From positions 124,001 to 188,000 of the IMG/VR virus record IMGVR_UViG_3300042305_001773: a stretch of 64,000 bases of DNA; one strand, 5' to 3'. The first letter of the stretch is position 1. Each line of letters begins with the position of its first letter. This document shows, in pieces, positions 1-64,000 of this stretch. Origin of the DNA: a virus. Under the pieces are notes generated by a model, which did not search any database, had not been told where the DNA came from, and was given only the letters and a program-made list of their open reading frames with translations. Position numbers and translations under genes: made by a program.

Positions 1-6
1 GTTGCC

Positions 7-1167
7 TTAATAAATAACGGTCAATGAAACGGCGCAATCGGTGAGCGGGAACAAATACACACCGCGCGCAGAGAATTGCCTTGGGCGCTCCAACCGCATA
101 ACAACGCGACCAGAGTGCAAAAGTGTCGCTACAACATAGGGCCCGGTTGACGAAACCGAAGCGTCGAGCGAGATAACATAATCTGTACCGGGAACAGGCA
201 CCTGCACAGACGCTCCGTGCGGGCCGGAGGCGCCAGTGATTCCCAGCCTAGCGGCTTCTTTGCCGCCGTCAATAACGCGCTCAAGTGACGCCACATCTTC
301 GCGCGGCACAAATGCCCAGTGTACGGGCTTTGTAAACTCTCCAAGATACCCAGCACGCTCAATCTGTTTGCGCTGCTCTTCGCTGATGATTGCCGCAATC
401 TCAAGATGCCGCGCGGCGATGTTTACGTACGCCAACAGCGCCGGCGAAATAGACGCGTAGTCTTCAGCCGTGTTGGTGCCGGTTATTACCGGCGACGAGC
501 GCGGCCGAACAGGAAAGAACTCGCCAGTCTCCAAAAAGACAAAATGTGTGTTGGTGCCGTTGTCGAACGAGATGCCACGATACGCCGGGCCTAGCTCGCC
601 ACTGGGCAGCTTGTCACGAAAGTTGACAAGGCTAGCCGACAACGCAGATGCCATTGTGTCGGTGAACTGGGCCGGAGCGAACACCCGAGACAGCATGCGC
701 TCGTTGTAAATCTCAGGCGCAACCGGGTGCACAATTAGCGGATTTTTTGGAGACTCCGCGACCTCTGCGATTACGGCATCAAAGATATCTTGAGCCGGCA
801 CGTCCGCATCAGCTAGCCCGTTCTCGATCAGATCGGCGAACAGAACGAGCGCCGCGCTAACAATTGCCGGCGCCGTTTGATCCGTGGCGCCGTATTGTTT
901 TGCGACTGTGATACCGCGCGAAAGCGCCGCCTGCGTAATTGAAAAAGGTACTGCGCCCCAGTTGATGTTGCCCGAAACTTGAGCAAGCTGCCAAAGCGCT
1001 TTAAAGAACGCCGGATCTTTCTTCGGCGTGCAGGACTGGCGAAACAATTCGAGCGTGCAGGCCAGTAGCCGCAACTGCCCAAGGTCGTCAGTTGTGCGAA
1101 ATTTACTTAGAAACTCCCGAACATGAACTGATGGTTTTGGTGATTTGTCCACTGAATACTCCGTCAC
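7..1167 (-). CDS. hypothetical protein, 386 aa
   Basis: I do not recognise this family. The protein is soluble-looking, with a helical first half (about residues 15-200) and a second half richer in beta-prone stretches (about residues 200-386), and no signal peptide or membrane segment. It opens with GTG at 1165-1167. That start lies inside the 3' end of the upstream HTH/DHS-like gene (65 nt overlap), and I see no clear ribosome binding site, so a later start is possible. It is the last complete gene of the minus-strand operon in this window. The stop TAA sits at 7-9. Confidence 0.6.
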   Translation of the reverse strand: MTEYSVDKSPKPSVHVREFLSKFRTTDDLGQLRLLACTLELFRQSCTPKKDPAFFKALWQLAQVSGNINWGAVPFSITQAALSRGITVAKQYGATDQTAPAIVSAALVLFADLIENGLADADVPAQDIFDAVIAEVAESPKNPLIVHPVAPEIYNERMLSRVFAPAQFTDTMASALSASLVNFRDKLPSGELGPAYRGISFDNGTNTHFVFLETGEFFPVRPRSSPVITGTNTAEDYASISPALLAYVNIAARHLEIAAIISEEQRKQIERAGYLGEFTKPVHWAFVPREDVASLERVIDGGKEAARLGITGASGPHGASVQVPVPGTDYVISLDASVSSTGPYVVATLLHSGRVVMRLERPRQFSARGVYLFPLTDCAVSLTVIY

Positions 1168-2320
1168 AAGCGTTTAAAAGTGTCATCACGTTCGCTTTAA
1201 AAGTGCCTAAAATGTTGTGCGCTGTGCCGTTATGGCTATCCACATATGACGCAAAAGAAGGTTGAACGTGACTGTCGATAAGGACAGCGTGAAAATTCGG
1301 GGCGCGCTCGCTGTCGGAAAGCGCGCACCGAGCCTGAAGAAACAACTGCAGGCCGCGCATAGCGTCGCCGATAAACAACACTACGCCACATTGTGTCTGA
1401 CATAGCTGACGTACCTGCTCCGCAAACACGAGAAAGTCTACGTACGTCGCAGCACCAAACGCGGCGCCGATCTCTGCTCCCGGACCATCAGGATAGATGT
1501 GCCCAGCCATCTCGCCCAACTCGACGTGCACGGTGGCGGGAACACCCAGCGTGTAAGCAGAGTGCAGCAAGCTGCGCTCCGTTGTCGCCCGCGGAGAATA
1601 CGCCCAGCGCCCGACAGCCTCGCCGTAACCAAGACCCTGATTGGCGGCTAGCCGCGCAACGTAGTTCAAGTCGTGCGTCATGCCGCGCTCTGCCAAGCGT
1701 ACATCGGCCACCAGCCCAGCGCCGGTGGTGGCAACAGCCGTGACATACTTCTTGCGCAGCAGCTCAACTGCGGCGATACCCGCGCCAGAATGAATCGCCG
1801 GCGCCGAAATAAATAACATTACCGGCTGGTCTTCAACGCGAGCTGTGTGAATCAGGCTTGCGGCGTTGACGTGAACTTCTTTGATTAAACACAGCGCATC
1901 GGCAATCTCTGGTGGCATGGCGTCACACGGCGGTGTCGCCGCTCGAAGGGTGTCGAAAACAGGGAACGCGCTGTTTAAGCGTTGAGGTAATACAAGCGCG
2001 CCGGGATGTTCAGTGGTCGGCGTGCGCAGCATCGGTCCGCTGCCCCACAACAGCCAGTCAGCATTGACGTGCGTGTGGCTAAGAATTTGCGCCAGCAGTT
2101 GCGCAGACACCGCGTACTGCCGCTTGAATACTTTGCCAAGATGCGTTGATTCTAGTTCGATGGCGCGCGCAAACGCCGGCACATTGTTATTAAAAAGAGT
2201 CGCGCACAGATACTCCAACCTCTGCAGCCATGGCTGGTCCGCGTGCGCGATCTTGCGCCTGCGCAATTCGCGCCTCTGCCGCTGCCGATCGCTCAGGTGA
2301 CTGCGTTTTGGTCTTGGCAT
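1103..2320 (-). CDS. HTH domain fused to deoxyhypusine-synthase-like domain
   Basis: Residues about 30-95 resemble a phage CI-type helix-turn-helix: a helical block ends in a phrase like 'VNADWLLWGSGPML', typical of repressor HTH domains. Residues about 165-385 resemble the bacterial deoxyhypusine-synthase-like family. The signs are an SAPAIHSG-type loop, 'VATTGAG', 'GYGEAVGR', 'LGVPATVHVELG', 'HIYPDGPGAEIGAA' and 'GVVLFIGDA', in family order. In that family these segments build an NAD-binding Rossmann-like site; activity on a protein or polyamine here is unproven. The ATG at 2320 has an AAAGGG ribosome binding site about 6 nt upstream, supporting this start despite a 131-nt overlap with the preceding gene. 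It could be a ligand-sensing transcription factor with an NAD- or polyamine-binding domain. Confidence 0.6.
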   Translation of the reverse strand: MPRPKRSHLSDRQRQRRELRRRKIAHADQPWLQRLEYLCATLFNNNVPAFARAIELESTHLGKVFKRQYAVSAQLLAQILSHTHVNADWLLWGSGPMLRTPTTEHPGALVLPQRLNSAFPVFDTLRAATPPCDAMPPEIADALCLIKEVHVNAASLIHTARVEDQPVMLFISAPAIHSGAGIAAVELLRKKYVTAVATTGAGLVADVRLAERGMTHDLNYVARLAANQGLGYGEAVGRWAYSPRATTERSLLHSAYTLGVPATVHVELGEMAGHIYPDGPGAEIGAAFGAATYVDFLVFAEQVRQLCQTQCGVVLFIGDAMRGLQLFLQARCALSDSERAPNFHAVLIDSHVQPSFASYVDSHNGTAHNILGTFKANVMTLLNACDGVFSGQITKTISSCSGVSK

Positions 2321-3311
2321 CGTCGCCCTTTCGTTTCTGCGAGTCTACAAGTCCGCGACCTACAGCGCGCAGAATACCGGTTCCGGCCAGTAGTCGCATA
2401 CCGTGTACGGCACGCAAGTAAGCAGCGACAAGCTCATCGTAACCGTCCAGCAGCGGCATTGGATATTTGTTGAACTCGCCGAACAGATAGAAAAACTCTG
2501 TATCAGGCTGCTCGTAACACTCGGCGACTTTGAGTGACTTGATATACGTTACTCGGCTCCCGCGAACACGAACACACGGCAGCTTTGTTTTTGGGGCGTG
2601 TAAAAAAAACTGCCGGGCCTCGATCAGCCAGCCATTGTCCTGTGGAACAACAGCCAACCGCCACATCGAGCCCATCGTTTTACGCCCGAGCTGCTTTGTC
2701 TGCTTGTTGTATGCGTTGCGCTCGCGCTGCAGCTCGCCCCACACTAAGCGCTCGTACTGCTTTACCACGTCCAGCCCACAGCCAACGCGCGGGTCCCATT
2801 CCGGCGCGGCGATAAATCGAGTGGCAACGCGGCAAGTGACAATAAGCTTAGTGTCTTTATTGTGACGTCCCAGCGCCCGTAATTTGTTTTTAACGTCACG
2901 ATACTGCGCCGTACTGATACGCGCGTAGCAAAACGGACAGATGTGTGCCCAGTTACACGGCCGCAACGCCACATCTTTTTTCCAACGAAAAAACATATAC
3001 GTCGGACGGCAGAACAGACACCGCTGAAACGACAGCCGAAACTTTTTGAAATCAAAATCAGCGTCGTCAGGATGTGCCAGCCGCGCCACTGGTAACCACA
3101 GCGCGCGAATTGCTAACTCTTTCAGTTTGAGAGCCCAGCGCTGCCGCACCGTATTTGTCCGGCTGATTACGGCGTCGTGTGTCTTGGCGCTAGTCAAGCC
3201 CAGTACAAAGTGCTGCGCAAACACATGCGCCATACGGACGCTGACGCGATTAACGCGCCACGGTTTTAATCGGTAGCGACGGACAAACTCCGCAAAGGCG
3301 ATAAGCGCCAT
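2190..3311 (-). CDS. Cys-rich Rep-like protein
   Basis: A 373-aa basic protein with a cysteine cluster: C98-x2-C101, then C119-x5-C125-x2-C128 within a 'CNWAHICPFCYAR' phrase. This layout recalls the zinc-binding part of some plasmid rolling-circle replication (Rep) proteins. I do not see a convincing catalytic HUH or tyrosine motif, so replication initiation is only a suggestion. The C-terminal 60 residues are low-complexity, Ala/Arg/Lys-rich, and overlap the next gene by 131 nt. Its ATG overlaps the stop of the 67-aa gene (TAATG). Confidence 0.5.
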   Translation of the reverse strand: MALIAFAEFVRRYRLKPWRVNRVSVRMAHVFAQHFVLGLTSAKTHDAVISRTNTVRQRWALKLKELAIRALWLPVARLAHPDDADFDFKKFRLSFQRCLFCRPTYMFFRWKKDVALRPCNWAHICPFCYARISTAQYRDVKNKLRALGRHNKDTKLIVTCRVATRFIAAPEWDPRVGCGLDVVKQYERLVWGELQRERNAYNKQTKQLGRKTMGSMWRLAVVPQDNGWLIEARQFFLHAPKTKLPCVRVRGSRVTYIKSLKVAECYEQPDTEFFYLFGEFNKYPMPLLDGYDELVAAYLRAVHGMRLLAGTGILRAVGRGLVDSQKRKGDDAKTKTQSPERSAAAEARIAQAQDRARGPAMAAEVGVSVRDSF

Positions 3312-3514
3312 TACAGCGTGTCTTTCACCGGTAATGTGTCCATATCCAGAATTGCGTTGCGCACATTAACGTGCTGAGCAATTTCTGCGCGCTGCGTTCG
3401 GATCTCTGTGCGTAAAGACTCAATGTGCGCCGCGGCTTCTAACGCCAGCTGCGCGCCGTCTGCGCGTGGTTGTTTAGCCGCCCACAACGTCAAACGTTTT
3501 ACAATGTCGCGCAT
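3311..3514 (-). CDS. hypothetical protein, 67 aa
   Basis: Small helical protein with a probable short amphipathic coiled coil (residues about 18-50). No family recognised. It is translationally coupled to its neighbours: its TAA overlaps the ATG of the Rep-like gene, and its own start lies 16 nt inside the 88-aa gene. Confidence 0.55.
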   Translation of the reverse strand: MRDIVKRLTLWAAKQPRADGAQLALEAAAHIESLRTEIRTQRAEIAQHVNVRNAILDMDTLPVKDTL

Positions 3515-3765
3515 TTTGTCACCAGCGCGCCGCTAGAGTAGTCACCGCCGGGCGTCACAGTCTTTGTGCTTAACACCTGCACCTTCGGCTTTGGCGGAAT
3601 ACGACCAAACCAAATACCGCAGCCGAACAAGCAGAGCCGCATGGCCGGCGCGGTAGATAAGCCGATATGCAAAATACAGCCAGTACCCATCCATTCAAAT
3701 CTAGCGCCCCATCGGCGCGTCGTATCGAAGTGCGTTGTTGTAACAGTCCATGCGTTTGCAGTCAT
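3499..3765 (-). CDS. hypothetical protein, 88 aa
   Basis: Small protein of no recognised family. Residues about 30-55 are hydrophobic and Gly/Cys-rich, perhaps one short membrane-associated stretch. It starts 3 nt after the stop of the 56-aa gene and overlaps the 67-aa gene by 16 nt, as expected in this compact operon. Confidence 0.5.
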   Translation of the reverse strand: MTANAWTVTTTHFDTTRRWGARFEWMGTGCILHIGLSTAPAMRLCLFGCGIWFGRIPPKPKVQVLSTKTVTPGGDYSSGALVTKCATL

Positions 3766-3768
3766 TGC

Positions 3769-3939
3769 TTATACTTTTTTACGTTTTCGTGAAGGTTTGG
3801 CGGCTGCGTACATCTGATCGATCAGGTCGTGCACCATTGGATCGCAATCGACGTGGCGATACGGTACGTACCGCGTTTCTTTTAAGAACTTGCGCACAAG
3901 CGTTTTTAAACTTTTCAGCTCTTCTTTTGCGCTAATCAT
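3769..3939 (-). CDS. small basic protein, 56 aa
   Basis: An open frame of 56 codons starts with ATG at 3937-3939 and ends with TAA at 3769-3771. Its ATG overlaps the TGA of the 104-aa gene (ATGA), the usual coupling in this operon, and it fills an otherwise empty gap. The protein is helical with a Lys/Arg-rich C-terminus (K-P-S-R-K-R-K-K). No family recognised. Confidence 0.6.
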   Translation of the reverse strand: MISAKEELKSLKTLVRKFLKETRYVPYRHVDCDPMVHDLIDQMYAAAKPSRKRKKV

Positions 3940-4250
3940 TCGTGTTTTTCCCGCAAGCGGTCTAACGTTTTGGCTAAGTTCATAATGTTTTCAACAGCCT
4001 CTGCGTTAGATAGTTCACCGGCGTGCATCCGAAGACTAATCGCGCCGTGCATGGTCGCGCGCAACTCCTCGTCGGTGAGGGTCTGGGTTCTTGCGAAATC
4101 CGTCAGGTTTTGGATCGCCACACGCAGCGAATCCGTTTCCCTCTCCATACACGCCAGCCGGCCACGCAGTCGCTCAATCTCGGTCCGTTGATCCTGAATG
4201 ATCTGGTCGGCCTGCTCCCACGACATAATCGCAGCATTCGGGTCAAGCAT
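3936..4250 (-). CDS. coiled-coil protein, 104 aa
   Basis: Residues about 10-50 form heptad-like repeats with many E, R, L and Q, predicting a coiled coil; the second half is also helical. No enzymatic motif and no family recognised. The ATG at 4250 lies 3 nt beyond the stop of the tiny membrane gene, preceded by AGGTGA. The gene is coupled downstream by an ATGA overlap. Confidence 0.6.
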   Translation of the reverse strand: MLDPNAAIMSWEQADQIIQDQRTEIERLRGRLACMERETDSLRVAIQNLTDFARTQTLTDEELRATMHGAISLRMHAGELSNAEAVENIMNLAKTLDRLREKHE

Positions 4251-4253
4251 CGT

Positions 4254-4343
4254 TCACCTGTCGTATCCGCGAAAGTAAAAATAGATAAACGCGATGGCTA
4301 TAGCCGCGCCGCAAATCTCAGATACCCAACTGCACACGATCAC
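4254..4343 (-). CDS. tiny single-pass membrane peptide, 29 aa
   Basis: GTG at 4341-4343 overlaps the stop of the MazG-like gene (GTGA) and has a near-perfect AAGGAGG ribosome binding site 5 nt upstream, the strongest in this operon. The 29-residue product has one hydrophobic helix (about residues 10-24, Ala/Ile/Phe/Tyr-rich) followed by an R-G-Y-D-R tail, suggesting a membrane peptide. Function unknown. Strong initiation signals argue that it is translated, despite its size. Confidence 0.6.
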   Translation of the reverse strand: MIVCSWVSEICGAAIAIAFIYFYFRGYDR

Positions 4344-4648
4344 GACGCCTCCTTCACAAATATTCCTTCGGGCGTTAATGTGCCCTTGCGGTCTTTGATC
4401 TCGTCGTAGGCGCTGGCTAAACAGTCCGTAATATTTGCGCCGTACAACTTGCAGTACAAGATCAGCGTGACCAGTACGTCGCCGACGCCGTCTTTCACGC
4501 CGGGCATATCACCCTTGAGCGTCGCGTCGGCCAGTTCGCCCAGTTCCGACATTGTCTTCATCAGCTGCGCGGTTGGGTTGCTGTTGGGGATGATCTTTCG
4601 GTCCATCGCCCACTGCACCACCTTCGTTTCCAGTTCGTGAAACGTCAT
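4340..4648 (-). CDS. MazG-like NTP pyrophosphohydrolase
   Basis: A 102-aa all-alpha NTP-PPase of the MazG/dUTPase-like superfamily. E35-L-G-E38 and the downstream K-D53-G-V-G-D57 phrase match the metal-binding ExxE...DxxD layout. These enzymes hydrolyse (d)NTPs to the monophosphate and pyrophosphate. Phage versions are linked to nucleotide-pool or alarmone control. The length suits a single-domain MazG-like protein. It is co-transcribed with small coiled-coil genes. The substrate cannot be told from sequence. Confidence 0.75.
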   Translation of the reverse strand: MTFHELETKVVQWAMDRKIIPNSNPTAQLMKTMSELGELADATLKGDMPGVKDGVGDVLVTLILYCKLYGANITDCLASAYDEIKDRKGTLTPEGIFVKEAS

Positions 4649-4673
4649 GTCAGTCGTTGCCTCCGGTGCGGGT

Positions 4674-5120
4674 TTATTTTTGTAAAATAGATTTCAATAA
4701 GTCTGCTGCTATTTTTGTTTCTTTGATTCCCACTCTGTCATAAGAATCTGAGTCATCAATAAAATATTGTATTGCTTGTTTTTGTTCCTCATTTAACAAT
4801 GCGCCAATTCTTGTGTCTGCGTCATTGCCTTTTAACTCCCTGATTTCTTTCGTTAAGGTTTCGACCTGCGCCTCAAGCTGTTTGATGCGCTTTCTAAATC
4901 GAACTTCAGTTGGGTCGTCGTGCAGGCCCCAATCCTGTTCGTGAACTGATAACAAATCGAGCGCGTACAGCCGCAGCTGCTTGCGCATGTCTTCGCGCTC
5001 TTGGCGCAACATGTTAAGCAGCGCAAGAACAGTCCGCATTTCTTGCGGAGTCAGCTCGCCCATCGCCAACCGTATGGCCTGCCTGTCGCCGGCCCAGATA
5101 GCTTCAAGGTTGATTGGCAT
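4674..5120 (-). CDS. coiled-coil protein, 148 aa
   Basis: A helical protein with a long charged heptad region (about residues 75-100) and a short C-terminal domain. No family recognised. It starts with ATG at 5120, 4 nt after the stop of the W-T-P-T-W-rich gene, and is part of the minus-strand operon. Confidence 0.6.
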   Translation of the reverse strand: MPINLEAIWAGDRQAIRLAMGELTPQEMRTVLALLNMLRQEREDMRKQLRLYALDLLSVHEQDWGLHDDPTEVRFRKRIKQLEAQVETLTKEIRELKGNDADTRIGALLNEEQKQAIQYFIDDSDSYDRVGIKETKIAADLLKSILQK

Positions 5121-5123
5121 GAC

Positions 5124-5363
5124 TCACCACGTTGGCGTCCACGTTGGCGTCCACGGACCAGACGGCCAACCCGGCGTGTCTTGCTTTTGCGGGTGCGGAT
5201 ATGGATATGACAGCGGCAAACGCGTAACCGCAAGCTCGACGGCAGTCAGCCGCTGCTGCAGTGTTTCAATCTGCGCTCTCAGCTGCGCTATCTCCGCCGC
5301 TAGTTGAAGCATCGGCGACGGCTTGCGGATTTTCTTCTTTGTTTTCTTGGCTTTCTTCGCCAC
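5124..5363 (-). CDS. Lys-rich coiled coil with Trp/Pro/Thr tail
   Basis: I place the start at GTG 5361-5363, which has AGGAG 7 nt upstream; a longer frame would begin at a GTG at 5396 without such a site. The 79-aa product has a Lys-rich N-terminus (K-K-A-K-K-T-K-K-K), a leucine heptad segment, then a Pro/Tyr stretch, ending in W-T-P-T-W-T-P-T-W. The tail repeats arise from a short tandem DNA repeat near 5124-5150. Function unknown. It overlaps the SEC-C gene by about 98 nt. Confidence 0.5.
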   Translation of the reverse strand: MAKKAKKTKKKIRKPSPMLQLAAEIAQLRAQIETLQQRLTAVELAVTRLPLSYPYPHPQKQDTPGWPSGPWTPTWTPTW

Positions 5364-5799
5364 TGATCTGCTCCTGCATCTTGTCAATTCGAGCACGCAC
5401 TAACTCTATGGCTTGCTCGACACTTTCAACTTCAATAAACGGAAGCTTGGTTTGTAAGTGTTCCCACTTCGTCGGACCTACGCCGGCTACGTTGATCTCG
5501 CCGGGCTCTTGGCTGCCAAATTCGTCAAGCAGCGCCACGGCGGTTGCAGTCTCTCGCGACGGAAACACCAGAATCCTGTTGTCAACGTCGGAGAAGAACT
5601 TCACACCCGTCCGATCACAAATGACATAGCGCACGGCTGACTCGCCCGTATCAATGTAGCTCATCGCCTTAGCCGGCGCAGAATAACTCACGCGATTTTG
5701 CGGTGCGTCAGGGCTGTGGCACGCTTTAAACTTTTTGCCGCTGTTACAGGGACACCGGTCGTTACGTTTGATAATGCTATCTTTGCGAATCGTGCTCAC
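5266..5799 (-). CDS. SEC-C zinc-motif protein
   Basis: Residues 12-28 match the SEC-C motif: R-N-D-R-C-P-C-N-S-G-K-K-F-K-x-C-H, with C16, C18, C27 and H28 as zinc ligands. In SecA this motif binds zinc and SecB or ribosomes. Stand-alone SEC-C proteins are common and mostly uncharacterised. The remaining 150 residues include a beta-rich middle and a Glu/Ser/Ala-rich disordered tail. It begins 23 nt before the end of the 102-aa gene. The role in the phage is unknown. Confidence 0.7.
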   Translation of the reverse strand: MSTIRKDSIIKRNDRCPCNSGKKFKACHSPDAPQNRVSYSAPAKAMSYIDTGESAVRYVICDRTGVKFFSDVDNRILVFPSRETATAVALLDEFGSQEPGEINVAGVGPTKWEHLQTKLPFIEVESVEQAIELVRARIDKMQEQISGEESQENKEENPQAVADASTSGGDSAAESAD

Positions 5800-6085
5800 G
5801 AAAAACCTCCGTGTTGCCGTTGAGCTGGATTAACCTCCGGCCAGCCGGACCGGGTTGGGCCATTGTCTCTTTTTCTCTTGCTTGTGCAATACGTAGCCAG
5901 TTCAACCGAAACTCTTCAATCGTGACCCCTTCCCGCGGCAGCAGTAGGTCGAGCGACATGCGCGTTTGGCGGGCGCTGACGTCGTAATTCATTGCAACGC
6001 CAATAACCTGAGCATTAAACAACAGCGCAATACCTTCCTGCAGCTGTTCTAGCGGGTCGGGGTTCGATTCAAACGGCGCCCTCAT
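5777..6085 (-). CDS. hypothetical protein, 102 aa
   Basis: I choose ATG 6083-6085, which overlaps the upstream stop (ATGA); the longer frame to 6187 has no supporting signal and begins with low-complexity His/Arg residues. The product is a small alpha/beta protein of no recognised family. It overlaps the SEC-C gene start by 23 nt. Confidence 0.55.
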   Translation of the reverse strand: MRAPFESNPDPLEQLQEGIALLFNAQVIGVAMNYDVSARQTRMSLDLLLPREGVTIEEFRLNWLRIAQAREKETMAQPGPAGRRLIQLNGNTEVFREHDSQR

Positions 6086-6321
6086 GGTTCGACCGTCACC
6101 TGCGCCGTTGTCATGAGCAAGCCGGCACGCATGGTCGAGACGCCGTGAATGGTGATGCGGTCGCCCACAACAATCGTCTCGCGGCACTGGACGCTGAGCC
6201 GATCAGGCGCGGTCGGGTCAGGGTAGATCAGCTTGGGCGTGCCCTCAGCAAGTACCGTCGGCAGGCTTGGCGGCGTCGGGGGCTGCTTGCGAGGAATCGT
6301 CACTACGCCGGGTGTTGTCAT
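6082..6321 (-). CDS. hypothetical beta-rich protein, about 79 aa
   Basis: A short beta-rich, Pro/Thr-containing protein of no recognised family. ATG at 6321 has GAGGTC about 8 nt upstream; another ATG at 6348 would add 9 residues but has no clear ribosome binding site. Coupled to the next gene by ATGA. Confidence 0.5.
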   Translation of the reverse strand: MTTPGVVTIPRKQPPTPPSLPTVLAEGTPKLIYPDPTAPDRLSVQCRETIVVGDRITIHGVSTMRAGLLMTTAQVTVEP

Positions 6322-6469
6322 GGTCGAGACCTCGGTTGAAGAAGACATGGAAACACAGCTTACCGGGATTGCCCCGCAGGCTGACGTTCGGCGGAAACGG
6401 AGAGTCGCTAGGCGTCGGCTCGTTCGAAAACTGATGAATCGCGTGAAACGTGTTGGAGTCGTTGGACAT
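6245..6469 (-). CDS. hypothetical protein, 74 aa
   Basis: First gene downstream of the hairpin-dense non-coding stretch. ATG at 6469 is preceded by a weak GAG-type site. The product is polar and shows no motif. It overlaps the next gene by up to 104 nt in another frame, so its 3' half may not be under selection; coding status is uncertain. Confidence 0.4.
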   Translation of the reverse strand: MSNDSNTFHAIHQFSNEPTPSDSPFPPNVSLRGNPGKLCFHVFFNRGLDHDNTRRSDDSSQAAPDAAKPADGTC

Positions 6470-6490
6470 GCTTTGCTCGCTTTGACGGCA

Positions 6491-6510
6491 GGATTATGTT
6501 GTCATAATCC
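6491..6510. promoter_or_regulatory. palindrome, possible operator
   Basis: Perfect 8-bp inverted repeat GGATTATG-ttgt-CATAATCC, flanked by a second short inverted pair (ACGGCA at 6485, TGCCGT at 6517). It sits about 22 nt upstream of the first gene (6469) of a minus-strand operon. On the minus strand CATAAT inside the repeat could double as a -10 box, but I see no good -35. Operator or RNA hairpin are both possible. Confidence 0.4.
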
Positions 6511-6759
6511 GAGATTTGCCGTTTGTAGGGGGGTAAAATGGGTCAAAAATTGCCCGTAACCTATTGGCGTTATTGGGTTTGCAACAACGCGTTCAAGCAT
6601 TTTTTGTCCGAATTACGCGGACCTAGAGTAAGTCCTTCGGACTTACAAGGCCGGCATTTTTTTGGAAATGCCGGCAACTTTGGATGTCTACTGCATGATC
6701 GGGGGGTTGTTCAATTAACGTTGGGCAAATTGGGTAATTTGCCCTGACGTTTGGATAGC

Positions 6760-6815
6760 AAAAAAAGAGATAGCGTAGGGGCGGGATTTCCCCGCCCCTA
6801 CGCGTAGAATCTCTT
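6760..6815 (-). terminator. rho-independent terminator after ParB-like gene
   Basis: Minus-strand hairpin with a 13-bp perfect stem (GCGTAGGGGCGGG at 6773-6785 with its complement at 6791-6803, 5-nt loop). An outer arm of 7 bp (6765-6771 with 6809-6815) extends it, and seven Us follow (plus-strand A-run 6760-6766). It begins about 9 nt after the stop of the 373-aa gene. Confidence 0.8.
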
Positions 6816-6824
6816 CAACTCGGC

Positions 6825-7946
6825 TCAGCGCTTCTTCTTGCGCTTCAGAATGCTGTTGCGGTCATTCTGGCGGCCGGTGCGGCGGACATTGTCTTCTGTC
6901 AGGTAGACGTCCAGATCTACACCCACAACGGTGGTGATGCTGATCGGCGGGAAGTAGCTGCTCTTGCCGTTTTCATCCCGGGCGTTGTAGTTGCCCTGCA
7001 TGTAAACCTCAATTGCAGCAAGGATTTTTACCACGCAGCCGAAGTGCTCGGCGCGCGCCTGACCTACACGCTCGTGCAGCAGCCACTCGGTGTAGCCAAT
7101 CGGATCCCGTTTGCGGCCCTTCTGCATGCCGCAGTTGCCGTCCTGCATCTTTTCAAAGAAAGACAGCGTATTTCTGGCGCCGTACTTCTTGGCTGCCAGC
7201 AGATAAGCCGTCAGCAGCGGAGACCGGAACAGCATGGTCGTGCCGCGCTTGGCGCCCGGGTTCAACCCGTCAAGCGCCGTCAGCTCTTCCTTGAACGCCG
7301 CAACGTAATCAATCGCAGTCGCGCGACTGACCGGCGCAAACGTAGCCAGCAGCTCCTGCATCTCGCGAAGCGGGCTCTGCCGGTAGCACGCCAGCATGAT
7401 CTCGTACGCGTACGACAGCGGCGTGGGCAGGCCCAGCGACTTCTGCAGCAGCGGCGAGTTCATCGGCACGCCATGATACAGCAGCGCGCCGTGGATCAGG
7501 TCCGCGGACGTGTTGACCGCATCGCGGCTGTCATAGAACAGGCAGAGCTTGCCCGCTTCTTCAGCGTTGCGCACGGGCACAACCGTAACGCACACGCGTT
7601 CGGGGATTACATCGGACAGGCCCTGCCACCAGACCTCGCCGCGGGTGTGAGCCGTGAGCTTCCACCTGTTTCCGCGCGGGTCCTCCGCCATAAACACATC
7701 TTCGTGCAGATTCGGCACGAACTTGTGGAGGTGCTTCGCCTTCGGGGCGCGCACGACCTGATCACGCGGCTGCCGCGGGTTAGCTGGCACAGCATGCCAC
7801 TGCGCTACGGACATGTAGCGCACTTCCTTCTTTTTGGTTTCAACCTTGGGCGGCTTACGCACCGCCTCAATCTTGATCTTGCGCGCAGCTCGTCGCTGCC
7901 GCTCTTCGTCGCCGGGGTTATCAGCAGCAATCGTCTTGTCTGACAT
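6825..7946 (-). CDS. ParB-like domain protein, 373 aa
   Basis: After a Lys/Arg-rich N-terminus, residues about 55-150 carry a phrase W-K-L-T-A-H-T-R-G-E-V-W-W-Q-G, then beta strands and 'FYDSRDAVNTSAD'. This resembles phage proteins with a ParB/sulfiredoxin-type N-terminal fold, where the motif is normally GHTR; here the Gly is Ala. The C-terminal part is helical and of unknown function, ending in a poly-Lys/Arg tail. In bacteria ParB domains bind CTP and centromere DNA; phage relatives include nucleases and unassigned proteins. It is closed by a strong terminator, so the operon from higher coordinates ends here. Confidence 0.5.
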   Translation of the reverse strand: MSDKTIAADNPGDEERQRRAARKIKIEAVRKPPKVETKKKEVRYMSVAQWHAVPANPRQPRDQVVRAPKAKHLHKFVPNLHEDVFMAEDPRGNRWKLTAHTRGEVWWQGLSDVIPERVCVTVVPVRNAEEAGKLCLFYDSRDAVNTSADLIHGALLYHGVPMNSPLLQKSLGLPTPLSYAYEIMLACYRQSPLREMQELLATFAPVSRATAIDYVAAFKEELTALDGLNPGAKRGTTMLFRSPLLTAYLLAAKKYGARNTLSFFEKMQDGNCGMQKGRKRDPIGYTEWLLHERVGQARAEHFGCVVKILAAIEVYMQGNYNARDENGKSSYFPPISITTVVGVDLDVYLTEDNVRRTGRQNDRNSILKRKKKR

Positions 7947-7963
7947 TTTGCTCTTTCTTTTGG

Positions 7964-8302
7964 TTAAGTTGCAGCTACTTCCGGTTCGCTGCTTGGTTCG
8001 GATTTAGCCGGAATTTCAGCTTCCGGCAGCATGTCGTACAGCCCCATTTCCATGTCAAGGATCATGGGGTTTGGCACGTCAGGACCGCCGTAGATTAGGC
8101 AGCGCACGTGCGGGTCAGCTGGCTTACCGGCAATGTGCTCGTGCAACATTGAGAACGTGATGATATAAAACCGTTCTTCCGGCAGTCGGTCGATGAGGTC
8201 CTGCGGTAGCGCGCGATTGTATTTCATCACGTCGCGCGAAATGTGATTGATGCGGTTGAGAAATTCTTTGTCTAGGTACTTGTATTTTGTGACTTCAGCC
8301 AT
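7964..8302 (-). CDS. hypothetical protein, 112 aa
   Basis: Start chosen at ATG 8302, 8 nt after the stop of the small membrane gene; the frame runs open to 8512 but that part is Arg/Ser-rich shadow of the neighbour. The protein has a helical N-terminal half and an acidic, Pro/Glu-rich C-terminus. No family recognised. Confidence 0.55.
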   Translation of the reverse strand: MAEVTKYKYLDKEFLNRINHISRDVMKYNRALPQDLIDRLPEERFYIITFSMLHEHIAGKPADPHVRCLIYGGPDVPNPMILDMEMGLYDMLPEAEIPAKSEPSSEPEVAAT

Positions 8303-8309
8303 TGGATGT

Positions 8310-8564
8310 TTAGCGCTGGCGCGCTTTTTGTGCGTTGTGAAATTTGAGAACGGCATCGGCCGCCTGCTTTGATTCCGCGTCGCTATATCCTTCGAGCTTG
8401 AATCTGTTTTTGACGTAGTTATGTTCAGCTGACGACGGGTCTGGTTTGAACGTCGCCTGTTGCGGCGGTACGGTTGCCGCGCCGAAGATAGCCGCAATAA
8501 TGCCGATAACAAGCGCTACGACAAATACCGGCCATCCAAAGCCGCCGCTGTTGTTTTGATTCAT
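8310..8564 (-). CDS. single-pass membrane protein, 84 aa
   Basis: A short polar N-terminus (M-N-Q-N-N-S-G-G) is followed by one membrane helix at about residues 11-32 (V/A/I/G-rich), then a soluble basic domain. Topology is probably N-out/C-in, but this is inference. Function unknown. ATG at 8564 overlaps the stop of the upstream gene (ATGA). Confidence 0.65.
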   Translation of the reverse strand: MNQNNSGGFGWPVFVVALVIGIIAAIFGAATVPPQQATFKPDPSSAEHNYVKNRFKLEGYSDAESKQAADAVLKFHNAQKARQR

Positions 8565-8860
8565 GCGTTTGCCTTTCTGTGCGCTTTGTCTAGCGCGTCA
8601 ATTGCCTTTGTTAGCTCGGGCATCCGTTCATCCTCTTCAAACATTCCGTCGCCTTTTGTGTTGGCTTCGTACACAGTTTCGTCGCCGCAGTCGGGGTAGT
8701 CGGCGCGGAAGTAGCCGTGACGCAAACGCAAGTAGCCCGCTTGTTTGCCGTTATCGTCTAGCACGTCGTACTGTTCTGGGCATGCGACAGATGTTTGTTT
8801 AAGTGTGTAACCGCCGATGCAAAGATCGGGCTCGTCCCAGTTGGGGTCATTCTGCGCCAT
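8561..8860 (-). CDS. hypothetical protein, 99 aa
   Basis: Start set at ATG 8860, with GGAG 7 nt upstream; it overlaps the end of the upstream gene by 14 nt. A longer frame to 8905 exists. Beta-rich, acidic protein (the C-terminal third is helical). No family recognised. Confidence 0.55.
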   Translation of the reverse strand: MAQNDPNWDEPDLCIGGYTLKQTSVACPEQYDVLDDNGKQAGYLRLRHGYFRADYPDCGDETVYEANTKGDGMFEEDERMPELTKAIDALDKAHRKANA

Positions 8861-9110
8861 TTGGGGGCTCCATGCCGCTAGTGATGATGTTGGGAAATTG
8901 CTCACGAAATTGCTTTTTGGTCCAGAAGATATCTTTATGCCCTTCGGCGGCCAGTTCCATTTCGCACTCCATAGGGTAGTGCCGAAGGACGCTCAATGCC
9001 CGCTGGCGAATTGCTTTCGGGACCTTTGGTGTTTTTTTTGGATCTAATAGGTCGCGCATAAACTCGCGGGCGTATTGTACGGCTCTAAAGCGCTCGTCGG
9101 GCATTGTCAT
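8847..9110 (-). CDS. BPSL0761-like protein
   Basis: The sequence opens M-T-M-P-D-E-R-F-R-A-V-Q and continues with a helical block and 'RALSVLRHYP', a pattern I know from small bacterial proteins annotated as the BPSL0761 family (function unknown, common on mobile elements). ATG at 9110 has AGGAGA 7 nt upstream; the longer frame to 9194 is a poly-Arg antisense artefact of the neighbour's acidic tail. About 87 aa. Confidence 0.6.
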   Translation of the reverse strand: MTMPDERFRAVQYAREFMRDLLDPKKTPKVPKAIRQRALSVLRHYPMECEMELAAEGHKDIFWTKKQFREQFPNIITSGMEPPNGAE

Positions 9111-9112
9111 TT

Positions 9113-9316
9113 TTAATCTCCTGTTTCGTCGTCGTCTTCTTCTTCGCCGTCTCGGTAGTAGCCCTCGCGTGCGTCGACCAACTCCATAACGCACACCGAA
9201 TGCTCTACGATATTTTGGTCGTCAATCCAATCTTGCGCTTGCGCGTCATCGGCAAACGGGCCGTGAATTGAATATCCCATATCAGGATTACCAATTACGG
9301 CAACATATTGCGTCAT
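9113..9316 (-). CDS. small acidic protein, 67 aa
   Basis: N-terminal 45 residues look like a compact alpha/beta fold ('MTQYVAVIGNPDMGYSIHGP'); the C-terminus is a run of Asp/Glu. No family recognised. Coupled to the 149-aa gene by a short overlap at 9313-9316. Confidence 0.5.
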   Translation of the reverse strand: MTQYVAVIGNPDMGYSIHGPFADDAQAQDWIDDQNIVEHSVCVMELVDAREGYYRDGEEEDDDETGD

Positions 9317-9762
9317 TCGCTCTCCTTTGGCTCGTTTTCAAGTTCATCGCCGCTGCTCTTTTTTATCGGCGTGTATCCGTTCTTTTCAGCCTCAGCCGGC
9401 GACAGCGTGCGCAGCCAGTGTCCCGTCGAGCACAGCTGCCCGCGTTCGCCTGTGACTTCGCAAATCTTGTACGACATAGCTTCTGCCGTGCTGCACACGC
9501 CAGACGTGAACTCGTCTCCGCCGTAACTGTACAAACGCAACCCGCCAAACTTTTCTTTGATTTGGCTGAAACGAAAAGGAGGGCATTCTGGTCTGTATTT
9601 AATGTGATTCTGAATCACACTGCACGCGGTATAGATCAAATCAAACCAACCGTCGGAGCACTCACAGCCGAAACAGATCAGGGTTTCTGTTGGCGGTTTG
9701 TCGTGATCTTTGAACAGATCCGGGAACTCCGCGATAAGCCGCTGTTCAAGTTCGTCTCTCAT
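9313..9762 (-). CDS. conserved phage protein with GWFDLI motif
   Basis: The phrases 'CSDGWFDLI', 'KEKFGGLRLY' and 'AEAMSYKICEVTG' in this order are typical of a widespread phage/prophage protein family of unknown function. Two to four cysteines in conserved places might bind metal. Length (149 aa) fits that family. Confidence 0.6.
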   Translation of the reverse strand: MRDELEQRLIAEFPDLFKDHDKPPTETLICFGCECSDGWFDLIYTACSVIQNHIKYRPECPPFRFSQIKEKFGGLRLYSYGGDEFTSGVCSTAEAMSYKICEVTGERGQLCSTGHWLRTLSPAEAEKNGYTPIKKSSGDELENEPKESE

Positions 9763-10030
9763 TTTTTCCGTCCTTGGGTTTACGTTTCTTTACCGGTTTT
9801 TCTACCGTTCGTTCAAATTTTCGCAGCAGGTCAGTTACGGCGTCTTGTACGTCAAACGTTTTGCCCAGCTCGTCAAATGCAGATGGTTCGGGTAGGTACG
9901 GGTCTTCTTTGCCTTCTTTAAGCGCGGCGTTGTACTCCCGGATTAGTTCAATTTTGCGCGAGCCGAGCGCAGTGTTAACAACCCGGAGGGCTTCGTAGAC
10001 CAGCTGCGCTTCTTGCGCGGTGAGTTTCAT
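9746..10030 (-). CDS. hypothetical helical protein, 94 aa
   Basis: Helical protein with a Lys/Arg-rich C-terminus; no family recognised. ATG at 10030 is preceded by GGAG 5 nt upstream, within the stop region of the upstream gene. Confidence 0.55.
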   Translation of the reverse strand: MKLTAQEAQLVYEALRVVNTALGSRKIELIREYNAALKEGKEDPYLPEPSAFDELGKTFDVQDAVTDLLRKFERTVEKPVKKRKPKDGKNERRT

Positions 10031-10031
10031 G

Positions 10032-10556
10032 TTACTCCGCCATTGCTACAACGCGGCGTCGGTTTTTCTTTTCGGTCAACGTTGCCGGTTCAACGTGTTT
10101 GAGTTGTGACCCCGGAATCAGCGCGGCCATGTGGTGCAGAAACGTCTGTTCAAACTCGTCTTTAGTCAGGTCAGAGTAGGTGCCCATGCTACCTTTGTGG
10201 TACACCATCTCGCCGCGGTAGAGCAGCTTGCCTTCCTTGGTCATTCTGCATTTCCACGAGCACAAACAACCAGACCGCCGATTCCACACCTCAAGTCCGA
10301 CTATGACGTCTTCTTTTCTGACGTATTTGCCGCACTTACCGACCGGGATTTCTAGCTCTTCGAGATCCTGATCGTAGTGCGGGACAATGATATCTTTGGC
10401 GCTGTCCCAAACCGCTGGGATACATGTGTCCATAAAAGCCGCGTGCTGCCGGGCGAGCTGGTCGTCTTTCTTTTTTTCTTTAGCTATCAGCTCGTCGCAA
10501 ATTTTTCTTTGCTGAGCCACGATCAAGCCTAAAAGCTCATGGTTTTGTTGTTCCAC
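10032..10556 (-). CDS. hypothetical protein, about 174 aa
   Basis: I place the start at GTG 10554-10556, which has GAGG 6 nt upstream; ATG at 10574 or 10625 would lengthen it. N-terminal helical region with Lys-rich coil (about residues 1-55), then a mixed alpha/beta part with three cysteines near the middle ('CLCSWKC'). No family recognised. Confidence 0.5.
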   Translation of the reverse strand: MEQQNHELLGLIVAQQRKICDELIAKEKKKDDQLARQHAAFMDTCIPAVWDSAKDIIVPHYDQDLEELEIPVGKCGKYVRKEDVIVGLEVWNRRSGCLCSWKCRMTKEGKLLYRGEMVYHKGSMGTYSDLTKDEFEQTFLHHMAALIPGSQLKHVEPATLTEKKNRRRVVAMAE

Positions 10557-10806
10557 TTTTGTCCTCAATGACATCCCAGCCAATGTGCCCGAATACTCTT
10601 TTGGTGGCGCGAAAATCGTCACCATTGTCTAGCCCGGGCACTATCAGCACGAGGGTTTTGTTTTTCTTATCAATGCGAAACGTGGTGCCAGATCTGGGTA
10701 TTCCCCACACAGCGTCTTGCGCCGTGACCGCCACGAGATTACGGCACCAGTTCAGTACGGCTTCAGACGGATGATCCAGCTCAAAATTGTCATTGAGCGC
10801 TACCAT
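10537..10806 (-). CDS. hypothetical protein, 89 aa
   Basis: Small alpha/beta protein with 'WGIPRSGTTFRIDKKNKT' and 'KRVFGHIGWDVIE'. No family recognised. Overlaps both neighbours by 17-20 nt. Confidence 0.5.
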   Translation of the reverse strand: MVALNDNFELDHPSEAVLNWCRNLVAVTAQDAVWGIPRSGTTFRIDKKNKTLVLIVPGLDNGDDFRATKRVFGHIGWDVIEDKSGTTKP

Positions 10807-11314
10807 CGGGTTTCGTTTCTCCGGCGGTCAAGGGTTCAGTTTTAAAGTAGTTGTTAGCAGCCGCGGCCCTGATATAGTCTCCTACCAAGAGGTCATGCCC
10901 GACTTCAAGTTTGGCAAAGTCGCGCAATAGATCGCCCGGGTATGTCGCGTTGTAGTCCAGCACGTCGGGCCAGCTGGCTGCTTCTTCGGCGTAGTTCTGA
11001 TCAAAGCCCGCCTGTTTGTAGCACTCAATGGCCGTGGCGCGATAAATCGTTTCGGCGTTAATGCCTTTAAACGACGTCGGCGCGTCTGGGCGCTGGTCTT
11101 GTTCCAGTTCTTCGTCCAGTTCTTTGTACTGCAGCTCTGCTAAATCGATCAGCGCCGACGCAACAGCCGGAATAACAATACTTGCTTTTTCAACGGTACC
11201 TTCGTCGGCAAAGCTGGCGGCAAACGCGCGCAGCGCAATTTCACGCAGTTCTTCTGCTTCAATCAGCGTTTTATTTGCGACGATATATCGCAGCTGCAAA
11301 TCGTCTTTGTTCAT
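10790..11314 (-). CDS. hypothetical protein, 174 aa
   Basis: Mostly helical, acidic protein of no recognised family. Residues about 95-150 ('ECYKQAGFDQNYAEEAA...') look like a separate helical domain. Its ATG (11314) overlaps the preceding stop (ATGA). Confidence 0.55.
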   Translation of the reverse strand: MNKDDLQLRYIVANKTLIEAEELREIALRAFAASFADEGTVEKASIVIPAVASALIDLAELQYKELDEELEQDQRPDAPTSFKGINAETIYRATAIECYKQAGFDQNYAEEAASWPDVLDYNATYPGDLLRDFAKLEVGHDLLVGDYIRAAAANNYFKTEPLTAGETKPDGSAQ

Positions 11315-11685
11315 ACAGAACTCGCTTCTGGTTTAGGATCAAGGCGCGTGTGCAGCTCGTCGCGCCATACGTACGCCTGAGATCCGCGCCCAAACTTGGT
11401 CGGGCAGTTGATATCAAAATCGCGGATCATGCTGGATAGCGCGTCTAGCCCGTAGATTCCTCGCATCTGGTTGACCGGCTTGCCATCGGGCCCGGAGATG
11501 GTGTATTTCGGATTGCTGAAATCGCTCTCGTAAATCGTGGTGCAGCGATCGACCATCTCTTGCGGTACGCCAATGTCCAAAAAAGCCTGCGGTTCAAATA
11601 TCGTGTGGCCGTCACATATGTCTGCGGCGGCGAGCACAATGTGCGCAGGAATATCGGTCCATTTGATTGTGTGGGCGTCAGTCAT
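11311..11685 (-). CDS. hypothetical protein, 124 aa
   Basis: Start at ATG 11685, with GAGGAG 7 nt upstream and overlapping the stop of the zinc-ribbon gene; the longer frame to 11766 is not supported. No family recognised; contains several His, Cys and Asp residues but no clear motif. Confidence 0.55.
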   Translation of the reverse strand: MTDAHTIKWTDIPAHIVLAAADICDGHTIFEPQAFLDIGVPQEMVDRCTTIYESDFSNPKYTISGPDGKPVNQMRGIYGLDALSSMIRDFDINCPTKFGRGSQAYVWRDELHTRLDPKPEASSV

Positions 11686-11917
11686 CTGTTTGCTCCTCGC
11701 ATACGCTGTCGTAGTTTTGCTCGTCGTCGCTGCTGAGTCCTTCGTATTCGGTAATGCAGCCGCCACACACGAGCCGATTGACCCATCGATGCGCGTCGTC
11801 TATGTCGATCTCTTCACCGCAAGCAGCGCACGGAATAATCGTTTCTTCTAGGTAGGCTAGCAAGTTTTCTTCGTCCTGCAACGCCGCGTCTTCGATCGTG
11901 TCGTGGATAGAGTGCAT
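11678..11917 (-). CDS. small zinc-ribbon protein, 79 aa
   Basis: C30-x2-C33 and C51-x2-C54 separated by 17 residues form a likely zinc ribbon; the C-terminus is Asp/Glu-rich and the N-terminal 28 residues are helical and acidic. Function unknown; could bind nucleic acid or a host protein. First gene after a strong hairpin at 11933-11965. Confidence 0.6.
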   Translation of the reverse strand: MHSIHDTIEDAALQDEENLLAYLEETIIPCAACGEEIDIDDAHRWVNRLVCGGCITEYEGLSSDDEQNYDSVCEEQTDD

Positions 11918-11932
11918 GGTTGTTCCCCTAGT

Positions 11933-11965
11933 GCCCGGGCGGTAGTTTTTGGCTACCGCCCGGGC
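11933..11965 (-). terminator. 13-bp hairpin, terminator-like, no U-tract
   Basis: Perfect 13-bp inverted repeat (GCCCGGGCGGTAG, 7-nt loop, complement) lies about 20 nt after the stop of the 207-aa gene. No run of Us follows on the minus strand, so it may be a rho-assisted or processing hairpin rather than a classical terminator. Confidence 0.5.
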
Positions 11966-11984
11966 AGAGACTTCGGTTTAGATA

Positions 11985-12608
11985 TCAGTCCCAGACGCGG
12001 ATGACGGTGTTGTCCCGTGCAACCGTACGCTGGTAGGTGATCCGATACGTGCCCGGCGGCAGCAGCCAGTCGCCGTGCTCGGGGTGCGCGATCGTGTTGG
12101 CCTTGGTCAGCCTGAGAATTGGGCCGGCAAACGCGAGCATTGCGGTCGCGTCTTGCGCTGTCAGTTTGTTCGTCGTCCCACCGCCTTGCGCCCGACGATC
12201 GGCCCACTCGGCTTCCTGCAGACGCGGCCGCCAGTTCGGCTCAGCCGTGGAGATCCCGCGCATTTCGGCCAGCTGAGTAAACATCTCACGCGAACCAGCC
12301 TCAACCGGGCTGTAAACAGTGACGCCGTCTCCGTGGGCCAGACAGTGCCGGCTGCCCTTAGTGTTGCCCTCGGCAAGCTGGAGCGGGAATACCGGCTGCA
12401 GCGTACGCGTGTAGAGCATCGGCGTCTCCGAAACGTCATCAATCTTCTGAATGTAAATATCGCCCTGTCGAACAGCATCGCCTACGCTAGCCGCCTCGGG
12501 AAACTGCTGCGGGGCGTCGTTCTTAATCTGCTCAACAGCCGCGGCGGCAGCACGAAGCCGCGCCACCGTGGCGTGCGAAACCGGGGCGTCAATAACAGCT
12601 GTACTCAT
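11985..12608 (-). CDS. conserved protein with HPEH...LPPGTY-QR motif
   Basis: ATG at 12608 with AAGGAG upstream; about 207 aa. The C-terminal two-thirds follow a pattern seen in small bacterial and phage proteins: an initial R-Q-G-D, a central 'LAEGN...GSRHCLAH', then 'HPEHGDWLLPPGTYRITYQR'. In related proteins the central phrase is usually GEVTGHAH; its altered form here suggests divergence. Function of the family is unknown. Alternative frames to 12704 are not supported. Confidence 0.55.
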   Translation of the reverse strand: MSTAVIDAPVSHATVARLRAAAAAVEQIKNDAPQQFPEAASVGDAVRQGDIYIQKIDDVSETPMLYTRTLQPVFPLQLAEGNTKGSRHCLAHGDGVTVYSPVEAGSREMFTQLAEMRGISTAEPNWRPRLQEAEWADRRAQGGGTTNKLTAQDATAMLAFAGPILRLTKANTIAHPEHGDWLLPPGTYRITYQRTVARDNTVIRVWD

Positions 12609-12628
12609 GAAAAACTCCTTTGGTTGAT

Positions 12629-14059
12629 TTACGATGCACCAATAACTCGAACCTGATGGGCGGCGTACGGAACACGCGACGTAGTTCCGGCGTCGGCCAT
12701 CCACCGCTGCGCTTCTACGCAGGTGTTAACATCACGCGGCACGCTGATGAAGTAACGCCGCCCCGTAGAGCGGCAGAACAGCACCATTCGATTTTGACCC
12801 GTCCTGTTTTCTTGGCCGTTTGGCGGACCAACCAGCATCTCGGTCGTGTTATCAATATCGTTAACACGGCTGTCGAGCACTGGGCAGTCTGCCTCAGCAA
12901 TAAAGCGATCCCAGCCAAACTTTTCAATAGCGAGGCGGCGCGTTTCCTCGTTACGAATGCGCATGATATGCGCCGTCGACAACCGCTCTGGCTTTGCGAC
13001 AATCGTACGGCCGCCTTCGTTCATAAAGTGCCCGTCGTTAAACCACAGCTTCACGCCGTCGGCCCACTGTACGGCCGGCCCAGTCGTGCTGTGCAGGTTG
13101 TCCGACTCATTCAGCTCGATACGCGGGCGATCGGCAAGAATGATGCACGACGACTGAAACGCGGCAAACGCCGTGCAGTGGTGAAACACTTCGTGTTCCC
13201 ACGTAGTCGTCGGGTCGTCGATCTTCAGGATCTTGCACAGAATTTCGGCGTCGAGGGCCTGCGGCACGCTACCGAGAAACACGCCGTCGTCCGCAATTGA
13301 ATTCGTTGGGTTAACCAACTCATCTATAGCCATGACGCGATTCATTTCGCCAATAGATCCAGCGGTTGAGCTGCTGTCAAAAATGATTTGGCCGCTGATT
13401 TCAGACAGCTTCTTTTCGGTCTTTAATATTTCGTTGTTGCGCATCGTACCGTCCCAGCTACGAAAACTCTCAGTGATCGATTCAAGGCCGATCGTATCGT
13501 TGAGCATGGACCGGAAAAGATTGACGGTAATAGCCAAGTTATTTGTCTTGTACATGACAACGTTTTCTACGTTTTGACCGCGGTTCCGCCACCAGCGACG
13601 ACTCAGGCCAAAAGAGTTCGCGACGAGGTTTTCATTTGTCATGTACTCTGCGCGAATTGCCCGCAACCACGTGCGGGTAAACTCGTTGTTCTGCATGTTG
13701 CTCCACCACCGCCGGCGGTCGCTATTCCATCCGAGCAGCGAGTCTTTGCGTAACGGAATAAGAAACGCGCTGTCAATTTCAAGCTGCTGGCACAACTCTC
13801 GGGCGTATGTCTTGGTCATCCGTCCGCGCACCACCGCCATCGAGATCATGAACGTCACCGGCGACGAGGCAACGTGAAAAGTTACAGGGCTTTTTTTGTG
13901 GCGGTCAGACCGGAACGAGCCTAAACCGCTTGCATAGCCCGCGCGGAGTATGTCCGACGCTTTTGCGACGTTTGGCTGCCCGTTGTGAATAGTCTCAAGC
14001 CAGCGATTGATCGTGTTTTCAACAATGGTTCGAGTTGCTTTGGAGATCTTGGATTTCAT
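12629..14059 (-). CDS. DUF6745-like protein
   Basis: About 476 aa. The middle and C-terminal parts ('RIELNESDNLHSTTGPAVQW', 'DGVKLWFNDG', 'LSTAHIMRIRNEETRRLAIEKFGWDRFIAEA') match my memory of the DUF6745 family, found in actinobacteria, cyanobacteria and planctomycetes, often next to leucine-rich or STM-type genes; function unknown. The N-terminal third is helical and less conserved. Start set at ATG 14059, two nucleotides past the stop of the DUF3085-like gene. Confidence 0.6.
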   Translation of the reverse strand: MKSKISKATRTIVENTINRWLETIHNGQPNVAKASDILRAGYASGLGSFRSDRHKKSPVTFHVASSPVTFMISMAVVRGRMTKTYARELCQQLEIDSAFLIPLRKDSLLGWNSDRRRWWSNMQNNEFTRTWLRAIRAEYMTNENLVANSFGLSRRWWRNRGQNVENVVMYKTNNLAITVNLFRSMLNDTIGLESITESFRSWDGTMRNNEILKTEKKLSEISGQIIFDSSSTAGSIGEMNRVMAIDELVNPTNSIADDGVFLGSVPQALDAEILCKILKIDDPTTTWEHEVFHHCTAFAAFQSSCIILADRPRIELNESDNLHSTTGPAVQWADGVKLWFNDGHFMNEGGRTIVAKPERLSTAHIMRIRNEETRRLAIEKFGWDRFIAEADCPVLDSRVNDIDNTTEMLVGPPNGQENRTGQNRMVLFCRSTGRRYFISVPRDVNTCVEAQRWMADAGTTSRVPYAAHQVRVIGAS

Positions 14060-14060
14060 G

Positions 14061-14516
14061 TTAGATGGTGGTTGCCATGGTTGGGTCAACAAACCCGCAG
14101 TTCAGCGTGCTGTCTGTCAGCACAATTTCAAATGTTTCAAAGTGATCGCAGTTCTGTACCCAGCTGCGCGGAATATTAATTACTTCGGCAAAGTCATCGC
14201 CGCCGACTAATTCTCGGCTATTGTCGTACCATTCGTCGTCGGTATTTGGGTTGCAGTGTTCGGCGTAAACAACGTGTGAGCCGCTATCAACACCTTCGAT
14301 GTCTCTCGGAATACCGTTGCTCATAAGGTATACGCCGCGATCGTGTACAAATACCAATCCGGGGCCTACTGGCGTACGGTCAGTCGGCGGTTCCAGCCCC
14401 AGCTCCTGAAACTGTTCGTCGGTCATGTTTTCGTGACCCATATCAAATTCAGTCGCGGCGTATGCGTGCTCAATGCAGCGCTTTACTTTCGCGGCTTTAA
14501 ACCGTAACACTGGCAT
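14061..14516 (-). CDS. DUF3085-like protein
   Basis: About 151 aa. 'LRFKAAKV', 'PGLVFVHDRGVYLMSNG', 'HVVYAEHCNPNTDDEWYDN' and 'GGDDFAEVI' follow the DUF3085 pattern known from plasmid- and mobile-element-borne proteins of proteobacteria. Function unknown. Followed directly by the DUF6745-like gene. Confidence 0.65.
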   Translation of the reverse strand: MPVLRFKAAKVKRCIEHAYAATEFDMGHENMTDEQFQELGLEPPTDRTPVGPGLVFVHDRGVYLMSNGIPRDIEGVDSGSHVVYAEHCNPNTDDEWYDNSRELVGGDDFAEVINIPRSWVQNCDHFETFEIVLTDSTLNCGFVDPTMATTI

Positions 14517-14871
14517 CAGATAGCTCCTTCTCTAAGTTTTTACCTCTCCCAAACATCCACGAATCGCCCTCTTCTGGCTGAATACGGCGCAGCCAATCGG
14601 CAACGCTGGGGATGCGGCCAAGGTCTTCGTTGACGTGCTGCTCGCCGATATACCGTACCGGTACGACGCGTCCGGCAGAATTTGTGATTACTTTTCCAAA
14701 AATTCGTTCTGATAAGAAAATACCTTCGGAGTGGTGCCGCAGCGCGCGGTGGCGAAAGTCTGCCATGTGCGCTTTGGATCCATCAAACCATTCGTGGATA
14801 GCGAGATAATCGTCTACCTCGCCGCCCCACTTGCGCACTGACGACAGCGCGTGGTGATACGGATGTGCCAT
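14497..14871 (-). CDS. DUF6915-like protein
   Basis: The order 'MAHPYHHALSSVRKWGG', 'DYLAIHEWFDGSKAHMADFRHRALRHHSEGIFL' (several His residues), 'RVVPVRYIGEQHV' and 'DWLRRI' is characteristic of a widespread family annotated DUF6915. The His-rich helices could bind metal, but no activity is established. 124 aa. Overlaps the DUF3085-like gene by 20 nt. Confidence 0.7.
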   Translation of the reverse strand: MAHPYHHALSSVRKWGGEVDDYLAIHEWFDGSKAHMADFRHRALRHHSEGIFLSERIFGKVITNSAGRVVPVRYIGEQHVNEDLGRIPSVADWLRRIQPEEGDSWMFGRGKNLEKELSDASVTV

Positions 14872-15032
14872 TATTTAGCGTCGTACTCTTGGAAAATTTG
14901 AATGGTTTTACGTTCAGCCGCTTTCCAGTGATAGCCGCTGCTAATTAACGTCGCATAGTGGCGCTGCATGGCCGGGTCATTGAACCTTATTTTCAATTTT
15001 GTTTTGTGCGGTTTTTGCGCGCTGGTCGCCAT
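14871..15032 (-). CDS. hypothetical small basic protein, 53 aa
   Basis: ATG at 15032 lies just after the stop TAA of the next gene (15035-15037). The product is basic, with 'KIRFNDPAMQRHYATLISSGYHWKAAERK'-type helix content; too short to assign. Start further upstream (15062) would be inside the neighbour. Confidence 0.5.
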   Translation of the reverse strand: MATSAQKPHKTKLKIRFNDPAMQRHYATLISSGYHWKAAERKTIQIFQEYDAK

Positions 15033-15034
15033 AG

Positions 15035-15268
15035 TTATTCCACAACAGTTGCTGACGACCATACGAAACGTTCAAATAACCAAGCCGGCCCGTCGTTCTC
15101 GTCAAAGACGACAAATGGACCCTCGTAACCTTCGGCGGTTGCGGCGTTAATTGCGTCTTCGTAATGTCCGCCGTCGTTATATTCTGGGTCCGCGCACCTG
15201 ACTTTACAGAAGTAAAAATCAGGTTCGCCGGCCGCGTTGTGCGCGGCTACGACGCATTTGATGTCCAT
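15035..15268 (-). CDS. hypothetical protein, 77 aa
   Basis: Small alpha/beta protein, no family recognised; 'KCVVAAHNAAGEPDFYFCKVRC' in the N-terminal half suggests a compact beta sheet with two cysteines. It directly follows the 113-aa gene. Confidence 0.5.
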   Translation of the reverse strand: MDIKCVVAAHNAAGEPDFYFCKVRCADPEYNDGGHYEDAINAATAEGYEGPFVVFDENDGPAWLFERFVWSSATVVE

Positions 15269-15610
15269 CTATCTCCTCGTTGCTTTTTCGATGGTAGCGA
15301 TCGCGTGGTCGATAACGAGCGTCGTGTCGTTGTCAGACTCGTTATCGGGATACAGCCGCTCGTATAGCGCGATTAGTTCGTCTTTGGTGTTACGCAACGC
15401 GTCAAGTAGTTCTGGCGCCGCAGCAATTAACCGCCCATTTGCGCGATCTTCGTCGGTGATAATTTCAGCGCCGTATCCGTCGTCTGCGTCGGCGTCGAAC
15501 GTGTTGCTTGTCCACGCAATAACGCGGCGCCCGCCGGACGCGACGATTTCTTCGGCTTCGATGTCGTTACCGGAGTCGCCGCCAACTTCCCACGGTCCGG
15601 GTGTGTGCAT
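15269..15610 (-). CDS. phage protein with HTPGPW and ARLIAAAPELL-like motifs
   Basis: Starts M-H-T-P-G-P-W-E-V and contains 'RLIAAAPELLDAL', both typical of a large family of small phage proteins of unknown function. 113 aa. In an operon of similar accessory genes. Confidence 0.65.
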   Translation of the reverse strand: MHTPGPWEVGGDSGNDIEAEEIVASGGRRVIAWTSNTFDADADDGYGAEIITDEDRANGRLIAAAPELLDALRNTKDELIALYERLYPDNESDNDTTLVIDHAIATIEKATRR

Positions 15611-15612
15611 TG

Positions 15613-15822
15613 CTAGTCTCCTGTGTACAAGTCAAGCACAGAGGTCAGATCGCTGTGCGTAGCTGACCAGTCCATTTTGTCTTCGGCTATTTCAGAAGAA
15701 CGTTCCCAGTCGGCGTCGTCGGGTCTGCCGAACATGTCAGCGCTCCACCAAGCCAGAATGACGCTTTTGACGCCGTTCTTTTTCGCTCGTCTTAGATTGT
15801 CAATCGCCTCGTCAATAGTCAT
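15613..15822 (-). CDS. hypothetical protein, 69 aa
   Basis: Small protein with one helix followed by a Trp-containing strand; no family recognised. ATG at 15822 overlaps the upstream stop. Confidence 0.5.
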   Translation of the reverse strand: MTIDEAIDNLRRAKKNGVKSVILAWWSADMFGRPDDADWERSSEIAEDKMDWSATHSDLTSVLDLYTGD

Positions 15823-16112
15823 GCTAGCGGTTTCACTGTTGGTTCGGTTGCGCCTTCTGCAAACTCTATGTCTGCTTCGCCGCGCATCACCTGTTTAATG
15901 ATGTTGACGTCGTTGAGCACCCGTTCGATCCACGGCTGCATGCGCAAGATAAGCGGATCATCAGGCGGTCGCTTTGCCTTATACATCAGCATCATCGACA
16001 TACCCACGACCACCATTTCGAGCGGCGGACAATCAGCGGCCCAGTCGGCGGTATACGTGATTGGCGCCATCACCTCTTTAACGTCTTCTTCTGTCCATTT
16101 ATCTGCCGCCAT
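15819..16112 (-). CDS. hypothetical protein, 97 aa
   Basis: Helical protein with a hydrophobic Met/Val-rich stretch around residues 33-45, perhaps buried or membrane-associated. No family recognised. Confidence 0.5.
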   Translation of the reverse strand: MAADKWTEEDVKEVMAPITYTADWAADCPPLEMVVVGMSMMLMYKAKRPPDDPLILRMQPWIERVLNDVNIIKQVMRGEADIEFAEGATEPTVKPLA

Positions 16113-16559
16113 TTACCACTCTTGCTGGCTGGTGTTGGTCTCGACAATTCGCTCGTTGTGTACGAGCTTGACTTTGCTTTTAATGACGTCAATTGCGATA
16201 TCGCCGTAGCTACCTTCGTTGATCTCCCAGCCGCCGGGAAGTAGTTCAAAAAGCAGTTCGTAGAACTCGTCAAGTTTTTCTGCCGTGATCAACGGGTTTG
16301 GGTTGCTGCCGGTCGGAATTGCGTGCGTGCTTTTGAACTGATCAAAATACATGTAGCGCCCGTTCGTATTCGAATCTACTGCTTCGCTATCGTGCTCTGT
16401 GTACCTGTCTGCGAAACAGAACCGGGTGTCAGACAGGTCGCCAGAGTCGCCGCTGCCGTCGTAGGTTGTTACAACGCGCGTCACACCAATTGCCGCGAGT
16501 AATGGGCACAATGCTTTAAGCTTGTCAGCCGGGGAAAGAATTTTTTGGGTTTTAGCCAT
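16113..16559 (-). CDS. DUF6878-like protein
   Basis: The C-terminal half ('LPGGWEINEGSYGDIAIDV...VKLVHNERIVE') matches the small-protein family annotated DUF6878, common on mobile elements. The N-terminal half ('VTTYDGSGDSGDL') is consistent with the same family. 148 aa, function unknown. Confidence 0.65.
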   Translation of the reverse strand: MAKTQKILSPADKLKALCPLLAAIGVTRVVTTYDGSGDSGDLSDTRFCFADRYTEHDSEAVDSNTNGRYMYFDQFKSTHAIPTGSNPNPLITAEKLDEFYELLFELLPGGWEINEGSYGDIAIDVIKSKVKLVHNERIVETNTSQQEW

Positions 16560-16562
16560 AGC

Positions 16563-17066
16563 TCAGTAGGATGCGTATACAGTGCAGGGTTTTCCGGTCT
16601 GGCGCTCTTTCTCTTCCGCGAGCGTTACAAAATCTCGGAATGATTTAACAACTCGATCTATATGCGCTTCATCTTCGCCGTAAAGTCGTCGCTGGCGCTC
16701 GCGTACAGCCTCTTCGACGGTCATGGGTCTGGTGGTATCGCTCTTGATACCGCCGCCTGACACGACCTCAGCGCCCGTGTCTTGAATCATTCCAACAATC
16801 CTCTGCGCGAGTTGGTGACCTTCTCCAGTCATCGCGGGCTCGGTGACGTGAGTTAGCCGTTCACGCATAATCTCTGCTGGGATCTGCGCGCGGCAATCAT
16901 CCGCCTCGAACGCCTCGCGAACAAGGATACGGGTGGCGTACGGGCCGCCGTGGTAGGCTTCTCGCAGGTACCCAACGTCGCCGGACGTAATAGAGAAGCC
17001 AGTCGCTTGCGCGCTCTTCTCCTCTTCTTCCATCCCGTCCCACTCAAGATAGATATCAATACCCAT
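16563..17066 (-). CDS. conserved protein with MGIDIYLEW and YLREAYHGGPYAT motifs
   Basis: Start at ATG 17066, overlapping the previous TAA (TAATG); about 167 aa. 'MGIDIYLEWDGM', 'GYLREAYHGGPYATRIL' and 'REAFEADD' are hallmarks of a bacterial/phage family of unknown function, often found near the DUF6878/DUF6915 genes. The remaining C-terminal half is helical. Confidence 0.6.
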   Translation of the reverse strand: MGIDIYLEWDGMEEEEKSAQATGFSITSGDVGYLREAYHGGPYATRILVREAFEADDCRAQIPAEIMRERLTHVTEPAMTGEGHQLAQRIVGMIQDTGAEVVSGGGIKSDTTRPMTVEEAVRERQRRLYGEDEAHIDRVVKSFRDFVTLAEEKERQTGKPCTVYASY

Positions 17067-17296
17067 TACTTGTTTACCTTTTGCCGTTTGAGGGTGTCGA
17101 GCCACGCAGATTTGTCTGTTTCTGAAACGGAAATTGCTGAACTGCGGTTAGCCGGTAGTTTGACAATTTTTTTGTTGTCACATTTGCCGGTGGCGGCGGC
17201 AGTCATGGCAATCAATTCAGCCGATTTTCTATCTGTCGCATTGACAACAAATTGCTGGTTTTCGCTGTCGGTAATATCAATGTGGTAATAGGGCAT
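17066..17296 (-). CDS. hypothetical protein, 76 aa
   Basis: Small protein of mixed alpha/beta character, basic C-terminus; no family recognised. Its stop is shared with the start of the next gene. Upstream lies the hairpin at 17316-17349. Confidence 0.5.
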   Translation of the reverse strand: MPYYHIDITDSENQQFVVNATDRKSAELIAMTAAATGKCDNKKIVKLPANRSSAISVSETDKSAWLDTLKRQKVNK

Positions 17297-17315
17297 GTGT
17301 GCTCCAGTTAAATGA

Positions 17316-17349
17316 GGAGGGCGCCGGGGCCGAAACCCCGACGCCCTCC
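17316..17349 (-). terminator. hairpin downstream of secreted protein gene
   Basis: Near-perfect 14-bp stem (one mismatch, C/A) with 6-nt loop, about 35 nt beyond the stop of the secreted Cys-rich gene on the minus strand. Downstream bases are not a clean U-run, so terminator strength is unclear. Confidence 0.5.
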
Positions 17350-17383
17350 ATGGCGTTTAAAGTCGGTACCTACAGCCGGTAGT

Positions 17384-17713
17384 TCACCGGCAGCAGCGGC
17401 AGCCGCGGCAGCTGCGGCAAGCGCGGACGGCGCGAACCGGAGCGGCTACAACCTGCACCGGGACTTCTACCACGGCGCGGGTCACGGTGCGAGTCTTCTC
17501 GATCGTCCGCCCGAAAAGCCCCTCGCGGCACGAGCTGCGGCACGAGCTTTCCGTGCAGCAGGTGCCGTTGGCGCAAGCCGTGGCGGGGGCAGCGGCGATT
17601 ACGGCCGCGGCCTCCGGGGCCTGCTTCAGCACGCTCTGCGGCTCACCGGCATCGCCAGCGAGAACGACGGACGAAACGAACGCAAGAACAACCGCTGCAA
17701 CACAAGACTTCAT
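17384..17713 (-). CDS. secreted Cys-rich protein with GLFGR motif
   Basis: A 109-aa protein with a clear signal peptide: M-K-S-C, hydrophobic A/V/L core to residue 19 (V-L-A), then G-D-A-G. The mature part has many Cys and Arg residues, a 'CANGTCC' knot, 'GLFGRTIEKTRTV', and an end rich in R-x-C repeats. Small secreted proteins with C-N-G, GLFGR and Arg/Cys tails are, to my knowledge, common in Planctomycetes. This hints at the host, and may be a host gene captured by the phage. AAGGAG lies just upstream of the ATG (17713). Export of a phage protein of this kind is unusual. Confidence 0.6.
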   Translation of the reverse strand: MKSCVAAVVLAFVSSVVLAGDAGEPQSVLKQAPEAAAVIAAAPATACANGTCCTESSCRSSCREGLFGRTIEKTRTVTRAVVEVPVQVVAAPVRAVRACRSCRGCRCCR

Positions 17714-17766
17714 GTCAATCTCCTTGAACTACCGAACAAATACTCCGACACGCGTCGGTGTAACCT

Positions 17767-17795
17767 GCTCAGCTGTACTATCTGTATAGCTGAGC
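17767..17795 (-). promoter_or_regulatory. inverted repeat upstream of secreted gene
   Basis: GCTCAGCT (17767-17774) and its complement AGCTGAGC (17788-17795) flank 13 nt, about 54 nt upstream of the ATG of the secreted gene. On the minus strand TTGCAA ... TATACA (16-nt spacing) overlaps it and could be a weak promoter; an operator over it is possible. Confidence 0.3.
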
Positions 17796-17859
17796 GGGAT
17801 TTGATTGCAACCCCAAAAATCAACATAGATTATGGGGAGTTTTGGCAAAATGCGTAACG

Positions 17860-18126
17860 CTATTCGCGCACGACGTGCACGTTGTACCAACGCATTTGAT
17901 TATTCAACCACCTAGCTTCGGCGTCGAGGGCTTCGGCGCGCGAGGTAAACCCTGTGAACAACGGACCACCGACGGGAGCCATATCAGCTATCCATTCGCC
18001 GGGTCTGCGTGCATCTGGTTCGACGTGGCTCGCTCGTTTGATGTCCAACGCGCCGAGCGCTTTCAAATCAATCTCTTCGCCGTAAAGGCATTGAGCCGCG
18101 CCGTTAGGTCGCACAAAAATTTGCAT
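17860..18126 (-). CDS. conserved small protein with CLYGEEIDL and RASHVEPD motifs
   Basis: 88 aa. 'CLYGEEIDLKALG', 'RASHVEPDA' and 'GEWIADMAPVGGP' correspond to a bacterial/phage family of unknown function (typical text 'RASHVEPDGGWWADLSP'). It directly follows the beta-helix gene. The stop lies before the 146-nt leader of the secreted gene. Confidence 0.65.
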   Translation of the reverse strand: MQIFVRPNGAAQCLYGEEIDLKALGALDIKRASHVEPDARRPGEWIADMAPVGGPLFTGFTSRAEALDAEARWLNNQMRWYNVHVVRE

Positions 18127-18133
18127 GGGCGCC

Positions 18134-19132
18134 TCACATCGAGATTAAACGGCGGGTTGGAATCAATTCGTTCATATTTACAGGCGGCCGCAGATTAGCC
18201 GCAGCGGTGGGCCTGTACAGGTTTTGCTGCCGCTGGTCGGAACGCGACACGTTAAACGCGTTAAACTGATCTATCCGATCAATAAACGTGTTTGCAAACA
18301 GCGCCTGATCGTGGGTGTCTACTCGCGTATAACGACCAACAGTCGAGTCGTGCTGCGGGCGGAAAATGATATGCCCGCCGGCAACGACCGAGTGGCCGCA
18401 AAACGCGATAAGCGCATTGATCTGGTCGGCGTTTGCGATGATTGCGTAATCAACAACTTTGAGTCGCGACATTTCAATCGTCGGGTCATCCTCGGCGCGC
18501 GAATAGATCGACACCTGCATCAGCTTGCTTCCAACTACCTGCGCTTTTCCGGCAACAGTTACAAAACCGCGCAATGACGAGCTGCTGACCTGTGCTTCGC
18601 CGCCGATGTACGACATGCCGTCTAGCGCTACTTGGATTGCTACTGCGCGGCCGGCAACGCCGCTGCTGCCGCGAATTGTACAGCTGATTACACGCGCGGC
18701 GTCACGCACAAACGCGTCATCGTACACGTTAGTAGAACCAGATACGGTGCCGCCATATGCGCGAGAGTTGCCCCACAGCTGGCTGTCTTCACCAACGTGC
18801 GCACGACCGCTCACAATAGCGTTATTTCGTACGCGCACATTATCGCGAACGACCGCGTTGCCGCACACGTGAGATCGGTCCATCACGCTGACTCGGCCCT
18901 CTACGGTGGCGTTGTGGTACACCTGCGCCCATTTAGTGACTAGTACAGAATCAGCCACTTTTGCTGTGTCGGCGACCCAGCCATTGCCGTTTACGTGGCG
19001 ATGCGCAAACACGCGTCCACGCCCGTCTTTGAAATCGTGTTTAGATGCTCGCTTTTTTCGGGGTTTTACTGCGGGCATCTCGACCGTCGGCGCTTCAAGT
19101 ACGCCGACGGCCCCGTTTTTCTGTTCCTCCAT
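18134..19132 (-). CDS. left-handed beta-helix-like protein
   Basis: About 332 aa. From residue about 40 onward the sequence has a repetitive pattern of short strands with small/hydrophobic positions every six residues ('VADSVLVTKWAQVYHNATVEGRVSVMD...'), typical of hexapeptide left-handed beta-helix or YdcK-type folds. Such folds occur in acyltransferases and in phage fibre proteins, but no catalytic His is evident. A Lys/Arg-rich N-terminus precedes it. ATG 19132 has GGAG 5 nt upstream; a GTG at 19135 overlaps it. Confidence 0.55.
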   Translation of the reverse strand: MEEQKNGAVGVLEAPTVEMPAVKPRKKRASKHDFKDGRGRVFAHRHVNGNGWVADTAKVADSVLVTKWAQVYHNATVEGRVSVMDRSHVCGNAVVRDNVRVRNNAIVSGRAHVGEDSQLWGNSRAYGGTVSGSTNVYDDAFVRDAARVISCTIRGSSGVAGRAVAIQVALDGMSYIGGEAQVSSSSLRGFVTVAGKAQVVGSKLMQVSIYSRAEDDPTIEMSRLKVVDYAIIANADQINALIAFCGHSVVAGGHIIFRPQHDSTVGRYTRVDTHDQALFANTFIDRIDQFNAFNVSRSDQRQQNLYRPTAAANLRPPVNMNELIPTRRLISM

Positions 19133-20079
19133 CACGACTCCATGGGAAGTACACGACGCCGCGGGGCGTTCGTGATCAGGTTGTCCAGCGCGGTCTTGAC
19201 TTCGCCCATCTGCTGGGTCAAGTTCTGCCGCAAGTTGGTGTTCTTGCGCAGATCTTTCACGTCGACACCCGAAACAATGTCAGTAGCGCGCTGAATTAAG
19301 TTATCCAGCTGCGCGTTTGAGCGAATATTCATTTGCCGGAAGTTGTCATAAAACTCTTTAAAGTTTTCGATTGCAGAGTTTTGAAACTTCTTTTTCGTGC
19401 CGTCCGGTTCGTCGGTTAGCCGCTCGATCAGGTGCGAGATCATGTCCTGTAGCTGCTCGGCAAACGCGTTTTCAGCCATGACTACCGCTGTCTCGAACCG
19501 ATGCTGCACGCGCTGCTGTTCCTGCTGATACAGCTCAGGATTGAACGTCATCAGATAGTTCGGCGGATCGACCGGCGGGTACTCCCACCGAAGATCAAAC
19601 ACGCCTTCTAGCGACGGCGGATAGTCGTTGGGGTTGTACAGATCGCCTAGCTTTTCGCGGGCGGCGACTTTGATCGCTTCGTATTCCAGCTGCAGGTTTG
19701 CGGCCGCCACCACAAGCTGCTCTTTGTATTCGCGCATCCGGGTTTCAAACGCGCCGATGTCAGCCTGCTTGATGAGGCGCACGCCTTCCTGCGGATATGG
19801 CAGCGTCATGGAGCGCCAGTACGCCGACGCCTGACTTTTGAGCGTTGTCAGTACACGATAAGTTGTATTCTTAGTATCAATCAGGCGCTTGGATGCCGTG
19901 ACCAGATCCGTGGCTGCGTGAAACGTATCCGCGGCTTGCTTGGTCTGCGCGTCCGAAAGCTTGCGCTGCGTTCCTAGCCACGAGAACGACAGCTTGACCG
20001 CACCCATCGTCTGACGCAGCTCGCTTGCAGTCTGCTCGACTGTTGTGTTTTCTTCGGGCGTTGTGTCGGCTGTAGACAT
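19132..20079 (-). CDS. DUF3150-like helical protein
   Basis: 315 aa, almost entirely helical. 'SWLGTQRKLSDAQTK', 'LPYPQEGVRLIKQADIGAFETRM', 'YNPNDYPPSLEGVFDLRWEYPPVDPPNYL' and 'ENFKEFYDNF' fit an uncharacterised family that I associate with DUF3150 and with planctomycete/phage homologues. DUF3150 genes are commonly found beside AAA ATPases; here an AAA ATPase lies less than 1 kb upstream, with one small gene between. A partner or adaptor of the ATPase is the likely role. The stop overlaps the start of the beta-helix gene. Confidence 0.5.
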   Translation of the reverse strand: MSTADTTPEENTTVEQTASELRQTMGAVKLSFSWLGTQRKLSDAQTKQAADTFHAATDLVTASKRLIDTKNTTYRVLTTLKSQASAYWRSMTLPYPQEGVRLIKQADIGAFETRMREYKEQLVVAAANLQLEYEAIKVAAREKLGDLYNPNDYPPSLEGVFDLRWEYPPVDPPNYLMTFNPELYQQEQQRVQHRFETAVVMAENAFAEQLQDMISHLIERLTDEPDGTKKKFQNSAIENFKEFYDNFRQMNIRSNAQLDNLIQRATDIVSGVDVKDLRKNTNLRQNLTQQMGEVKTALDNLITNAPRRRVLPMES

Positions 20080-20679
20080 TCAGTCTCCTTCTTCGTCTGT
20101 GTCAAGTTCTTCTTCAATTGTTTGCTCCACCCATTCGTCTATCGCAAACGCCTTGACGAGATCGCGCGGTAATTTCGCTAGATCTTCAAAGTCGCTTGGG
20201 ATGTTGAAATCTGTAAGCTTTCCGTCGCGGTACACACCACAGAACCCTACGCCCGGCTCGAAGCAGTAGGCTGTGATATCAAAACCCTCAACGGTCCGCA
20301 GGTGGTCAAAGAATTGAATTGGGGGCGACCACGCGGAATCAAACGTTAGCGTCAGCTGCGTAGCTTTTGCCGGAAGTCGGCGGGGCGACTGATCTGTCTC
20401 GCGCCCTACGTCCCACTTTGTCCCCCAATGACCGACCTGCCAGTCGTACCAGTTTCTCGCTCCGTACAACTCGATGTTTTGCCGTTCTTGCGCCTCTAAA
20501 GCCAGTTGTGCGTCAGACCCGGTAGGGCCAGCACAACCGGCGATAGTCGCTTTTAATTCGGCTGGGCACGGCAGAAATGTACCCATCAGACAACCACTGT
20601 TCCATGCGCGCACCAACTTGTGCAACTGCTCCGGGTCGTTGTGTTTAAACGTAACTCTGTTGGCGCACCAGTTAGGCAT
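20080..20679 (-). CDS. Api92-like ferredoxin-like protein (DUF1281-like)
   Basis: ATG 20679 (M-P-N-W-C-A-N-R) fits the conserved start of the Api92/DUF1281 family, found in phages and conjugative elements. A TTG at 20694 would only add five residues. 199 aa. 'DWQVGHWGTKWD', 'FDSAWSPPIQFF' and 'EPGVGFCGVY' also match. Function unknown. Lies between the AAA ATPase and the DUF3150-like gene in one operon. Confidence 0.7.
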   Translation of the reverse strand: MPNWCANRVTFKHNDPEQLHKLVRAWNSGCLMGTFLPCPAELKATIAGCAGPTGSDAQLALEAQERQNIELYGARNWYDWQVGHWGTKWDVGRETDQSPRRLPAKATQLTLTFDSAWSPPIQFFDHLRTVEGFDITAYCFEPGVGFCGVYRDGKLTDFNIPSDFEDLAKLPRDLVKAFAIDEWVEQTIEEELDTDEEGD

Positions 20680-20700
20680 AATGTTTGCCGGCAATCCGCA

Positions 20701-20726
20701 GCTGCGGGGCAGTTACGCCCCGCAGC
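20701..20726 (-). terminator. 10-bp hairpin after AAA gene
   Basis: GCTGCGGGGC/GCCCCGCAGC with 6-nt loop (agttac), lengthened by further pairs with wobbles to about 15 bp, about 18 nt after the stop of the ATPase gene. There is no U-run; it may reduce rather than end transcription into the next gene. Confidence 0.4.
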
Positions 20727-20743
20727 CGCAGTATTGCTAGCAC

Positions 20744-22228
20744 TTAGCCTTTCGCCGGCGCCGCGACACGGCGCGGGCGCTGCGTTGTAACCGCCGGCTT
20801 ACCAACACGCGTGTAAATACCGCGGTTGTCAGCCGACAGGCAGCGACCTTCAGCCCAGCCGCGCAGACGCTCAATCTGCTCGGCCGACGTCACCGAAATC
20901 GGTACCACGTTCTGTGCCGCTTCAACAAGCGGGATATCGAGCAGCGCCGCGAGCCTGCAGCACGACTTGATCTCGGCGCCGGTCCAGTTGGCGTCATCCG
21001 GCTTTTCCTGCGACTCGTCTACGCCGAAGTGCTTCAGGTAGATATCCCAGATCGCCGCGCGCTGATCGGCGCCGGGCAGATCCACAAAGAAGATACCGTC
21101 GAAGCGCTCGGCGCGGGCAAACGGCGCCGGCAGCTGGCTGGCGTCGTTGCAGGTGCCGATGAAGAACACATCGGACGTGTGGTCGTTGAGCCACGTCAGC
21201 AGCGTGCCGAAAAGACGCGCCGAGACGCCCGAGTCTGTCTGGCCGGAGCTTCCGACGCCGGCAAGACCCTTCTCGATCTCGTCGACGAACAGAACGCACG
21301 GGGCCATGGCGTCGACCTGCTTGAGTGCACGCCGCATATTACCCTCGGACTCGCCCACGAACTTACCCATGAGCGAACCGAAATCCAGCATTACGGTCGG
21401 ACGGCCGACCTCGTTGCCAAGTGCTTTGGCAAACTGCGACTTGCCGCAGCCCGGAGGCGACAGCAGTAGCACGCCCTTGGGGCGCTTTTCTACGTTGGTC
21501 TCACCCTGTCGTCGCATAGCGCGCAGGCAGAAACTCTTAAGGTTTTCGAGACCGCCAAGGTTCTCGAAGTTCGCGTCGCCACGATACAGCGTCATCGTTC
21601 CGCTCTTTTCGAGCGTCTGTGCCTTGATGCCCCAGATCGTATCCGGCGACAGCTTGTTATTGCGCACCAGCGACAGCGCGAACGCGTTCTCGGCCTCCTG
21701 CCGCGTCAGGCCGCGTGAGGCGTCGACGACAGCAGCTACGTCCTGCTCGGCCGGCTTGGCGAACGGAGAGCCGTCCGGGAACAGCTCGTTGCAGACCGTG
21801 GTCAGCTGCGGGAGATCCGGCAGCTCGTGATGCACTACCGTGAACAGCTTCTCAACCTCGGGCTGCAGCTGCAGCACCGGCGCCACGATAATGATATGTT
21901 TGCCCTCGCCCTTGCCCTGCACCACACGATTGGCCAGAGCCTGCAGCACCTCGGGGTTACCAAGGAAGCGATGAAAATTCTTCAGGACGAGCAGCATCGG
22001 CTGCTTGGGCTGCGGCTGGTCGAGAAACCGCAACGCCTGAAGCGGGCCGGGAGCCGGGGCGGCACCCGAATACAGCTGGCGGTCGATGTCCCACACATCA
22101 AAACCCCAGTCCTTTTCTTCAGTTACGCGGCGAATCGACGCAATTGCGTCATCGCACTCCTGTGATTCAACCCAGATGCCGGAGAAGCCGGCGCAAACCA
22201 GCTCCTTGATTTCTTTTTCGAGCGACAC
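20744..22228 (-). CDS. AAA+ ATPase, Ycf46-like
   Basis: 494 aa. Walker A S-P-P-G-C-G-K-S at residues 257-264, Walker B C-V-L-F-V-D-E-I-E at 311-319, sensor 1 G-T-C-N at 358-361, an R-A-E-R-F-D arginine-finger region at about 372-377, and W-T-G-A-E-I near 414 as sensor-2 region. The N-terminal 200 residues resemble the non-catalytic domain of Ycf46-type ATPases. Only one intact AAA motor is seen. The GTG start at 22228 has AAGG about 7 nt upstream. DUF2997 and DUF1257 (Ycf35-like) genes follow upstream in the same operon, supporting a three-gene module. Substrate unknown; in cyanobacteria the pair is linked to carbon-uptake regulation. Confidence 0.75.
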   Translation of the reverse strand: MSLEKEIKELVCAGFSGIWVESQECDDAIASIRRVTEEKDWGFDVWDIDRQLYSGAAPAPGPLQALRFLDQPQPKQPMLLVLKNFHRFLGNPEVLQALANRVVQGKGEGKHIIIVAPVLQLQPEVEKLFTVVHHELPDLPQLTTVCNELFPDGSPFAKPAEQDVAAVVDASRGLTRQEAENAFALSLVRNNKLSPDTIWGIKAQTLEKSGTMTLYRGDANFENLGGLENLKSFCLRAMRRQGETNVEKRPKGVLLLSPPGCGKSQFAKALGNEVGRPTVMLDFGSLMGKFVGESEGNMRRALKQVDAMAPCVLFVDEIEKGLAGVGSSGQTDSGVSARLFGTLLTWLNDHTSDVFFIGTCNDASQLPAPFARAERFDGIFFVDLPGADQRAAIWDIYLKHFGVDESQEKPDDANWTGAEIKSCCRLAALLDIPLVEAAQNVVPISVTSAEQIERLRGWAEGRCLSADNRGIYTRVGKPAVTTQRPRRVAAPAKG

Positions 22229-22267
22229 GTGTGACCTTTGGTTTGGTTTGGAAAAGACCCGCTATTG

Positions 22268-22459
22268 TCAGTTGCTTTCAGCGATCTGCTCGTCGTTGCT
22301 GGCGGCGTAGAACTCGCCCGTCAGCTGCTCGTCCACTTTTGCGCCCAGCGCTTGCTCAAGCGCGCGGGTTGCGTCCTGACAAGAGCTACCGGTAAAGCCG
22401 CTCGTTTCGATCTTGGTGCCGCCCTTGGGGTCGACAATGATTTCGATGGTCTTCGACAT
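22268..22459 (-). CDS. DUF2997 protein
   Basis: 63-aa protein: 'KTIEIIVDPKGGTKIETSGFTGSSCQDATRALEQALG' matches DUF2997, a small family co-occurring with DUF1257 and AAA genes. Beta-alpha fold with one Cys. Spaced 2 nt from DUF1257 and about 40 nt from the ATPase, so it is likely co-translated with them. Confidence 0.8.
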   Translation of the reverse strand: MSKTIEIIVDPKGGTKIETSGFTGSSCQDATRALEQALGAKVDEQLTGEFYAASNDEQIAESN

Positions 22460-22461
22460 GC

Positions 22462-22827
22462 TTAGAAACCTCCCGTCAGGCTGAGTTTGACCGAACCGTC
22501 CGGCAGCATTTCCTCGAACACCGAGTAGCCGCCCTTCTGCGCCTCATAGATCGCCTTTTCCACCGCGTACGCCTGCAGGAAATGATCCAGCTCTTCCTGC
22601 TTGCCCCACGCGCCGTTGTAGTTGTCGTACGCCGCGGCACCCGTCTCCGTGTTAAACACGGCCGGATACTGCCAGCCGGGAAGCTTTACAGCGAGGCCGT
22701 CCGCCGACTGCCCGGCAAACAGCACATGGTGCCCGGCTTTCGGGGCCTCAAGCCCGAGACGCTTGCAGGCCGCTTCAATCGCGGCGGCGTCCTTTACTTC
22801 CGTCTTGATCTGAACAATGTGAGACAT
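22462..22827 (-). CDS. DUF1257 (Ycf35-like) protein
   Basis: 121 aa. Starts M-S-H-I-V-Q-I-K-T-E-V-K-D and contains 'ACKRLGLEAP', 'AVKLPGWQYPAVFNTETGAAAYDNYNG' and 'DHFLQAYAVEKA', as in DUF1257/Ycf35. In cyanobacteria and chloroplasts of algae it sits beside Ycf46. GAGG lies 7 nt upstream of the ATG. A small partner of the AAA ATPase is the likely role. Confidence 0.8.
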   Translation of the reverse strand: MSHIVQIKTEVKDAAAIEAACKRLGLEAPKAGHHVLFAGQSADGLAVKLPGWQYPAVFNTETGAAAYDNYNGAWGKQEELDHFLQAYAVEKAIYEAQKGGYSVFEEMLPDGSVKLSLTGGF

Positions 22828-22851
22828 GTTTAGCCTCTTCTGTCCTTTGCT

Positions 22852-23151
22852 TTAAGGTAGTTCTTGAAGTGCACACACAATTGTGTTTTCAAATTGTTCC
22901 GGCGAGATGTAATCATTGCCGGCAAAATATTCCAATACAGCAACCGCGGTTTTGCGGTCATAAACCTGTTTAAATTCGCGAGGGCCGCGCGGCGTATCCA
23001 GACGATACTCAGTTATGTCGTGAAGTGTCACAACTTCTGGTATCGCCAGCACGTCTTTGTATTTCGTGCGTATCGCGTCTAACTCATCAAGCGCGGTCAG
23101 GATTCGCTCGCGATCGTTAGCATAAGAACTATCGTTCGCGTACGGTGTCAT
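22852..23151 (-). CDS. hypothetical protein, 99 aa
   Basis: ATG at 23151 overlaps the stop of the upstream gene (ATGA); the longer frame is unsupported. Helical N-terminal part, then an alpha/beta part with 'YRLDTPRGPREFKQVYDRKTAVAVLEYF'. No family recognised. It sits just ahead of DUF1257 and may belong to the module. Confidence 0.5.
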   Translation of the reverse strand: MTPYANDSSYANDRERILTALDELDAIRTKYKDVLAIPEVVTLHDITEYRLDTPRGPREFKQVYDRKTAVAVLEYFAGNDYISPEQFENTIVCALQELP

Positions 23152-23456
23152 CTGTAGGCTACGACCTCGGCGCGGGTTTCCACCCAAACGTGCGCGCCAC
23201 AAGAAAGCGGCGAGTCGGGAGAATAGACAACCCGCGACTCGCCGCGCACGTCAACGGTTTTGGCCGCGTATGTTTTATTACGCCACTTAATAGTCAGCGG
23301 CGGTACGCGCAGGTTTTGATTTTTGTTGCTGCGAATAATGTGCTGGTTGACGTGTATGCGTTTAATTGTCCCAGCCGGCATTGTCATTTCATCAGCGTCC
23401 CCCGGGAAACGCAGCGGAATACGGGGCTCTAGCAGGCAGACGTCTTCTGTCGCCAT
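23148..23456 (-). CDS. hypothetical protein, 102 aa
   Basis: Beta-rich protein ('GTIKRIHVNQHIIRSNKNQN', 'WRNKTYAAKTVDV') without recognised family. The preceding 72-nt gap (23457-23528) holds no gene. Confidence 0.5.
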   Translation of the reverse strand: MATEDVCLLEPRIPLRFPGDADEMTMPAGTIKRIHVNQHIIRSNKNQNLRVPPLTIKWRNKTYAAKTVDVRGESRVVYSPDSPLSCGAHVWVETRAEVVAYR

Positions 23457-23528
23457 TGTGACGTTATTTATTCCGCGTCGGCTTGGTCGTCCGTGACCGT
23501 CGCCGAACGCGGTTTAAATAGACAGGCG

Positions 23529-24410
23529 TCAGGTCGCCATCATCGAGCGGAGCTGCTTGTGCGCCGAAAGAATCTCGGCGGCCGTCGTGTAACAGCCGTC
23601 GCACGTCTCCAGAAACGCAGACGCGGCGTTCAGCTGCTCCATCGGCAGCGTCGTCGTGCCGCTCGGCGCTTTCGCGACCGGGCGCTTCGGCGCAGCCTTG
23701 GCGGGTTCTGCCGCCTTGGTTGCGTGCTTGCGTCGCGCGGCGTCACGGCTGCGCTCCTCGCCGGCGGCCACAGCCACCGCACCGCGCTTCGCCGGGGCAA
23801 CGCCCGCCTTCTTCAACAGCTGGCTCACCTGAGCCGGGCTGACCGTTACACGCTTCTTGGCGAGCGCGGCCACGATGTCAACACCGCGGAGCGAATCGCC
23901 AGACTCCTGCCGACGCTCGATCTCCTCGCGGATGTGATCGGCGCCGCTCTTCTTCTCGGCCATGTCCTTCACCTTCCCTTTTGGGGTCTTGGTCGCCTTG
24001 GGCGCCTCGACCGGGTCATCGTCTTCGTCGGTCTCCACAGTGGAGTCGACAGCTTCGTCAGAAACCTCGTCGCCTTCTTCTGGCGCGTACTCGGTCTCGT
24101 CGTCGTCTTCGTCGATCTCTTCGTCGGGCAGCTTGGCAGCCGTCTCACGAACGTCTGTGCTGCCTTCGTCTTCGTAGTCGGCGTCTGCTTCCGCGTACGC
24201 CGCTTCGTCATCGACCGTGTCTTCTTCAAGCTCGGCGTCAACATCTGCGTCAACGTCTTCGTCGTCGTAATCTTCTGGTGTCGCGAACCGCATCCGTGTG
24301 GTTCCTTTCTCCTTCTTCTTTTCTTTCTCTGCAGGCGCCTTGCTGGTTGCGCCCGGTAGTGGCTTCCCCCACAAATTTGCCGGACTCACAAACTCTTCAG
24401 CTTTGGCCAT
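23529..24410 (-). CDS. acidic protein with C-terminal HTH-like region
   Basis: 293 aa. Residues about 45-145 are dominated by Asp/Glu. Residues about 160-205 ('HIREEIERRQESGDSLRGVDIVAALAKKRVTVSPAQVSQLLKKAGV') look like a DNA-binding helical domain I have seen in planctomycete proteins. A Lys/Ala-rich linker and a helical C-terminus follow. It may be a DNA-mimic/DNA-binding hybrid or a nucleoid-like protein. The strong minus-strand site GGAG is near its ATG. An 18-nt palindrome lies 25 nt upstream. Confidence 0.5.
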   Translation of the reverse strand: MAKAEEFVSPANLWGKPLPGATSKAPAEKEKKKEKGTTRMRFATPEDYDDEDVDADVDAELEEDTVDDEAAYAEADADYEDEGSTDVRETAAKLPDEEIDEDDDETEYAPEEGDEVSDEAVDSTVETDEDDDPVEAPKATKTPKGKVKDMAEKKSGADHIREEIERRQESGDSLRGVDIVAALAKKRVTVSPAQVSQLLKKAGVAPAKRGAVAVAAGEERSRDAARRKHATKAAEPAKAAPKRPVAKAPSGTTTLPMEQLNAASAFLETCDGCYTTAAEILSAHKQLRSMMAT

Positions 24411-24434
24411 AGCGTCCTCTCCTAAAGCGCCGCC

Positions 24435-24452
24435 GGCCGAAACGTTTCGGCC
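24435..24452. promoter_or_regulatory. 18-nt perfect palindrome, possible operator
   Basis: GGCCGAAACGTTTCGGCC, perfectly symmetric about an AACGTT centre, lies 25 nt upstream of the ATG of the acidic HTH protein and downstream of the preceding terminator. A dimeric repressor site, perhaps for the downstream HTH protein itself, is a reasonable guess. Confidence 0.45.
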
Positions 24453-24490
24453 TCGTCGTGCGGCTAAATGAAAAATACACCGCCGGAAAC

Positions 24491-24540
24491 AAAAAGCAAC
24501 TACCGTAGAAAACAGCGGTTATTTGCTGCTTCGGTAGTTG
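24491..24540 (-). terminator. terminator spanning stop of dNTP-ase gene
   Basis: Minus-strand 9-bp stem (CAACTACCG, complement at 24497-24505) with a 26-nt loop that includes the stop codon and a nested CAGC/GCTG pair, followed by CTTTTTG (plus A-run 24491-24495). It ends the transcript of the diphosphohydrolase-like gene. Confidence 0.6.
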
Positions 24541-24881
24541 TCCGGCACGTTGCCGTCTTTGGTGCGAAGTACGCCGGCGTTTAGTTCTGGCCACTTTTCT
24601 AGCGAATGAATAGCGCCGATGACATTCCACGCCGCGTGCCCCAGATGGTCTTCGCTGCGGTCGCCGTTCAAAAAATTATAGATGTGCGCGATCGCGTGAT
24701 TCAGCAGGTCAGAGACGGGCATGCCGTTTTCCCAGTTGTATGGGCCAAATTTTTCAGCCCCTTCGTGGTAGGTCTGCGCGAGCGCCCGCAGACCGATCGG
24801 CGAAATTAGATCGTAACGCACGGCGTCACAATCAGCGCTGCGTACCGCGCCAGTGTCGTACTCGTGACGTTCGTTACTCAT
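24519..24881 (-). CDS. dATP/dGTP diphosphohydrolase-like (DUF5664)
   Basis: 120 aa. 'RYDLISPIGLRALAQTYHEGAEKFG', 'YNWENGMPVSDLLNHAIAHIYNFLNGDRSEDHLGHAAWNVIGAI' follows the DUF5664/dGTP_diPhyd_N family closely, including E/H/D residues typical of the all-alpha NTP-PPase metal site. Members include MazZ-type enzymes of phages with 2-aminoadenine DNA, but most members are found in ordinary phages. No PurZ or special polymerase is in this window. Together with the MazG-like gene it points to nucleotide-pool control. Confidence 0.7.
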   Translation of the reverse strand: MSNERHEYDTGAVRSADCDAVRYDLISPIGLRALAQTYHEGAEKFGPYNWENGMPVSDLLNHAIAHIYNFLNGDRSEDHLGHAAWNVIGAIHSLEKWPELNAGVLRTKDGNVPDNYRSSK

Positions 24882-25189
24882 TAGAGATAACCTTCTTGTC
24901 GGAAAGCAAAATAGAGCCGCGGGTTGTCGTTGAACGCGACTGTGCCTCGAACACCGTCGACTTTTCTAATTACGTGTACGTAAGGCGGTTCAAAGTGCGA
25001 CACCTCAAATGTGTCCAGTAATTGCTCGCTGCTCCAAACATGTTCGCCGTACTGCTCTTGCAATACTGTACGAATTTCGTCTAGCCCGCGGCGGTCAAGT
25101 TGTTCTTTGATAACATTACGCAACATCACGTGCCCGATGTCGAGCGGTATCTGCGTTGCCAGTTCTTTAACTTTGGGTGGTGTCGGCAT
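24881..25189 (-). CDS. hypothetical protein, 102 aa
   Basis: Start at ATG 25189, inside the end of the upstream gene. Helical/beta mix with 'HVMLRNVIKEQLDRRGLDEIRTVLQ'. No family recognised. Its stop abuts the start of the diphosphohydrolase-like gene (1 nt overlap). Confidence 0.5.
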   Translation of the reverse strand: MPTPPKVKELATQIPLDIGHVMLRNVIKEQLDRRGLDEIRTVLQEQYGEHVWSSEQLLDTFEVSHFEPPYVHVIRKVDGVRGTVAFNDNPRLYFAFRQEGYL

Positions 25190-25565
25190 TTGATTGTGCA
25201 AGCTTGTCCAGTTCTTCTTTCTGTTGTTTGATTTGCTCTGCGACATGCGCCGCATACTGGTCAAGCATCCTAAGCTGGCCGACAAGATCTTTGTGCACGT
25301 CAACGCTAAACAACGAAAGCCGCCGCATCAGCATGAGTAGGCTTGCGGTAAAAGGCGGTTCTTTGCTGCGTAAACTCAGTAGGCCGGGCGGGGCGTTTTC
25401 GGGTTGCGAAGTCCACAGCGGGACAAGCGCAAGTCCGTGTAGTTCTGGAACAGCGGCCATTACTTCGTTACAAAACTCTTCGCCGCGCCGCATAAACTCG
25501 ACGTCAAACGGGAGGCGGTCAGATTGAATTTCAGGTTGCTGATCAGGTTGCTGCGGCGTATCCAT
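25167..25565 (-). CDS. hypothetical protein, 132 aa
   Basis: Gln/Asp-rich N-terminus, helical body and a C-terminal coiled coil (residues about 105-125). No family recognised; no membrane segment. Confidence 0.5.
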   Translation of the reverse strand: MDTPQQPDQQPEIQSDRLPFDVEFMRRGEEFCNEVMAAVPELHGLALVPLWTSQPENAPPGLLSLRSKEPPFTASLLMLMRRLSLFSVDVHKDLVGQLRMLDQYAAHVAEQIKQQKEELDKLAQSNADTTQS

Positions 25566-25578
25566 TAAACATCCTTTG

Positions 25579-25926
25579 TTATTGTGCGTAGCGTGATTCT
25601 TTTGGAAGCACGCCGTCGATTACGTTACCCAGTCGTGTAGCGGCAAGGCTGTAGATCACCACCCTAACGGCAGTCTCGACCATACCGCCAATTCCTGTTC
25701 CTGCCAAGAGCAGCAGAAACAAGTACAGCGGCGCGTGATATGACTTGCAAAACGGGCAATTGATCAGCTCTAGCAGCTTGCCTTTTGCCGTGTTGTATGG
25801 TGTCACATCTTGAAGCGCCTGCGCGTAGGCTCGCGCTGTTTCAAACAGAGAACCTTTGTGCCACACCTCGATGATTGCGCCAGCAGCGAGTGTGACAGCC
25901 AAAAAGTCTAGAGCACTGATTGTCAT
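25579..25926 (-). CDS. membrane protein with CPFC motif, DUF1360-like
   Basis: 115 aa with start at ATG 25926. Two or three hydrophobic helices (residues about 7-25, 60-85, 90-105) and the phrase 'LLELINCPFCKSYHAPLY'. This resembles small membrane proteins of the DUF1360 type, which share a CxxC near the end of a helix. Function unknown. Two small membrane genes lie next to it, hinting at a membrane-linked role. Confidence 0.5.
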   Translation of the reverse strand: MTISALDFLAVTLAAGAIIEVWHKGSLFETARAYAQALQDVTPYNTAKGKLLELINCPFCKSYHAPLYLFLLLLAGTGIGGMVETAVRVVIYSLAATRLGNVIDGVLPKESRYAQ

Positions 25927-26105
25927 CGCCGTCTTCGTTTGTGTGTTGTTGATGTGGTGCCGCGTACAAAGCACGCGCCACTATAGATCGCCGCGCCCGC
26001 CACCACGAGCCCGGCAACGCCAATTTGCGGTATTGCGCAGATTCCGGCAAGAAGCATAAGCGCAGCGTAACCGGAAAACGTGGCGTGAGGATCTGGTTGT
26101 GACAT
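25923..26105 (-). CDS. small membrane protein, 60 aa
   Basis: ATG at 26105 (TAATG overlap with upstream stop). Two hydrophobic segments (about residues 13-27 and 30-45) and a basic tail 'KRRRR'. No family recognised. Stop overlaps the DUF1360-like start. Confidence 0.55.
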   Translation of the reverse strand: MSQPDPHATFSGYAALMLLAGICAIPQIGVAGLVVAGAAIYSGACFVRGTTSTTHKRRRR

Positions 26106-26329
26106 TAGGGTGCCTGACTGTCGCCGTGCGGCCACACCTGTGTTCGAGTTGTGTCCGGCGCGGCTGGGTTAAATTGATATTGCGGTAGCGGCAACGGCGC
26201 CTCAAGTTTAAGATGGTTTACTGCGTTATCAGGGAAATAGAGTTGCGGGCCGGGGCCGCGACGCGTGCCCTCGACGTAGTGCTGTTTTCGTTCCTGATAC
26301 AATTTTGCGGAGCGTCCGACGTTTGCCAT
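26105..26329 (-). CDS. hypothetical protein, 74 aa
   Basis: Basic N-terminus, Pro-rich C-terminal half ('LEAPLPLPQYQFNPAAPD'); no family recognised. The SD 'TGGAGG' precedes the ATG. Confidence 0.5.
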   Translation of the reverse strand: MANVGRSAKLYQERKQHYVEGTRRGPGPQLYFPDNAVNHLKLEAPLPLPQYQFNPAAPDTTRTQVWPHGDSQAP

Positions 26330-26349
26330 ATAACCTCCAGAAAGTACGT

Positions 26350-26378
26350 GGCCGGGTCACCGTTTAGTATACCCGGCC
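26350..26378 (-). terminator. 8-bp hairpin between two small genes
   Basis: GGCCGGGT (26350-26357) pairs with ACCCGGCC (26371-26378), 13-nt loop, 9 nt beyond the stop of the 54-aa membrane gene on the minus strand. No U-run, so termination is uncertain. Confidence 0.35.
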
Positions 26379-26387
26379 GCGCAGCTA

Positions 26388-26552
26388 TCACTTGCGAGTC
26401 GTTTCTTTGGCGGCGGCCGCTGCAACCTGACACATGTAACCGAGTACATTTGCCAGTCCAGCAAGACCGTATATGAAAACATGCCCAGTGTATTTGAGGC
26501 TGTCTTCAACCCATTGAAATTCAGACTCGCTACCGTTGTTATTGTGGTTCAT
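26388..26552 (-). CDS. small membrane protein, 54 aa, divergent from terminase
   Basis: 54-codon frame from ATG 26550-26552 to TGA 26388-26390. The product starts M-N-H-N-N-N-G, has one hydrophobic helix (about residues 24-45) and an Ala-rich end. Its start shares the bases CATG with the start of the plus-strand terminase. An AGG-type ribosome binding site lies about 8 nt upstream. Function unknown; position suggests a link to the terminase promoter region or lysis, but this is speculation. Confidence 0.5.
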   Translation of the reverse strand: MNHNNNGSESEFQWVEDSLKYTGHVFIYGLAGLANVLGYMCQVAAAAAKETTRK

Positions 26553-28467
26553 GGATAAACCTGATCAAACAGTTACTGAAGCAGTTGACATGCCTTCCGT
26601 AGGCGTGCAATCACTTCTACAAGAATTAATCTCGATCGACGTGACGGATGTGCATTCTGTTCACGCGCGTGCCGCTGTTTTGCAGCAGCTCGCGGGTCGG
26701 CATGCTTTCCCGTCGCTCGAACCTATTTTGCCTTTGGTTCTGAACCTTAATGGACGCCCGTACAGCATTCAGAATCATATGCCTTTTTCCCCACTTTTCC
26801 GGCTACTGACGCCGAAAAATCAAGTGTGGTGCACGGGGCGTCAGGTATCAAAATCGACCAGCCTAGCAGCGCACGGAGTTGTAGTTGCCAACTCTATCCC
26901 GTTCTTCAAAACGTTATTCATCACACCGTTGTACGAACAGATACGCCGGTTCTCGAATAACTATGTGCGTCCGTTTATCGATCAGTCTCCTGTGAAGTCG
27001 CAATGGAGCGGCACGACGACCGAGAATTCAGTTCTGCAAAGATCTTTTAAAAACAACTCAATGATGTTGTTTAGCTTTGCGCTTTTAGATTCGGATCGTG
27101 TGCGTGGTGTTTCTGCAGACCGCGTGTGCATCGACGAAGTTCAGGACATGGATCCTGATCACGTGCCGATCATTCAAGAAACGATGTCTTACTCCAAATG
27201 GGCGACGAGTTATTACACAGGAACGCCGAAGACGCTAGATAACTTAATTTACGGATTGTATAAACGATCATCACAGGCCGAATGGTTTATACCTTGTCAT
27301 TCATGCAAGCACTGGAGCATCCCTTCGCTTGAGTATGACTTAGATAAAATGATCGGCCCATACAGCATTCATATCAGCGAGAACTATCCGGGCACCGTCT
27401 GCGCTAAATGTCAGAAACCGATCAGCCCAAGGCATGGTCGGTGGGTGCATAGATATCCCGAACGCCGCTGGCAATTTGCCGGGTATCACGTACCGCAGAT
27501 GATACTACCGCTTCATTTCTCCGACCCTGAAAAGTGGTCAACTCTATTGTTGAAGAGGGAAGGCTTTGGGAATATGACCCAAGCGCAGTTCTACAACGAG
27601 GTAATGGGAGAAAGCGTTGATACCGGTCAGAAGCTCATCAGCGAAACTGATTTGAAGGCTGCGTGCGTGCTAGACTGGGAAAACAAGAAAGAACCAGACC
27701 CTAAGTGCTTTGCAAATCTCTCGAACTACAAACATCGCATCCTTGCGGTCGACTGGGGCGGTGGCGGAGAAGCAGGTATTAGTTTCACCGTGCTTACTGT
27801 GCTGGGGTTCCGCCCAGATGGGACCATCGACACGCTGTGGGCCAAGCGCCTGCTTATTGGCGGCGATCATTTGGCCGAAGCGGTTGAATGTATGCGCTGG
27901 TCTAACTTGTTTAATTGCGATTTTGTCGCTCACGATTACACGGGCGCCGGCACGGTCCGCGAAACGGTCATGGTGCAGGCTGGGTTTAATCTAGAGCGAG
28001 TCTTGGCGATGCGACTTGTTCGTTCCGCGTCGCAAGATTTGATGGTGTTCAAACCGCCGACAGAGATCAATCATCGAGCGCACTATAGCCTCGACAAAAC
28101 GCGGTCGTTGCTGTACACGTGTCAGGCGATCAAGCTGAAGCAAGTCCGCTTCTTCCAGTATGACTGGGCGTCGCAGGACTCGCCGGGCTTGGTGTCGGAC
28201 TTTCTTGCGCTGGTAGAAAGTAAAGCCGAGTCTAGACTAGGCGGCGATATTTATACCATTACAAGGAACACGTTGTTGACTGACGACTTTGCGCAAGCTG
28301 TTAACCTAGGCTGCGCCGCTCTTTGGCACGTGAATAACGCGTGGCCTAATTTCGCGGAGATAGCTGGCGTAGCCCGGTTAAGCGAGCGTGTTGTTAAGGC
28401 AGAGACGCCGATGGATGACGACTGGGCGGATGATTCCATCGGGCGAAACTACTTTGGCGGGTATTAA
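26551..28467 (+). CDS. terminase large subunit
   Basis: About 638 aa. The ATPase part has a Walker A-like G-R-Q-V-S-K-S-T (residues 96-103), Walker B V-C-I-D-E (192-196) and a coupling 'YTGTPKTLDN' motif. C249, C252, C284 and C287 form a probable zinc site between domains. The nuclease part begins at 'ILAVDWGGGG' and includes 'FVAHDYTGAGTV', in RNase H-like order. It packages DNA into the procapsid, cleaving at headful or cos ends. It is one of only three plus-strand genes. ATG 26551 is chosen; an upstream in-frame TTG (26536) is less likely. No clear ribosome binding site is visible. Confidence 0.9.
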   Translation: MDKPDQTVTEAVDMPSVGVQSLLQELISIDVTDVHSVHARAAVLQQLAGRHAFPSLEPILPLVLNLNGRPYSIQNHMPFSPLFRLLTPKNQVWCTGRQVSKSTSLAAHGVVVANSIPFFKTLFITPLYEQIRRFSNNYVRPFIDQSPVKSQWSGTTTENSVLQRSFKNNSMMLFSFALLDSDRVRGVSADRVCIDEVQDMDPDHVPIIQETMSYSKWATSYYTGTPKTLDNLIYGLYKRSSQAEWFIPCHSCKHWSIPSLEYDLDKMIGPYSIHISENYPGTVCAKCQKPISPRHGRWVHRYPERRWQFAGYHVPQMILPLHFSDPEKWSTLLLKREGFGNMTQAQFYNEVMGESVDTGQKLISETDLKAACVLDWENKKEPDPKCFANLSNYKHRILAVDWGGGGEAGISFTVLTVLGFRPDGTIDTLWAKRLLIGGDHLAEAVECMRWSNLFNCDFVAHDYTGAGTVRETVMVQAGFNLERVLAMRLVRSASQDLMVFKPPTEINHRAHYSLDKTRSLLYTCQAIKLKQVRFFQYDWASQDSPGLVSDFLALVESKAESRLGGDIYTITRNTLLTDDFAQAVNLGCAALWHVNNAWPNFAEIAGVARLSERVVKAETPMDDDWADDSIGRNYFGGY

Positions 28468-28790
28468 AAAATCCGCCAGCAGTAGTCCTCGATAAATTTT
28501 TTCATCGCCGCGTAATCTCTAATCTTGGCGGTTTCAATAACGTCAACGACGGCACAAGCCGCGGTATACAGCGCGGTCGCCGCTTCCGTACAATCCATTG
28601 AGGAGTCATACAACTCCCAATTAGCGCCAGAGCGCGGCACGGCTGGTTCCTTGCCTTCAAACGCGTCGGCGACGATTCGCTGAAATACGCCATCTGGTTC
28701 GGTATCCATCGCGCCAAACGAGCGATACTTTTCTTGAACTTTTTCGAATCTACGAATCGCTTCTTTGAGCGTCGTCACGGCAAGTGTCAT
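28464..28790 (-). CDS. hypothetical protein, 108 aa
   Basis: Helical protein of no recognised family. Its stop overlaps the terminase stop (convergent, TTAA shared). ATG at 28790 is used; a TTG at 28814 is possible. Confidence 0.5.
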   Translation of the reverse strand: MTLAVTTLKEAIRRFEKVQEKYRSFGAMDTEPDGVFQRIVADAFEGKEPAVPRSGANWELYDSSMDCTEAATALYTAACAVVDVIETAKIRDYAAMKKFIEDYCWRIF

Positions 28791-29232
28791 CGGATTTACC
28801 GCCGGCGTTGACAATCTCCATACCCTTTTCAGTTATCGAGAAATTGAAATCGTTTTTTTCGCAGTCATACTCAGCGTCTAGCAAACCACGCTGTACGCCG
28901 ACACGCATAATGTTCGATATGACACGAGCACCGAGCGCGCGAAATAACCGAAGCATCTTTTCTTTGTACTCTTCAAACGAGTTTGCGCCGATGCCGTACG
29001 CGCCGTCTGTTTGAATATCTGACAGGTCGCGTACAATTTGCTCGACCTCCCATATCTCCAAGAATTGACGCTGGTAGTCCAGATCGCATTCGGCTTCAGT
29101 CGGCTTTTCGTTTTGCATCTTTGCGATAAAGCCAGCAAACATCATAAGCACGTGATCGCGCAAATCTTCAATCGATCCGCAAATGCGGCGAGACGGCTGC
29201 TCGTCGTTTTCGTCTTCGTAGTCTTCGAACAT
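28750..29232 (-). CDS. hypothetical helical protein, 160 aa
   Basis: ATG at 29232 has GAGG 5 nt upstream, so I use it rather than the start at 29259. Acidic N-terminus, helical body, no motif. Shares about 41 nt with the next gene. Confidence 0.55.
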   Translation of the reverse strand: MFEDYEDENDEQPSRRICGSIEDLRDHVLMMFAGFIAKMQNEKPTEAECDLDYQRQFLEIWEVEQIVRDLSDIQTDGAYGIGANSFEEYKEKMLRLFRALGARVISNIMRVGVQRGLLDAEYDCEKNDFNFSITEKGMEIVNAGGKSDDTCRDDAQRSDS

Positions 29233-29239
29233 GTTTACC

Positions 29240-29554
29240 TCAGACAGCCTCGGCGGCAAGGCGGGCCGTCGCTAGTGCGGCGTCGTAGTTGCCGCGCGCA
29301 ATCATACGCGCGTGGGCCGCATCGCGGCACTGACCTAGATAGTCCGAGTAGGCGGCGTCTGTGTTGACCAGCGCTTCGGCCGAGCTGAAGCTGTGCGGTT
29401 TGCTGGTCAGCGGATTGTCGCCGCTACGCATGATCCGCTCAACGGCGGACATCTTGACCGAGATCCGGTTGTCTTCCAATTCCGACTCGCGCCGGACAGC
29501 GTCCGCGAGGGCGGAGGCGGCAGCAGTAATGTTATCAGCAAAGTTCTTCGACAT
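29240..29554 (-). CDS. conserved phage protein, 104 aa
   Basis: AAGGAG lies 5 nt upstream of ATG 29554. 'KPHSFSSAEALVNTDAAYSDYL' recalls a small phage protein family with a conserved H-S-x-S-S-A-E-x-L-V motif of unknown function. Helical throughout. Confidence 0.55.
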   Translation of the reverse strand: MSKNFADNITAAASALADAVRRESELEDNRISVKMSAVERIMRSGDNPLTSKPHSFSSAEALVNTDAAYSDYLGQCRDAAHARMIARGNYDAALATARLAAEAV

Positions 29555-29563
29555 GGTCACTCC

Positions 29564-29830
29564 TTATTTATCTATGGCGCGACGAACACGAAGTATGTCG
29601 TCTAGCGCGCGGTCGAGCATATGGACTGCTTCTTCGCGGTTACCCGCGTCAACCAACTCAAATATCAAAAACGCAAATAGTGTGTCACCGCATTCGCGAA
29701 TTTGTTTTTTGCCTTGGCGATTAATGTAGTCTTGAAACGTTTCGCCAATTTCCGGCGGATCAATTGCTAACAGATCGGACGCCGGGTATGAATCGTATAT
29801 TTCTTTCGGAGTTAGCGGATTATTCGTCAC
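29564..29830 (-). CDS. hypothetical protein, about 89 aa
   Basis: The frame is open to 29923, but that part overlaps the upstream gene; GTG 29828-29830 overlaps that gene's stop region and is my choice, with a GGAG only 2 nt away. The recognisable part is 'LTPKEIYDSYPASDLLAIDPPEIGETFQDYINRQGKKQIRECGDTLFAFLI', a pattern shared by phage proteins, function unknown. Confidence 0.5.
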   Translation of the reverse strand: MTNNPLTPKEIYDSYPASDLLAIDPPEIGETFQDYINRQGKKQIRECGDTLFAFLIFELVDAGNREEAVHMLDRALDDILRVRRAIDK

Positions 29831-30077
29831 TTCTCCAGTTTTGTTTTTCTTGCCGCGTCGGAATGCGTTTTGGATATTTCTCTGGGTGGCAAGCCTGACA
29901 GCGTGCGCGGGTGCACCCAGCACAGCGCAAAGCTTTACGGTAGTGACCGTCGTCGATTACATGCGCGGGCTTGCCGTCTTGCAGGCTTTGCCGCCATATA
30001 TCCATACCGGCGTTAAGTTGCTTACGCTTTTTAATCCGGCGTTCGATGATGTGCTTTTCGCTGTGATATCGTTTCAT
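29820..30077 (-). CDS. small Cys-rich basic protein, 85 aa
   Basis: Basic helical N-terminus, then 'CAGCTRARCQACHPEKYPKRIPTRQE', with C-x2-C and C-x2-C-H likely to bind zinc. Similar 'C-x-x-C...K-x-P-K-R-x-P-T-R-x-E' phrases occur in small phage and planctomycete proteins. Confidence 0.55.
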   Translation of the reverse strand: MKRYHSEKHIIERRIKKRKQLNAGMDIWRQSLQDGKPAHVIDDGHYRKALRCAGCTRARCQACHPEKYPKRIPTRQEKQNWRSDE

Positions 30078-30400
30078 TACATAAGTCCTATGTCGCGCAA
30101 GACGCCGTACTGCATAGCCAGCCGTTCCTGCGCTGTGTGTTTCATACGCCCGTGCGCTGATTGAGACACGTCAAGCGAACTGGCCGCGCGCCATTTTGCT
30201 AGGTCTAAACGTTTGCGTAATTTCAACGGGTTTTTGTCGTCAGTATTTCCGTGCTGCAATCCGCGGCGGAAACTGGCTTCTGAAATGCGCGCTATTAGCC
30301 GCACTAACTTTTTTTTCGTCGCGGCTGGTAGATTATCAAACTCTTGTCGCCGCAAACCGTTTGCGACCGACATGCGAGAAAAATCCGTTTTTGTTTTCAT
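30077..30400 (-). CDS. hypothetical basic protein, 107 aa
   Basis: Basic, helical, no family recognised. 'LVRLIARISEASFRRGLQHG' is a probable amphipathic helix. TGA/ATG overlap with the next gene (30077). Confidence 0.5.
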   Translation of the reverse strand: MKTKTDFSRMSVANGLRRQEFDNLPAATKKKLVRLIARISEASFRRGLQHGNTDDKNPLKLRKRLDLAKWRAASSLDVSQSAHGRMKHTAQERLAMQYGVLRDIGLM

Positions 30401-30404
30401 TACC

Positions 30405-30848
30405 TTAAGCTTCGCAGTAAATAACTACTTTGCAACCGCATTGCTCGGCTAATTTGATAACGTCGGGCGAGTACACCGACACGATCTGGTCGCGTTTAAC
30501 CGCGCCAGCTGTGATCAGCGCCTGCAGCCCGAGCTTAGCGATACCGCGTCGCCGGTATTCTGGGTCTACAAAACATTCGATTGTTTGCGCTGTAACCGCG
30601 CGACCTTTGAACTTCTCTGGCCACGGGCGCGAACCAACCCAGCCTACTAACGTCTCGTCAAACCAGACAAGGGCCATAGCCATTTCCGGGTGCGGCTGCT
30701 CGTGGTTAACGTGCAGATACCGCTTAGCGAGTTCTTTTCGAATTGAGCTGTCGCTACCCGAATCCGGCCACGACAACCTTGTCATAATGGCCGTCACATC
30801 GACCAGTCCAAGCCGGTTGATGTCTTTGATTTTGATAGAAATATCCAT
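30405..30848 (-). CDS. GNAT-family acetyltransferase
   Basis: 147 aa from ATG 30848 (GGAGG 6 nt upstream). 'VGWVGSRPW', then 'TIECFVDPEYRRRGIAKLGLQALI' matches the GNAT motif A (V-x-P-x-x-R-x-x-G-I-A-x-x-L) that binds acetyl-CoA. The acceptor is unknown; phage GNATs may modify host proteins, antibiotics or toxin/RNA substrates. It precedes the tRNA-Thr gene. Confidence 0.8.
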   Translation of the reverse strand: MDISIKIKDINRLGLVDVTAIMTRLSWPDSGSDSSIRKELAKRYLHVNHEQPHPEMAMALVWFDETLVGWVGSRPWPEKFKGRAVTAQTIECFVDPEYRRRGIAKLGLQALITAGAVKRDQIVSVYSPDVIKLAEQCGCKVVIYCEA

Positions 30849-30883
30849 GCCGCGTCCTCCGAGACACAGCATGAAGTATACAA

Positions 30884-30956
30884 AGCCGGCGGTCGGATTC
30901 GAACCGACGACAGGCAGTTTACAAAACTGCTACTCTACCAACTGAGTTACGCCGGC
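30884..30956 (-). tRNA. tRNA-Thr (anticodon UGU)
   Basis: Folds as a canonical cloverleaf on the minus strand. The 7-bp acceptor stem pairs GCCGGCG (30950-30956 read in reverse) with its complement at 30885-30891; the D-arm has AGTTGGTAGA; the anticodon loop is TTTGTAA (anticodon UGU); the T-loop has TTCGAAT. CCA is not encoded (TTG follows). It is the only tRNA seen in this window, between a GNAT gene and the DenV-like gene. Confidence 0.95.
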
Positions 30957-30961
30957 AAATA

Positions 30962-31429
30962 TCAAACAAGTTCAGTGATTAAACCAGTTGGCCAGTAGTA
31001 TGGCATGTCGATTGGCTCCTGCCAACCAAACCGCGAATAGTGGCGGAAATCTTTGCGGAGAAGATTGCTGCGGTGGCTCGCGTGAAATTGCTCGTCACCA
31101 ATCCACGGCGGATATACGTTGCGCTCAATAGTGTCGCGCAGTGTGGTATAGCTGCCCATGAACTGCGGGCAGAGCGTGTCGTTAAATCCGCGGCGTATCC
31201 ATTCGCGGCACACGACTATGGCGTATACAGCTAGCGCAGTTTCATATCCAACCCACATGCGGACGGCGGGGTGATTGCGCCAACTACTTGTCCCGGGTTC
31301 GTGCTCACCAACCGGGACGCCGAGACATAATAAGATCTGTTTACATTCAACCCGTTGTTTGCCGAGCCTTTTGTTATCAAGGCAGGCAGCCGAGTGTTTG
31401 AATCTCGGCAGGGGTAAGAATGTCTGCAT
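30962..31429 (-). CDS. pyrimidine-dimer glycosylase-like protein (MSMEG_6728 type)
   Basis: 155 aa. Opens 'MQTFLPLPRFKHSAACLDNKRLGKQRVE', then 'WRNHPAVRMWVGYETAL', 'EWIRRGF', 'PPWIGDEQFHASHRSNLLRKD', 'FGWQEPIDMPYYWPTG'. This is the pattern of the small phage/bacterial family annotated as pyrimidine-dimer DNA glycosylase (DenV-like). A base-excision role in UV-damage repair is the family annotation; it is not shown by the sequence itself. It lies 6 nt from the tRNA. Confidence 0.75.
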   Translation of the reverse strand: MQTFLPLPRFKHSAACLDNKRLGKQRVECKQILLCLGVPVGEHEPGTSSWRNHPAVRMWVGYETALAVYAIVVCREWIRRGFNDTLCPQFMGSYTTLRDTIERNVYPPWIGDEQFHASHRSNLLRKDFRHYSRFGWQEPIDMPYYWPTGLITELV

Positions 31430-31433
31430 TTAA

Positions 31434-31748
31434 TCAATCGTCAAACTCGTCGTCAAAATCTTCTTCGTATTCTGGATCATTGTCTTCTTCGTCCTCGTAC
31501 TCTTCGTCCCACTCTTCGTCATCGTCGCCCCATTCTTCTTCCTCTTCTTCATCATCATCGTCGTCATCGTCGTCTGTGAATACGTAATTCGGCTTGGGAA
31601 TGGCTATGTCGCTATCGTCATCGTCATCGTCGTCGTCGTTTACAAACTGCCACTCTTCTTCGATGAAATCGTCGTCGAGACCGTCGTCATGGCGGCCGGC
31701 GCGTTCGTTGGGCATGTCGCGAAACAACGGAGATTCAAAGTAGCGCAT
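31434..31748 (-). CDS. hyperacidic Asp/Glu-rich protein, 104 aa
   Basis: After a 30-residue start, the protein is almost only Asp, Glu and aromatic residues, with runs of eight D and six E. At the DNA level these are GAT/GAC/GAA codon repeats near 31480-31690. Such proteins can mimic DNA (Ocr/Gam-like), bind histone-like proteins, or be intrinsically disordered spacers. No function can be assigned. Confidence 0.55.
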   Translation of the reverse strand: MRYFESPLFRDMPNERAGRHDDGLDDDFIEEEWQFVNDDDDDDDDSDIAIPKPNYVFTDDDDDDDDEEEEEEWGDDDEEWDEEYEDEEDNDPEYEEDFDDEFDD

Positions 31749-31750
31749 AG

Positions 31751-34384
31751 TTATCCAATGTCCCGGGCAAGGTCAGCTGCAGGTAACAAATATTGATCGC
31801 ACCAACTGCTGTCAACAAGAATACCCGGCAGGTTGCGCACCGCTTCCTCTCCGCCGAAAACTCCGCGACGCGTCAATAGTTTAACAAGCCAGAGCCAGTT
31901 TGGGGCTAGTGCTTTTCTATCGTAAAAGTAGCGATTGACCGCACGCTGGTTCAACCACCAATGCGTTTTTTTACGCACAATGTAGTTATTGGGCTGGCCG
32001 ACCTTTCTTGCCCGCGGCAATACAGCTAACGCGCCGGTTTGAACAGCGGTTGTTAACTCTGCAAAAAACGACAAATCAGCTTCGTTTTGCGTGATTAAAT
32101 GTTTGCAGGCGTAGTCGAGCTGGAATGCGCTGCCATACGTTTCTTGCAGCCAGTCGTGCAGGTCGGTAAGCACGGCTAATGCGGTCACCGGATTTGTCAG
32201 GCTAATGCGCATACGTTGACGCATCGCACGCTGAATATAGCCGGGCAAAATATACGCCAGCGGCGCAAAATCAGTTTTAAGCGGCGCCGCACCGCAAATA
32301 ATCTGCCAGCCATACATTGGCGCAATTGCCGCAGCCGTATGCGCCAGATGTACAAGCACGGGCCGGTTATGGCAGCGCGGTATCGTCAGACTCAGGCTGG
32401 TCGCGTCGAATACGCTAGCAACAGTTGTCGGCCACGCTAACTCCGCTGTGCGAGAGTACACTGCAGCGCTTGCGGACGCCCGGTGCAAAATATCAATACG
32501 CTGATGCGGGCAGCCAAGGACAGTCGCGATTTGTTGCGCGACGGCAAAGCTGTCGCCTGTAAAACCAGTGGCTACAGGATCGCGCCGCAAGATCGGGTCT
32601 ACAAGATCCGCGATAATGGTTGCCGCAACAGTCCAGACAAATGCGTTCTCTTGGCTAGGCGTTAAGAACTGGCGGATGGCCGGCGGGGCAACTGCCACCG
32701 GTTCAGGGAATATGGCATGTTTGTTTTTTTCGCTTGGCTGGTTTGGCGCTGATGGCGCGCCGTCAGCGGCTAGCTCGTAGTTTGCAAAACGAAATACGCT
32801 TGCGCGGTCATCCCAACCCAACCTGTTGGAGACGCACACCAGTTCTGGTTTACTCAAACCGATGGCGAGCAAATGGCTTCTGCTGTTCCACCGACTGTCG
32901 TACAGCATCACTTTTTTGTGTGACGCCACTACGCCAGCTGCATACGCCAGCAGCCCAGCCCGTTCGATTTTAAACGCGTTGTCGGCAAAATTGATTTCTT
33001 CGCCGTTGAGATAGATTGTACCGGCGTATGTTTTTTCGCCGTCGTCGGCTTGCGTGATCTTACTGATAACAATGTTCGCGTCGCAGATGTGGTGATTTGT
33101 AACGCTCCACCAGCCGTCAGCCTTTGGAATAACGGTATGTCGCCACGGCTGGGGCGCGGTTGGGGTAATGTGCTTGGACGTCTTGACGTGTGTTAACACT
33201 CGATCTGAAAAGCCGGGAGAAAAGTTACTACCAATTTTGTTTAAGAACGGCACTAACTTGTCTGGCGGTATTGTGAGCCGCGTCGCAAACGAGTGCGCCG
33301 CGATTTCATTCATCTGGCCAAGCGCGTTGCTCAGCCGGCTTTGCCACGTCTCGGCATTTCTACGAATTGAGACTAGCCGCGTCATTGCGTCTGTAGCCAG
33401 CCTGTTTTTTACGCGCTGGTTTTGCGCGACGATAGCGACGTAGCCACGGGCGTTGGCTGTACGGCTGATTAGTTCCGGCGACACTAAATGACTCTGAAAG
33501 ATTCGCGGGACTGGCGCAAATGAACACCAGCTACCGCCCCAGCTATTTGCCTCGACACCTGTATAACTCGCCATGACAGGCAGCAACGACTGCCCGCGGC
33601 GCAACATTTCACACTGCATACTCAGCGCCCACATCGGATCGTCTACGACGAATTGCGTGCTCTTTAGCGGTTCGGCGGCGGGAAGAAGTGCCGTACGCAA
33701 TAAGAAGTAACCGGCTTCTGGGCGACTGCGCTTGTACTGGTTTAGCGAGATAAAGTTTTGCTTGGCCATAAACTGCTCGTCGTACTGCACGACCAGAAAG
33801 CCGGTTATACGCCCGGGTAGGTCATAATACGGGAACACAAGGCTGGCGCCGTTTTCGCGCACGGGGCTAATAAGCGGCCGGCGCACAAAGCGTTGGAGTG
33901 TGTCTATCTGTTCTTTGTACGCCACACCGACAAGTCCGGCAGCGTCTATTTCTGGATATACACCAAGCTCGCGCAAGCGGCAGGCAATAACGTCGTCGTG
34001 GTGTCCCCAAATTTGCGCTTCGGCGTCAAACCAGAACTGCTCAAATTTTTCAAAGCGTTCAATTGCCCGGGCGTACTCGACGACCGCATTATCTTTTTCG
34101 GCCGGGTTTATAGCGTTTAACTCGATAAAACGGGCGATCGCTACATCCGGGCTTGTATTCCATAATGCCGCGCCAAACGTTATGATATCTCCATGGGCCG
34201 AGCACGAATTACAGTGCAGCCAAATACCGTTAGTGCTTGCGTCGTCGAACAGGTGTAGCGTATTTTTTTGACATAGCGGACAACTGACGACAGCCGGGAA
34301 AACCAACTGGTCCGGCGCAATGCCCAACGCCGACAGGGCAATCGCGTGGTGTTGGCGGCCAATTAAACAGGTAGGAAATCCCAT
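31751..34384 (-). CDS. primase/helicase-like protein with CHC2-type zinc finger
   Basis: 877 aa. N-terminal zinc-binding domain C35-x2-C38 ... C58-x2-C61 followed by 'HGDIITF', as in DnaG-type CHC2 fingers. A middle region (about residues 180-320) resembles a degenerate toprim-like part. The second half ('ADGWWSVTNHHICDANIV', 'AYAAGVVASHKKVMLYDSRWN', 'ELVCVSNRLGWDD') is reminiscent of a DUF927-type phage replication helicase, but no clear Walker A is visible. The start codon shares CATG with the plus-strand gene at 34383. Confidence 0.55.
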   Translation of the reverse strand: MGFPTCLIGRQHHAIALSALGIAPDQLVFPAVVSCPLCQKNTLHLFDDASTNGIWLHCNSCSAHGDIITFGAALWNTSPDVAIARFIELNAINPAEKDNAVVEYARAIERFEKFEQFWFDAEAQIWGHHDDVIACRLRELGVYPEIDAAGLVGVAYKEQIDTLQRFVRRPLISPVRENGASLVFPYYDLPGRITGFLVVQYDEQFMAKQNFISLNQYKRSRPEAGYFLLRTALLPAAEPLKSTQFVVDDPMWALSMQCEMLRRGQSLLPVMASYTGVEANSWGGSWCSFAPVPRIFQSHLVSPELISRTANARGYVAIVAQNQRVKNRLATDAMTRLVSIRRNAETWQSRLSNALGQMNEIAAHSFATRLTIPPDKLVPFLNKIGSNFSPGFSDRVLTHVKTSKHITPTAPQPWRHTVIPKADGWWSVTNHHICDANIVISKITQADDGEKTYAGTIYLNGEEINFADNAFKIERAGLLAYAAGVVASHKKVMLYDSRWNSRSHLLAIGLSKPELVCVSNRLGWDDRASVFRFANYELAADGAPSAPNQPSEKNKHAIFPEPVAVAPPAIRQFLTPSQENAFVWTVAATIIADLVDPILRRDPVATGFTGDSFAVAQQIATVLGCPHQRIDILHRASASAAVYSRTAELAWPTTVASVFDATSLSLTIPRCHNRPVLVHLAHTAAAIAPMYGWQIICGAAPLKTDFAPLAYILPGYIQRAMRQRMRISLTNPVTALAVLTDLHDWLQETYGSAFQLDYACKHLITQNEADLSFFAELTTAVQTGALAVLPRARKVGQPNNYIVRKKTHWWLNQRAVNRYFYDRKALAPNWLWLVKLLTRRGVFGGEEAVRNLPGILVDSSWCDQYLLPAADLARDIG

Positions 34385-35564
34385 GACAAATATCCCGCTC
34401 GATCAAGCGCACGACGTCAGTGGCCGCGAAACCCACAGGCTGACTACCCTGTATCCGCAACCTGACTTTGTAAAAAATGCCGCGCACGAAAAACTAAGCA
34501 GTGCCGCGGATTTACCACGCCATCTATACGCTGATCAGCGCCATAAACTTTATCCGTGCCATACTGCCCCTGCAACATGGATGTCGGCGCTTTTCTTTGC
34601 TGACAAGCAAGCGCAGTTCGACGCCAAGGAGGCAGCGGCTATTCAATCTAAGATACACCAAGCCGCCGAGTATTTTGGTATTCGCGGGGCTGTGGCGGAA
34701 CTAGAAGAGAAGATTGCGGCCAGCTCGGCGCAGGATATTAACAGTTTGCCGGACTCGGAGTTCGCCATCGTGTGGGTCAGCGAGGTGGGCGGTAAAGAGC
34801 GCCACTGGCCGCTGCGGAACGCCGAGGAAGTCAAGTTCGCTGCGGCGCATTTTAAGACATTCCGCGACAACTTTGTGTTCGACGACCGGCACGTGATCGC
34901 CACCAAGATCCTCGAAAAGGCCGCGCAATACGGCGCCGACGTTTCGGGCGCTGAGGGCTCGCTAGAGCTGGCGGCTGGTCTGGGTGCGTGCGCCGCCAAG
35001 GTCGCGAGCGACATGATCAAAGACCGCGTAGGGCTCACCCGCCGGCAGCATTCGCAGCTGGCAGGCGAGTTGTCCAAGTTAGCCGAGGTTATCGACCAGA
35101 ACCCTGAAAGGGCTCGTACGGTCGAGATGCGGCTAAAGTTGGCGAGCGCGGTCGATAATTTCGATAGAAGCACCAACCTCTATCGCCTGTACGACGCCGG
35201 CGGCCTACCGCGGCCGGAAGAAGTCCTGTTTGCCATTACTGAAAAGGTGGCGCGCGACTTTTTAGATAGCAATGTCGAAACCACCACCGGCAACGTCTAC
35301 GCCCTCACTGATTTAGAGAAACTAGCGGTTGAAGACGTACGCGAGTGGCTTGGCGACGACTTTGCAGACGCGGTAAGTGCCGGCGGCGTATACATGGACC
35401 GCGACAAGCTGGCGGCGATTGTGCCCACGCTTGACCGTGGCATGGCTACCATGCTGGACCGGCTCATGCAGGACAAGTCTGCTGCGCCGGTTGTGAAGTC
35501 AGCGTCGGCGGCCAGTAACCTTCTTTCGCTTGCTCGCCTGCACGAGCTTGCGGCTGGCGGTTGA
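34383..35564 (+). CDS. putative virion-associated protein, 393 aa
   Basis: Start at ATG 34383, sharing CATG with the divergent primase-like gene; AGGA lies about 8 nt upstream. N-terminal 'YPCHTAPATWMSALFF' and 'IVWVSEVGGKERHWPLRNAEEVKFAAAHFKTFRDNFVFDDRHVIATKILEKAAQYGAD' resemble a family of phage proteins found near head genes; function not known to me. Helical, no membrane segment. Its stop overlaps the convergent gene by about 66 nt. It stands alone on the plus strand. Confidence 0.55.
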   Translation: MTNIPLDQAHDVSGRETHRLTTLYPQPDFVKNAAHEKLSSAADLPRHLYADQRHKLYPCHTAPATWMSALFFADKQAQFDAKEAAAIQSKIHQAAEYFGIRGAVAELEEKIAASSAQDINSLPDSEFAIVWVSEVGGKERHWPLRNAEEVKFAAAHFKTFRDNFVFDDRHVIATKILEKAAQYGADVSGAEGSLELAAGLGACAAKVASDMIKDRVGLTRRQHSQLAGELSKLAEVIDQNPERARTVEMRLKLASAVDNFDRSTNLYRLYDAGGLPRPEEVLFAITEKVARDFLDSNVETTTGNVYALTDLEKLAVEDVREWLGDDFADAVSAGGVYMDRDKLAAIVPTLDRGMATMLDRLMQDKSAAPVVKSASAASNLLSLARLHELAAGG

Positions 35565-36029
35565 CGCTTTCTTTTTTGGCTTACGCTTTTTGACAGGCGG
35601 ATTAAACAACGTCCGTATGCGACTGAGCACGGCGGTGTCGGCGGTGCGTTTGTAATTCACCACGTCCCACGCTTGATCAACGTGATACGTAAGCGCGCCT
35701 TCTAGGCGGCCAACACGACGCTGGTGTTCTAAGTCGTGAAGCAAGCTATACGCCGGATTGTACCACTTCCACGCGGCGTTCTTTACCTCATCAGCCGCCG
35801 AAATTTCAAATACCTCATGCGTGCGCTTGTCGATAATCATCTGCGCGCTGGCGGTAACTTTCGCGGGTGTTCCCGGTCGACGCTGTTGATCGTAAACCGC
35901 GTCAATAATGATTGCGTTCTTGCCGTAGCAGTTCCACAAAAATTGCGTAACTTCTTGAATGCGATAATTGCATGCCCGGAAAAACTCGGCTATCCGCGCT
36001 ACACCCGCGTGGTCTATTTGAATGCTCAC
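35499..36029 (-). CDS. hypothetical basic protein, 176 aa
   Basis: N-terminal 130 residues are alpha/beta ('NAIIIDAVYDQQRRPGTPAKVTA'), C-terminal 40 are Lys/Arg-rich and overlap the plus-strand gene end by 66 nt. No family recognised; could bind nucleic acid. Confidence 0.5.
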   Translation of the reverse strand: MSIQIDHAGVARIAEFFRACNYRIQEVTQFLWNCYGKNAIIIDAVYDQQRRPGTPAKVTASAQMIIDKRTHEVFEISAADEVKNAAWKWYNPAYSLLHDLEHQRRVGRLEGALTYHVDQAWDVVNYKRTADTAVLSRIRTLFNPPVKKRKPKKKASTASRKLVQASKRKKVTGRRR

Positions 36030-36274
36030 TGGAAAACTAACTCCTTTAGCTTTGTAAGTAACCTACGCACACTCCAGCGCGGAGTTGCGGTAACCGGCTG
36101 CGTACTCACAGTGCCGGGCTCAACGTTCTGAGAAGATAAGCCGCCCGTTTGTTCGTCTAACTCGCTGCGGCAGTATTCGAGATAGAGTTGCCAGTTGTCG
36201 TAGGCATCTCTGTCTTCGGCTCGTTCGTATGGGATGTAGGGGGGTTCGTCAGGGACTCTGTCGTTCCAGCCCAT
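36026..36274 (-). CDS. hypothetical protein, 82 aa
   Basis: Pro/Asp-rich N-terminus, short helix; no family recognised. AAGGA lies about 9 nt upstream of its ATG, within the csrA reading frame (118 nt overlap). ATGA coupling to the next gene. Confidence 0.5.
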   Translation of the reverse strand: MGWNDRVPDEPPYIPYERAEDRDAYDNWQLYLEYCRSELDEQTGGLSSQNVEPGTVSTQPVTATPRWSVRRLLTKLKELVFQ

Positions 36275-36447
36275 TGTTTGGTGTCCTTCTTTTTGCTCCC
36301 GTCAATTAATTCGCCACGCACGATTGATGTCGTTTGCGGCGCCGTTAGTCCAATCTTGACGCGATCGCCTGTGATTCCCAAAACCTTCACGACGATCCCA
36401 TCGCCAATTACGACTTCCTGTTCTTTCTTCCTTGAGAGTACAAGCAT
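36157..36447 (-). CDS. csrA: CsrA-like carbon storage regulator
   Basis: The first 51 residues read M-L-V-L-S-R-K-K-x-Q-E-V-V-I-G-D-G-I-V-V-K-V-L-G, then 'RVKIGLTAPQTTSIVRGEL', matching CsrA in length, the L4-x-R6 start and the final 'V-x-R' that contacts GGA motifs. CsrA dimers bind mRNA leaders and block translation. Here the frame continues into a 45-residue Ser/Thr/Asn-rich tail that overlaps the next gene, so the true C-terminus may be longer than usual. GGTGA precedes ATG 36447. The phage may use it to rewire host metabolism. Confidence 0.85.
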   Translation of the reverse strand: MLVLSRKKEQEVVIGDGIVVKVLGITGDRVKIGLTAPQTTSIVRGELIDGSKKKDTKQWAGTTESLTNPPTSHTNEPKTEMPTTTGNSISNTAAAS

Positions 36448-36457
36448 TGTGTCACCA

Positions 36458-37129
36458 TCATGATGTGGCTGAACCTTGTAACATTTTTACGACATACTCC
36501 GTGTTGCCGTTTTTAAGGTCCAGTGCGGCCATTTGTTTAATAAGTAAACCCGTTTTCAATCGAATCGACTGGTTAATGTCTTCTGTCTTTCCCGCTTCAA
36601 AATCGTAGACCGCATTAAACATCGTTGGGTCATCTGAGAAATCTGTGATGTTGGGGCTGACCCGCGCGGCCCGCAACGCGATACGAAGAATGTCAGGGGC
36701 GTTGATGATCCCCTCGCTGTCTAAAACGGCGCCGATGTAGCCGCGCACTTCGTCTGTGAACGGTTCTTTGTCGTCGTCTTCCGGCGGGCTGATCAGCAAC
36801 GCCTCTGTAATACCCCACGCAACTTCTTCAGCGTCTGCGGGGTCCCACATATCTGGGCGGTATGTGTCACCACCCAGCACGTTGCAGAACGTTACGAAGT
36901 CCGGCAGGCTCTTAAAAAACTTGTCGGTCGTGAGGATCTGGATCGCGACTAACAGCTTGTCGAGCGCTAGCTGCGGTAGTTCGACGTCGAACTCCTCTTC
37001 GATTTCGAGGGTGATCGTCGCCGGGTCCCAGTCCAGCGCTTCGATGCCGAACTTATCCAGAAACAGGGTCAGTAGAACGCTCGCAAACGTCTCCCTGCTT
37101 TTCCAAGCTTCCTGCGCTATTGTCGCCAT
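36458..37129 (-). CDS. hypothetical protein, 223 aa
   Basis: Helical protein with acidic segments; 'KFGIEALDWDPATITLEIEEEFDVELPQLALDKLLVAIQIL' and 'FVTFCNVLGG' recall uncharacterised phage head/tail-completion-like proteins, but I cannot place it. Overlaps the 173-aa gene by 77 nt. Confidence 0.5.
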   Translation of the reverse strand: MATIAQEAWKSRETFASVLLTLFLDKFGIEALDWDPATITLEIEEEFDVELPQLALDKLLVAIQILTTDKFFKSLPDFVTFCNVLGGDTYRPDMWDPADAEEVAWGITEALLISPPEDDDKEPFTDEVRGYIGAVLDSEGIINAPDILRIALRAARVSPNITDFSDDPTMFNAVYDFEAGKTEDINQSIRLKTGLLIKQMAALDLKNGNTEYVVKMLQGSATS

Positions 37130-37574
37130 TAAGACCGTTCCTGCTCTTGATGATCTGCACGCCCCGGCGGTACAGCTCTTCTAGATTATACGCAATCGTC
37201 TCCAGTGGTGGCCTAGGCAGCTGCGCTACGCTATCGCCAGACTCCAGCGAAATCCAGCCCGTTGCGCCGGACCACGTGGCGTACCGGCCGTCTGCGAACG
37301 CCAGCTGGTCGCCGCACGGACTGCCAGTCAGGCCCAGCTCGGTTCTGGTGGCGCGCAGCCGCTCTCCGATCAACAGCCGCTGTTCGCTGGATAGGAACTG
37401 GAGGTTTTCTAGCATGTCGGCGAGCAGCAGATAGAACACCGCCTCTTTGTCCACATAGTCGCCGCCGGCGGCAAATCCGCGCTGTAAAACCGCGGTGAAT
37501 ACGCTGCGAATTTGCAACTTGCTAAGTTTTATGACGCGCATTACCATATCAAGCGTCAGGTCTGTTTCTTCCAT
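37053..37574 (-). CDS. hypothetical protein, 173 aa
   Basis: Start at ATG 37574 (M-E-E-T-D-L-T-L-D); an alternative ATG at 37547 exists. Helical N-terminal 90 residues, then a short beta part ('DGRYATWSGATGWISLE'). Divergent from the plus-strand 92-aa gene, with starts 10 nt apart. No family recognised. Confidence 0.5.
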   Translation of the reverse strand: MEETDLTLDMVMRVIKLSKLQIRSVFTAVLQRGFAAGGDYVDKEAVFYLLLADMLENLQFLSSEQRLLIGERLRATRTELGLTGSPCGDQLAFADGRYATWSGATGWISLESGDSVAQLPRPPLETIAYNLEELYRRGVQIIKSRNGLNGDNSAGSLEKQGDVCERSTDPVSG

Positions 37575-37584
37575 GGAGGTATTT

Positions 37585-37863
37585 ATGTCCGTTTCCATCA
37601 TTGACGGCCTTTCTAATGTCACGCAGGGTCGCGCCGAGATTATCGTCAGCGGCGATGGTATCGAGGAGCTGCTGTCGGCTGCAACTGCGAATGTTGTGCT
37701 GCAGAAAGCAGCGGAAGCCGGACTGCACCGGCCGGGCGTGTCCAGCGCGAGCGGGCCGTACCCGGTTGACGCCGAGGGCAAGACCGACGATGACTTGCTC
37801 ATGGGCAAGCGCGGGCCGGTCGCGGGCTACCGCCGAGATTTTGTTATCTTGGCGTCGCTCTGA
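37585..37863 (+). CDS. hypothetical protein, 92 aa, plus strand
   Basis: ATG at 37585 has GGAGGT 5 nt upstream, one of the best ribosome binding sites in the window. The protein starts M-S-V-S-I-I-D-G-L, is helical in the middle and ends 'GKRGPVAGYRRDFVILASL'. No family recognised. Stop TGA is immediately followed by the complementary stop of the minus-strand gene (TGATCA). Confidence 0.6.
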   Translation: MSVSIIDGLSNVTQGRAEIIVSGDGIEELLSAATANVVLQKAAEAGLHRPGVSSASGPYPVDAEGKTDDDLLMGKRGPVAGYRRDFVILASL

Positions 37864-38193
37864 TCAGACGTCGTCCGGGCGGTCAATGACGAGCATGTCT
37901 GTAGGCATACCGTTGTCAAACGTGATGACGGCAAAGCATACAGGCGTCCTGCAATCTATATCGAGCTTCTTAGCGCGGGCATAGCCGGCGCGGAAGCTCG
38001 TTTTCTTTGCAGCGGTCATCGCGTCTGTTTTTGTTTTGAACAGCCCGATCGGCACGTCGTCCATTGTGTGTCGCCACACGACGAGGTAGCCGGTAAGGCC
38101 GGGCACAACTTCTGTGCCTTTTGGTTTGCGCAGTAGTTTATTCTCACCCGAGGCGCGCGGAGCGCGCCTCTTCTTTTGCATTTTTACTTTCAT
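37864..38193 (-). CDS. hypothetical basic protein, 109 aa
   Basis: Lys/Arg-rich N-terminus, then 'LVVWRHTMDDVPIGLFKTKTDAMTAAK'; no family recognised. ATGA coupling to the 157-aa gene. Confidence 0.5.
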   Translation of the reverse strand: MKVKMQKKRRAPRASGENKLLRKPKGTEVVPGLTGYLVVWRHTMDDVPIGLFKTKTDAMTAAKKTSFRAGYARAKKLDIDCRTPVCFAVITFDNGMPTDMLVIDRPDDV

Positions 38194-38663
38194 TCTTCTA
38201 CTCCAAACTTGTCGATATGCGCCAGTCTGGCGCAGTAGAACTCCGCTACAAGCCCGGCTACGTTGCCGAACCGTTTGACCATGTCGGGAATCACCTGATC
38301 ATTAAACACGCGCAGAATGACTTTTCGAAATTTGGCGATTGCTTCTTTTGTGTAACCTTCTGCGCGAGCTTTTTCAGCGGCTTTACGAATATCCTCGTTG
38401 CCGTCGAGTTGAAGCTGGAGATACGCCGGATTTACAAACTCGATAATGTGCCCGTAGACCTGCCGGACCGCGTAGGAGCACGGCACGTCAAAAACACCGC
38501 GCCCGGGCCAGCGCTCGCCGTTAACCTCGTCGTCTGACAGGTACCGCAGCTTTCCCAGCGTCCAACCGAATGCCGCTGCGTCATCATTCGGTGCAGCCAT
38601 GACAAAGGCTGGTTTTGGCGCTGGTGGTTGCTTGTCTAGTTTTGCTTTGCTTTTACGCGCCAT
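38190..38663 (-). CDS. hypothetical protein, 157 aa
   Basis: Basic N-terminus, Pro/Ala-rich linker, then helical/beta domain ('VPCSYAVRQVYGHIIEFVNPAYLQLQL'). No family recognised. Followed on the minus strand by the 109-aa gene. Confidence 0.5.
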   Translation of the reverse strand: MARKSKAKLDKQPPAPKPAFVMAAPNDDAAAFGWTLGKLRYLSDDEVNGERWPGRGVFDVPCSYAVRQVYGHIIEFVNPAYLQLQLDGNEDIRKAAEKARAEGYTKEAIAKFRKVILRVFNDQVIPDMVKRFGNVAGLVAEFYCARLAHIDKFGVEE

Positions 38664-38698
38664 AATTCACAATAGCTAAGGAAAATTGGGACAGTTTT

Positions 38699-38773
38699 GT
38701 TCTGACCGTGTAGCCGGGAGTCACATCAGCCGTCATAAGACGAATAGATGTGTCCCGACTACACAGTCAGAAC
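38699..38773. repeat. long interrupted inverted repeat in a 120-nt gap
   Basis: Arms of 28-29 nt: GTTCTGAC (38699-38706), GTGTAG (38708-38713), CGGG (38715-38718) and CACATC (38722-38727) pair with GATGTG (38747-38752), CCCG (38754-38757), CTACAC (38759-38764) and GTCAGAAC (38766-38773). The blocks are separated by single C/A mismatches, with a longer one near the loop. It lies in a gap without genes (38664-38783). A structured RNA, cruciform or terminator are possible; no U-run is seen. Confidence 0.6.
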
Positions 38774-38783
38774 ACGCCGAAGA

Positions 38784-39158
38784 TCAGTCTCCGGCGGTGC
38801 AAGCAAGGTACGCATGGTAGCGCGCTAGTTCCTCAATGTTAGGATCAATCTCTCTAAAGACTGGCTCATCATCCATAGTGGCCAGATCACCGCGAAAAAG
38901 TGCCGTCGTGTACTCGTGATACAGCCGAGCCATATCACCACGCAGGTTCTTCTTGGTGAATTTAAGCACGCGCTCCTTCAGAAAGGCGGCGCGTTCCCAG
39001 AAGTTCGGCATCAGGTCGAGCTGATCCCGGAACTTCTCTGCAGTCTTCTCGAAAAGCTTATGCGCCCTATCAGGAACAATCTGAAATTGGGGCACGGCCT
39101 TTTTGCATCGAGAGGTGACTGCAAGGCGGATTTGCTCCGCCGGGGGCGAAAGAAGCAT
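38784..39158 (-). CDS. hypothetical protein, 124 aa
   Basis: GGAG lies 7 nt upstream of ATG 39158. Helical protein with basic patches; no family recognised. The 184-nt stretch 39159-39342 upstream has only weak hairpins and no gene. Confidence 0.55.
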   Translation of the reverse strand: MLLSPPAEQIRLAVTSRCKKAVPQFQIVPDRAHKLFEKTAEKFRDQLDLMPNFWERAAFLKERVLKFTKKNLRGDMARLYHEYTTALFRGDLATMDDEPVFREIDPNIEELARYHAYLACTAGD

Positions 39159-39342
39159 GCGTTAACTCCGTTGTAACGCGGTAGAGAAGAGCTGCTGATA
39201 CGACACAGCAGCGACAATAAATATGCCGCGTTTTTGCCGGAAATTTAGCGGGCGTCCGCGATTCGCGAATTGCGAAAATGCCTGTGATTACAGGACTTAC
39301 GGCAAATATTCCAGATTCCAGAACACGCGTGACCGGTGCCGG

Positions 39343-39645
39343 CTAGAACGTCAACTGGACGACTTGCCCGCCCGCGTTGACATATACGACTCGAACCTTT
39401 TTAGCGTCCAGCAGAGATTTGAGTTGCATCTTTTTTTCGCTGCTCATGCCGGCAAGGCATGATTTAATCTGCGCCATTGCGCTGCGGCGTTTTTCTTGCC
39501 GTTTGTGTGCGCAGGCGCCGCAGCCGTTATTGGTCGTGCGAAACAATTCGCGCTTATTGTAAAAGCATGGAATCGACTCGGCGTACGACGGGTCGTTTAG
39601 TAAAGATATAATTGTGTTGTCTTCGAGCACGACCAGATCGCGCAT
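39343..39645 (-). CDS. hypothetical protein with Cys pairs, 100 aa
   Basis: Start at ATG 39645, preceded by GAGG; longer frame to 39729 overlaps the neighbour. 'FRTTNNGCGACAHKRQEKRR' has a C-x2-C pair and a basic patch. No family recognised. Confidence 0.5.
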   Translation of the reverse strand: MRDLVVLEDNTIISLLNDPSYAESIPCFYNKRELFRTTNNGCGACAHKRQEKRRSAMAQIKSCLAGMSSEKKMQLKSLLDAKKVRVVYVNAGGQVVQLTF

Positions 39646-39652
39646 GGCAACC

Positions 39653-40183
39653 TCACGGAGGCGGGGCTTGAACCGGCGGCGTACCGATCCACGTCTGTCC
39701 GCCCGGGAGCAGCGTGTCTGCGATATCAAGCGTTGTCTTGAGCCGCTGTACGTCTTCGGCTACATCTTCAATAAACGCTTTGACTTCAGCGCGCGAGCGC
39801 AGCAGCACGTCAACGTAGTTCAGTCGAAACCACGCCGGACGGTAATTCGGAAGCGGGTCGTCTTCCGGGTATTCCTCAAGGTCTGTTGGCGAGCATACGT
39901 GGTCAAACGCCCCGACCCGTTCTTCTGCTCCCGGTTTGAGGGGCAGCATTTGATAGGCGAATATTTTTGTCGGCATATCCACCGCGTCACTTGCTGTAAT
40001 GCGCACGCGAATGCCGTCTGTAGTTTCGTAGTTATACCGGCTGACCTGCCACGTTAATTTGACACGCCGAGGATTGCCCGGCGGAGGGGGCGGCGGATCA
40101 AGATCGGGGATATAGAAATTGAGCCCAAGCGTTTCCGGCAGCTCAATGATTCCCTCAATTGGATCTGGTTGGCAGTCTGGCAT
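39653..40183 (-). CDS. hypothetical protein, 176 aa
   Basis: Pro-rich, acidic N-terminus including a run of six Pro, then a beta-rich part ('RRVKLTWQVSRYNYETTDGIRVRITA') and a helical end. Near fibre genes, so a virion or fibre-assembly protein is plausible. No family recognised. Confidence 0.5.
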   Translation of the reverse strand: MPDCQPDPIEGIIELPETLGLNFYIPDLDPPPPPPGNPRRVKLTWQVSRYNYETTDGIRVRITASDAVDMPTKIFAYQMLPLKPGAEERVGAFDHVCSPTDLEEYPEDDPLPNYRPAWFRLNYVDVLLRSRAEVKAFIEDVAEDVQRLKTTLDIADTLLPGGQTWIGTPPVQAPPP

Positions 40184-40184
40184 G

Positions 40185-40463
40185 TTATTCTTGCTCCGGT
40201 AAAACGCGGGCGGTAATGTTAACAGGCCCCGGCGTTGTGGATCGCACGTACGCCAGCGCTAAGCCCTCGTCGTCGGTTGGTCCCGGTTGTGTTATCTGGG
40301 CGGTCGGTACATCGGCCACGATTTCTGTTTGCCGCCCTACGACGGGCCTGTTCCAGTGATCGCGCAAACGAATTTTGACAACCGCTGCTTTTAGGCCGTC
40401 CGCGAGCACCTGCGGTTTTGAGCCGTACAGGATTTTAGAGTTCTGCGGGCTTACATAGCTCAT
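40185..40463 (-). CDS. Ig-like (Big-1-type) domain protein, 92 aa
   Basis: Consists of a single beta-sandwich-like domain: 'ADGLKAAVVKIRLRDHWNRPVVGRQTEIVADV', 'PTDDEGLALAYVRSTTPGPVNITARV', matching the pattern of bacterial Ig-like group 1 domains. Such domains decorate phage virions and adhesins. First gene of the adhesin region. Confidence 0.65.
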   Translation of the reverse strand: MSYVSPQNSKILYGSKPQVLADGLKAAVVKIRLRDHWNRPVVGRQTEIVADVPTAQITQPGPTDDEGLALAYVRSTTPGPVNITARVLPEQE

Positions 40464-40828
40464 GGATACGAATACCTCTGCGGCGTCTCACCGTTTGGCG
40501 GCGCGTAATATATTGTAACCCCTGTTGTCTCAATACTCGGCGTCTTGGCGACAAATTGAATAAACTGCCGCATTGTTTCGCCGTCGCCGTCTTTGGATGT
40601 ATTTAGCGCTTCAATAAACGCCTGCACGCACGGCGACAATACGTTATTGTCCGCGCGACACCGACAGCCGCGTTCTTTTGCCGAGCGCTCAAATGACTCG
40701 TGGCATTCAGTAAATTTTGCTTTAAGCTCCTGCATCCCCGGCACGGCGTTAAAAAACTCGTCCTGCCGGCCAAACTGCATTATGTTATCTCGACTGATCG
40801 AGATCATGCGCGTAATGCGCTGCGTCAT
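40460..40828 (-). CDS. hypothetical protein, 122 aa
   Basis: Cys-containing helical N-terminal part ('CRCRADNNVLSPCVQAF') and a beta-like C-terminus. No family recognised. Start overlaps nothing; stop overlaps the Ig-like gene by 4 nt. Confidence 0.5.
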   Translation of the reverse strand: MTQRITRMISISRDNIMQFGRQDEFFNAVPGMQELKAKFTECHESFERSAKERGCRCRADNNVLSPCVQAFIEALNTSKDGDGETMRQFIQFVAKTPSIETTGVTIYYAPPNGETPQRYSYP

Positions 40829-40883
40829 AACTAGAGTCCTCGCGGGGTTATGGTCGCATTCTAATCAGGACGCAAAAATAGCG

Positions 40884-41783
40884 CTACGACTGCGCAGCGG
40901 CTTTGACAGCCGCGCGGAGGGTCGCGTTGGTTTGTAGTTCCGCAATAAGCTGAGTAAGCGTTAACTCGCCTTGCGGCCCTGTTGGCCCTGTAGCGCCCAT
41001 ATTGCCGCAGGGGCCGGTTGCACCCGCCTCTCCGACGCCTGTGGCTCCTGTCGCGCCACGCGGCCCTGACGGGCCTGTTATGCCGCGAGGGCCTGTGGCG
41101 CCCTGCGGACCCGTCGAGCCTGTGTCGCCTTTAGCGCCGCGGGTGCCAGCCGGCCCGGACTGCCCCTGTGGACCCTGTGCGCCTTGTGGGCCGGCCGTAC
41201 CTTGTGGGCCCATTAAACCCTGCGGCCCAATTAAGCCCTGCGGCCCCGGCGAGCCTTGCTGCCCGCGGTCTCCCTTTGGTCCGGTTGCCCCGCGTGGCCC
41301 GGTGGCTCCTGTGGCGCCCGTAGCGCCTGTAGAGCCGCGCGCGCCGTTTGTGCCGTTTATACCCGCCGGGCCAGTAGGGCCGGTGGCGCCTCTGGGACCG
41401 GTCGGGCCAGTGGGGCCGGTTGGCCCGGTTGGTCCCGTGGGGCCAGACGGACCGGTAGGGCCAGTAGCGCCAGTGGTTCCTTTTGGCCCGGTCGCGCCTG
41501 TTATGCCAGAAACGCCTGTCGAGCCGCGCGGACCTGTTGCGCCTATTTTGCCTGTCGGACCCGTTAAACCTGTCGGGCCTTTGTCGCCTTTGATTCCTTG
41601 CGCCCCCTGCGGTCCAGCGGGGCCTCTGGCGCCGGCGGGACCTTGCGGCCCAATAGGCCCGGGGTTTCCTTGCGGGCCTTGCGGTCCGGCAGGGCACACA
41701 CCGCAGCCACCGCCGCCCTGCGCCATTGTCGTACCGTCATACGGCACAAACTCGATTTCGTCGTTGTTGTCAGTGTCTGCCAT
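40884..41783 (-). CDS. collagen-like fibre protein, 299 aa
   Basis: N-terminal 25 residues acidic, then about 70 G-x-y triplets with G-P-T, G-A-T, G-P-Q and G-P-R units, ending in a short C-terminal helical piece ('[26 protein letters not shown]'). The triplet tract should form a trimeric collagen-like stalk. The end piece resembles the end of the 1505-aa protein, so it may be a shared trimerisation or attachment module. Likely a tail fibre or head decoration. Confidence 0.75.
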
Positions 41784-41785
41784 GT

Positions 41786-47542
<5,757 letters not shown>

Positions 47543-47543
<1 letters not shown>

Positions 47544-48319
47544 TAGACAACACTCCTGCCGACAGTATCAACAACAATTGTCTCGCCGTCAGCGTAAATT
47601 CGCAACACAGCGTCGGCGACTGCTTGATTTGTTGCTGTAAACGTGAAATTACCAAAGTCGTCGGGACCGCAACCGTTGATTGTTTTTAGATATCGCTTGT
47701 TCGGAAAATCGTCGCTTTGTGGTTCGCAGAGGAACCGGCGAAACAGCGGCACGCCCACGATGTCGACACGAATGACGCCCGGCCCGTCTTGGCGCAGCAC
47801 AACACCCTGATCGCCGACTAACCAGATATCGCCGGTCAGGAATTGTTTTGTCTCAGGCCGCACGGCTCGAACGCCCGGCTCGTTTGCGGGAATAGAGACG
47901 CTGCTTACAAATTCTGTCTGATCGATTTCAAACGTATACGTGCCGGGGCCCCAGCCAGAAAAGCGCGCAAGCCCCGTAGTTGTCGAGAGCAGCATTCCGG
48001 CTGGGCGACCGTATTGATCCGCAAACAGCAGTACGCCGTCTGCCGGCGGACTCAGCGGATTGTACGATGCCGACACGCGTGTGCTCAGCTCTTCATCGCC
48101 TACGTTTATTGTGACGCTTTGTGGCGCCACGACGATCGAAGATATGTAAACACGTTGATACCCACCAATAATGAAAAACGACGCGTCAATAAACGTGTCT
48201 GGCGCGATTGAAATGTTTTCTGTAGTTTCGCTTTGCAGCCCGGCCGAGTCTGCAAACGGATACCGCGACGCTTCTTGCTCGTCGCGGAACTCTGGAAATA
48301 GAATTCGTGCGCCTGACAT
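47543..48319 (-). CDS. putative fibre/virion protein, 258 aa, R-x-Y-P family
   Basis: N-terminus 'DEQEASRYPFADSAG' and C-terminal 'YLKTINGCGPDDFGNFTFT' place it with the neighbouring family. Middle is beta-rich ('PSVTINVGDEELS', 'GWGPGTYTFEID'). Likely structural. Confidence 0.55.
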
Positions 48320-50049
48320 TATTGCACCACAAACTTGTTAAAAAACGTAGACGCTTGATTAGTAAATAAACCAATAGACCCGGTCACTTCGCCCGGGTTG
48401 TTGATACTGGTTGTGCCGCTCACCGGATGTGAGCCATTCAGCTCGGAGACGGAAAAAGAAACAGACAAGCTGCTTCCGTTCAACGACAGGCTTGCGTACA
48501 TCCGGTACCACATGTTTACTTTTGCGCTGTAATTGACTGACAACTCGTCGACGAATATGTCACCGTTGTACCGCAGTACACGCACCTTGCCGCGCGTCCC
48601 GTCGACGATGACGACAACATATCTTGTTACAACTTGCCCCAGTTCCAGCGTCTGCATGTAGTTCAACACAAGGCCGCCGTTTCTGGCTGCTCCGTTTGTG
48701 CCTAGTTTGAACTCGGTCATGATCGAGCGATTCAGCGCCCAGTCAGTTGCGCAGTTTTTAAGCACGGCGATATTCGTACCGCCGATGCCGATAGACAGAT
48801 ATGTGCCGTGATTTGTTAATGCCGCGCCAAGCTCCGGGTCAAACTCGCCCGGTGCGCAGTTTCCGCAAATCGGCGGGGCAAGTGTTTCTTGCGGCGAGAA
48901 CGAACCCGCTTTAGTAACAAAATACGCGTTCGGCTGACACGAGCCAAAATCAACGCAAAGCGGCAGCGGCATGCACGCGTAGTCAGGCGGATCTAGCGTC
49001 TCATCTACAACCAGATCAATTGCCGCTGTCGGATCTGGCCAGCAATATTCGTCAATTACGATATCTGTCTCGACGTAATTTGAACCATCCCATCGATACA
49101 CCTTATTGGTATCAAACGCTAAATACAGTCGTTCAAGTTCGCCCGCCGGTGGAAACGACGCTTGGTTTGCGTACACCGTAATGTTTTCGCCAGTGGGTTC
49201 GCAGCATAGGTCTTTAAACGCTTGCGGCGGTTTGGGTTTGTTAGCGTCACACACCGCGCCTAAACCAATGTCTGTCACTATGTCTGCGCCGCCGCAGTTT
49301 TCAAAGTTCACGGCGGTAAAACCGTCGAATACAATGTCGATATTTCCGTCGCAATCCGGCGCCACGCCGTTGATTGTTTCAATCGGTGTTTTGGGGCACG
49401 TGCCGCTTTCGGGTCGTTGCGCGCACGGCCCTAAGAACGTCGCAAGCGGGTTATAGTCGCCAGTAACAAGCGCGCTGTCTAGGCGAAAGACAATCGCCGG
49501 ATAATCGACAGCGTCGTATTGAATCGTTTCGTATTTTGCCGTAACGGGTGACGTACCAATAAGGTTCACTACCCCCTGTAGCGCCGTGCCAAGATTAATT
49601 TTGCCAATTGTGGGGATAGGTAGCGGGCGATACGGGCGCGCGTTTCTCGGTTGCACAAGTGTTTGTCGTGCTGCGCTGTATCGGCCGACAAATGGCGTAT
49701 CTACACCGGGGCCGAACACCACCCACCCAGAGACGCCAGACGTCATAGCGGTCACAGGATAATTTACGTATGGCGCGACAGGTTGCGGAACTGACACGGC
49801 GCACACGGTCTGCCCGCTTGAATCAATCTCTGTCGCCGCGCCGAATAAGATCGTGACAATACCGGCTGATACCGTCATCCCCTGAACGTATAAATACTCG
49901 CCCAGCGTTGAAGGAAAACGGATATGGCAATCAACGAGCACGTCTTCGCGAATAAACGCGCCACGGTCGTCGACGCCCGTTGAAATATCGTCAAGCGGGT
50001 ACCGTCGTGTGGACTGCAGGTTGTACCAGTTTTGATTGCGAATAGACAT
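48319..50049 (-). CDS. putative fibre protein with LamG-like C-terminal domain, 576 aa
   Basis: N-terminal 'NLQSTRRYPLDDIS' and central 'IETINGVAPDCDGNIDIVF' mark it as a member of the local family. The last 200 residues ('GGLVLNYMQTLELGQVVTRYVVVIVDGTRGKVRVLRYNG', 'MWYRMYASLSLNGSSLSVSFSVS', 'GSIGLFTNQASTFFNKFVV') look like a concanavalin-A/LamG-type sugar-binding or sandwich domain. A host-surface receptor role is likely. Confidence 0.6.
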   Translation of the reverse strand: MSIRNQNWYNLQSTRRYPLDDISTGVDDRGAFIREDVLVDCHIRFPSTLGEYLYVQGMTVSAGIVTILFGAATEIDSSGQTVCAVSVPQPVAPYVNYPVTAMTSGVSGWVVFGPGVDTPFVGRYSAARQTLVQPRNARPYRPLPIPTIGKINLGTALQGVVNLIGTSPVTAKYETIQYDAVDYPAIVFRLDSALVTGDYNPLATFLGPCAQRPESGTCPKTPIETINGVAPDCDGNIDIVFDGFTAVNFENCGGADIVTDIGLGAVCDANKPKPPQAFKDLCCEPTGENITVYANQASFPPAGELERLYLAFDTNKVYRWDGSNYVETDIVIDEYCWPDPTAAIDLVVDETLDPPDYACMPLPLCVDFGSCQPNAYFVTKAGSFSPQETLAPPICGNCAPGEFDPELGAALTNHGTYLSIGIGGTNIAVLKNCATDWALNRSIMTEFKLGTNGAARNGGLVLNYMQTLELGQVVTRYVVVIVDGTRGKVRVLRYNGDIFVDELSVNYSAKVNMWYRMYASLSLNGSSLSVSFSVSELNGSHPVSGTTSINNPGEVTGSIGLFTNQASTFFNKFVVQ

Positions 50050-50052
50050 GAT

Positions 50053-51663
50053 TTAACACGGCGCCTCTGTTTTACCTTCCGCGTTACAGTGCAGTGTTTG
50101 CACGGTTTCAGCTATAGCTGGTAATGGCGGCAGTCCGTCATCAAGGTTGTTACCGCAATTTGTCAAAATAGGTTGCGCGCTGCTGAGATATGTTCCAGTA
50201 AGCGTGCCGGTGATCACATACGGTCCGCGGGCGCGGGTGTACTCCGCGGCTGGGTTAGTCGGGTCGTACTGATTGAATTTAACCCGAAACTGCACGTACG
50301 CCGAATCACCGGGTTTGATTTGCGGAAACACAGCTGAATACTGGAAACCGCCACCAGTAACGTTGATACCGACGGCCGAGCCGCGAATGCCCGGCGCGTA
50401 CATGGCTGTATACCCGCATTCTAGTTCCGGGCGTACGGCAACCGATGTTTGCGTTTCCGGGTCGGCTGGCACGAGGTCGCCGCTGACTGAAAGGTTTACA
50501 GTCAGGCGTGTCGGCTCGGCGCACGTTTCGCACGGGTTGCAAAGCATCATCACGATATCTAAATACGAGCAACGCTGCGGCACCATAAACAAGCGTAGCG
50601 GGCGCTGTACGCTGCACGACCGTTGATCTAACCAGCGCGCGATGTTGTTCTCGTGCTCTGTGCGCACATTTTCGGCACGCTGCCCGATCAGCTTGTATCG
50701 GTAACTTGTCTCATTCATGTACTGCGCAGTATTTGCATAGTCGTCGCAACCGCAGCACGGAACGCAGTCTGCGCCGACTTGTTGATGCGCCGTCGTAGAC
50801 GGGTTTACCGGGTGCGGCGTCGCGACGCCAACGGTAACGGGGCGTCGAACCCAGAGGCAGTCCGTCGCGCCGAGCCTGAAATCTCCATCTGCGCCAGTCA
50901 CGCCGTTAATCTTTGTGATAGGTACTGCAACGCCACCGGGACAATTGCTGTAGCGCCCCAATCCCGTACCAGCCACCGCGCTAAAATTAACACTCGTAAT
51001 GTTGCGAAAGTTTTTTGTGGCTGGCGGTGTAGTGGTAATTTCTGTGTTGTATCCGTTGTTGAATGTGAACGCGCCGGTATACCGCGGCGAAGTAGTTTGT
51101 CCGTTGCGAACACGCAACGACAATAACCGGCGCGGCATTTTGTATACCGCACGCTCGTCGAGCCGGGCGTTTATAGGCGTCAAAAATTTGTCGTAGTTTC
51201 TGCGCGTATCGTCGTCGGTTTCGCCGTTGTCGTCGTCTGGCCACGTTGTGTAAACAACAAGCCGGCACACCGCCCGCGCCGTTTTCCACTCGTAGATGCG
51301 ATAATCGCCGCTCCACGGTTGGCTGTTAAACGTAGTTCCTGCTGACGTCGTATCGATGATTACGCGGTCGTTTTCGTCGACAATGACGATATCGGCTGCG
51401 TGGGTCGGTGTCGGAAAACCAGCGGGCGGTGCGTTCTCTATGCAACCAATTCCGTATAAATGTTTAATCCGTAGCGGGTGGGCCGCGGGCACAATTGCAG
51501 TGTCGTACTCTCCGTCGTCGTCATAGGCGAGATGCAAGTCGGCTATCAAATAGCGGATATCGGCCGACGGCGCTACGAGCGGATAGTCCAACCCACTTTG
51601 TGGCTGGACGACACCGATACCCGCGCGGCCGTATTTTGATGTTTGAAAGTCGGGGCATGTCAT
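50053..51663 (-). CDS. putative fibre protein, 536 aa
   Basis: Beta-rich, many Cys in pairs ('CVPCCGCDDY', 'CNPCETCAEP'), and 'ITKINGVTGADGDFRLGATDC' sharing the local I-N-G-V...G-x-F phrase. No R-x-Y-P N-terminus. Probably a receptor-binding or shaft protein; no enzyme motif recognised. Confidence 0.5.
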   Translation of the reverse strand: MTCPDFQTSKYGRAGIGVVQPQSGLDYPLVAPSADIRYLIADLHLAYDDDGEYDTAIVPAAHPLRIKHLYGIGCIENAPPAGFPTPTHAADIVIVDENDRVIIDTTSAGTTFNSQPWSGDYRIYEWKTARAVCRLVVYTTWPDDDNGETDDDTRRNYDKFLTPINARLDERAVYKMPRRLLSLRVRNGQTTSPRYTGAFTFNNGYNTEITTTPPATKNFRNITSVNFSAVAGTGLGRYSNCPGGVAVPITKINGVTGADGDFRLGATDCLWVRRPVTVGVATPHPVNPSTTAHQQVGADCVPCCGCDDYANTAQYMNETSYRYKLIGQRAENVRTEHENNIARWLDQRSCSVQRPLRLFMVPQRCSYLDIVMMLCNPCETCAEPTRLTVNLSVSGDLVPADPETQTSVAVRPELECGYTAMYAPGIRGSAVGINVTGGGFQYSAVFPQIKPGDSAYVQFRVKFNQYDPTNPAAEYTRARGPYVITGTLTGTYLSSAQPILTNCGNNLDDGLPPLPAIAETVQTLHCNAEGKTEAPC

Positions 51664-51666
51664 GTG

Positions 51667-52611
51667 TCACCCCGACGCTGAGCAGCCCGAGTCGCCGAGC
51701 TGGCTCCCCAGTACGACCAGACTCATCTGTGTTACTTCAGAACCGAGCCGCGTAATAAAGTTTTGCAACGTTGTCACGCCGTCGCCAAACCGGTTGATTT
51801 GATTGACAATAGCGTCCAGCTCCGTGCAGCCGCAGCAAGGTTGCGCGCACGTGTCAGAAAACTTTAAACCGTTGCTCATCGGCGTGATTTGAATGCAATC
51901 GTCTGGAGCAAGAATAAAATTACCGTCTGTGCTGCACACGCCGTTGATACACCGAATACACGATCCAATTTCTGGTGTTTCGCAGTAGCACTCTTCGTTT
52001 AAGTTTGTACCCGAGATCGCGTCAAAAACGATTTCAGTTTCCGTGGCAAATGACACAGCGGTGATGCGCACGTTGTTTCCAGCGACAAGCGTTACGTCGC
52101 CGTAAATAGGCGCGCTCATTTCGCCGTTGTTTGATATGCGCAGCCGCGTGACCGCGCGCAGCATCGGGCGGATCGTATCCGGCTCTAGCTCGCCGGCTGC
52201 AAATGTAAACTCGTACAAACCCGGCGGCATTTGATCAATCTCATCAAGCGTGCCGAGTACGACCCGCCCGACACAGTCATCAAAATCGTCTAAGCCGCCG
52301 AGCGCGTACGACCGATTAGGCTGGTAATTACTTCGGACAATGTTCGCCGCCGCCACGTCAACAGCTGTGCCGTTGTTGTCGTATCCGATAGTGATATTGA
52401 AACCGGTCGGGGCTATTAACAGGCTTTTGATAAAAAAACGATTGGGAGCAAACGCCAGCCCGGAATGAATTGGCAGATACAGCGCGACGATAAAACTATC
52501 GGGCAGTCTGACCGTGCCAGTCGGGTCTGTTTTGGTGGCGCGCTCGGTTAGCGGGTACGACCGCTGCGAGTTGTGATTGAGCCACTGTAGATTCCAGTTT
52601 CCAATCGGCAT
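51667..52611 (-). CDS. putative fibre protein, 314 aa, R-x-Y-P family
   Basis: Starts 'NWNLQWLNHNSQRSYPLTERATKTD', the clearest example of the shared N-terminus, and has 'RCINGVCSTDGNFIL' and a C-terminal helical part. Beta-rich middle with Cys pairs. Likely a virion assembly or adhesin component. Confidence 0.55.
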   Translation of the reverse strand: MPIGNWNLQWLNHNSQRSYPLTERATKTDPTGTVRLPDSFIVALYLPIHSGLAFAPNRFFIKSLLIAPTGFNITIGYDNNGTAVDVAAANIVRSNYQPNRSYALGGLDDFDDCVGRVVLGTLDEIDQMPPGLYEFTFAAGELEPDTIRPMLRAVTRLRISNNGEMSAPIYGDVTLVAGNNVRITAVSFATETEIVFDAISGTNLNEECYCETPEIGSCIRCINGVCSTDGNFILAPDDCIQITPMSNGLKFSDTCAQPCCGCTELDAIVNQINRFGDGVTTLQNFITRLGSEVTQMSLVVLGSQLGDSGCSASG

Positions 52612-52624
52612 GGTGGCTCACCTG

Positions 52625-54484
52625 TTATGTCGCGCTATAGATGATACCCGTAACGCGCAATACGCCGATTTCGCCGTAGGCGTTGTCCTCGGTGCGGCCG
52701 ATGGTGACCAACACGGTGTCGCCCTGTTCTACGTTAAACGGCGCGCTATCGCGCGTGATAACATGATTCATAAACAAATCCGCGCCAGAATTAAATGTGA
52801 GCGAATTGTCTGTTGTTATCAGCGGCTCACCTTCGGTAGACGTCAACGCAGGGGCCGGTAAAATACGTTGAGTCATATACAGCGACGGCATTACTTTTTT
52901 ACTGTTATTTGGTCCGCTGTCGCGCCCAAACAACTGCACGCGAATTTTCATTTGCAGATTATCGCCGAGATTGCTGCCGGGCACATTAAACCGCAAGCGC
53001 AGCAACGACGCCTGATCACCCGGAAAACCGAGATAGGGAATGTCCATATACAGCCGCTCAACGGCATCGCTCAGCCGAATGATCTGCGGCGAAATCTCGC
53101 GTTCGACTAGCTGATCCGTGTAATCTATTTTTAGAATCCCTTGGTGCAGCGTGATCGGCGTTGTTATTCCGTCAAGGTTGAACTGCGCTTTTTCTTGCTC
53201 TGTTAACGCGCGCGGGTTTGCACGTGAACCTGTAATAGCAATCTGATTTGACAGCGTAAACGCACCCTCAGCGATCCAGCCGCGCGTTAACTGGTGCCGG
53301 TTGATTACGCCCTTAAGCGCCTGCCCGCCGGCCGTATCGGCGGCTGCAATTTGCAAATCTAAGTTGAGTTGCAGGTCGCCAGTCGACGCCGGATCATCTG
53401 CGCAGTTCGAAATAGCAATTGGGCTTGTAACTGTTGCGGCAGCGGGGGTAACCACCGTCTCGGGTGTTGTTCCGTCGACGTCTTTTACGAGGCTTGTGAC
53501 GACGTTACGATCATTGCCTGTGAGCATTCGGAGATACACCACAGATACGCGCATATGCTCGTAGCGCGGGCATTCAGCTGTTTCTTCTGGGTGCTCCGTA
53601 GGTGGTGTAAACGGTACGTCATCTTCGCAATCGCTCATCCACCAAATGCCGTTGGTGTCACAAATCGCAAGGCCGGTCGAACCAAGCGGGATCTCGGTCG
53701 CGCCGACGTGATTCACGCCTTTGTCCCACAGCATGGCGACAGACTGAATCGGGAGCGGCGGCCAGACGTTTGAAAGCGCCGGATGCTGACTCAGGTTGTA
53801 ACCAAACACGGCGCCATTCGGCGCTTTGCCGTTAAAGCTCGCGTGGTTTGCCGGCAACCAGCCCGGGTCGTTTGCCGTTGCGGCTTGCAGTGTTACAAGA
53901 TCAAAACGATAGTGCGTGTGGTCGTCAATGAAGTCCCGAATGTGCGGCATGACAACGACGCGCGGTACAGTCGTGCAACTGTCTTTCGGCCCTTGCACGT
54001 GGCATACACTGACAGTTACAGCCGGGCGCTGCTTTACGAGTTTGCCAGCTTCAGCGGCCGACAGGTAATAGCGGCCCGGCGTGATTGCGCCGTCAATAGC
54101 GTTGGCTAATTCGGGGATATCGACAATCCCGCGCAGCACGATATCGCCAAGTGTTTCGGAGCGTTTGCGTACGCAGATACCGACGCAATCCGACGACGGT
54201 TGCACGACAAGCGTTTGAGTGTTGGCGTCTGGCTCGACAGCTGCCATTGCCCGCTCATACCGATGCTCGGCCCAGTTCCAGTAAACTGGCTGCCCGGGTA
54301 GTACGGAGCTACAGATAGTCGCGTTGCTATCGACTAGTACCTTGCCAAGCTCAGCCGCGTCGAGGCGATCTTTGAGGTAATCCGTGCGGTCTTCAAGCGT
54401 ACGGTCTGGGCGCGAAACTACGCCAGCCTGTACGGGCTCACCCGGATTAACGTGTTTGATGTTGTGCAGCCAGTTCCCGGACAT
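52625..54484 (-). CDS. baseplate/fibre-attachment-like protein, 619 aa
   Basis: N-terminus 'NWLHNIKHVNPGEPVQAGVVSRPDRTLEDRTDYLKDRLDAAELG' is of the type found at the start of phage tail proteins that dock fibres to the baseplate. The rest is beta-rich, with several domains and 'HTHYRFDLVTLQAA' in the middle. Sits between fibre genes and baseplate genes in the expected order. Confidence 0.6.
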   Translation of the reverse strand: MSGNWLHNIKHVNPGEPVQAGVVSRPDRTLEDRTDYLKDRLDAAELGKVLVDSNATICSSVLPGQPVYWNWAEHRYERAMAAVEPDANTQTLVVQPSSDCVGICVRKRSETLGDIVLRGIVDIPELANAIDGAITPGRYYLSAAEAGKLVKQRPAVTVSVCHVQGPKDSCTTVPRVVVMPHIRDFIDDHTHYRFDLVTLQAATANDPGWLPANHASFNGKAPNGAVFGYNLSQHPALSNVWPPLPIQSVAMLWDKGVNHVGATEIPLGSTGLAICDTNGIWWMSDCEDDVPFTPPTEHPEETAECPRYEHMRVSVVYLRMLTGNDRNVVTSLVKDVDGTTPETVVTPAAATVTSPIAISNCADDPASTGDLQLNLDLQIAAADTAGGQALKGVINRHQLTRGWIAEGAFTLSNQIAITGSRANPRALTEQEKAQFNLDGITTPITLHQGILKIDYTDQLVEREISPQIIRLSDAVERLYMDIPYLGFPGDQASLLRLRFNVPGSNLGDNLQMKIRVQLFGRDSGPNNSKKVMPSLYMTQRILPAPALTSTEGEPLITTDNSLTFNSGADLFMNHVITRDSAPFNVEQGDTVLVTIGRTEDNAYGEIGVLRVTGIIYSAT

Positions 54485-54508
54485 CCTTGTCCTCCGGCAG
54501 TTAGTTGA

Positions 54509-55141
54509 TTACAAGAACGCGACATCCCAAGTGATGCCGATTTGCGATGACGCTTCCTTGGTCACCTGATTTCCGCCGCTAAAAACTGTTCGCGCAAACA
54601 CGACGTCTTTTGATCGATCGCTTAACACCGGCGCGGCTATGAGAGCGGCGGCGTACACGCGGCTGTTGTTTGCGCTGTTAAACTGCCGCTCTTCACCTTC
54701 GTACACAACGCGCGCTTCGGAGGTCTGCGCAAAGAACGTGAGCTGATTGCCAGATTGATTAACGGGTAGGTTGGCGTCGTAACCGGCCGACACGCTTAAG
54801 GCTGGTTCAATGCTCAGCGGGACGCGAATAAAATTGCGCGTCTGAGAGTCGACTAGCGAGTTGTAGTACGTGATATCTACGTTACGGCCGAAGCTGGGTG
54901 TCGAGACAGTCAGCTCGGGATCGATGTTTTCGTACTCGATGTACATAGCCGAAATGTGATAATCCAGCCGGTCAGGCTGCCGACGATAGCCCAGCTGTTT
55001 GGCAGCGATAAACCCCCAGCCGTATTGGATCTGGTTTGCTTGCGAGAACAACGGCAGCTTTAGGCCGGTCTTCTCGTCAATGCGCCACACCGACACGTGT
55101 CCGCGTACGCCAAAAGCGGGGGTAATGTTATCGGCAGCCAT
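54509..55141 (-). CDS. putative tail/baseplate protein, 210 aa
   Basis: Beta-rich; 'GVRGHVSVWRIDEKTGLKLPLFSQANQIQYGWGFIAAKQLG' and 'YHISAMYIEYEN' appear in phage structural proteins near the baseplate. No recognised enzymatic motif. Confidence 0.55.
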   Translation of the reverse strand: MAADNITPAFGVRGHVSVWRIDEKTGLKLPLFSQANQIQYGWGFIAAKQLGYRRQPDRLDYHISAMYIEYENIDPELTVSTPSFGRNVDITYYNSLVDSQTRNFIRVPLSIEPALSVSAGYDANLPVNQSGNQLTFFAQTSEARVVYEGEERQFNSANNSRVYAAALIAAPVLSDRSKDVVFARTVFSGGNQVTKEASSQIGITWDVAFL

Positions 55142-55150
55142 GTGTTGTCC

Positions 55151-56872
55151 TTATTGGCAGGTACCGGACACGAGTCTGGCGGTGGCGCCCAAATCGTGCA
55201 CTAAAGATACCGGTACGTCGTCGTTTGCGGGGTTCATTCCTGTAAAGCGCGTTACGGCCTCAAAAACGGCGTCCTCTGGCGTTATCTTATCTTTATCGGC
55301 CGCCAGCTCGAAAATCACGATCATTGCCGTTTGCGGCGGTAATAACTGACGTAGATGCCTAATATTGTACAGTCCCAGATGATTTAGCCCTAGCGCACTT
55401 ACCGAGATTCTTACCACAAATACGTTATTTCTCAGCACGTTTTCAACTAGGAAACGTAACGGGTTAATTGTCTTCGGTAAATGCGCCACCGTCGGTTCCG
55501 TGGCGGCGTTAACTCGTTTATCGAGCAACTGCGCCAGCGTGCCAATTTTGGGTTTAAGCGCGCAATCTGGCTGCGCTTTTCGAAACTCAGCAGCCTGTAC
55601 GCCGCGCTCATGAATCTCGTCAAAGAACTGTTGCACGTCTGCCGGATAACCGCCTAAACGGAATTTTACGTATGTGTAGCCGGTGTGGTGTGCGGTGTTT
55701 ACTTCAAGCGGCACGTTTTGGTTTTCAAAGACAAGGTCGCCGTAAAAGCACGACGAAAGGAATCCGCTATCCAGTGCCAGCGCCGTAATAGCTCGACGAA
55801 CCGGTTGACAAGAATCTGCGTTCGGATCAAGCAACAGCTCGTCTTCTGCTTCGGTCGCTAGCGGTTCCCATGCGTTGCTGGCCAGAATGTTGTTAGGCGG
55901 CGGGCAGCAAATAATCTCGCCCGGCGTTTCTCGCGCGTACGTATTGCCAACAAAGAACTCGTATACGTCGATGCCGTGAACGAGCGGCGTACCAGCGGAG
56001 ATTGTCTGCCCGACTTCAACGCGCGGTACAGTGTTTTCTGCAAAACGATAGACAGCTTTGTCTGTCACAATAAGAATGCCGCGTGCATCGTCGTCAACAA
56101 GCTCGACGGTCTCTACAGGCCCAATACTGACTGGTACGCCGCAGATCGCGGCGATTGCGGCGTCGAGCACGGTCGCTGTTGCGCCGCCCTCTACGAGCCC
56201 GGAGATGACGGCGTTTGTTAAATCTTTGTACGCCTGACTGGTGCGCAGCTTTATACCGACCGCGTAGGCAAATTGATTAAAGACTGTGTTGTAATCGAAC
56301 TGGCCGCAAAACCCCCACAGTGTCAGCTCTTCGTCGTCGGAGTTGTTGGGTGACGGGCGCTTTGTGAACACCGGGTTTTCAAACGGGTCTTTGGCAAAAA
56401 CAATGGCGTTTCGCGTTGTGTCGATGAGGAAGTCCGAGTTTTTGATCAGTACGCCCGTGGGGTACGTAATGCGGTTAAACAACTGCATCACGTCTGTTAA
56501 CCCAGCCGGAAGCGGGAACGAGAAGAAAGTTGTCGTTGGTGGCACGTCAAACCGCAGCCCAGAATCAAACGTAGCTGAATTGCGGTCAAACTGTGTAATT
56601 GTCGTGCGCGCGGTGTTACGCTCAGATTTCTTTAAGACAATTGGAGTCAGCGTTTCCGCGTGAAACAGCGGTACGTCAAAACGGCTCAACGCCTCAATAG
56701 TTTCAATGAGGTTTTGATACGTTTGATTTACAACTTGCGCGGTTGCAATTGCGTACGAATGCACCTGATCTACGCCCGTGTACGTGCGCGCCCAGAAACT
56801 ACCCAGCGCCGCGATCAGGTTGCGGCTGCGGTCAAAGTCAGACCCGGGGTATACAAATTCTGGTTTGTTCAT
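55151..56872 (-). CDS. putative baseplate wedge protein, 573 aa
   Basis: Directly downstream of the J-like wedge gene, the usual place for a tail-protein-I-like or wedge component. Length and mixed alpha/beta content fit. 'SSFDRSRNLIAALGSFWARTYTG'-like N-terminus; no catalytic motif. I infer the role mainly from position. Confidence 0.5.
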   Translation of the reverse strand: MNKPEFVYPGSDFDRSRNLIAALGSFWARTYTGVDQVHSYAIATAQVVNQTYQNLIETIEALSRFDVPLFHAETLTPIVLKKSERNTARTTITQFDRNSATFDSGLRFDVPPTTTFFSFPLPAGLTDVMQLFNRITYPTGVLIKNSDFLIDTTRNAIVFAKDPFENPVFTKRPSPNNSDDEELTLWGFCGQFDYNTVFNQFAYAVGIKLRTSQAYKDLTNAVISGLVEGGATATVLDAAIAAICGVPVSIGPVETVELVDDDARGILIVTDKAVYRFAENTVPRVEVGQTISAGTPLVHGIDVYEFFVGNTYARETPGEIICCPPPNNILASNAWEPLATEAEDELLLDPNADSCQPVRRAITALALDSGFLSSCFYGDLVFENQNVPLEVNTAHHTGYTYVKFRLGGYPADVQQFFDEIHERGVQAAEFRKAQPDCALKPKIGTLAQLLDKRVNAATEPTVAHLPKTINPLRFLVENVLRNNVFVVRISVSALGLNHLGLYNIRHLRQLLPPQTAMIVIFELAADKDKITPEDAVFEAVTRFTGMNPANDDVPVSLVHDLGATARLVSGTCQ

Positions 56873-56874
56873 GG

Positions 56875-58596
56875 TCAGTTAGCCCAGCCGGCAGAGACAA
56901 CAGACACCGACACGTCTTGCGGTCCGGTTAAAAACACAGTTGTGCGGCCGGTAACGAGGCGGGCGATGTCCGTAGGTAGTTTCAAAATTGTGTTGTCACG
57001 CACATACATGATGCTGCCGTCGGGGCGGCGAATACGGCCAAACATATCAATACTGCCGAGCGCCTGCTGACTCGATAGGTGTTTGTGCGCGGCGTTACTG
57101 ATGACCGACGCGTGCAGCTGCCCGGAGAACCCAACACTGGCGACCGCGGCGCTGACGCTCTTTTGAATAGCTTCAATATCAGGCGTAGCGACGGCGGGGC
57201 TTTTGCGGATCTCAAACGAAATCTTTGTGAAACACGGCACAGCAGCTTTTACAAGCACGTCGGCAGCACGGGGGCGAGTATCGCGTCCGGCAAAATAGTC
57301 TTGTAACTCGCCGATCAGCGGCATGCCCGTCGTGGTGATGGCGTACCACTTTTTCGTCTGGTTTGGAATCAGCGCTGTCGCCGGTTGGATGTCGGTGTTC
57401 ACAAAACGGATGATGGCAGTCTGATATCGTGTATACGCGCTTTCGTGGAGATACAGCACGTCGGGCACGAAATCGAGTTCTAAGAAATCAGCCGTTCTTG
57501 TGTCTTGCAGCACGGAGTAATTTGCTTGCGGCACTCCAGCCAGCGCCGGATCCACGATGCGCGTGACTTCGTAAAACCCGGGGGCAGTGTTTCGACCAAT
57601 TGAGACCTGCCAGACAGTGCCGGTTGGTGTGCCGCCAACCAGAGCCTGTTCGTCGCAATTCCCGGCTGGAGTCGTCGGCGGCGTGTATGGTCCGACGTAA
57701 GTTGCCTCTAGCAAGTGCTCAATTTCTTGCGCGGACGCGTTGGTCTGCGCGTAGATGTCAACTTTTCCGCCACCCGAGATCGGGAACAAGGAGTGCTGGT
57801 CGCGCTGCTGCTCCGCGTCGCCGCAACCTAATACAGACAGGTGCTTGGTGTTTTTGAAGACCGGCTGCGCCATCACGGCCGCGACGTAGCTGGCGCGGCT
57901 GCCGATGGTCTTTGCCGCTAACCCTGTTGACAACCGCGCTAAATATTCTTCGTTGGTGGCTGGATCGCGACCGTCAATAAAATCTGCGGCTGCAAACGCG
58001 GCCGCTACGTTATTTAAAAGGTTGTCAGGAATCAGATTGACGCCGCGTTTAATGTTGCCAGCCGCACCAATTGAAAGTGCAACCACGTTGACCGTGGCGG
58101 CAAAAGTCCCGTCACCGACCGGGATCATTTTGCGTTGATTTGCGTCAGTCAGCGCTTCTGTCGTTGTTGTCGGTAATATGAGAAACGCCCCAGTTGGCAC
58201 AAAAATGGTTTCAGCGTCTTCGGCCGTAAACCGCACGGTGGCGGGAATCTCGGTGCGTACATCCGCGTTGAAAATGATCGTAATCGACCCGACGGCCGGA
58301 GTGCCGTTGTCGCGCTGCACGTTGAAGTTAGACAGCACCTGATCAACGATGTCCGTGTCAGCGAGCGTCGGGTCTTGCGTAATCTTTAATAGGCTGTTGC
58401 TTTGCTGAACGCGCGCAATGTTTTCTTGAATCGCCGCGTTTAACAGGCCGTCAAAATACAACACAAGATCGTGAAATACGCCGCGCGTTAGCTCGACCTC
58501 TGGGTGGCGTTCCACCATAAGCTGCGACAACGTCGCAACCATTTCTTGCACTTTAGTTGGGCTAAGCTGCGTTAAACTGGTTATTTCAATCGGCAT
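56875..58596 (-). CDS. baseplate J-like (wedge) protein
   Basis: 573 aa with 'MPIEITSLTQLSPTKVQEMVATLSQLMVERHPEVELTRGVFHDLVLY', 'GSITIIFNADVRTEIPATVRF' and 'AAGNIKRGVNLIP...DFIDGRDPATNEEYLARL', matching the Baseplate_J (gp47/gpJ-like) pattern. It forms the wedge that connects gp25-like and tail fibres. GpJ-like and gp25-like genes are adjacent, as in Mu/P2-type tails. Confidence 0.8.
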   Translation of the reverse strand: MPIEITSLTQLSPTKVQEMVATLSQLMVERHPEVELTRGVFHDLVLYFDGLLNAAIQENIARVQQSNSLLKITQDPTLADTDIVDQVLSNFNVQRDNGTPAVGSITIIFNADVRTEIPATVRFTAEDAETIFVPTGAFLILPTTTTEALTDANQRKMIPVGDGTFAATVNVVALSIGAAGNIKRGVNLIPDNLLNNVAAAFAAADFIDGRDPATNEEYLARLSTGLAAKTIGSRASYVAAVMAQPVFKNTKHLSVLGCGDAEQQRDQHSLFPISGGGKVDIYAQTNASAQEIEHLLEATYVGPYTPPTTPAGNCDEQALVGGTPTGTVWQVSIGRNTAPGFYEVTRIVDPALAGVPQANYSVLQDTRTADFLELDFVPDVLYLHESAYTRYQTAIIRFVNTDIQPATALIPNQTKKWYAITTTGMPLIGELQDYFAGRDTRPRAADVLVKAAVPCFTKISFEIRKSPAVATPDIEAIQKSVSAAVASVGFSGQLHASVISNAAHKHLSSQQALGSIDMFGRIRRPDGSIMYVRDNTILKLPTDIARLVTGRTTVFLTGPQDVSVSVVSAGWAN

Positions 58597-58597
58597 A

Positions 58598-59071
58598 TTA
58601 CACCTGTGGTAGCGTGGCTACCGGTAAAATCACAACCCGCTCGTCGCCGGCAATGCTTGTAATCATAACACGCATGTTTAGATATCCCGGCAGGATTGCA
58701 ACAGATAACAATTCAGCGTCGTCAAATCGCTCGTCGTCAGGCATTCCTTCGTATTCTTCGTTTTGTAGCGTAACGCGTAACCGTAGATTGGCGGCATAAA
58801 AGTTCTGAGTAACGTCAAGCTGGCTGCGCATCTGCCCCTGTCGGACCAGCGTCATAAAATCGGTGCCGCGATCTGGGAGGCCGGGCATTGAACCGATCTC
58901 GGTCAGAAACTCTAGCGCCCAGCGCTGCGCCAACTTTTGGATACCGACGCAAATAAGCCCGCTGTTGTCTTCGTCATATAGGACTAGACCAAGTTTGTTG
59001 TCGCGCGCAGTGTTGACATTCTGCAACGCGAGATAGTCGTATTTGCGGTTTGCAAAGTCAGCTAGGCTCAT
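58598..59071 (-). CDS. gp25-like baseplate wedge protein
   Basis: 157 aa; 'IQKLAQRWALEFLTEIGSMPGLPDRGTDFM' resembles the GPW/gp25 lysozyme-like wedge family, where 'PxxGtdf' and a QR helix are typical. It polymerises at the baseplate and links to the sheath. Located immediately upstream (in transcription) of the J-like gene. Confidence 0.65.
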   Translation of the reverse strand: MSLADFANRKYDYLALQNVNTARDNKLGLVLYDEDNSGLICVGIQKLAQRWALEFLTEIGSMPGLPDRGTDFMTLVRQGQMRSQLDVTQNFYAANLRLRVTLQNEEYEGMPDDERFDDAELLSVAILPGYLNMRVMITSIAGDERVVILPVATLPQV

Positions 59072-59073
59072 TG

Positions 59074-59556
59074 TTAACCTCCGGCCGCGCCGGCATCAAT
59101 GTGAGTTTGTACGTTGTCTTTGAAGAACGAAAACACGCTGACTTTCGCTTTACCGTGCCCGTTTAGGCGCCCGTGCATGAACGACATGCACCGCGCGTAA
59201 CTTGCATGCCGCGTCCGCCACGCCCGCTCTTCTACGGCCATAAAGTCCGCCTGCCATTTCATTGCTATTAAGTCACCGGTCGTTCCGCCTTGCTTCTCCG
59301 GCCCCGCGAGCACTGAGTCCGAGTAGATTTGATTAATGTTGTTGCGGTCCCAGCTCGGAAAACTCATGCCGGGAACGTCGAGCAGTTCTTTTGTTTTGAT
59401 CTCTTCTGGTGTGTGCCACGGGCGCCACTCAGTCATGTAGTTTTTGAAGACTTCGGCCATTTTCTTGGCGCGCTCTTCCAGCTGGTCGATACGGGCTTGA
59501 AACTTTCCGTCGACCTGCCCTTTTTTTGCGCCGAGGCCGGGTTTTTCTTCTGCCAT
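59074..59556 (-). CDS. hypothetical protein, 160 aa, in baseplate operon
   Basis: Lys-rich, helical N-terminus, then 'WRPWHTPEEIKTKELLDVPGMSFPSWDRNNINQIYSDSVLA'. No family recognised. Position between the sigma-like gene and gp25-like gene suggests a tail or regulatory role. Confidence 0.5.
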   Translation of the reverse strand: MAEEKPGLGAKKGQVDGKFQARIDQLEERAKKMAEVFKNYMTEWRPWHTPEEIKTKELLDVPGMSFPSWDRNNINQIYSDSVLAGPEKQGGTTGDLIAMKWQADFMAVEERAWRTRHASYARCMSFMHGRLNGHGKAKVSVFSFFKDNVQTHIDAGAAGG

Positions 59557-59565
59557 GACAGCTCC

Positions 59566-60387
59566 TTAAAAATTGCCTTGCGTATATTGTTTGTCGAGCA
59601 TTGCCTGAATCTTGGCGGCGCGCTGACTTACAGCGCCGGGCGTGATGTTTAATCGTCGCGCAATTTCTTGTGTGCTGGTTTTTCTTCGTCCGTTGCGGCC
59701 AAGTGTCATATCCGCAATTAACTTGTCGACCGGACCAAGATCTTCATAGACAAAGTTAAACCACGCGTCGGCGGATCGATTGCTGTTTGGAATCGTGCTC
59801 GCGACATCACCGCCGTAGCTTTCTTCGTCGGTGACTTCGCGCGTTGTCATGCCCTCTGATACCGGCTGGTTAAACGCGCGGATTTTCTGAATACGGCGTT
59901 TTGACAGCCCGGTGTGATCCGCCAGCTCGTCGTCCGTAGGGTCACGACCTAGCTGGTCGTACAGCTCGGATTCGCTCTCCGTTAGCCGTCCGTAATCGAG
60001 GCCGACCTGCTCAGGAATCGAGATGATGTTTTGCGCCTGCGCAGACACGCGGCGCAAACTCTGCAACTGCGACAGCAAGTGTGTGCGCACGTTACCGCGC
60101 TGCGGGTCGTATGTATCCAACGCTTTGAGCGCCATAAGCCGCGCCTTGGAGCGGGTTGTCGGGCTGGCGTTTTGGCCGGCGTAACTCATCACGGCCGTGT
60201 CGATAACCGGCTGAAGCGTCCCCAGCAGCGCCGTATTCGTTTCCGGCGTTTTAGTGCGCTGCCATTGCGCATAAGCGTTGTCAAAGTCGGTGCTGACGCC
60301 AGTCGGCATTCGGGCCGAGAACGGCGCGGGCACGTCGCCTAAAATAGACGGCATGCCGGCTGGCGTACTGGTTTTGTTATCAGCCAT
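59566..60387 (-). CDS. sigma-70-like RNA polymerase factor
   Basis: 273 aa from ATG 60387 (GAAGG about 7 nt upstream). Helical N-terminal block (region 2/3-like, about residues 65-185: 'ARLMALKALDTYDPQRGNVRTHLLSQLQSLRRV', 'LGRDPTDDELADHTGLSKRRIQKI') and a C-terminal region-4-like helix-turn-helix ('GRRKTSTQEIARRLNITPGAVSQRAAKIQAML'). Typical sigma factors recognise promoter -10/-35. Embedded in a baseplate operon, it could drive late genes or be a virion-packaged regulator. The region-2 core is diverged. Confidence 0.65.
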   Translation of the reverse strand: MADNKTSTPAGMPSILGDVPAPFSARMPTGVSTDFDNAYAQWQRTKTPETNTALLGTLQPVIDTAVMSYAGQNASPTTRSKARLMALKALDTYDPQRGNVRTHLLSQLQSLRRVSAQAQNIISIPEQVGLDYGRLTESESELYDQLGRDPTDDELADHTGLSKRRIQKIRAFNQPVSEGMTTREVTDEESYGGDVASTIPNSNRSADAWFNFVYEDLGPVDKLIADMTLGRNGRRKTSTQEIARRLNITPGAVSQRAAKIQAMLDKQYTQGNF

Positions 60388-60389
60388 GA

Positions 60390-61997
60390 TTATGCCTTCT
60401 TGAGTGGGCCGCCGGGCCATTTAATGCTATCTTTGTACAGCGGCGCGTACGTCTGTGAAATAAGTGTCGTGTCTTCGTCTTCTTCTTCGGTGCGGATGTA
60501 TGACAGCGCAAACGACGTACCAGCCAACGCACGTTCGGCGTTGATGGCGTACGACACCTGCGTGACGGCTGCGATCATTGCGCCGTCTGATTGAATTTCT
60601 GAGTCTGGTAGCTCAATTCTAACAATACTACCCGGGGCAATATCGAACCGCAGTTTGCCCGATAGTTCTCCGTAGCGCTGGCTCAAAAACTCGGTTTTGT
60701 AAAAGTGCTCTGCAAAACGTTTACTCACGCCGTCCGCCATTCCGGTCGCGACGTCCGCCGGCAATAACCACTCTGGCGGCGGGTCACCCTCGCCGGTCGC
60801 GGGCGCAATGCAGTCGCCGGGACGCTTTCCTTTTACGCCGGTTGTTGCGCCCGTAAAAATGGGCCATGGCGACATATTTGTCAGCCACGCGGGCAAGTCT
60901 TTAAACAGCTTCAACCCGGGACGTTCTTCTCCGGGTTTAAACGGGTACTGCCCGGCGGGCTGGGTGTATACGTCTGCCATACGAACTTGCCCGCCGGCCG
61001 ACAACATCGGGTCCATTTGTTGCGGCCAAAACACGACCACGCTGTCAATGAGCTGGCTCATAGACGCGTTAAAGTTGGCGTAGCTGTATTCATCGCCTTT
61101 GATGACGTACTTTTTATTACCGTCATGTTTGAGGCCGCCAAAAAACGGAACCACGTATGCGTGCTCGATTGCTGGCGACACGGCAAAGAAAAACTGCGAC
61201 GCGTACTCGCCAACAAGCTTTCCCCAGAACGACGTGTACGCAAACGACTCTAACGCGTCTTTTGTTAGCGCCGTTCGCACCGACATTTCAATGTTGTTGC
61301 CGTTTAAGCCGTCAAGGTTCAAAGCGAGCTTGGCGTTACCCGGCGCAACGGGCATGCGTTTCAGCGCTTTTATTGCTGCTTCGTTTGGGCGTGATTGCGG
61401 TAATTTATATTCAGCCATTTTGTTGAAGATCGGCTTGATAACCTCGCCCCACAAATCGCGCGAGATTTTGTCTTTGCGGATTAGATCGCCGTTGGCGTCA
61501 ATAATCGGAACGCTGGAGTGCGCGTTACCTTCAGTCTGCAGCGCCACAAAGGCTGCGTTTGTGGCCATAAGGAACGGCGCGTTTTGAAACCACTTGCCGT
61601 TGAGGGCTGACGAGTTGTTCAAGTCGTCGAGCCAATGGATGAGTTGCAGCACGTAATTAGCGCTGTTGTGTGAGCGTTGATACCCGATGCCGGCAAGCAT
61701 GCCTTCAAATATCACAAACCGGCCGTTCTCCATTTTGTCTTTCTGCCCGGCTTCAGGGATAATTCTGAGCCAGACAGTCACAGGATCGCGCGGTTTGATT
61801 TGTTTACGTAGTTTATGAATCGTCGCTTCGCGCGTTTTGCCGGACGCCGCGTCGTAACCTACTGCGACTGTAAGCGACGCAGTTGGAATACTGTTCAACC
61901 CAAATGTGGCAGAGATAGCAACAATGTCGTCAAACACGGTGTCTTTGATCTTGGCCGTGATTTCAAACTTCGAGTAAACGTACGGCTGTTTAGCCAT
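60390..61997 (-). CDS. putative baseplate hub protein, gpD-like
   Basis: 535 aa. Location between tail tape-measure side and wedge genes, and long mixed sequence with 'SLTVAVGYDAASG' and 'IAPGSIVRIELPDSEI', suggests a Mu gp44/P2 gpD-type hub, but I see no diagnostic motif. No lysozyme motif recognised. Confidence 0.45.
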   Translation of the reverse strand: MAKQPYVYSKFEITAKIKDTVFDDIVAISATFGLNSIPTASLTVAVGYDAASGKTREATIHKLRKQIKPRDPVTVWLRIIPEAGQKDKMENGRFVIFEGMLAGIGYQRSHNSANYVLQLIHWLDDLNNSSALNGKWFQNAPFLMATNAAFVALQTEGNAHSSVPIIDANGDLIRKDKISRDLWGEVIKPIFNKMAEYKLPQSRPNEAAIKALKRMPVAPGNAKLALNLDGLNGNNIEMSVRTALTKDALESFAYTSFWGKLVGEYASQFFFAVSPAIEHAYVVPFFGGLKHDGNKKYVIKGDEYSYANFNASMSQLIDSVVVFWPQQMDPMLSAGGQVRMADVYTQPAGQYPFKPGEERPGLKLFKDLPAWLTNMSPWPIFTGATTGVKGKRPGDCIAPATGEGDPPPEWLLPADVATGMADGVSKRFAEHFYKTEFLSQRYGELSGKLRFDIAPGSIVRIELPDSEIQSDGAMIAAVTQVSYAINAERALAGTSFALSYIRTEEEDEDTTLISQTYAPLYKDSIKWPGGPLKKA

Positions 61998-62883
61998 TTG
62001 TATGCCTTCTTACGCTTTCCATACGGTAAATAAACGCCAGCACTAAACCGGCAAGGCGGTACGCCGGTAGCGGATGATCAAACCACAGATTTTTGAATGT
62101 CGCATATGGTTGTGCATCGTCAAGGCCAAACAGCTCAATAAATACGGGTTCGCCAATCAGCTCCAATGTCGGAAACAACGTTGTGATAGCGGGAGCCGGA
62201 TTAGCGTTTAGCGCGACGTACCACCGGCCGTTGAATGTCGTTGGATCTGTTATCAGCCGCTCTAGTCGCAATTTGATATCTGTTTCTGGCAGCGTCACAA
62301 CAGGTAGCTCTCCGGCTGAACGCGCGCTTGTTCGCGGGGCCGGGTCGTACACGGTTTGCGTAGTTAAAAATACTTCAGCGTCTGGATCAAGTTCTTTGAT
62401 TAGCACGCCGCGATTGTCTTCAAGTGTTAAAAAAGCATCTTCTTCGGCAGCCAGCGGATCGGGCGGCGCGGGGTACAAACCCAACGTGTACTGGCGATTT
62501 GCGCGGCCGGTGCTGTTGCTGGCAATAAACTCGCCGCCAATTGCGACATTCCTTGGCGCGCCGGCCATTTGGGTAACGCGCAACGACGGTTGATATTTAA
62601 ACTCGTTTTCTGCCGGTTCTGGCCAGTACGTTACACGTTCATCGAGTTTGTACAGATACTCGACCGCTGGTGTTTGATGGATGTAGCTAAGCAGCTCTCG
62701 CGCACGAAGATTCAAAAACCGCTGATCGGGACTGCTGCCAAACAATACGCGCCGCACCGTGGTCAATACGGTCGGCAACACTAACGGCCGAAACTCTGGC
62801 GGGATGTATTCATATCCTGCCTGTTGTTTCTGCGCGCTTTGCGCCCAAATGTTTAACAGCAATGTGCGGCCGTGATTAATCAT
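61990..62883 (-). CDS. putative tail protein, 297 aa
   Basis: Between tape-measure and hub-like genes, where tail-assembly or tube-initiator proteins lie. 'HPLPAYRLAGLVLAFIYRMES' at the end is mildly hydrophobic. No family recognised; name by position. Confidence 0.45.
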   Translation of the reverse strand: MINHGRTLLLNIWAQSAQKQQAGYEYIPPEFRPLVLPTVLTTVRRVLFGSSPDQRFLNLRARELLSYIHQTPAVEYLYKLDERVTYWPEPAENEFKYQPSLRVTQMAGAPRNVAIGGEFIASNSTGRANRQYTLGLYPAPPDPLAAEEDAFLTLEDNRGVLIKELDPDAEVFLTTQTVYDPAPRTSARSAGELPVVTLPETDIKLRLERLITDPTTFNGRWYVALNANPAPAITTLFPTLELIGEPVFIELFGLDDAQPYATFKNLWFDHPLPAYRLAGLVLAFIYRMESVRRHTNG

Positions 62884-62884
62884 G

Positions 62885-63349
62885 TTATTTTTTAGGCACG
62901 ATGTTAAAACGAAGTGACCACTGGCCGACCAGCGTCTGCGGATCTTGCAGTTCTAATCGCATGCCGGTTAGAAAGGCCCAAAACGTGGAGTTTGAGCAGT
63001 CGCCGATTGTGACAGACATCTTGCCGTTTTCTTTAATGCGATTTTTTTGATAGAAGTCGTAGACGTTACAGATTTTTGCGCTGTCTGCGCCGGGGCAGGG
63101 TTTTACAAAACCAAAACCAGACACAGTTAATTCACCCACGCGATCGCCGAACGCGTACACGTAAATAAAATCATTTACGGTGTGAAGGAACTGATAGTTT
63201 CCGTTTAGTTCTAACGCAAAACCGCTAGTCGGCGCTGTCAGCTGACCGCCTTTAACGCCACCAAACTTGATTTTGAAAATATCGCCAGTGCAGTTCTTGG
63301 GCTTGATAATCGCCACAGCGCCGGCGCACGGGGTAAAAGCTACTGGCAT
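62885..63349 (-). CDS. putative tail protein, 154 aa
   Basis: Beta-rich with six Cys ('CAGAVAIIKPKNCTG', 'PCPGADSAKICNV'). Follows the tape-measure-like gene. Could be a tail completion or tube-related protein, but I cannot assign a family. Confidence 0.45.
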   Translation of the reverse strand: MPVAFTPCAGAVAIIKPKNCTGDIFKIKFGGVKGGQLTAPTSGFALELNGNYQFLHTVNDFIYVYAFGDRVGELTVSGFGFVKPCPGADSAKICNVYDFYQKNRIKENGKMSVTIGDCSNSTFWAFLTGMRLELQDPQTLVGQWSLRFNIVPKK

Positions 63350-63352
63350 GGG

Positions 63353-64000
63353 TTACTTTCCGTAGTTTGCGCCGGTGCCGCCAGCCATATCGACTGCCGG
63401 TCCGTTGTCTGGGGTATCTTCCATGCGGTGACCGGTTGCCGCCAGCACCGCCTCCGACAGCCCGTGCAGCGTCAACGTGCCGTTCACGTTCATATCGCCA
63501 CCACCCCCGCCGCCCATACCTCCGGCTGATCGCGCGGCATCGTATTGCGAGATCGTGTCGCTGAGGTAGTTGTAGCGGGCTTGATCTTTTTCATCGTCAA
63601 AGTATTCGCCACTCCACCAGCTCGTTTTCTTTTTCTTTTCTAGCTCGCCGAGACGTTGCCGTGCCGATTGAATAGGATCGGCTGACTGCGCGTCTAGCAG
63701 CGCCTGTTCGGCGACCAGCCGCATATGGGGTTTTTCAATTACTTGCTGTACCGACCCATCCGCCCCAGTAACGTTGACTTTTTTAGCGCCGCCGCGCCGT
63801 TTAAACTCCGCTTTTTCTTCAGCTGTGCCGAATCGTTCCACGTCCGCGGCGGCTTGCTCTTCGGTGTACTCTGGGTTGTACGGAATAAATACGCGCTCAG
63901 AAACATCTTGATGGCCGCCAAAAAGATGCCAATCAGCCTCGCCACGAATTTCGCGCATCGACATCGTCGTTCCGGCCATTTGACCCATTCTGTTAAACGG
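63353..64000 (-). CDS. 3' part of probable tape-measure protein (partial)
   Basis: The frame is open to the window edge without a start codon being required; the ATG at 63988 may be internal. The C-terminus has 'GEYFDDEKDQARYNYLSDTI', Gly-rich linker and 'MNVNGTLTLHGLSEAVLAATG', a style I know from the ends of tail tape-measure proteins. Full-length gene would extend beyond 64000. If it is a separate gene, it starts at 63988. Confidence 0.5.
   Translation of the reverse strand, partial: PFNRMGQMAGTTMSMREIRGEADWHLFGGHQDVSERVFIPYNPEYTEEQAAADVERFGTAEEKAEFKRRGGAKKVNVTGADGSVQQVIEKPHMRLVAEQALLDAQSADPIQSARQRLGELEKKKKTSWWSGEYFDDEKDQARYNYLSDTISQYDAARSAGGMGGGGGGDMNVNGTLTLHGLSEAVLAATGHRMEDTPDNGPAVDMAGGTGANYGK

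Follow-up and report, generated by a model that had tools for sequence, protein, structure and literature searches.

A Ycf46-like AAA+ ATPase gene clustered with DUF1257 and DUF2997 genes in a phage genome: a widespread mobile module with a candidate role in protein remodelling

The 205-kb virus record IMGVR_UViG_3300042305_001773, which belongs to a giant phage, carries, within the 64,000 nucleotides from position 124,001 to 188,000 (the whole of this stretch is called the window, and coordinates refer to it), a gene set that resembles uncharacterised reading frames of chloroplasts and cyanobacteria, and the question raised by this locus is whether these genes form a functional unit and what such a unit would do in a phage. 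The region 20744-22827 consists exactly of genes for DUF1257, DUF2997 and a classic AAA+ ATPase, which are consecutive on the minus strand and separated by 2 and 39 bp. This trio heads a run of seven consecutive minus-strand genes (gaps of 2, 39, 49, 0, -4 and 7 bp), ordered from the 5' end as DUF1257, DUF2997, AAA+ ATPase, Api92/DUF1281_C-like, helical protein, hexapeptide-repeat gene and a gene designated here as SHVEP.

The ATPase (20744..22228, minus strand, 494 aa, GTG start) is Ycf46-like and was matched by PF00004 with E=1.7e-27, and the DUF2997 protein (22268..22459, minus strand, 63 aa) by PF11211 with E=2.4e-16 and 59.7 bits against a cut-off of 24.1. The Ycf35-like DUF1257 protein (22462..22827, minus strand, 121 aa, starting with MSH) reached E=0.004 and 17.8 bits with PF06868, below the cut-off of 22.2; its assignment is supported by relatives in the same cluster of isolated phages, which exceed the cut-off (36.8, 32.3 and 24.6 bits), and one iterated profile covers both the window protein and the cut-off-passing DUF1257 proteins of other phages. 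The first-pass annotation of this DNA, which had likened the adjacent trio to the Ycf46-Ycf35 pair plus DUF2997, was right in its family assignments and in the likeness. Further along the run, the gene at 20080..20694 (minus strand) is Api92/DUF1281_C-like (PF18406, 22.1 bits vs a cut-off of 22.8) and that at 18134..19135 (minus strand) encodes a hexapeptide-repeat, left-handed beta-helix-like protein (PF00132, 26.8 bits vs a cut-off of 27). The former has homologous neighbours in close phage relatives only and the latter is almost restricted to this phage clade; both are phage-specific operon members outside the conserved core. All components belong to known families except SHVEP. Elsewhere in the window, a dATP/dGTP diphosphohydrolase N-terminal-like gene (24519-24881; PF18909, 59.4 bits) and a lone tRNA-Thr (TGT) gene (30884-30956, minus strand) were recorded.

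The same three families are represented in cyanobacteria and red-algal plastids by Ycf46 (Slr0374), Ycf35 (DUF1257) and DUF2997. Cyanobacteria usually divide them between two loci, ATPase-DUF1257 and DUF2997-Ycf35, whereas the phage keeps them in one cluster. The published Synechocystis cluster is duf2997-ycf35-fed7 (PMC4284462); it contains a ferredoxin, whereas the phage cluster contains DUF3150-like and SHVEP genes, and no ferredoxin was detected among the ten neighbouring genes of the window module scanned with Pfam. The slr0373-slr0374-slr0376 operon is stress-responsive (PMC7496141), and loss of slr0374 (ycf46) lowers the activity of the carbonic anhydrase EcaB, as cited in the same article; this EcaB-linked role has no obvious counterpart in the phage. 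In red-algal plastids, ycf35 and ycf46 are alike in their habitat-linked presence and loss (PMC5940233). The literature searched, which was covered in part, contains no description of the module as a system or of its partner logic, and the literature found contains no demonstrated biochemical activity for any module member.

Whether the three genes are neighbours by chance was addressed with loci gathered from phage, plasmid, viral and genome data by searching for the ATPase and not for the small proteins, although a few loci were found through DUF1257, which introduces a small bias. After dereplication, 113 AAA loci remained. Both DUF1257 and DUF2997 were encoded near the ATPase in 72 of these, one of the two in 8, and neither in 33 within the scanned range, the last figure indicating that the ATPase can also work otherwise. 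Among 119 genomes of Planctomycetota, DUF2997 was present in 18, DUF1257 in 16 and the ATPase in 37; all 16 DUF1257 genomes were among the 18 with DUF2997 (p=6e-18), and all 18 had the ATPase (p=2e-11), these p-values being optimistic in that shared ancestry within phyla is ignored. In the cyanobacterial phylum (59 genomes), DUF2997 was present in 34, DUF1257 in 30 and the ATPase in 38, the ATPase being counted as homologues of the window protein at E<=1e-30 over most of its length and not as Slr0374 orthologues; nesting was near-complete, and a DUF1257 gene lay directly downstream of the ATPase gene in 21 of the 59 genomes. Partner presence thus tracks the ATPase at the genome level in two phyla. 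The conserved co-occurrence in other phages and hosts that the first-pass annotation had proposed to look for was accordingly found. A coincidental neighbourhood of unrelated genes could draw on the observation that the order of module genes varies between lineages, but it is contradicted by the co-occurrence (72 of 113 loci with both partners, 8 with one), by the genome-level tracking and by the gene fusions described below; it was ruled out, its probability being negligible.

Phage loci L049-L051, virus locus L126 and Clostridium locus L184 encode the two small proteins as a single natural DUF1257::DUF2997 fusion. Fusion of this kind, here in three lineages, typically points to a physical complex and suggests that the two proteins associate; it supports their association independently of the p-values, which shared ancestry makes too optimistic. 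In DUF1257, the Ser (S2) of the MSH start was invariant in 62/62 sequences, and in the AF2 model (pLDDT 91) this start, the most conserved part of the protein, lies in a low-confidence N-terminal tail, which would fit a docking peptide. In DUF2997, a Cys was invariant in 75/75 sequences, and the AF2 model (pLDDT 79) consists of a beta-hairpin and a helix with the invariant Cys at the helix start. Neither the DUF1257 model (at E<=0.001) nor the DUF2997 model (Foldseek) gave a fold match in PDB; sequence and fold searches alike gave no solved relative for either protein, and no known adaptor fold was recovered. Internal homology between the two, suspected from their beta-hairpins, was not supported (hhalign E=0.08 over 12 columns). 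DUF1257 diverges fast, which explains why tblastn of the window protein against GenBank phages gave zero matches even though distant phage DUF1257 genes exist.

In an alignment of 108 ATPases, Walker A K263, Walker B D316/E317, sensor-1 N361 and the Arg finger R375 were invariant (108/108) and the Arg finger R372 was kept in 107. The Walker residues are intact, against the non-functional Walker motifs that the first-pass annotation had listed as a possible refutation of its proposal. At pore-loop position 290, 32 of the 108 have an aromatic residue (F/Y/W) and 59 have Leu, the window protein having F290; the mostly non-aromatic residue leaves threading of a client not assured. The N-terminal half of the ATPase resembles a degenerate second AAA domain, a likeness that is only suggestive (hhalign E=0.0096, probability 4%). 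Among solved structures in PDB, the nearest AAA cores in sequence are those of Cdc48/VCP and other segregase-type modules. Compared with Cdc48/p97, the phage ATPase has one active AAA domain and is without a recognisable N domain, and the putative adaptors of the module are unrelated in sequence to the known adaptors. In six close phage relatives (L015, L016, L026, L039, L040 and L042), the ATPase gene is broken up by about 0.8 kb of inserted sequence, and a group I intron (RF00028, Rfam) was called in all three split loci scanned (L015, L026 and L039). The split point lies between the codons of Walker B Asp316 and Glu317. Homing introns favour highly conserved sites, and insertion at Walker B would fit an important gene in which this is the position under the strongest constraint.

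Protein remodelling is the best-supported reading of the module, given an ATPase core nearest to Cdc48/VCP-type modules and the dedicated partners that accompany it. The putatively degenerate N-terminal AAA-like half and the single active classic AAA domain would build a hexameric motor, to which DUF1257 and DUF2997, acting as one joint cofactor, would deliver or dock a client; complex formation, threading and client delivery are all predicted steps. An ATP-driven protein remodeller with DUF1257 and DUF2997 as its dedicated adaptor pair is held here with about even confidence. Of the remodelling and defence/counter-defence roles suggested by the first-pass annotation, the former is retained on homology only and the latter found no direct support. 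A fifth partner, the fusions, a radical SAM alternative, the introns and the planctomycete and ubiquitin-like context go beyond what that annotation had noted.

The module is widely distributed. Both small partners, each with Pfam support, were found in isolated phages of Rhizobium, Pseudomonas and Tunturiibacter, and both are also present in a Rhodobacter phage, whose DUF1257 was seen by the iterated profile only. A128 and C70 of the archaeal Acidianus tailed spindle virus were recognised by the iterated profiles only, not by Pfam. Plasmids with both partners include those of Paenibacillus, Bacillus, Nostoc and Rhodococcus and the IncC group. The IncC locus (L064, pEC2-NDM-3; ATPase, DUF1257-like, DUF2997, a 377 aa protein and a SHVEP relative) was recovered from 585 plasmid records, of which 567 contain no less than 80% of it, and sits in the conserved plasmid backbone. 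Related ATPases of Treponema (L061) and Klebsiella quasipneumoniae (L065) plasmids are without DUF1257/DUF2997. Outside the phage clade, the nearest ATPases are those of planctomycete contigs (48-56% identity), whose loci keep the order DUF1257-DUF2997-ATPase-DUF3150like-SHVEP, and the phylogeny places the phage clade as sister to a clade in which planctomycetes and viruses are mixed; a planctomycete is a plausible host of the phage.

This distribution bears on the possibility that the module is a device of phage defence or counter-defence in conflicts between mobile elements. Its frequency on phages, plasmids and viral contigs, its location in the conserved IncC backbone and a weak similarity of the ATPase to IetA would be compatible with such a role. 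IetAS/SgiAT-type systems of mobile elements likewise have an AAA+ ATPase from the SpoVK/Ycf46/Vps4 superfamily (PMC10954446), but they pair it with a subtilisin, whereas the phage module is without an S8 protease and its small partners differ. In PADLOC, the similarity of the window ATPase to IetA was generic to AAA proteins (E=7e-16 over the AAA domain), the small partners had no match, and no IetS subtilisin protease was found among the ten neighbours of the window ATPase. With no effector or protease partner detected, and with the same module residing in cyanobacteria, in chromosomes of Planctomycetota and others and in plasmid backbones, a defence or counter-defence function is considered unlikely.

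Beyond the core, two further families accompany the ATPase in the phage. The helical protein (19132..20079, minus strand, 315 aa) had been called DUF3150-like in the first-pass annotation. It has no Pfam match, including PF11348 (DUF3150), and four of its relatives gave sub-threshold PF11348 scores (best E=0.001, 15 bits vs a cut-off of 24.9). On a Candidatus Manganitrophus plasmid (L058), ATPase, DUF1257, DUF2997 and DUF3150 genes stand in a row, and the product of L058:8135-8707, a true DUF3150 protein (37.7 bits vs a cut-off of 24.9), was matched by the profile derived from the phage protein. Because the phage profile matches a true DUF3150 in an equivalent cluster, the window protein is a remote DUF3150 relative; the kinship is thus real through the plasmid homologue, while the window protein itself is not scored as a PF11348 member. 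A DUF3150-like gene was present in 35 of the 113 dereplicated loci. On the same plasmid, the DUF1257 (L058:7474-7904) and DUF3150 (L058:8135-9021) genes appear to be interrupted by shifts of reading frame, which may stem from faulty sequencing or assembly of a metagenome-assembled genome.

The last gene of the run (17860..18126, minus strand, 88 aa, RASHVEPD...GEWIADMAPVGGP) encodes a protein without a Pfam match. Its family, which was found by clustering of module neighbours and has the motif RASHVEPD...W.ADL.PVGGP, is a new, unnamed fifth partner family of the module. Searching with its profile gave matches in 74 loci. Among the 113 dereplicated loci, SHVEP was present in 35, all with DUF1257 and DUF2997, and absent from all radical SAM loci and all partnerless loci.

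Two flavours of the module can be distinguished. The one with DUF3150/SHVEP was found in phages, planctomycetes and Nitrospirota plasmids; in the other, represented by 20 of the 113 loci, a gene for an NrdG-like radical SAM protein, its CxxxCxxC motif intact, lies near the ATPase gene and often abuts it. Among the 80 loci with DUF1257 or DUF2997, 32 have a DUF3150-like gene, 19 a radical SAM gene and none has both (p=2e-5). Since three changes between the two states suffice on the tree, lineage explains part of this exclusion. DUF3150-like and SHVEP proteins may be accessory subunits of the mobile flavour, both of which the NrdG-like radical SAM protein would replace in other lineages.

The second flavour suggests another possible function, in which the ATPase would help to load or activate an enzyme of the Fe-S or radical type, with DUF2997 serving the radical SAM or ferredoxin partner as its small carrier or substrate. 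Such a role in cofactor or metalloenzyme maturation would accommodate the radical SAM genes, which directly abut the ATPase gene in several loci, the ferredoxin gene of the Synechocystis cluster (PMC4284462) and the invariant DUF2997 Cys. However, radical SAM genes are missing from the window and from all DUF3150-type loci (0/32), and the scanned neighbours in the window include no ferredoxin. A glycyl-radical role for DUF2997, which was judged weak, fits poorly because the conserved Gly beside this Cys is not invariant throughout. Maturation is regarded as rather unlikely.

A ubiquitin-like context was encountered in four planctomycete loci (L157, L158, L160 and L168), where genes for Ubl-like, Cys-rich RING-like, Prok-JAB and ThiF proteins adjoin the module. 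The cassette of these loci (L157:9012-11909 in the first) comprises a 72 aa protein, a 73 aa Ubl-like protein ending in KIEGAA, a protein of about 340 aa with a Cys-rich RING-like C-terminus, Prok-JAB and ThiF. In two Nitrospirota elements, PRTRC ThiF/JAB genes lie about 10-15 kb from the module. These loci would agree with a Cdc48-like segregase of a prokaryotic ubiquitin-like pathway, with DUF1257 and DUF2997 as Ufd1/Npl4-like adaptors. Although PRTRC and other ThiF/JAB/Ubl systems co-reside with the module in these elements and planctomycetes, the adjoining cassettes are confined to the four planctomycete loci, the 10-15 kb spacing on plasmids may be mere co-residence, and ThiF and JAB were absent from this phage record and from 14 viral relatives searched, records that may be fragments. 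This assignment carries little probability.

Remodelling with DUF1257 and DUF2997 as adaptors can be extended to an as yet unrecognised, domain-crossing system common to plastid-lineage cells and mobile elements, in which DUF2997 would be a small Cys-bearing carrier or tag and the DUF1257::DUF2997 unit would present clients to the Cdc48-like motor. In some lineages, radical SAM or ferredoxin partners would mature DUF2997, and planctomycetes would add ubiquitin-like conjugation. This extension is speculative and distinctly unlikely. Together with DUF2997, the long-standing "hypothetical chloroplast reading frames" Ycf46 and Ycf35 make up the core of a module that is both widespread and mobile. 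Its presence in an archaeal virus, in cultured phages and on IncC resistance plasmids makes the question accessible to phage and plasmid genetics. The mutually exclusive flavours offer concrete testable partners in DUF3150, SHVEP and the NrdG-like radical SAM protein, and in some planctomycetes an AAA+ motor is linked to prokaryotic ubiquitin-like cassettes.

A separate viral ATPase clade, made up of mycobacteriophages and their relatives (L004, L094, L096, L098, L102, L104, L107, L108, L116, L118 and L119), lacks DUF1257 and DUF2997 and has its own recurrent pair, a protein of about 266 aa and a protein of about 113 aa starting with MPCDT.
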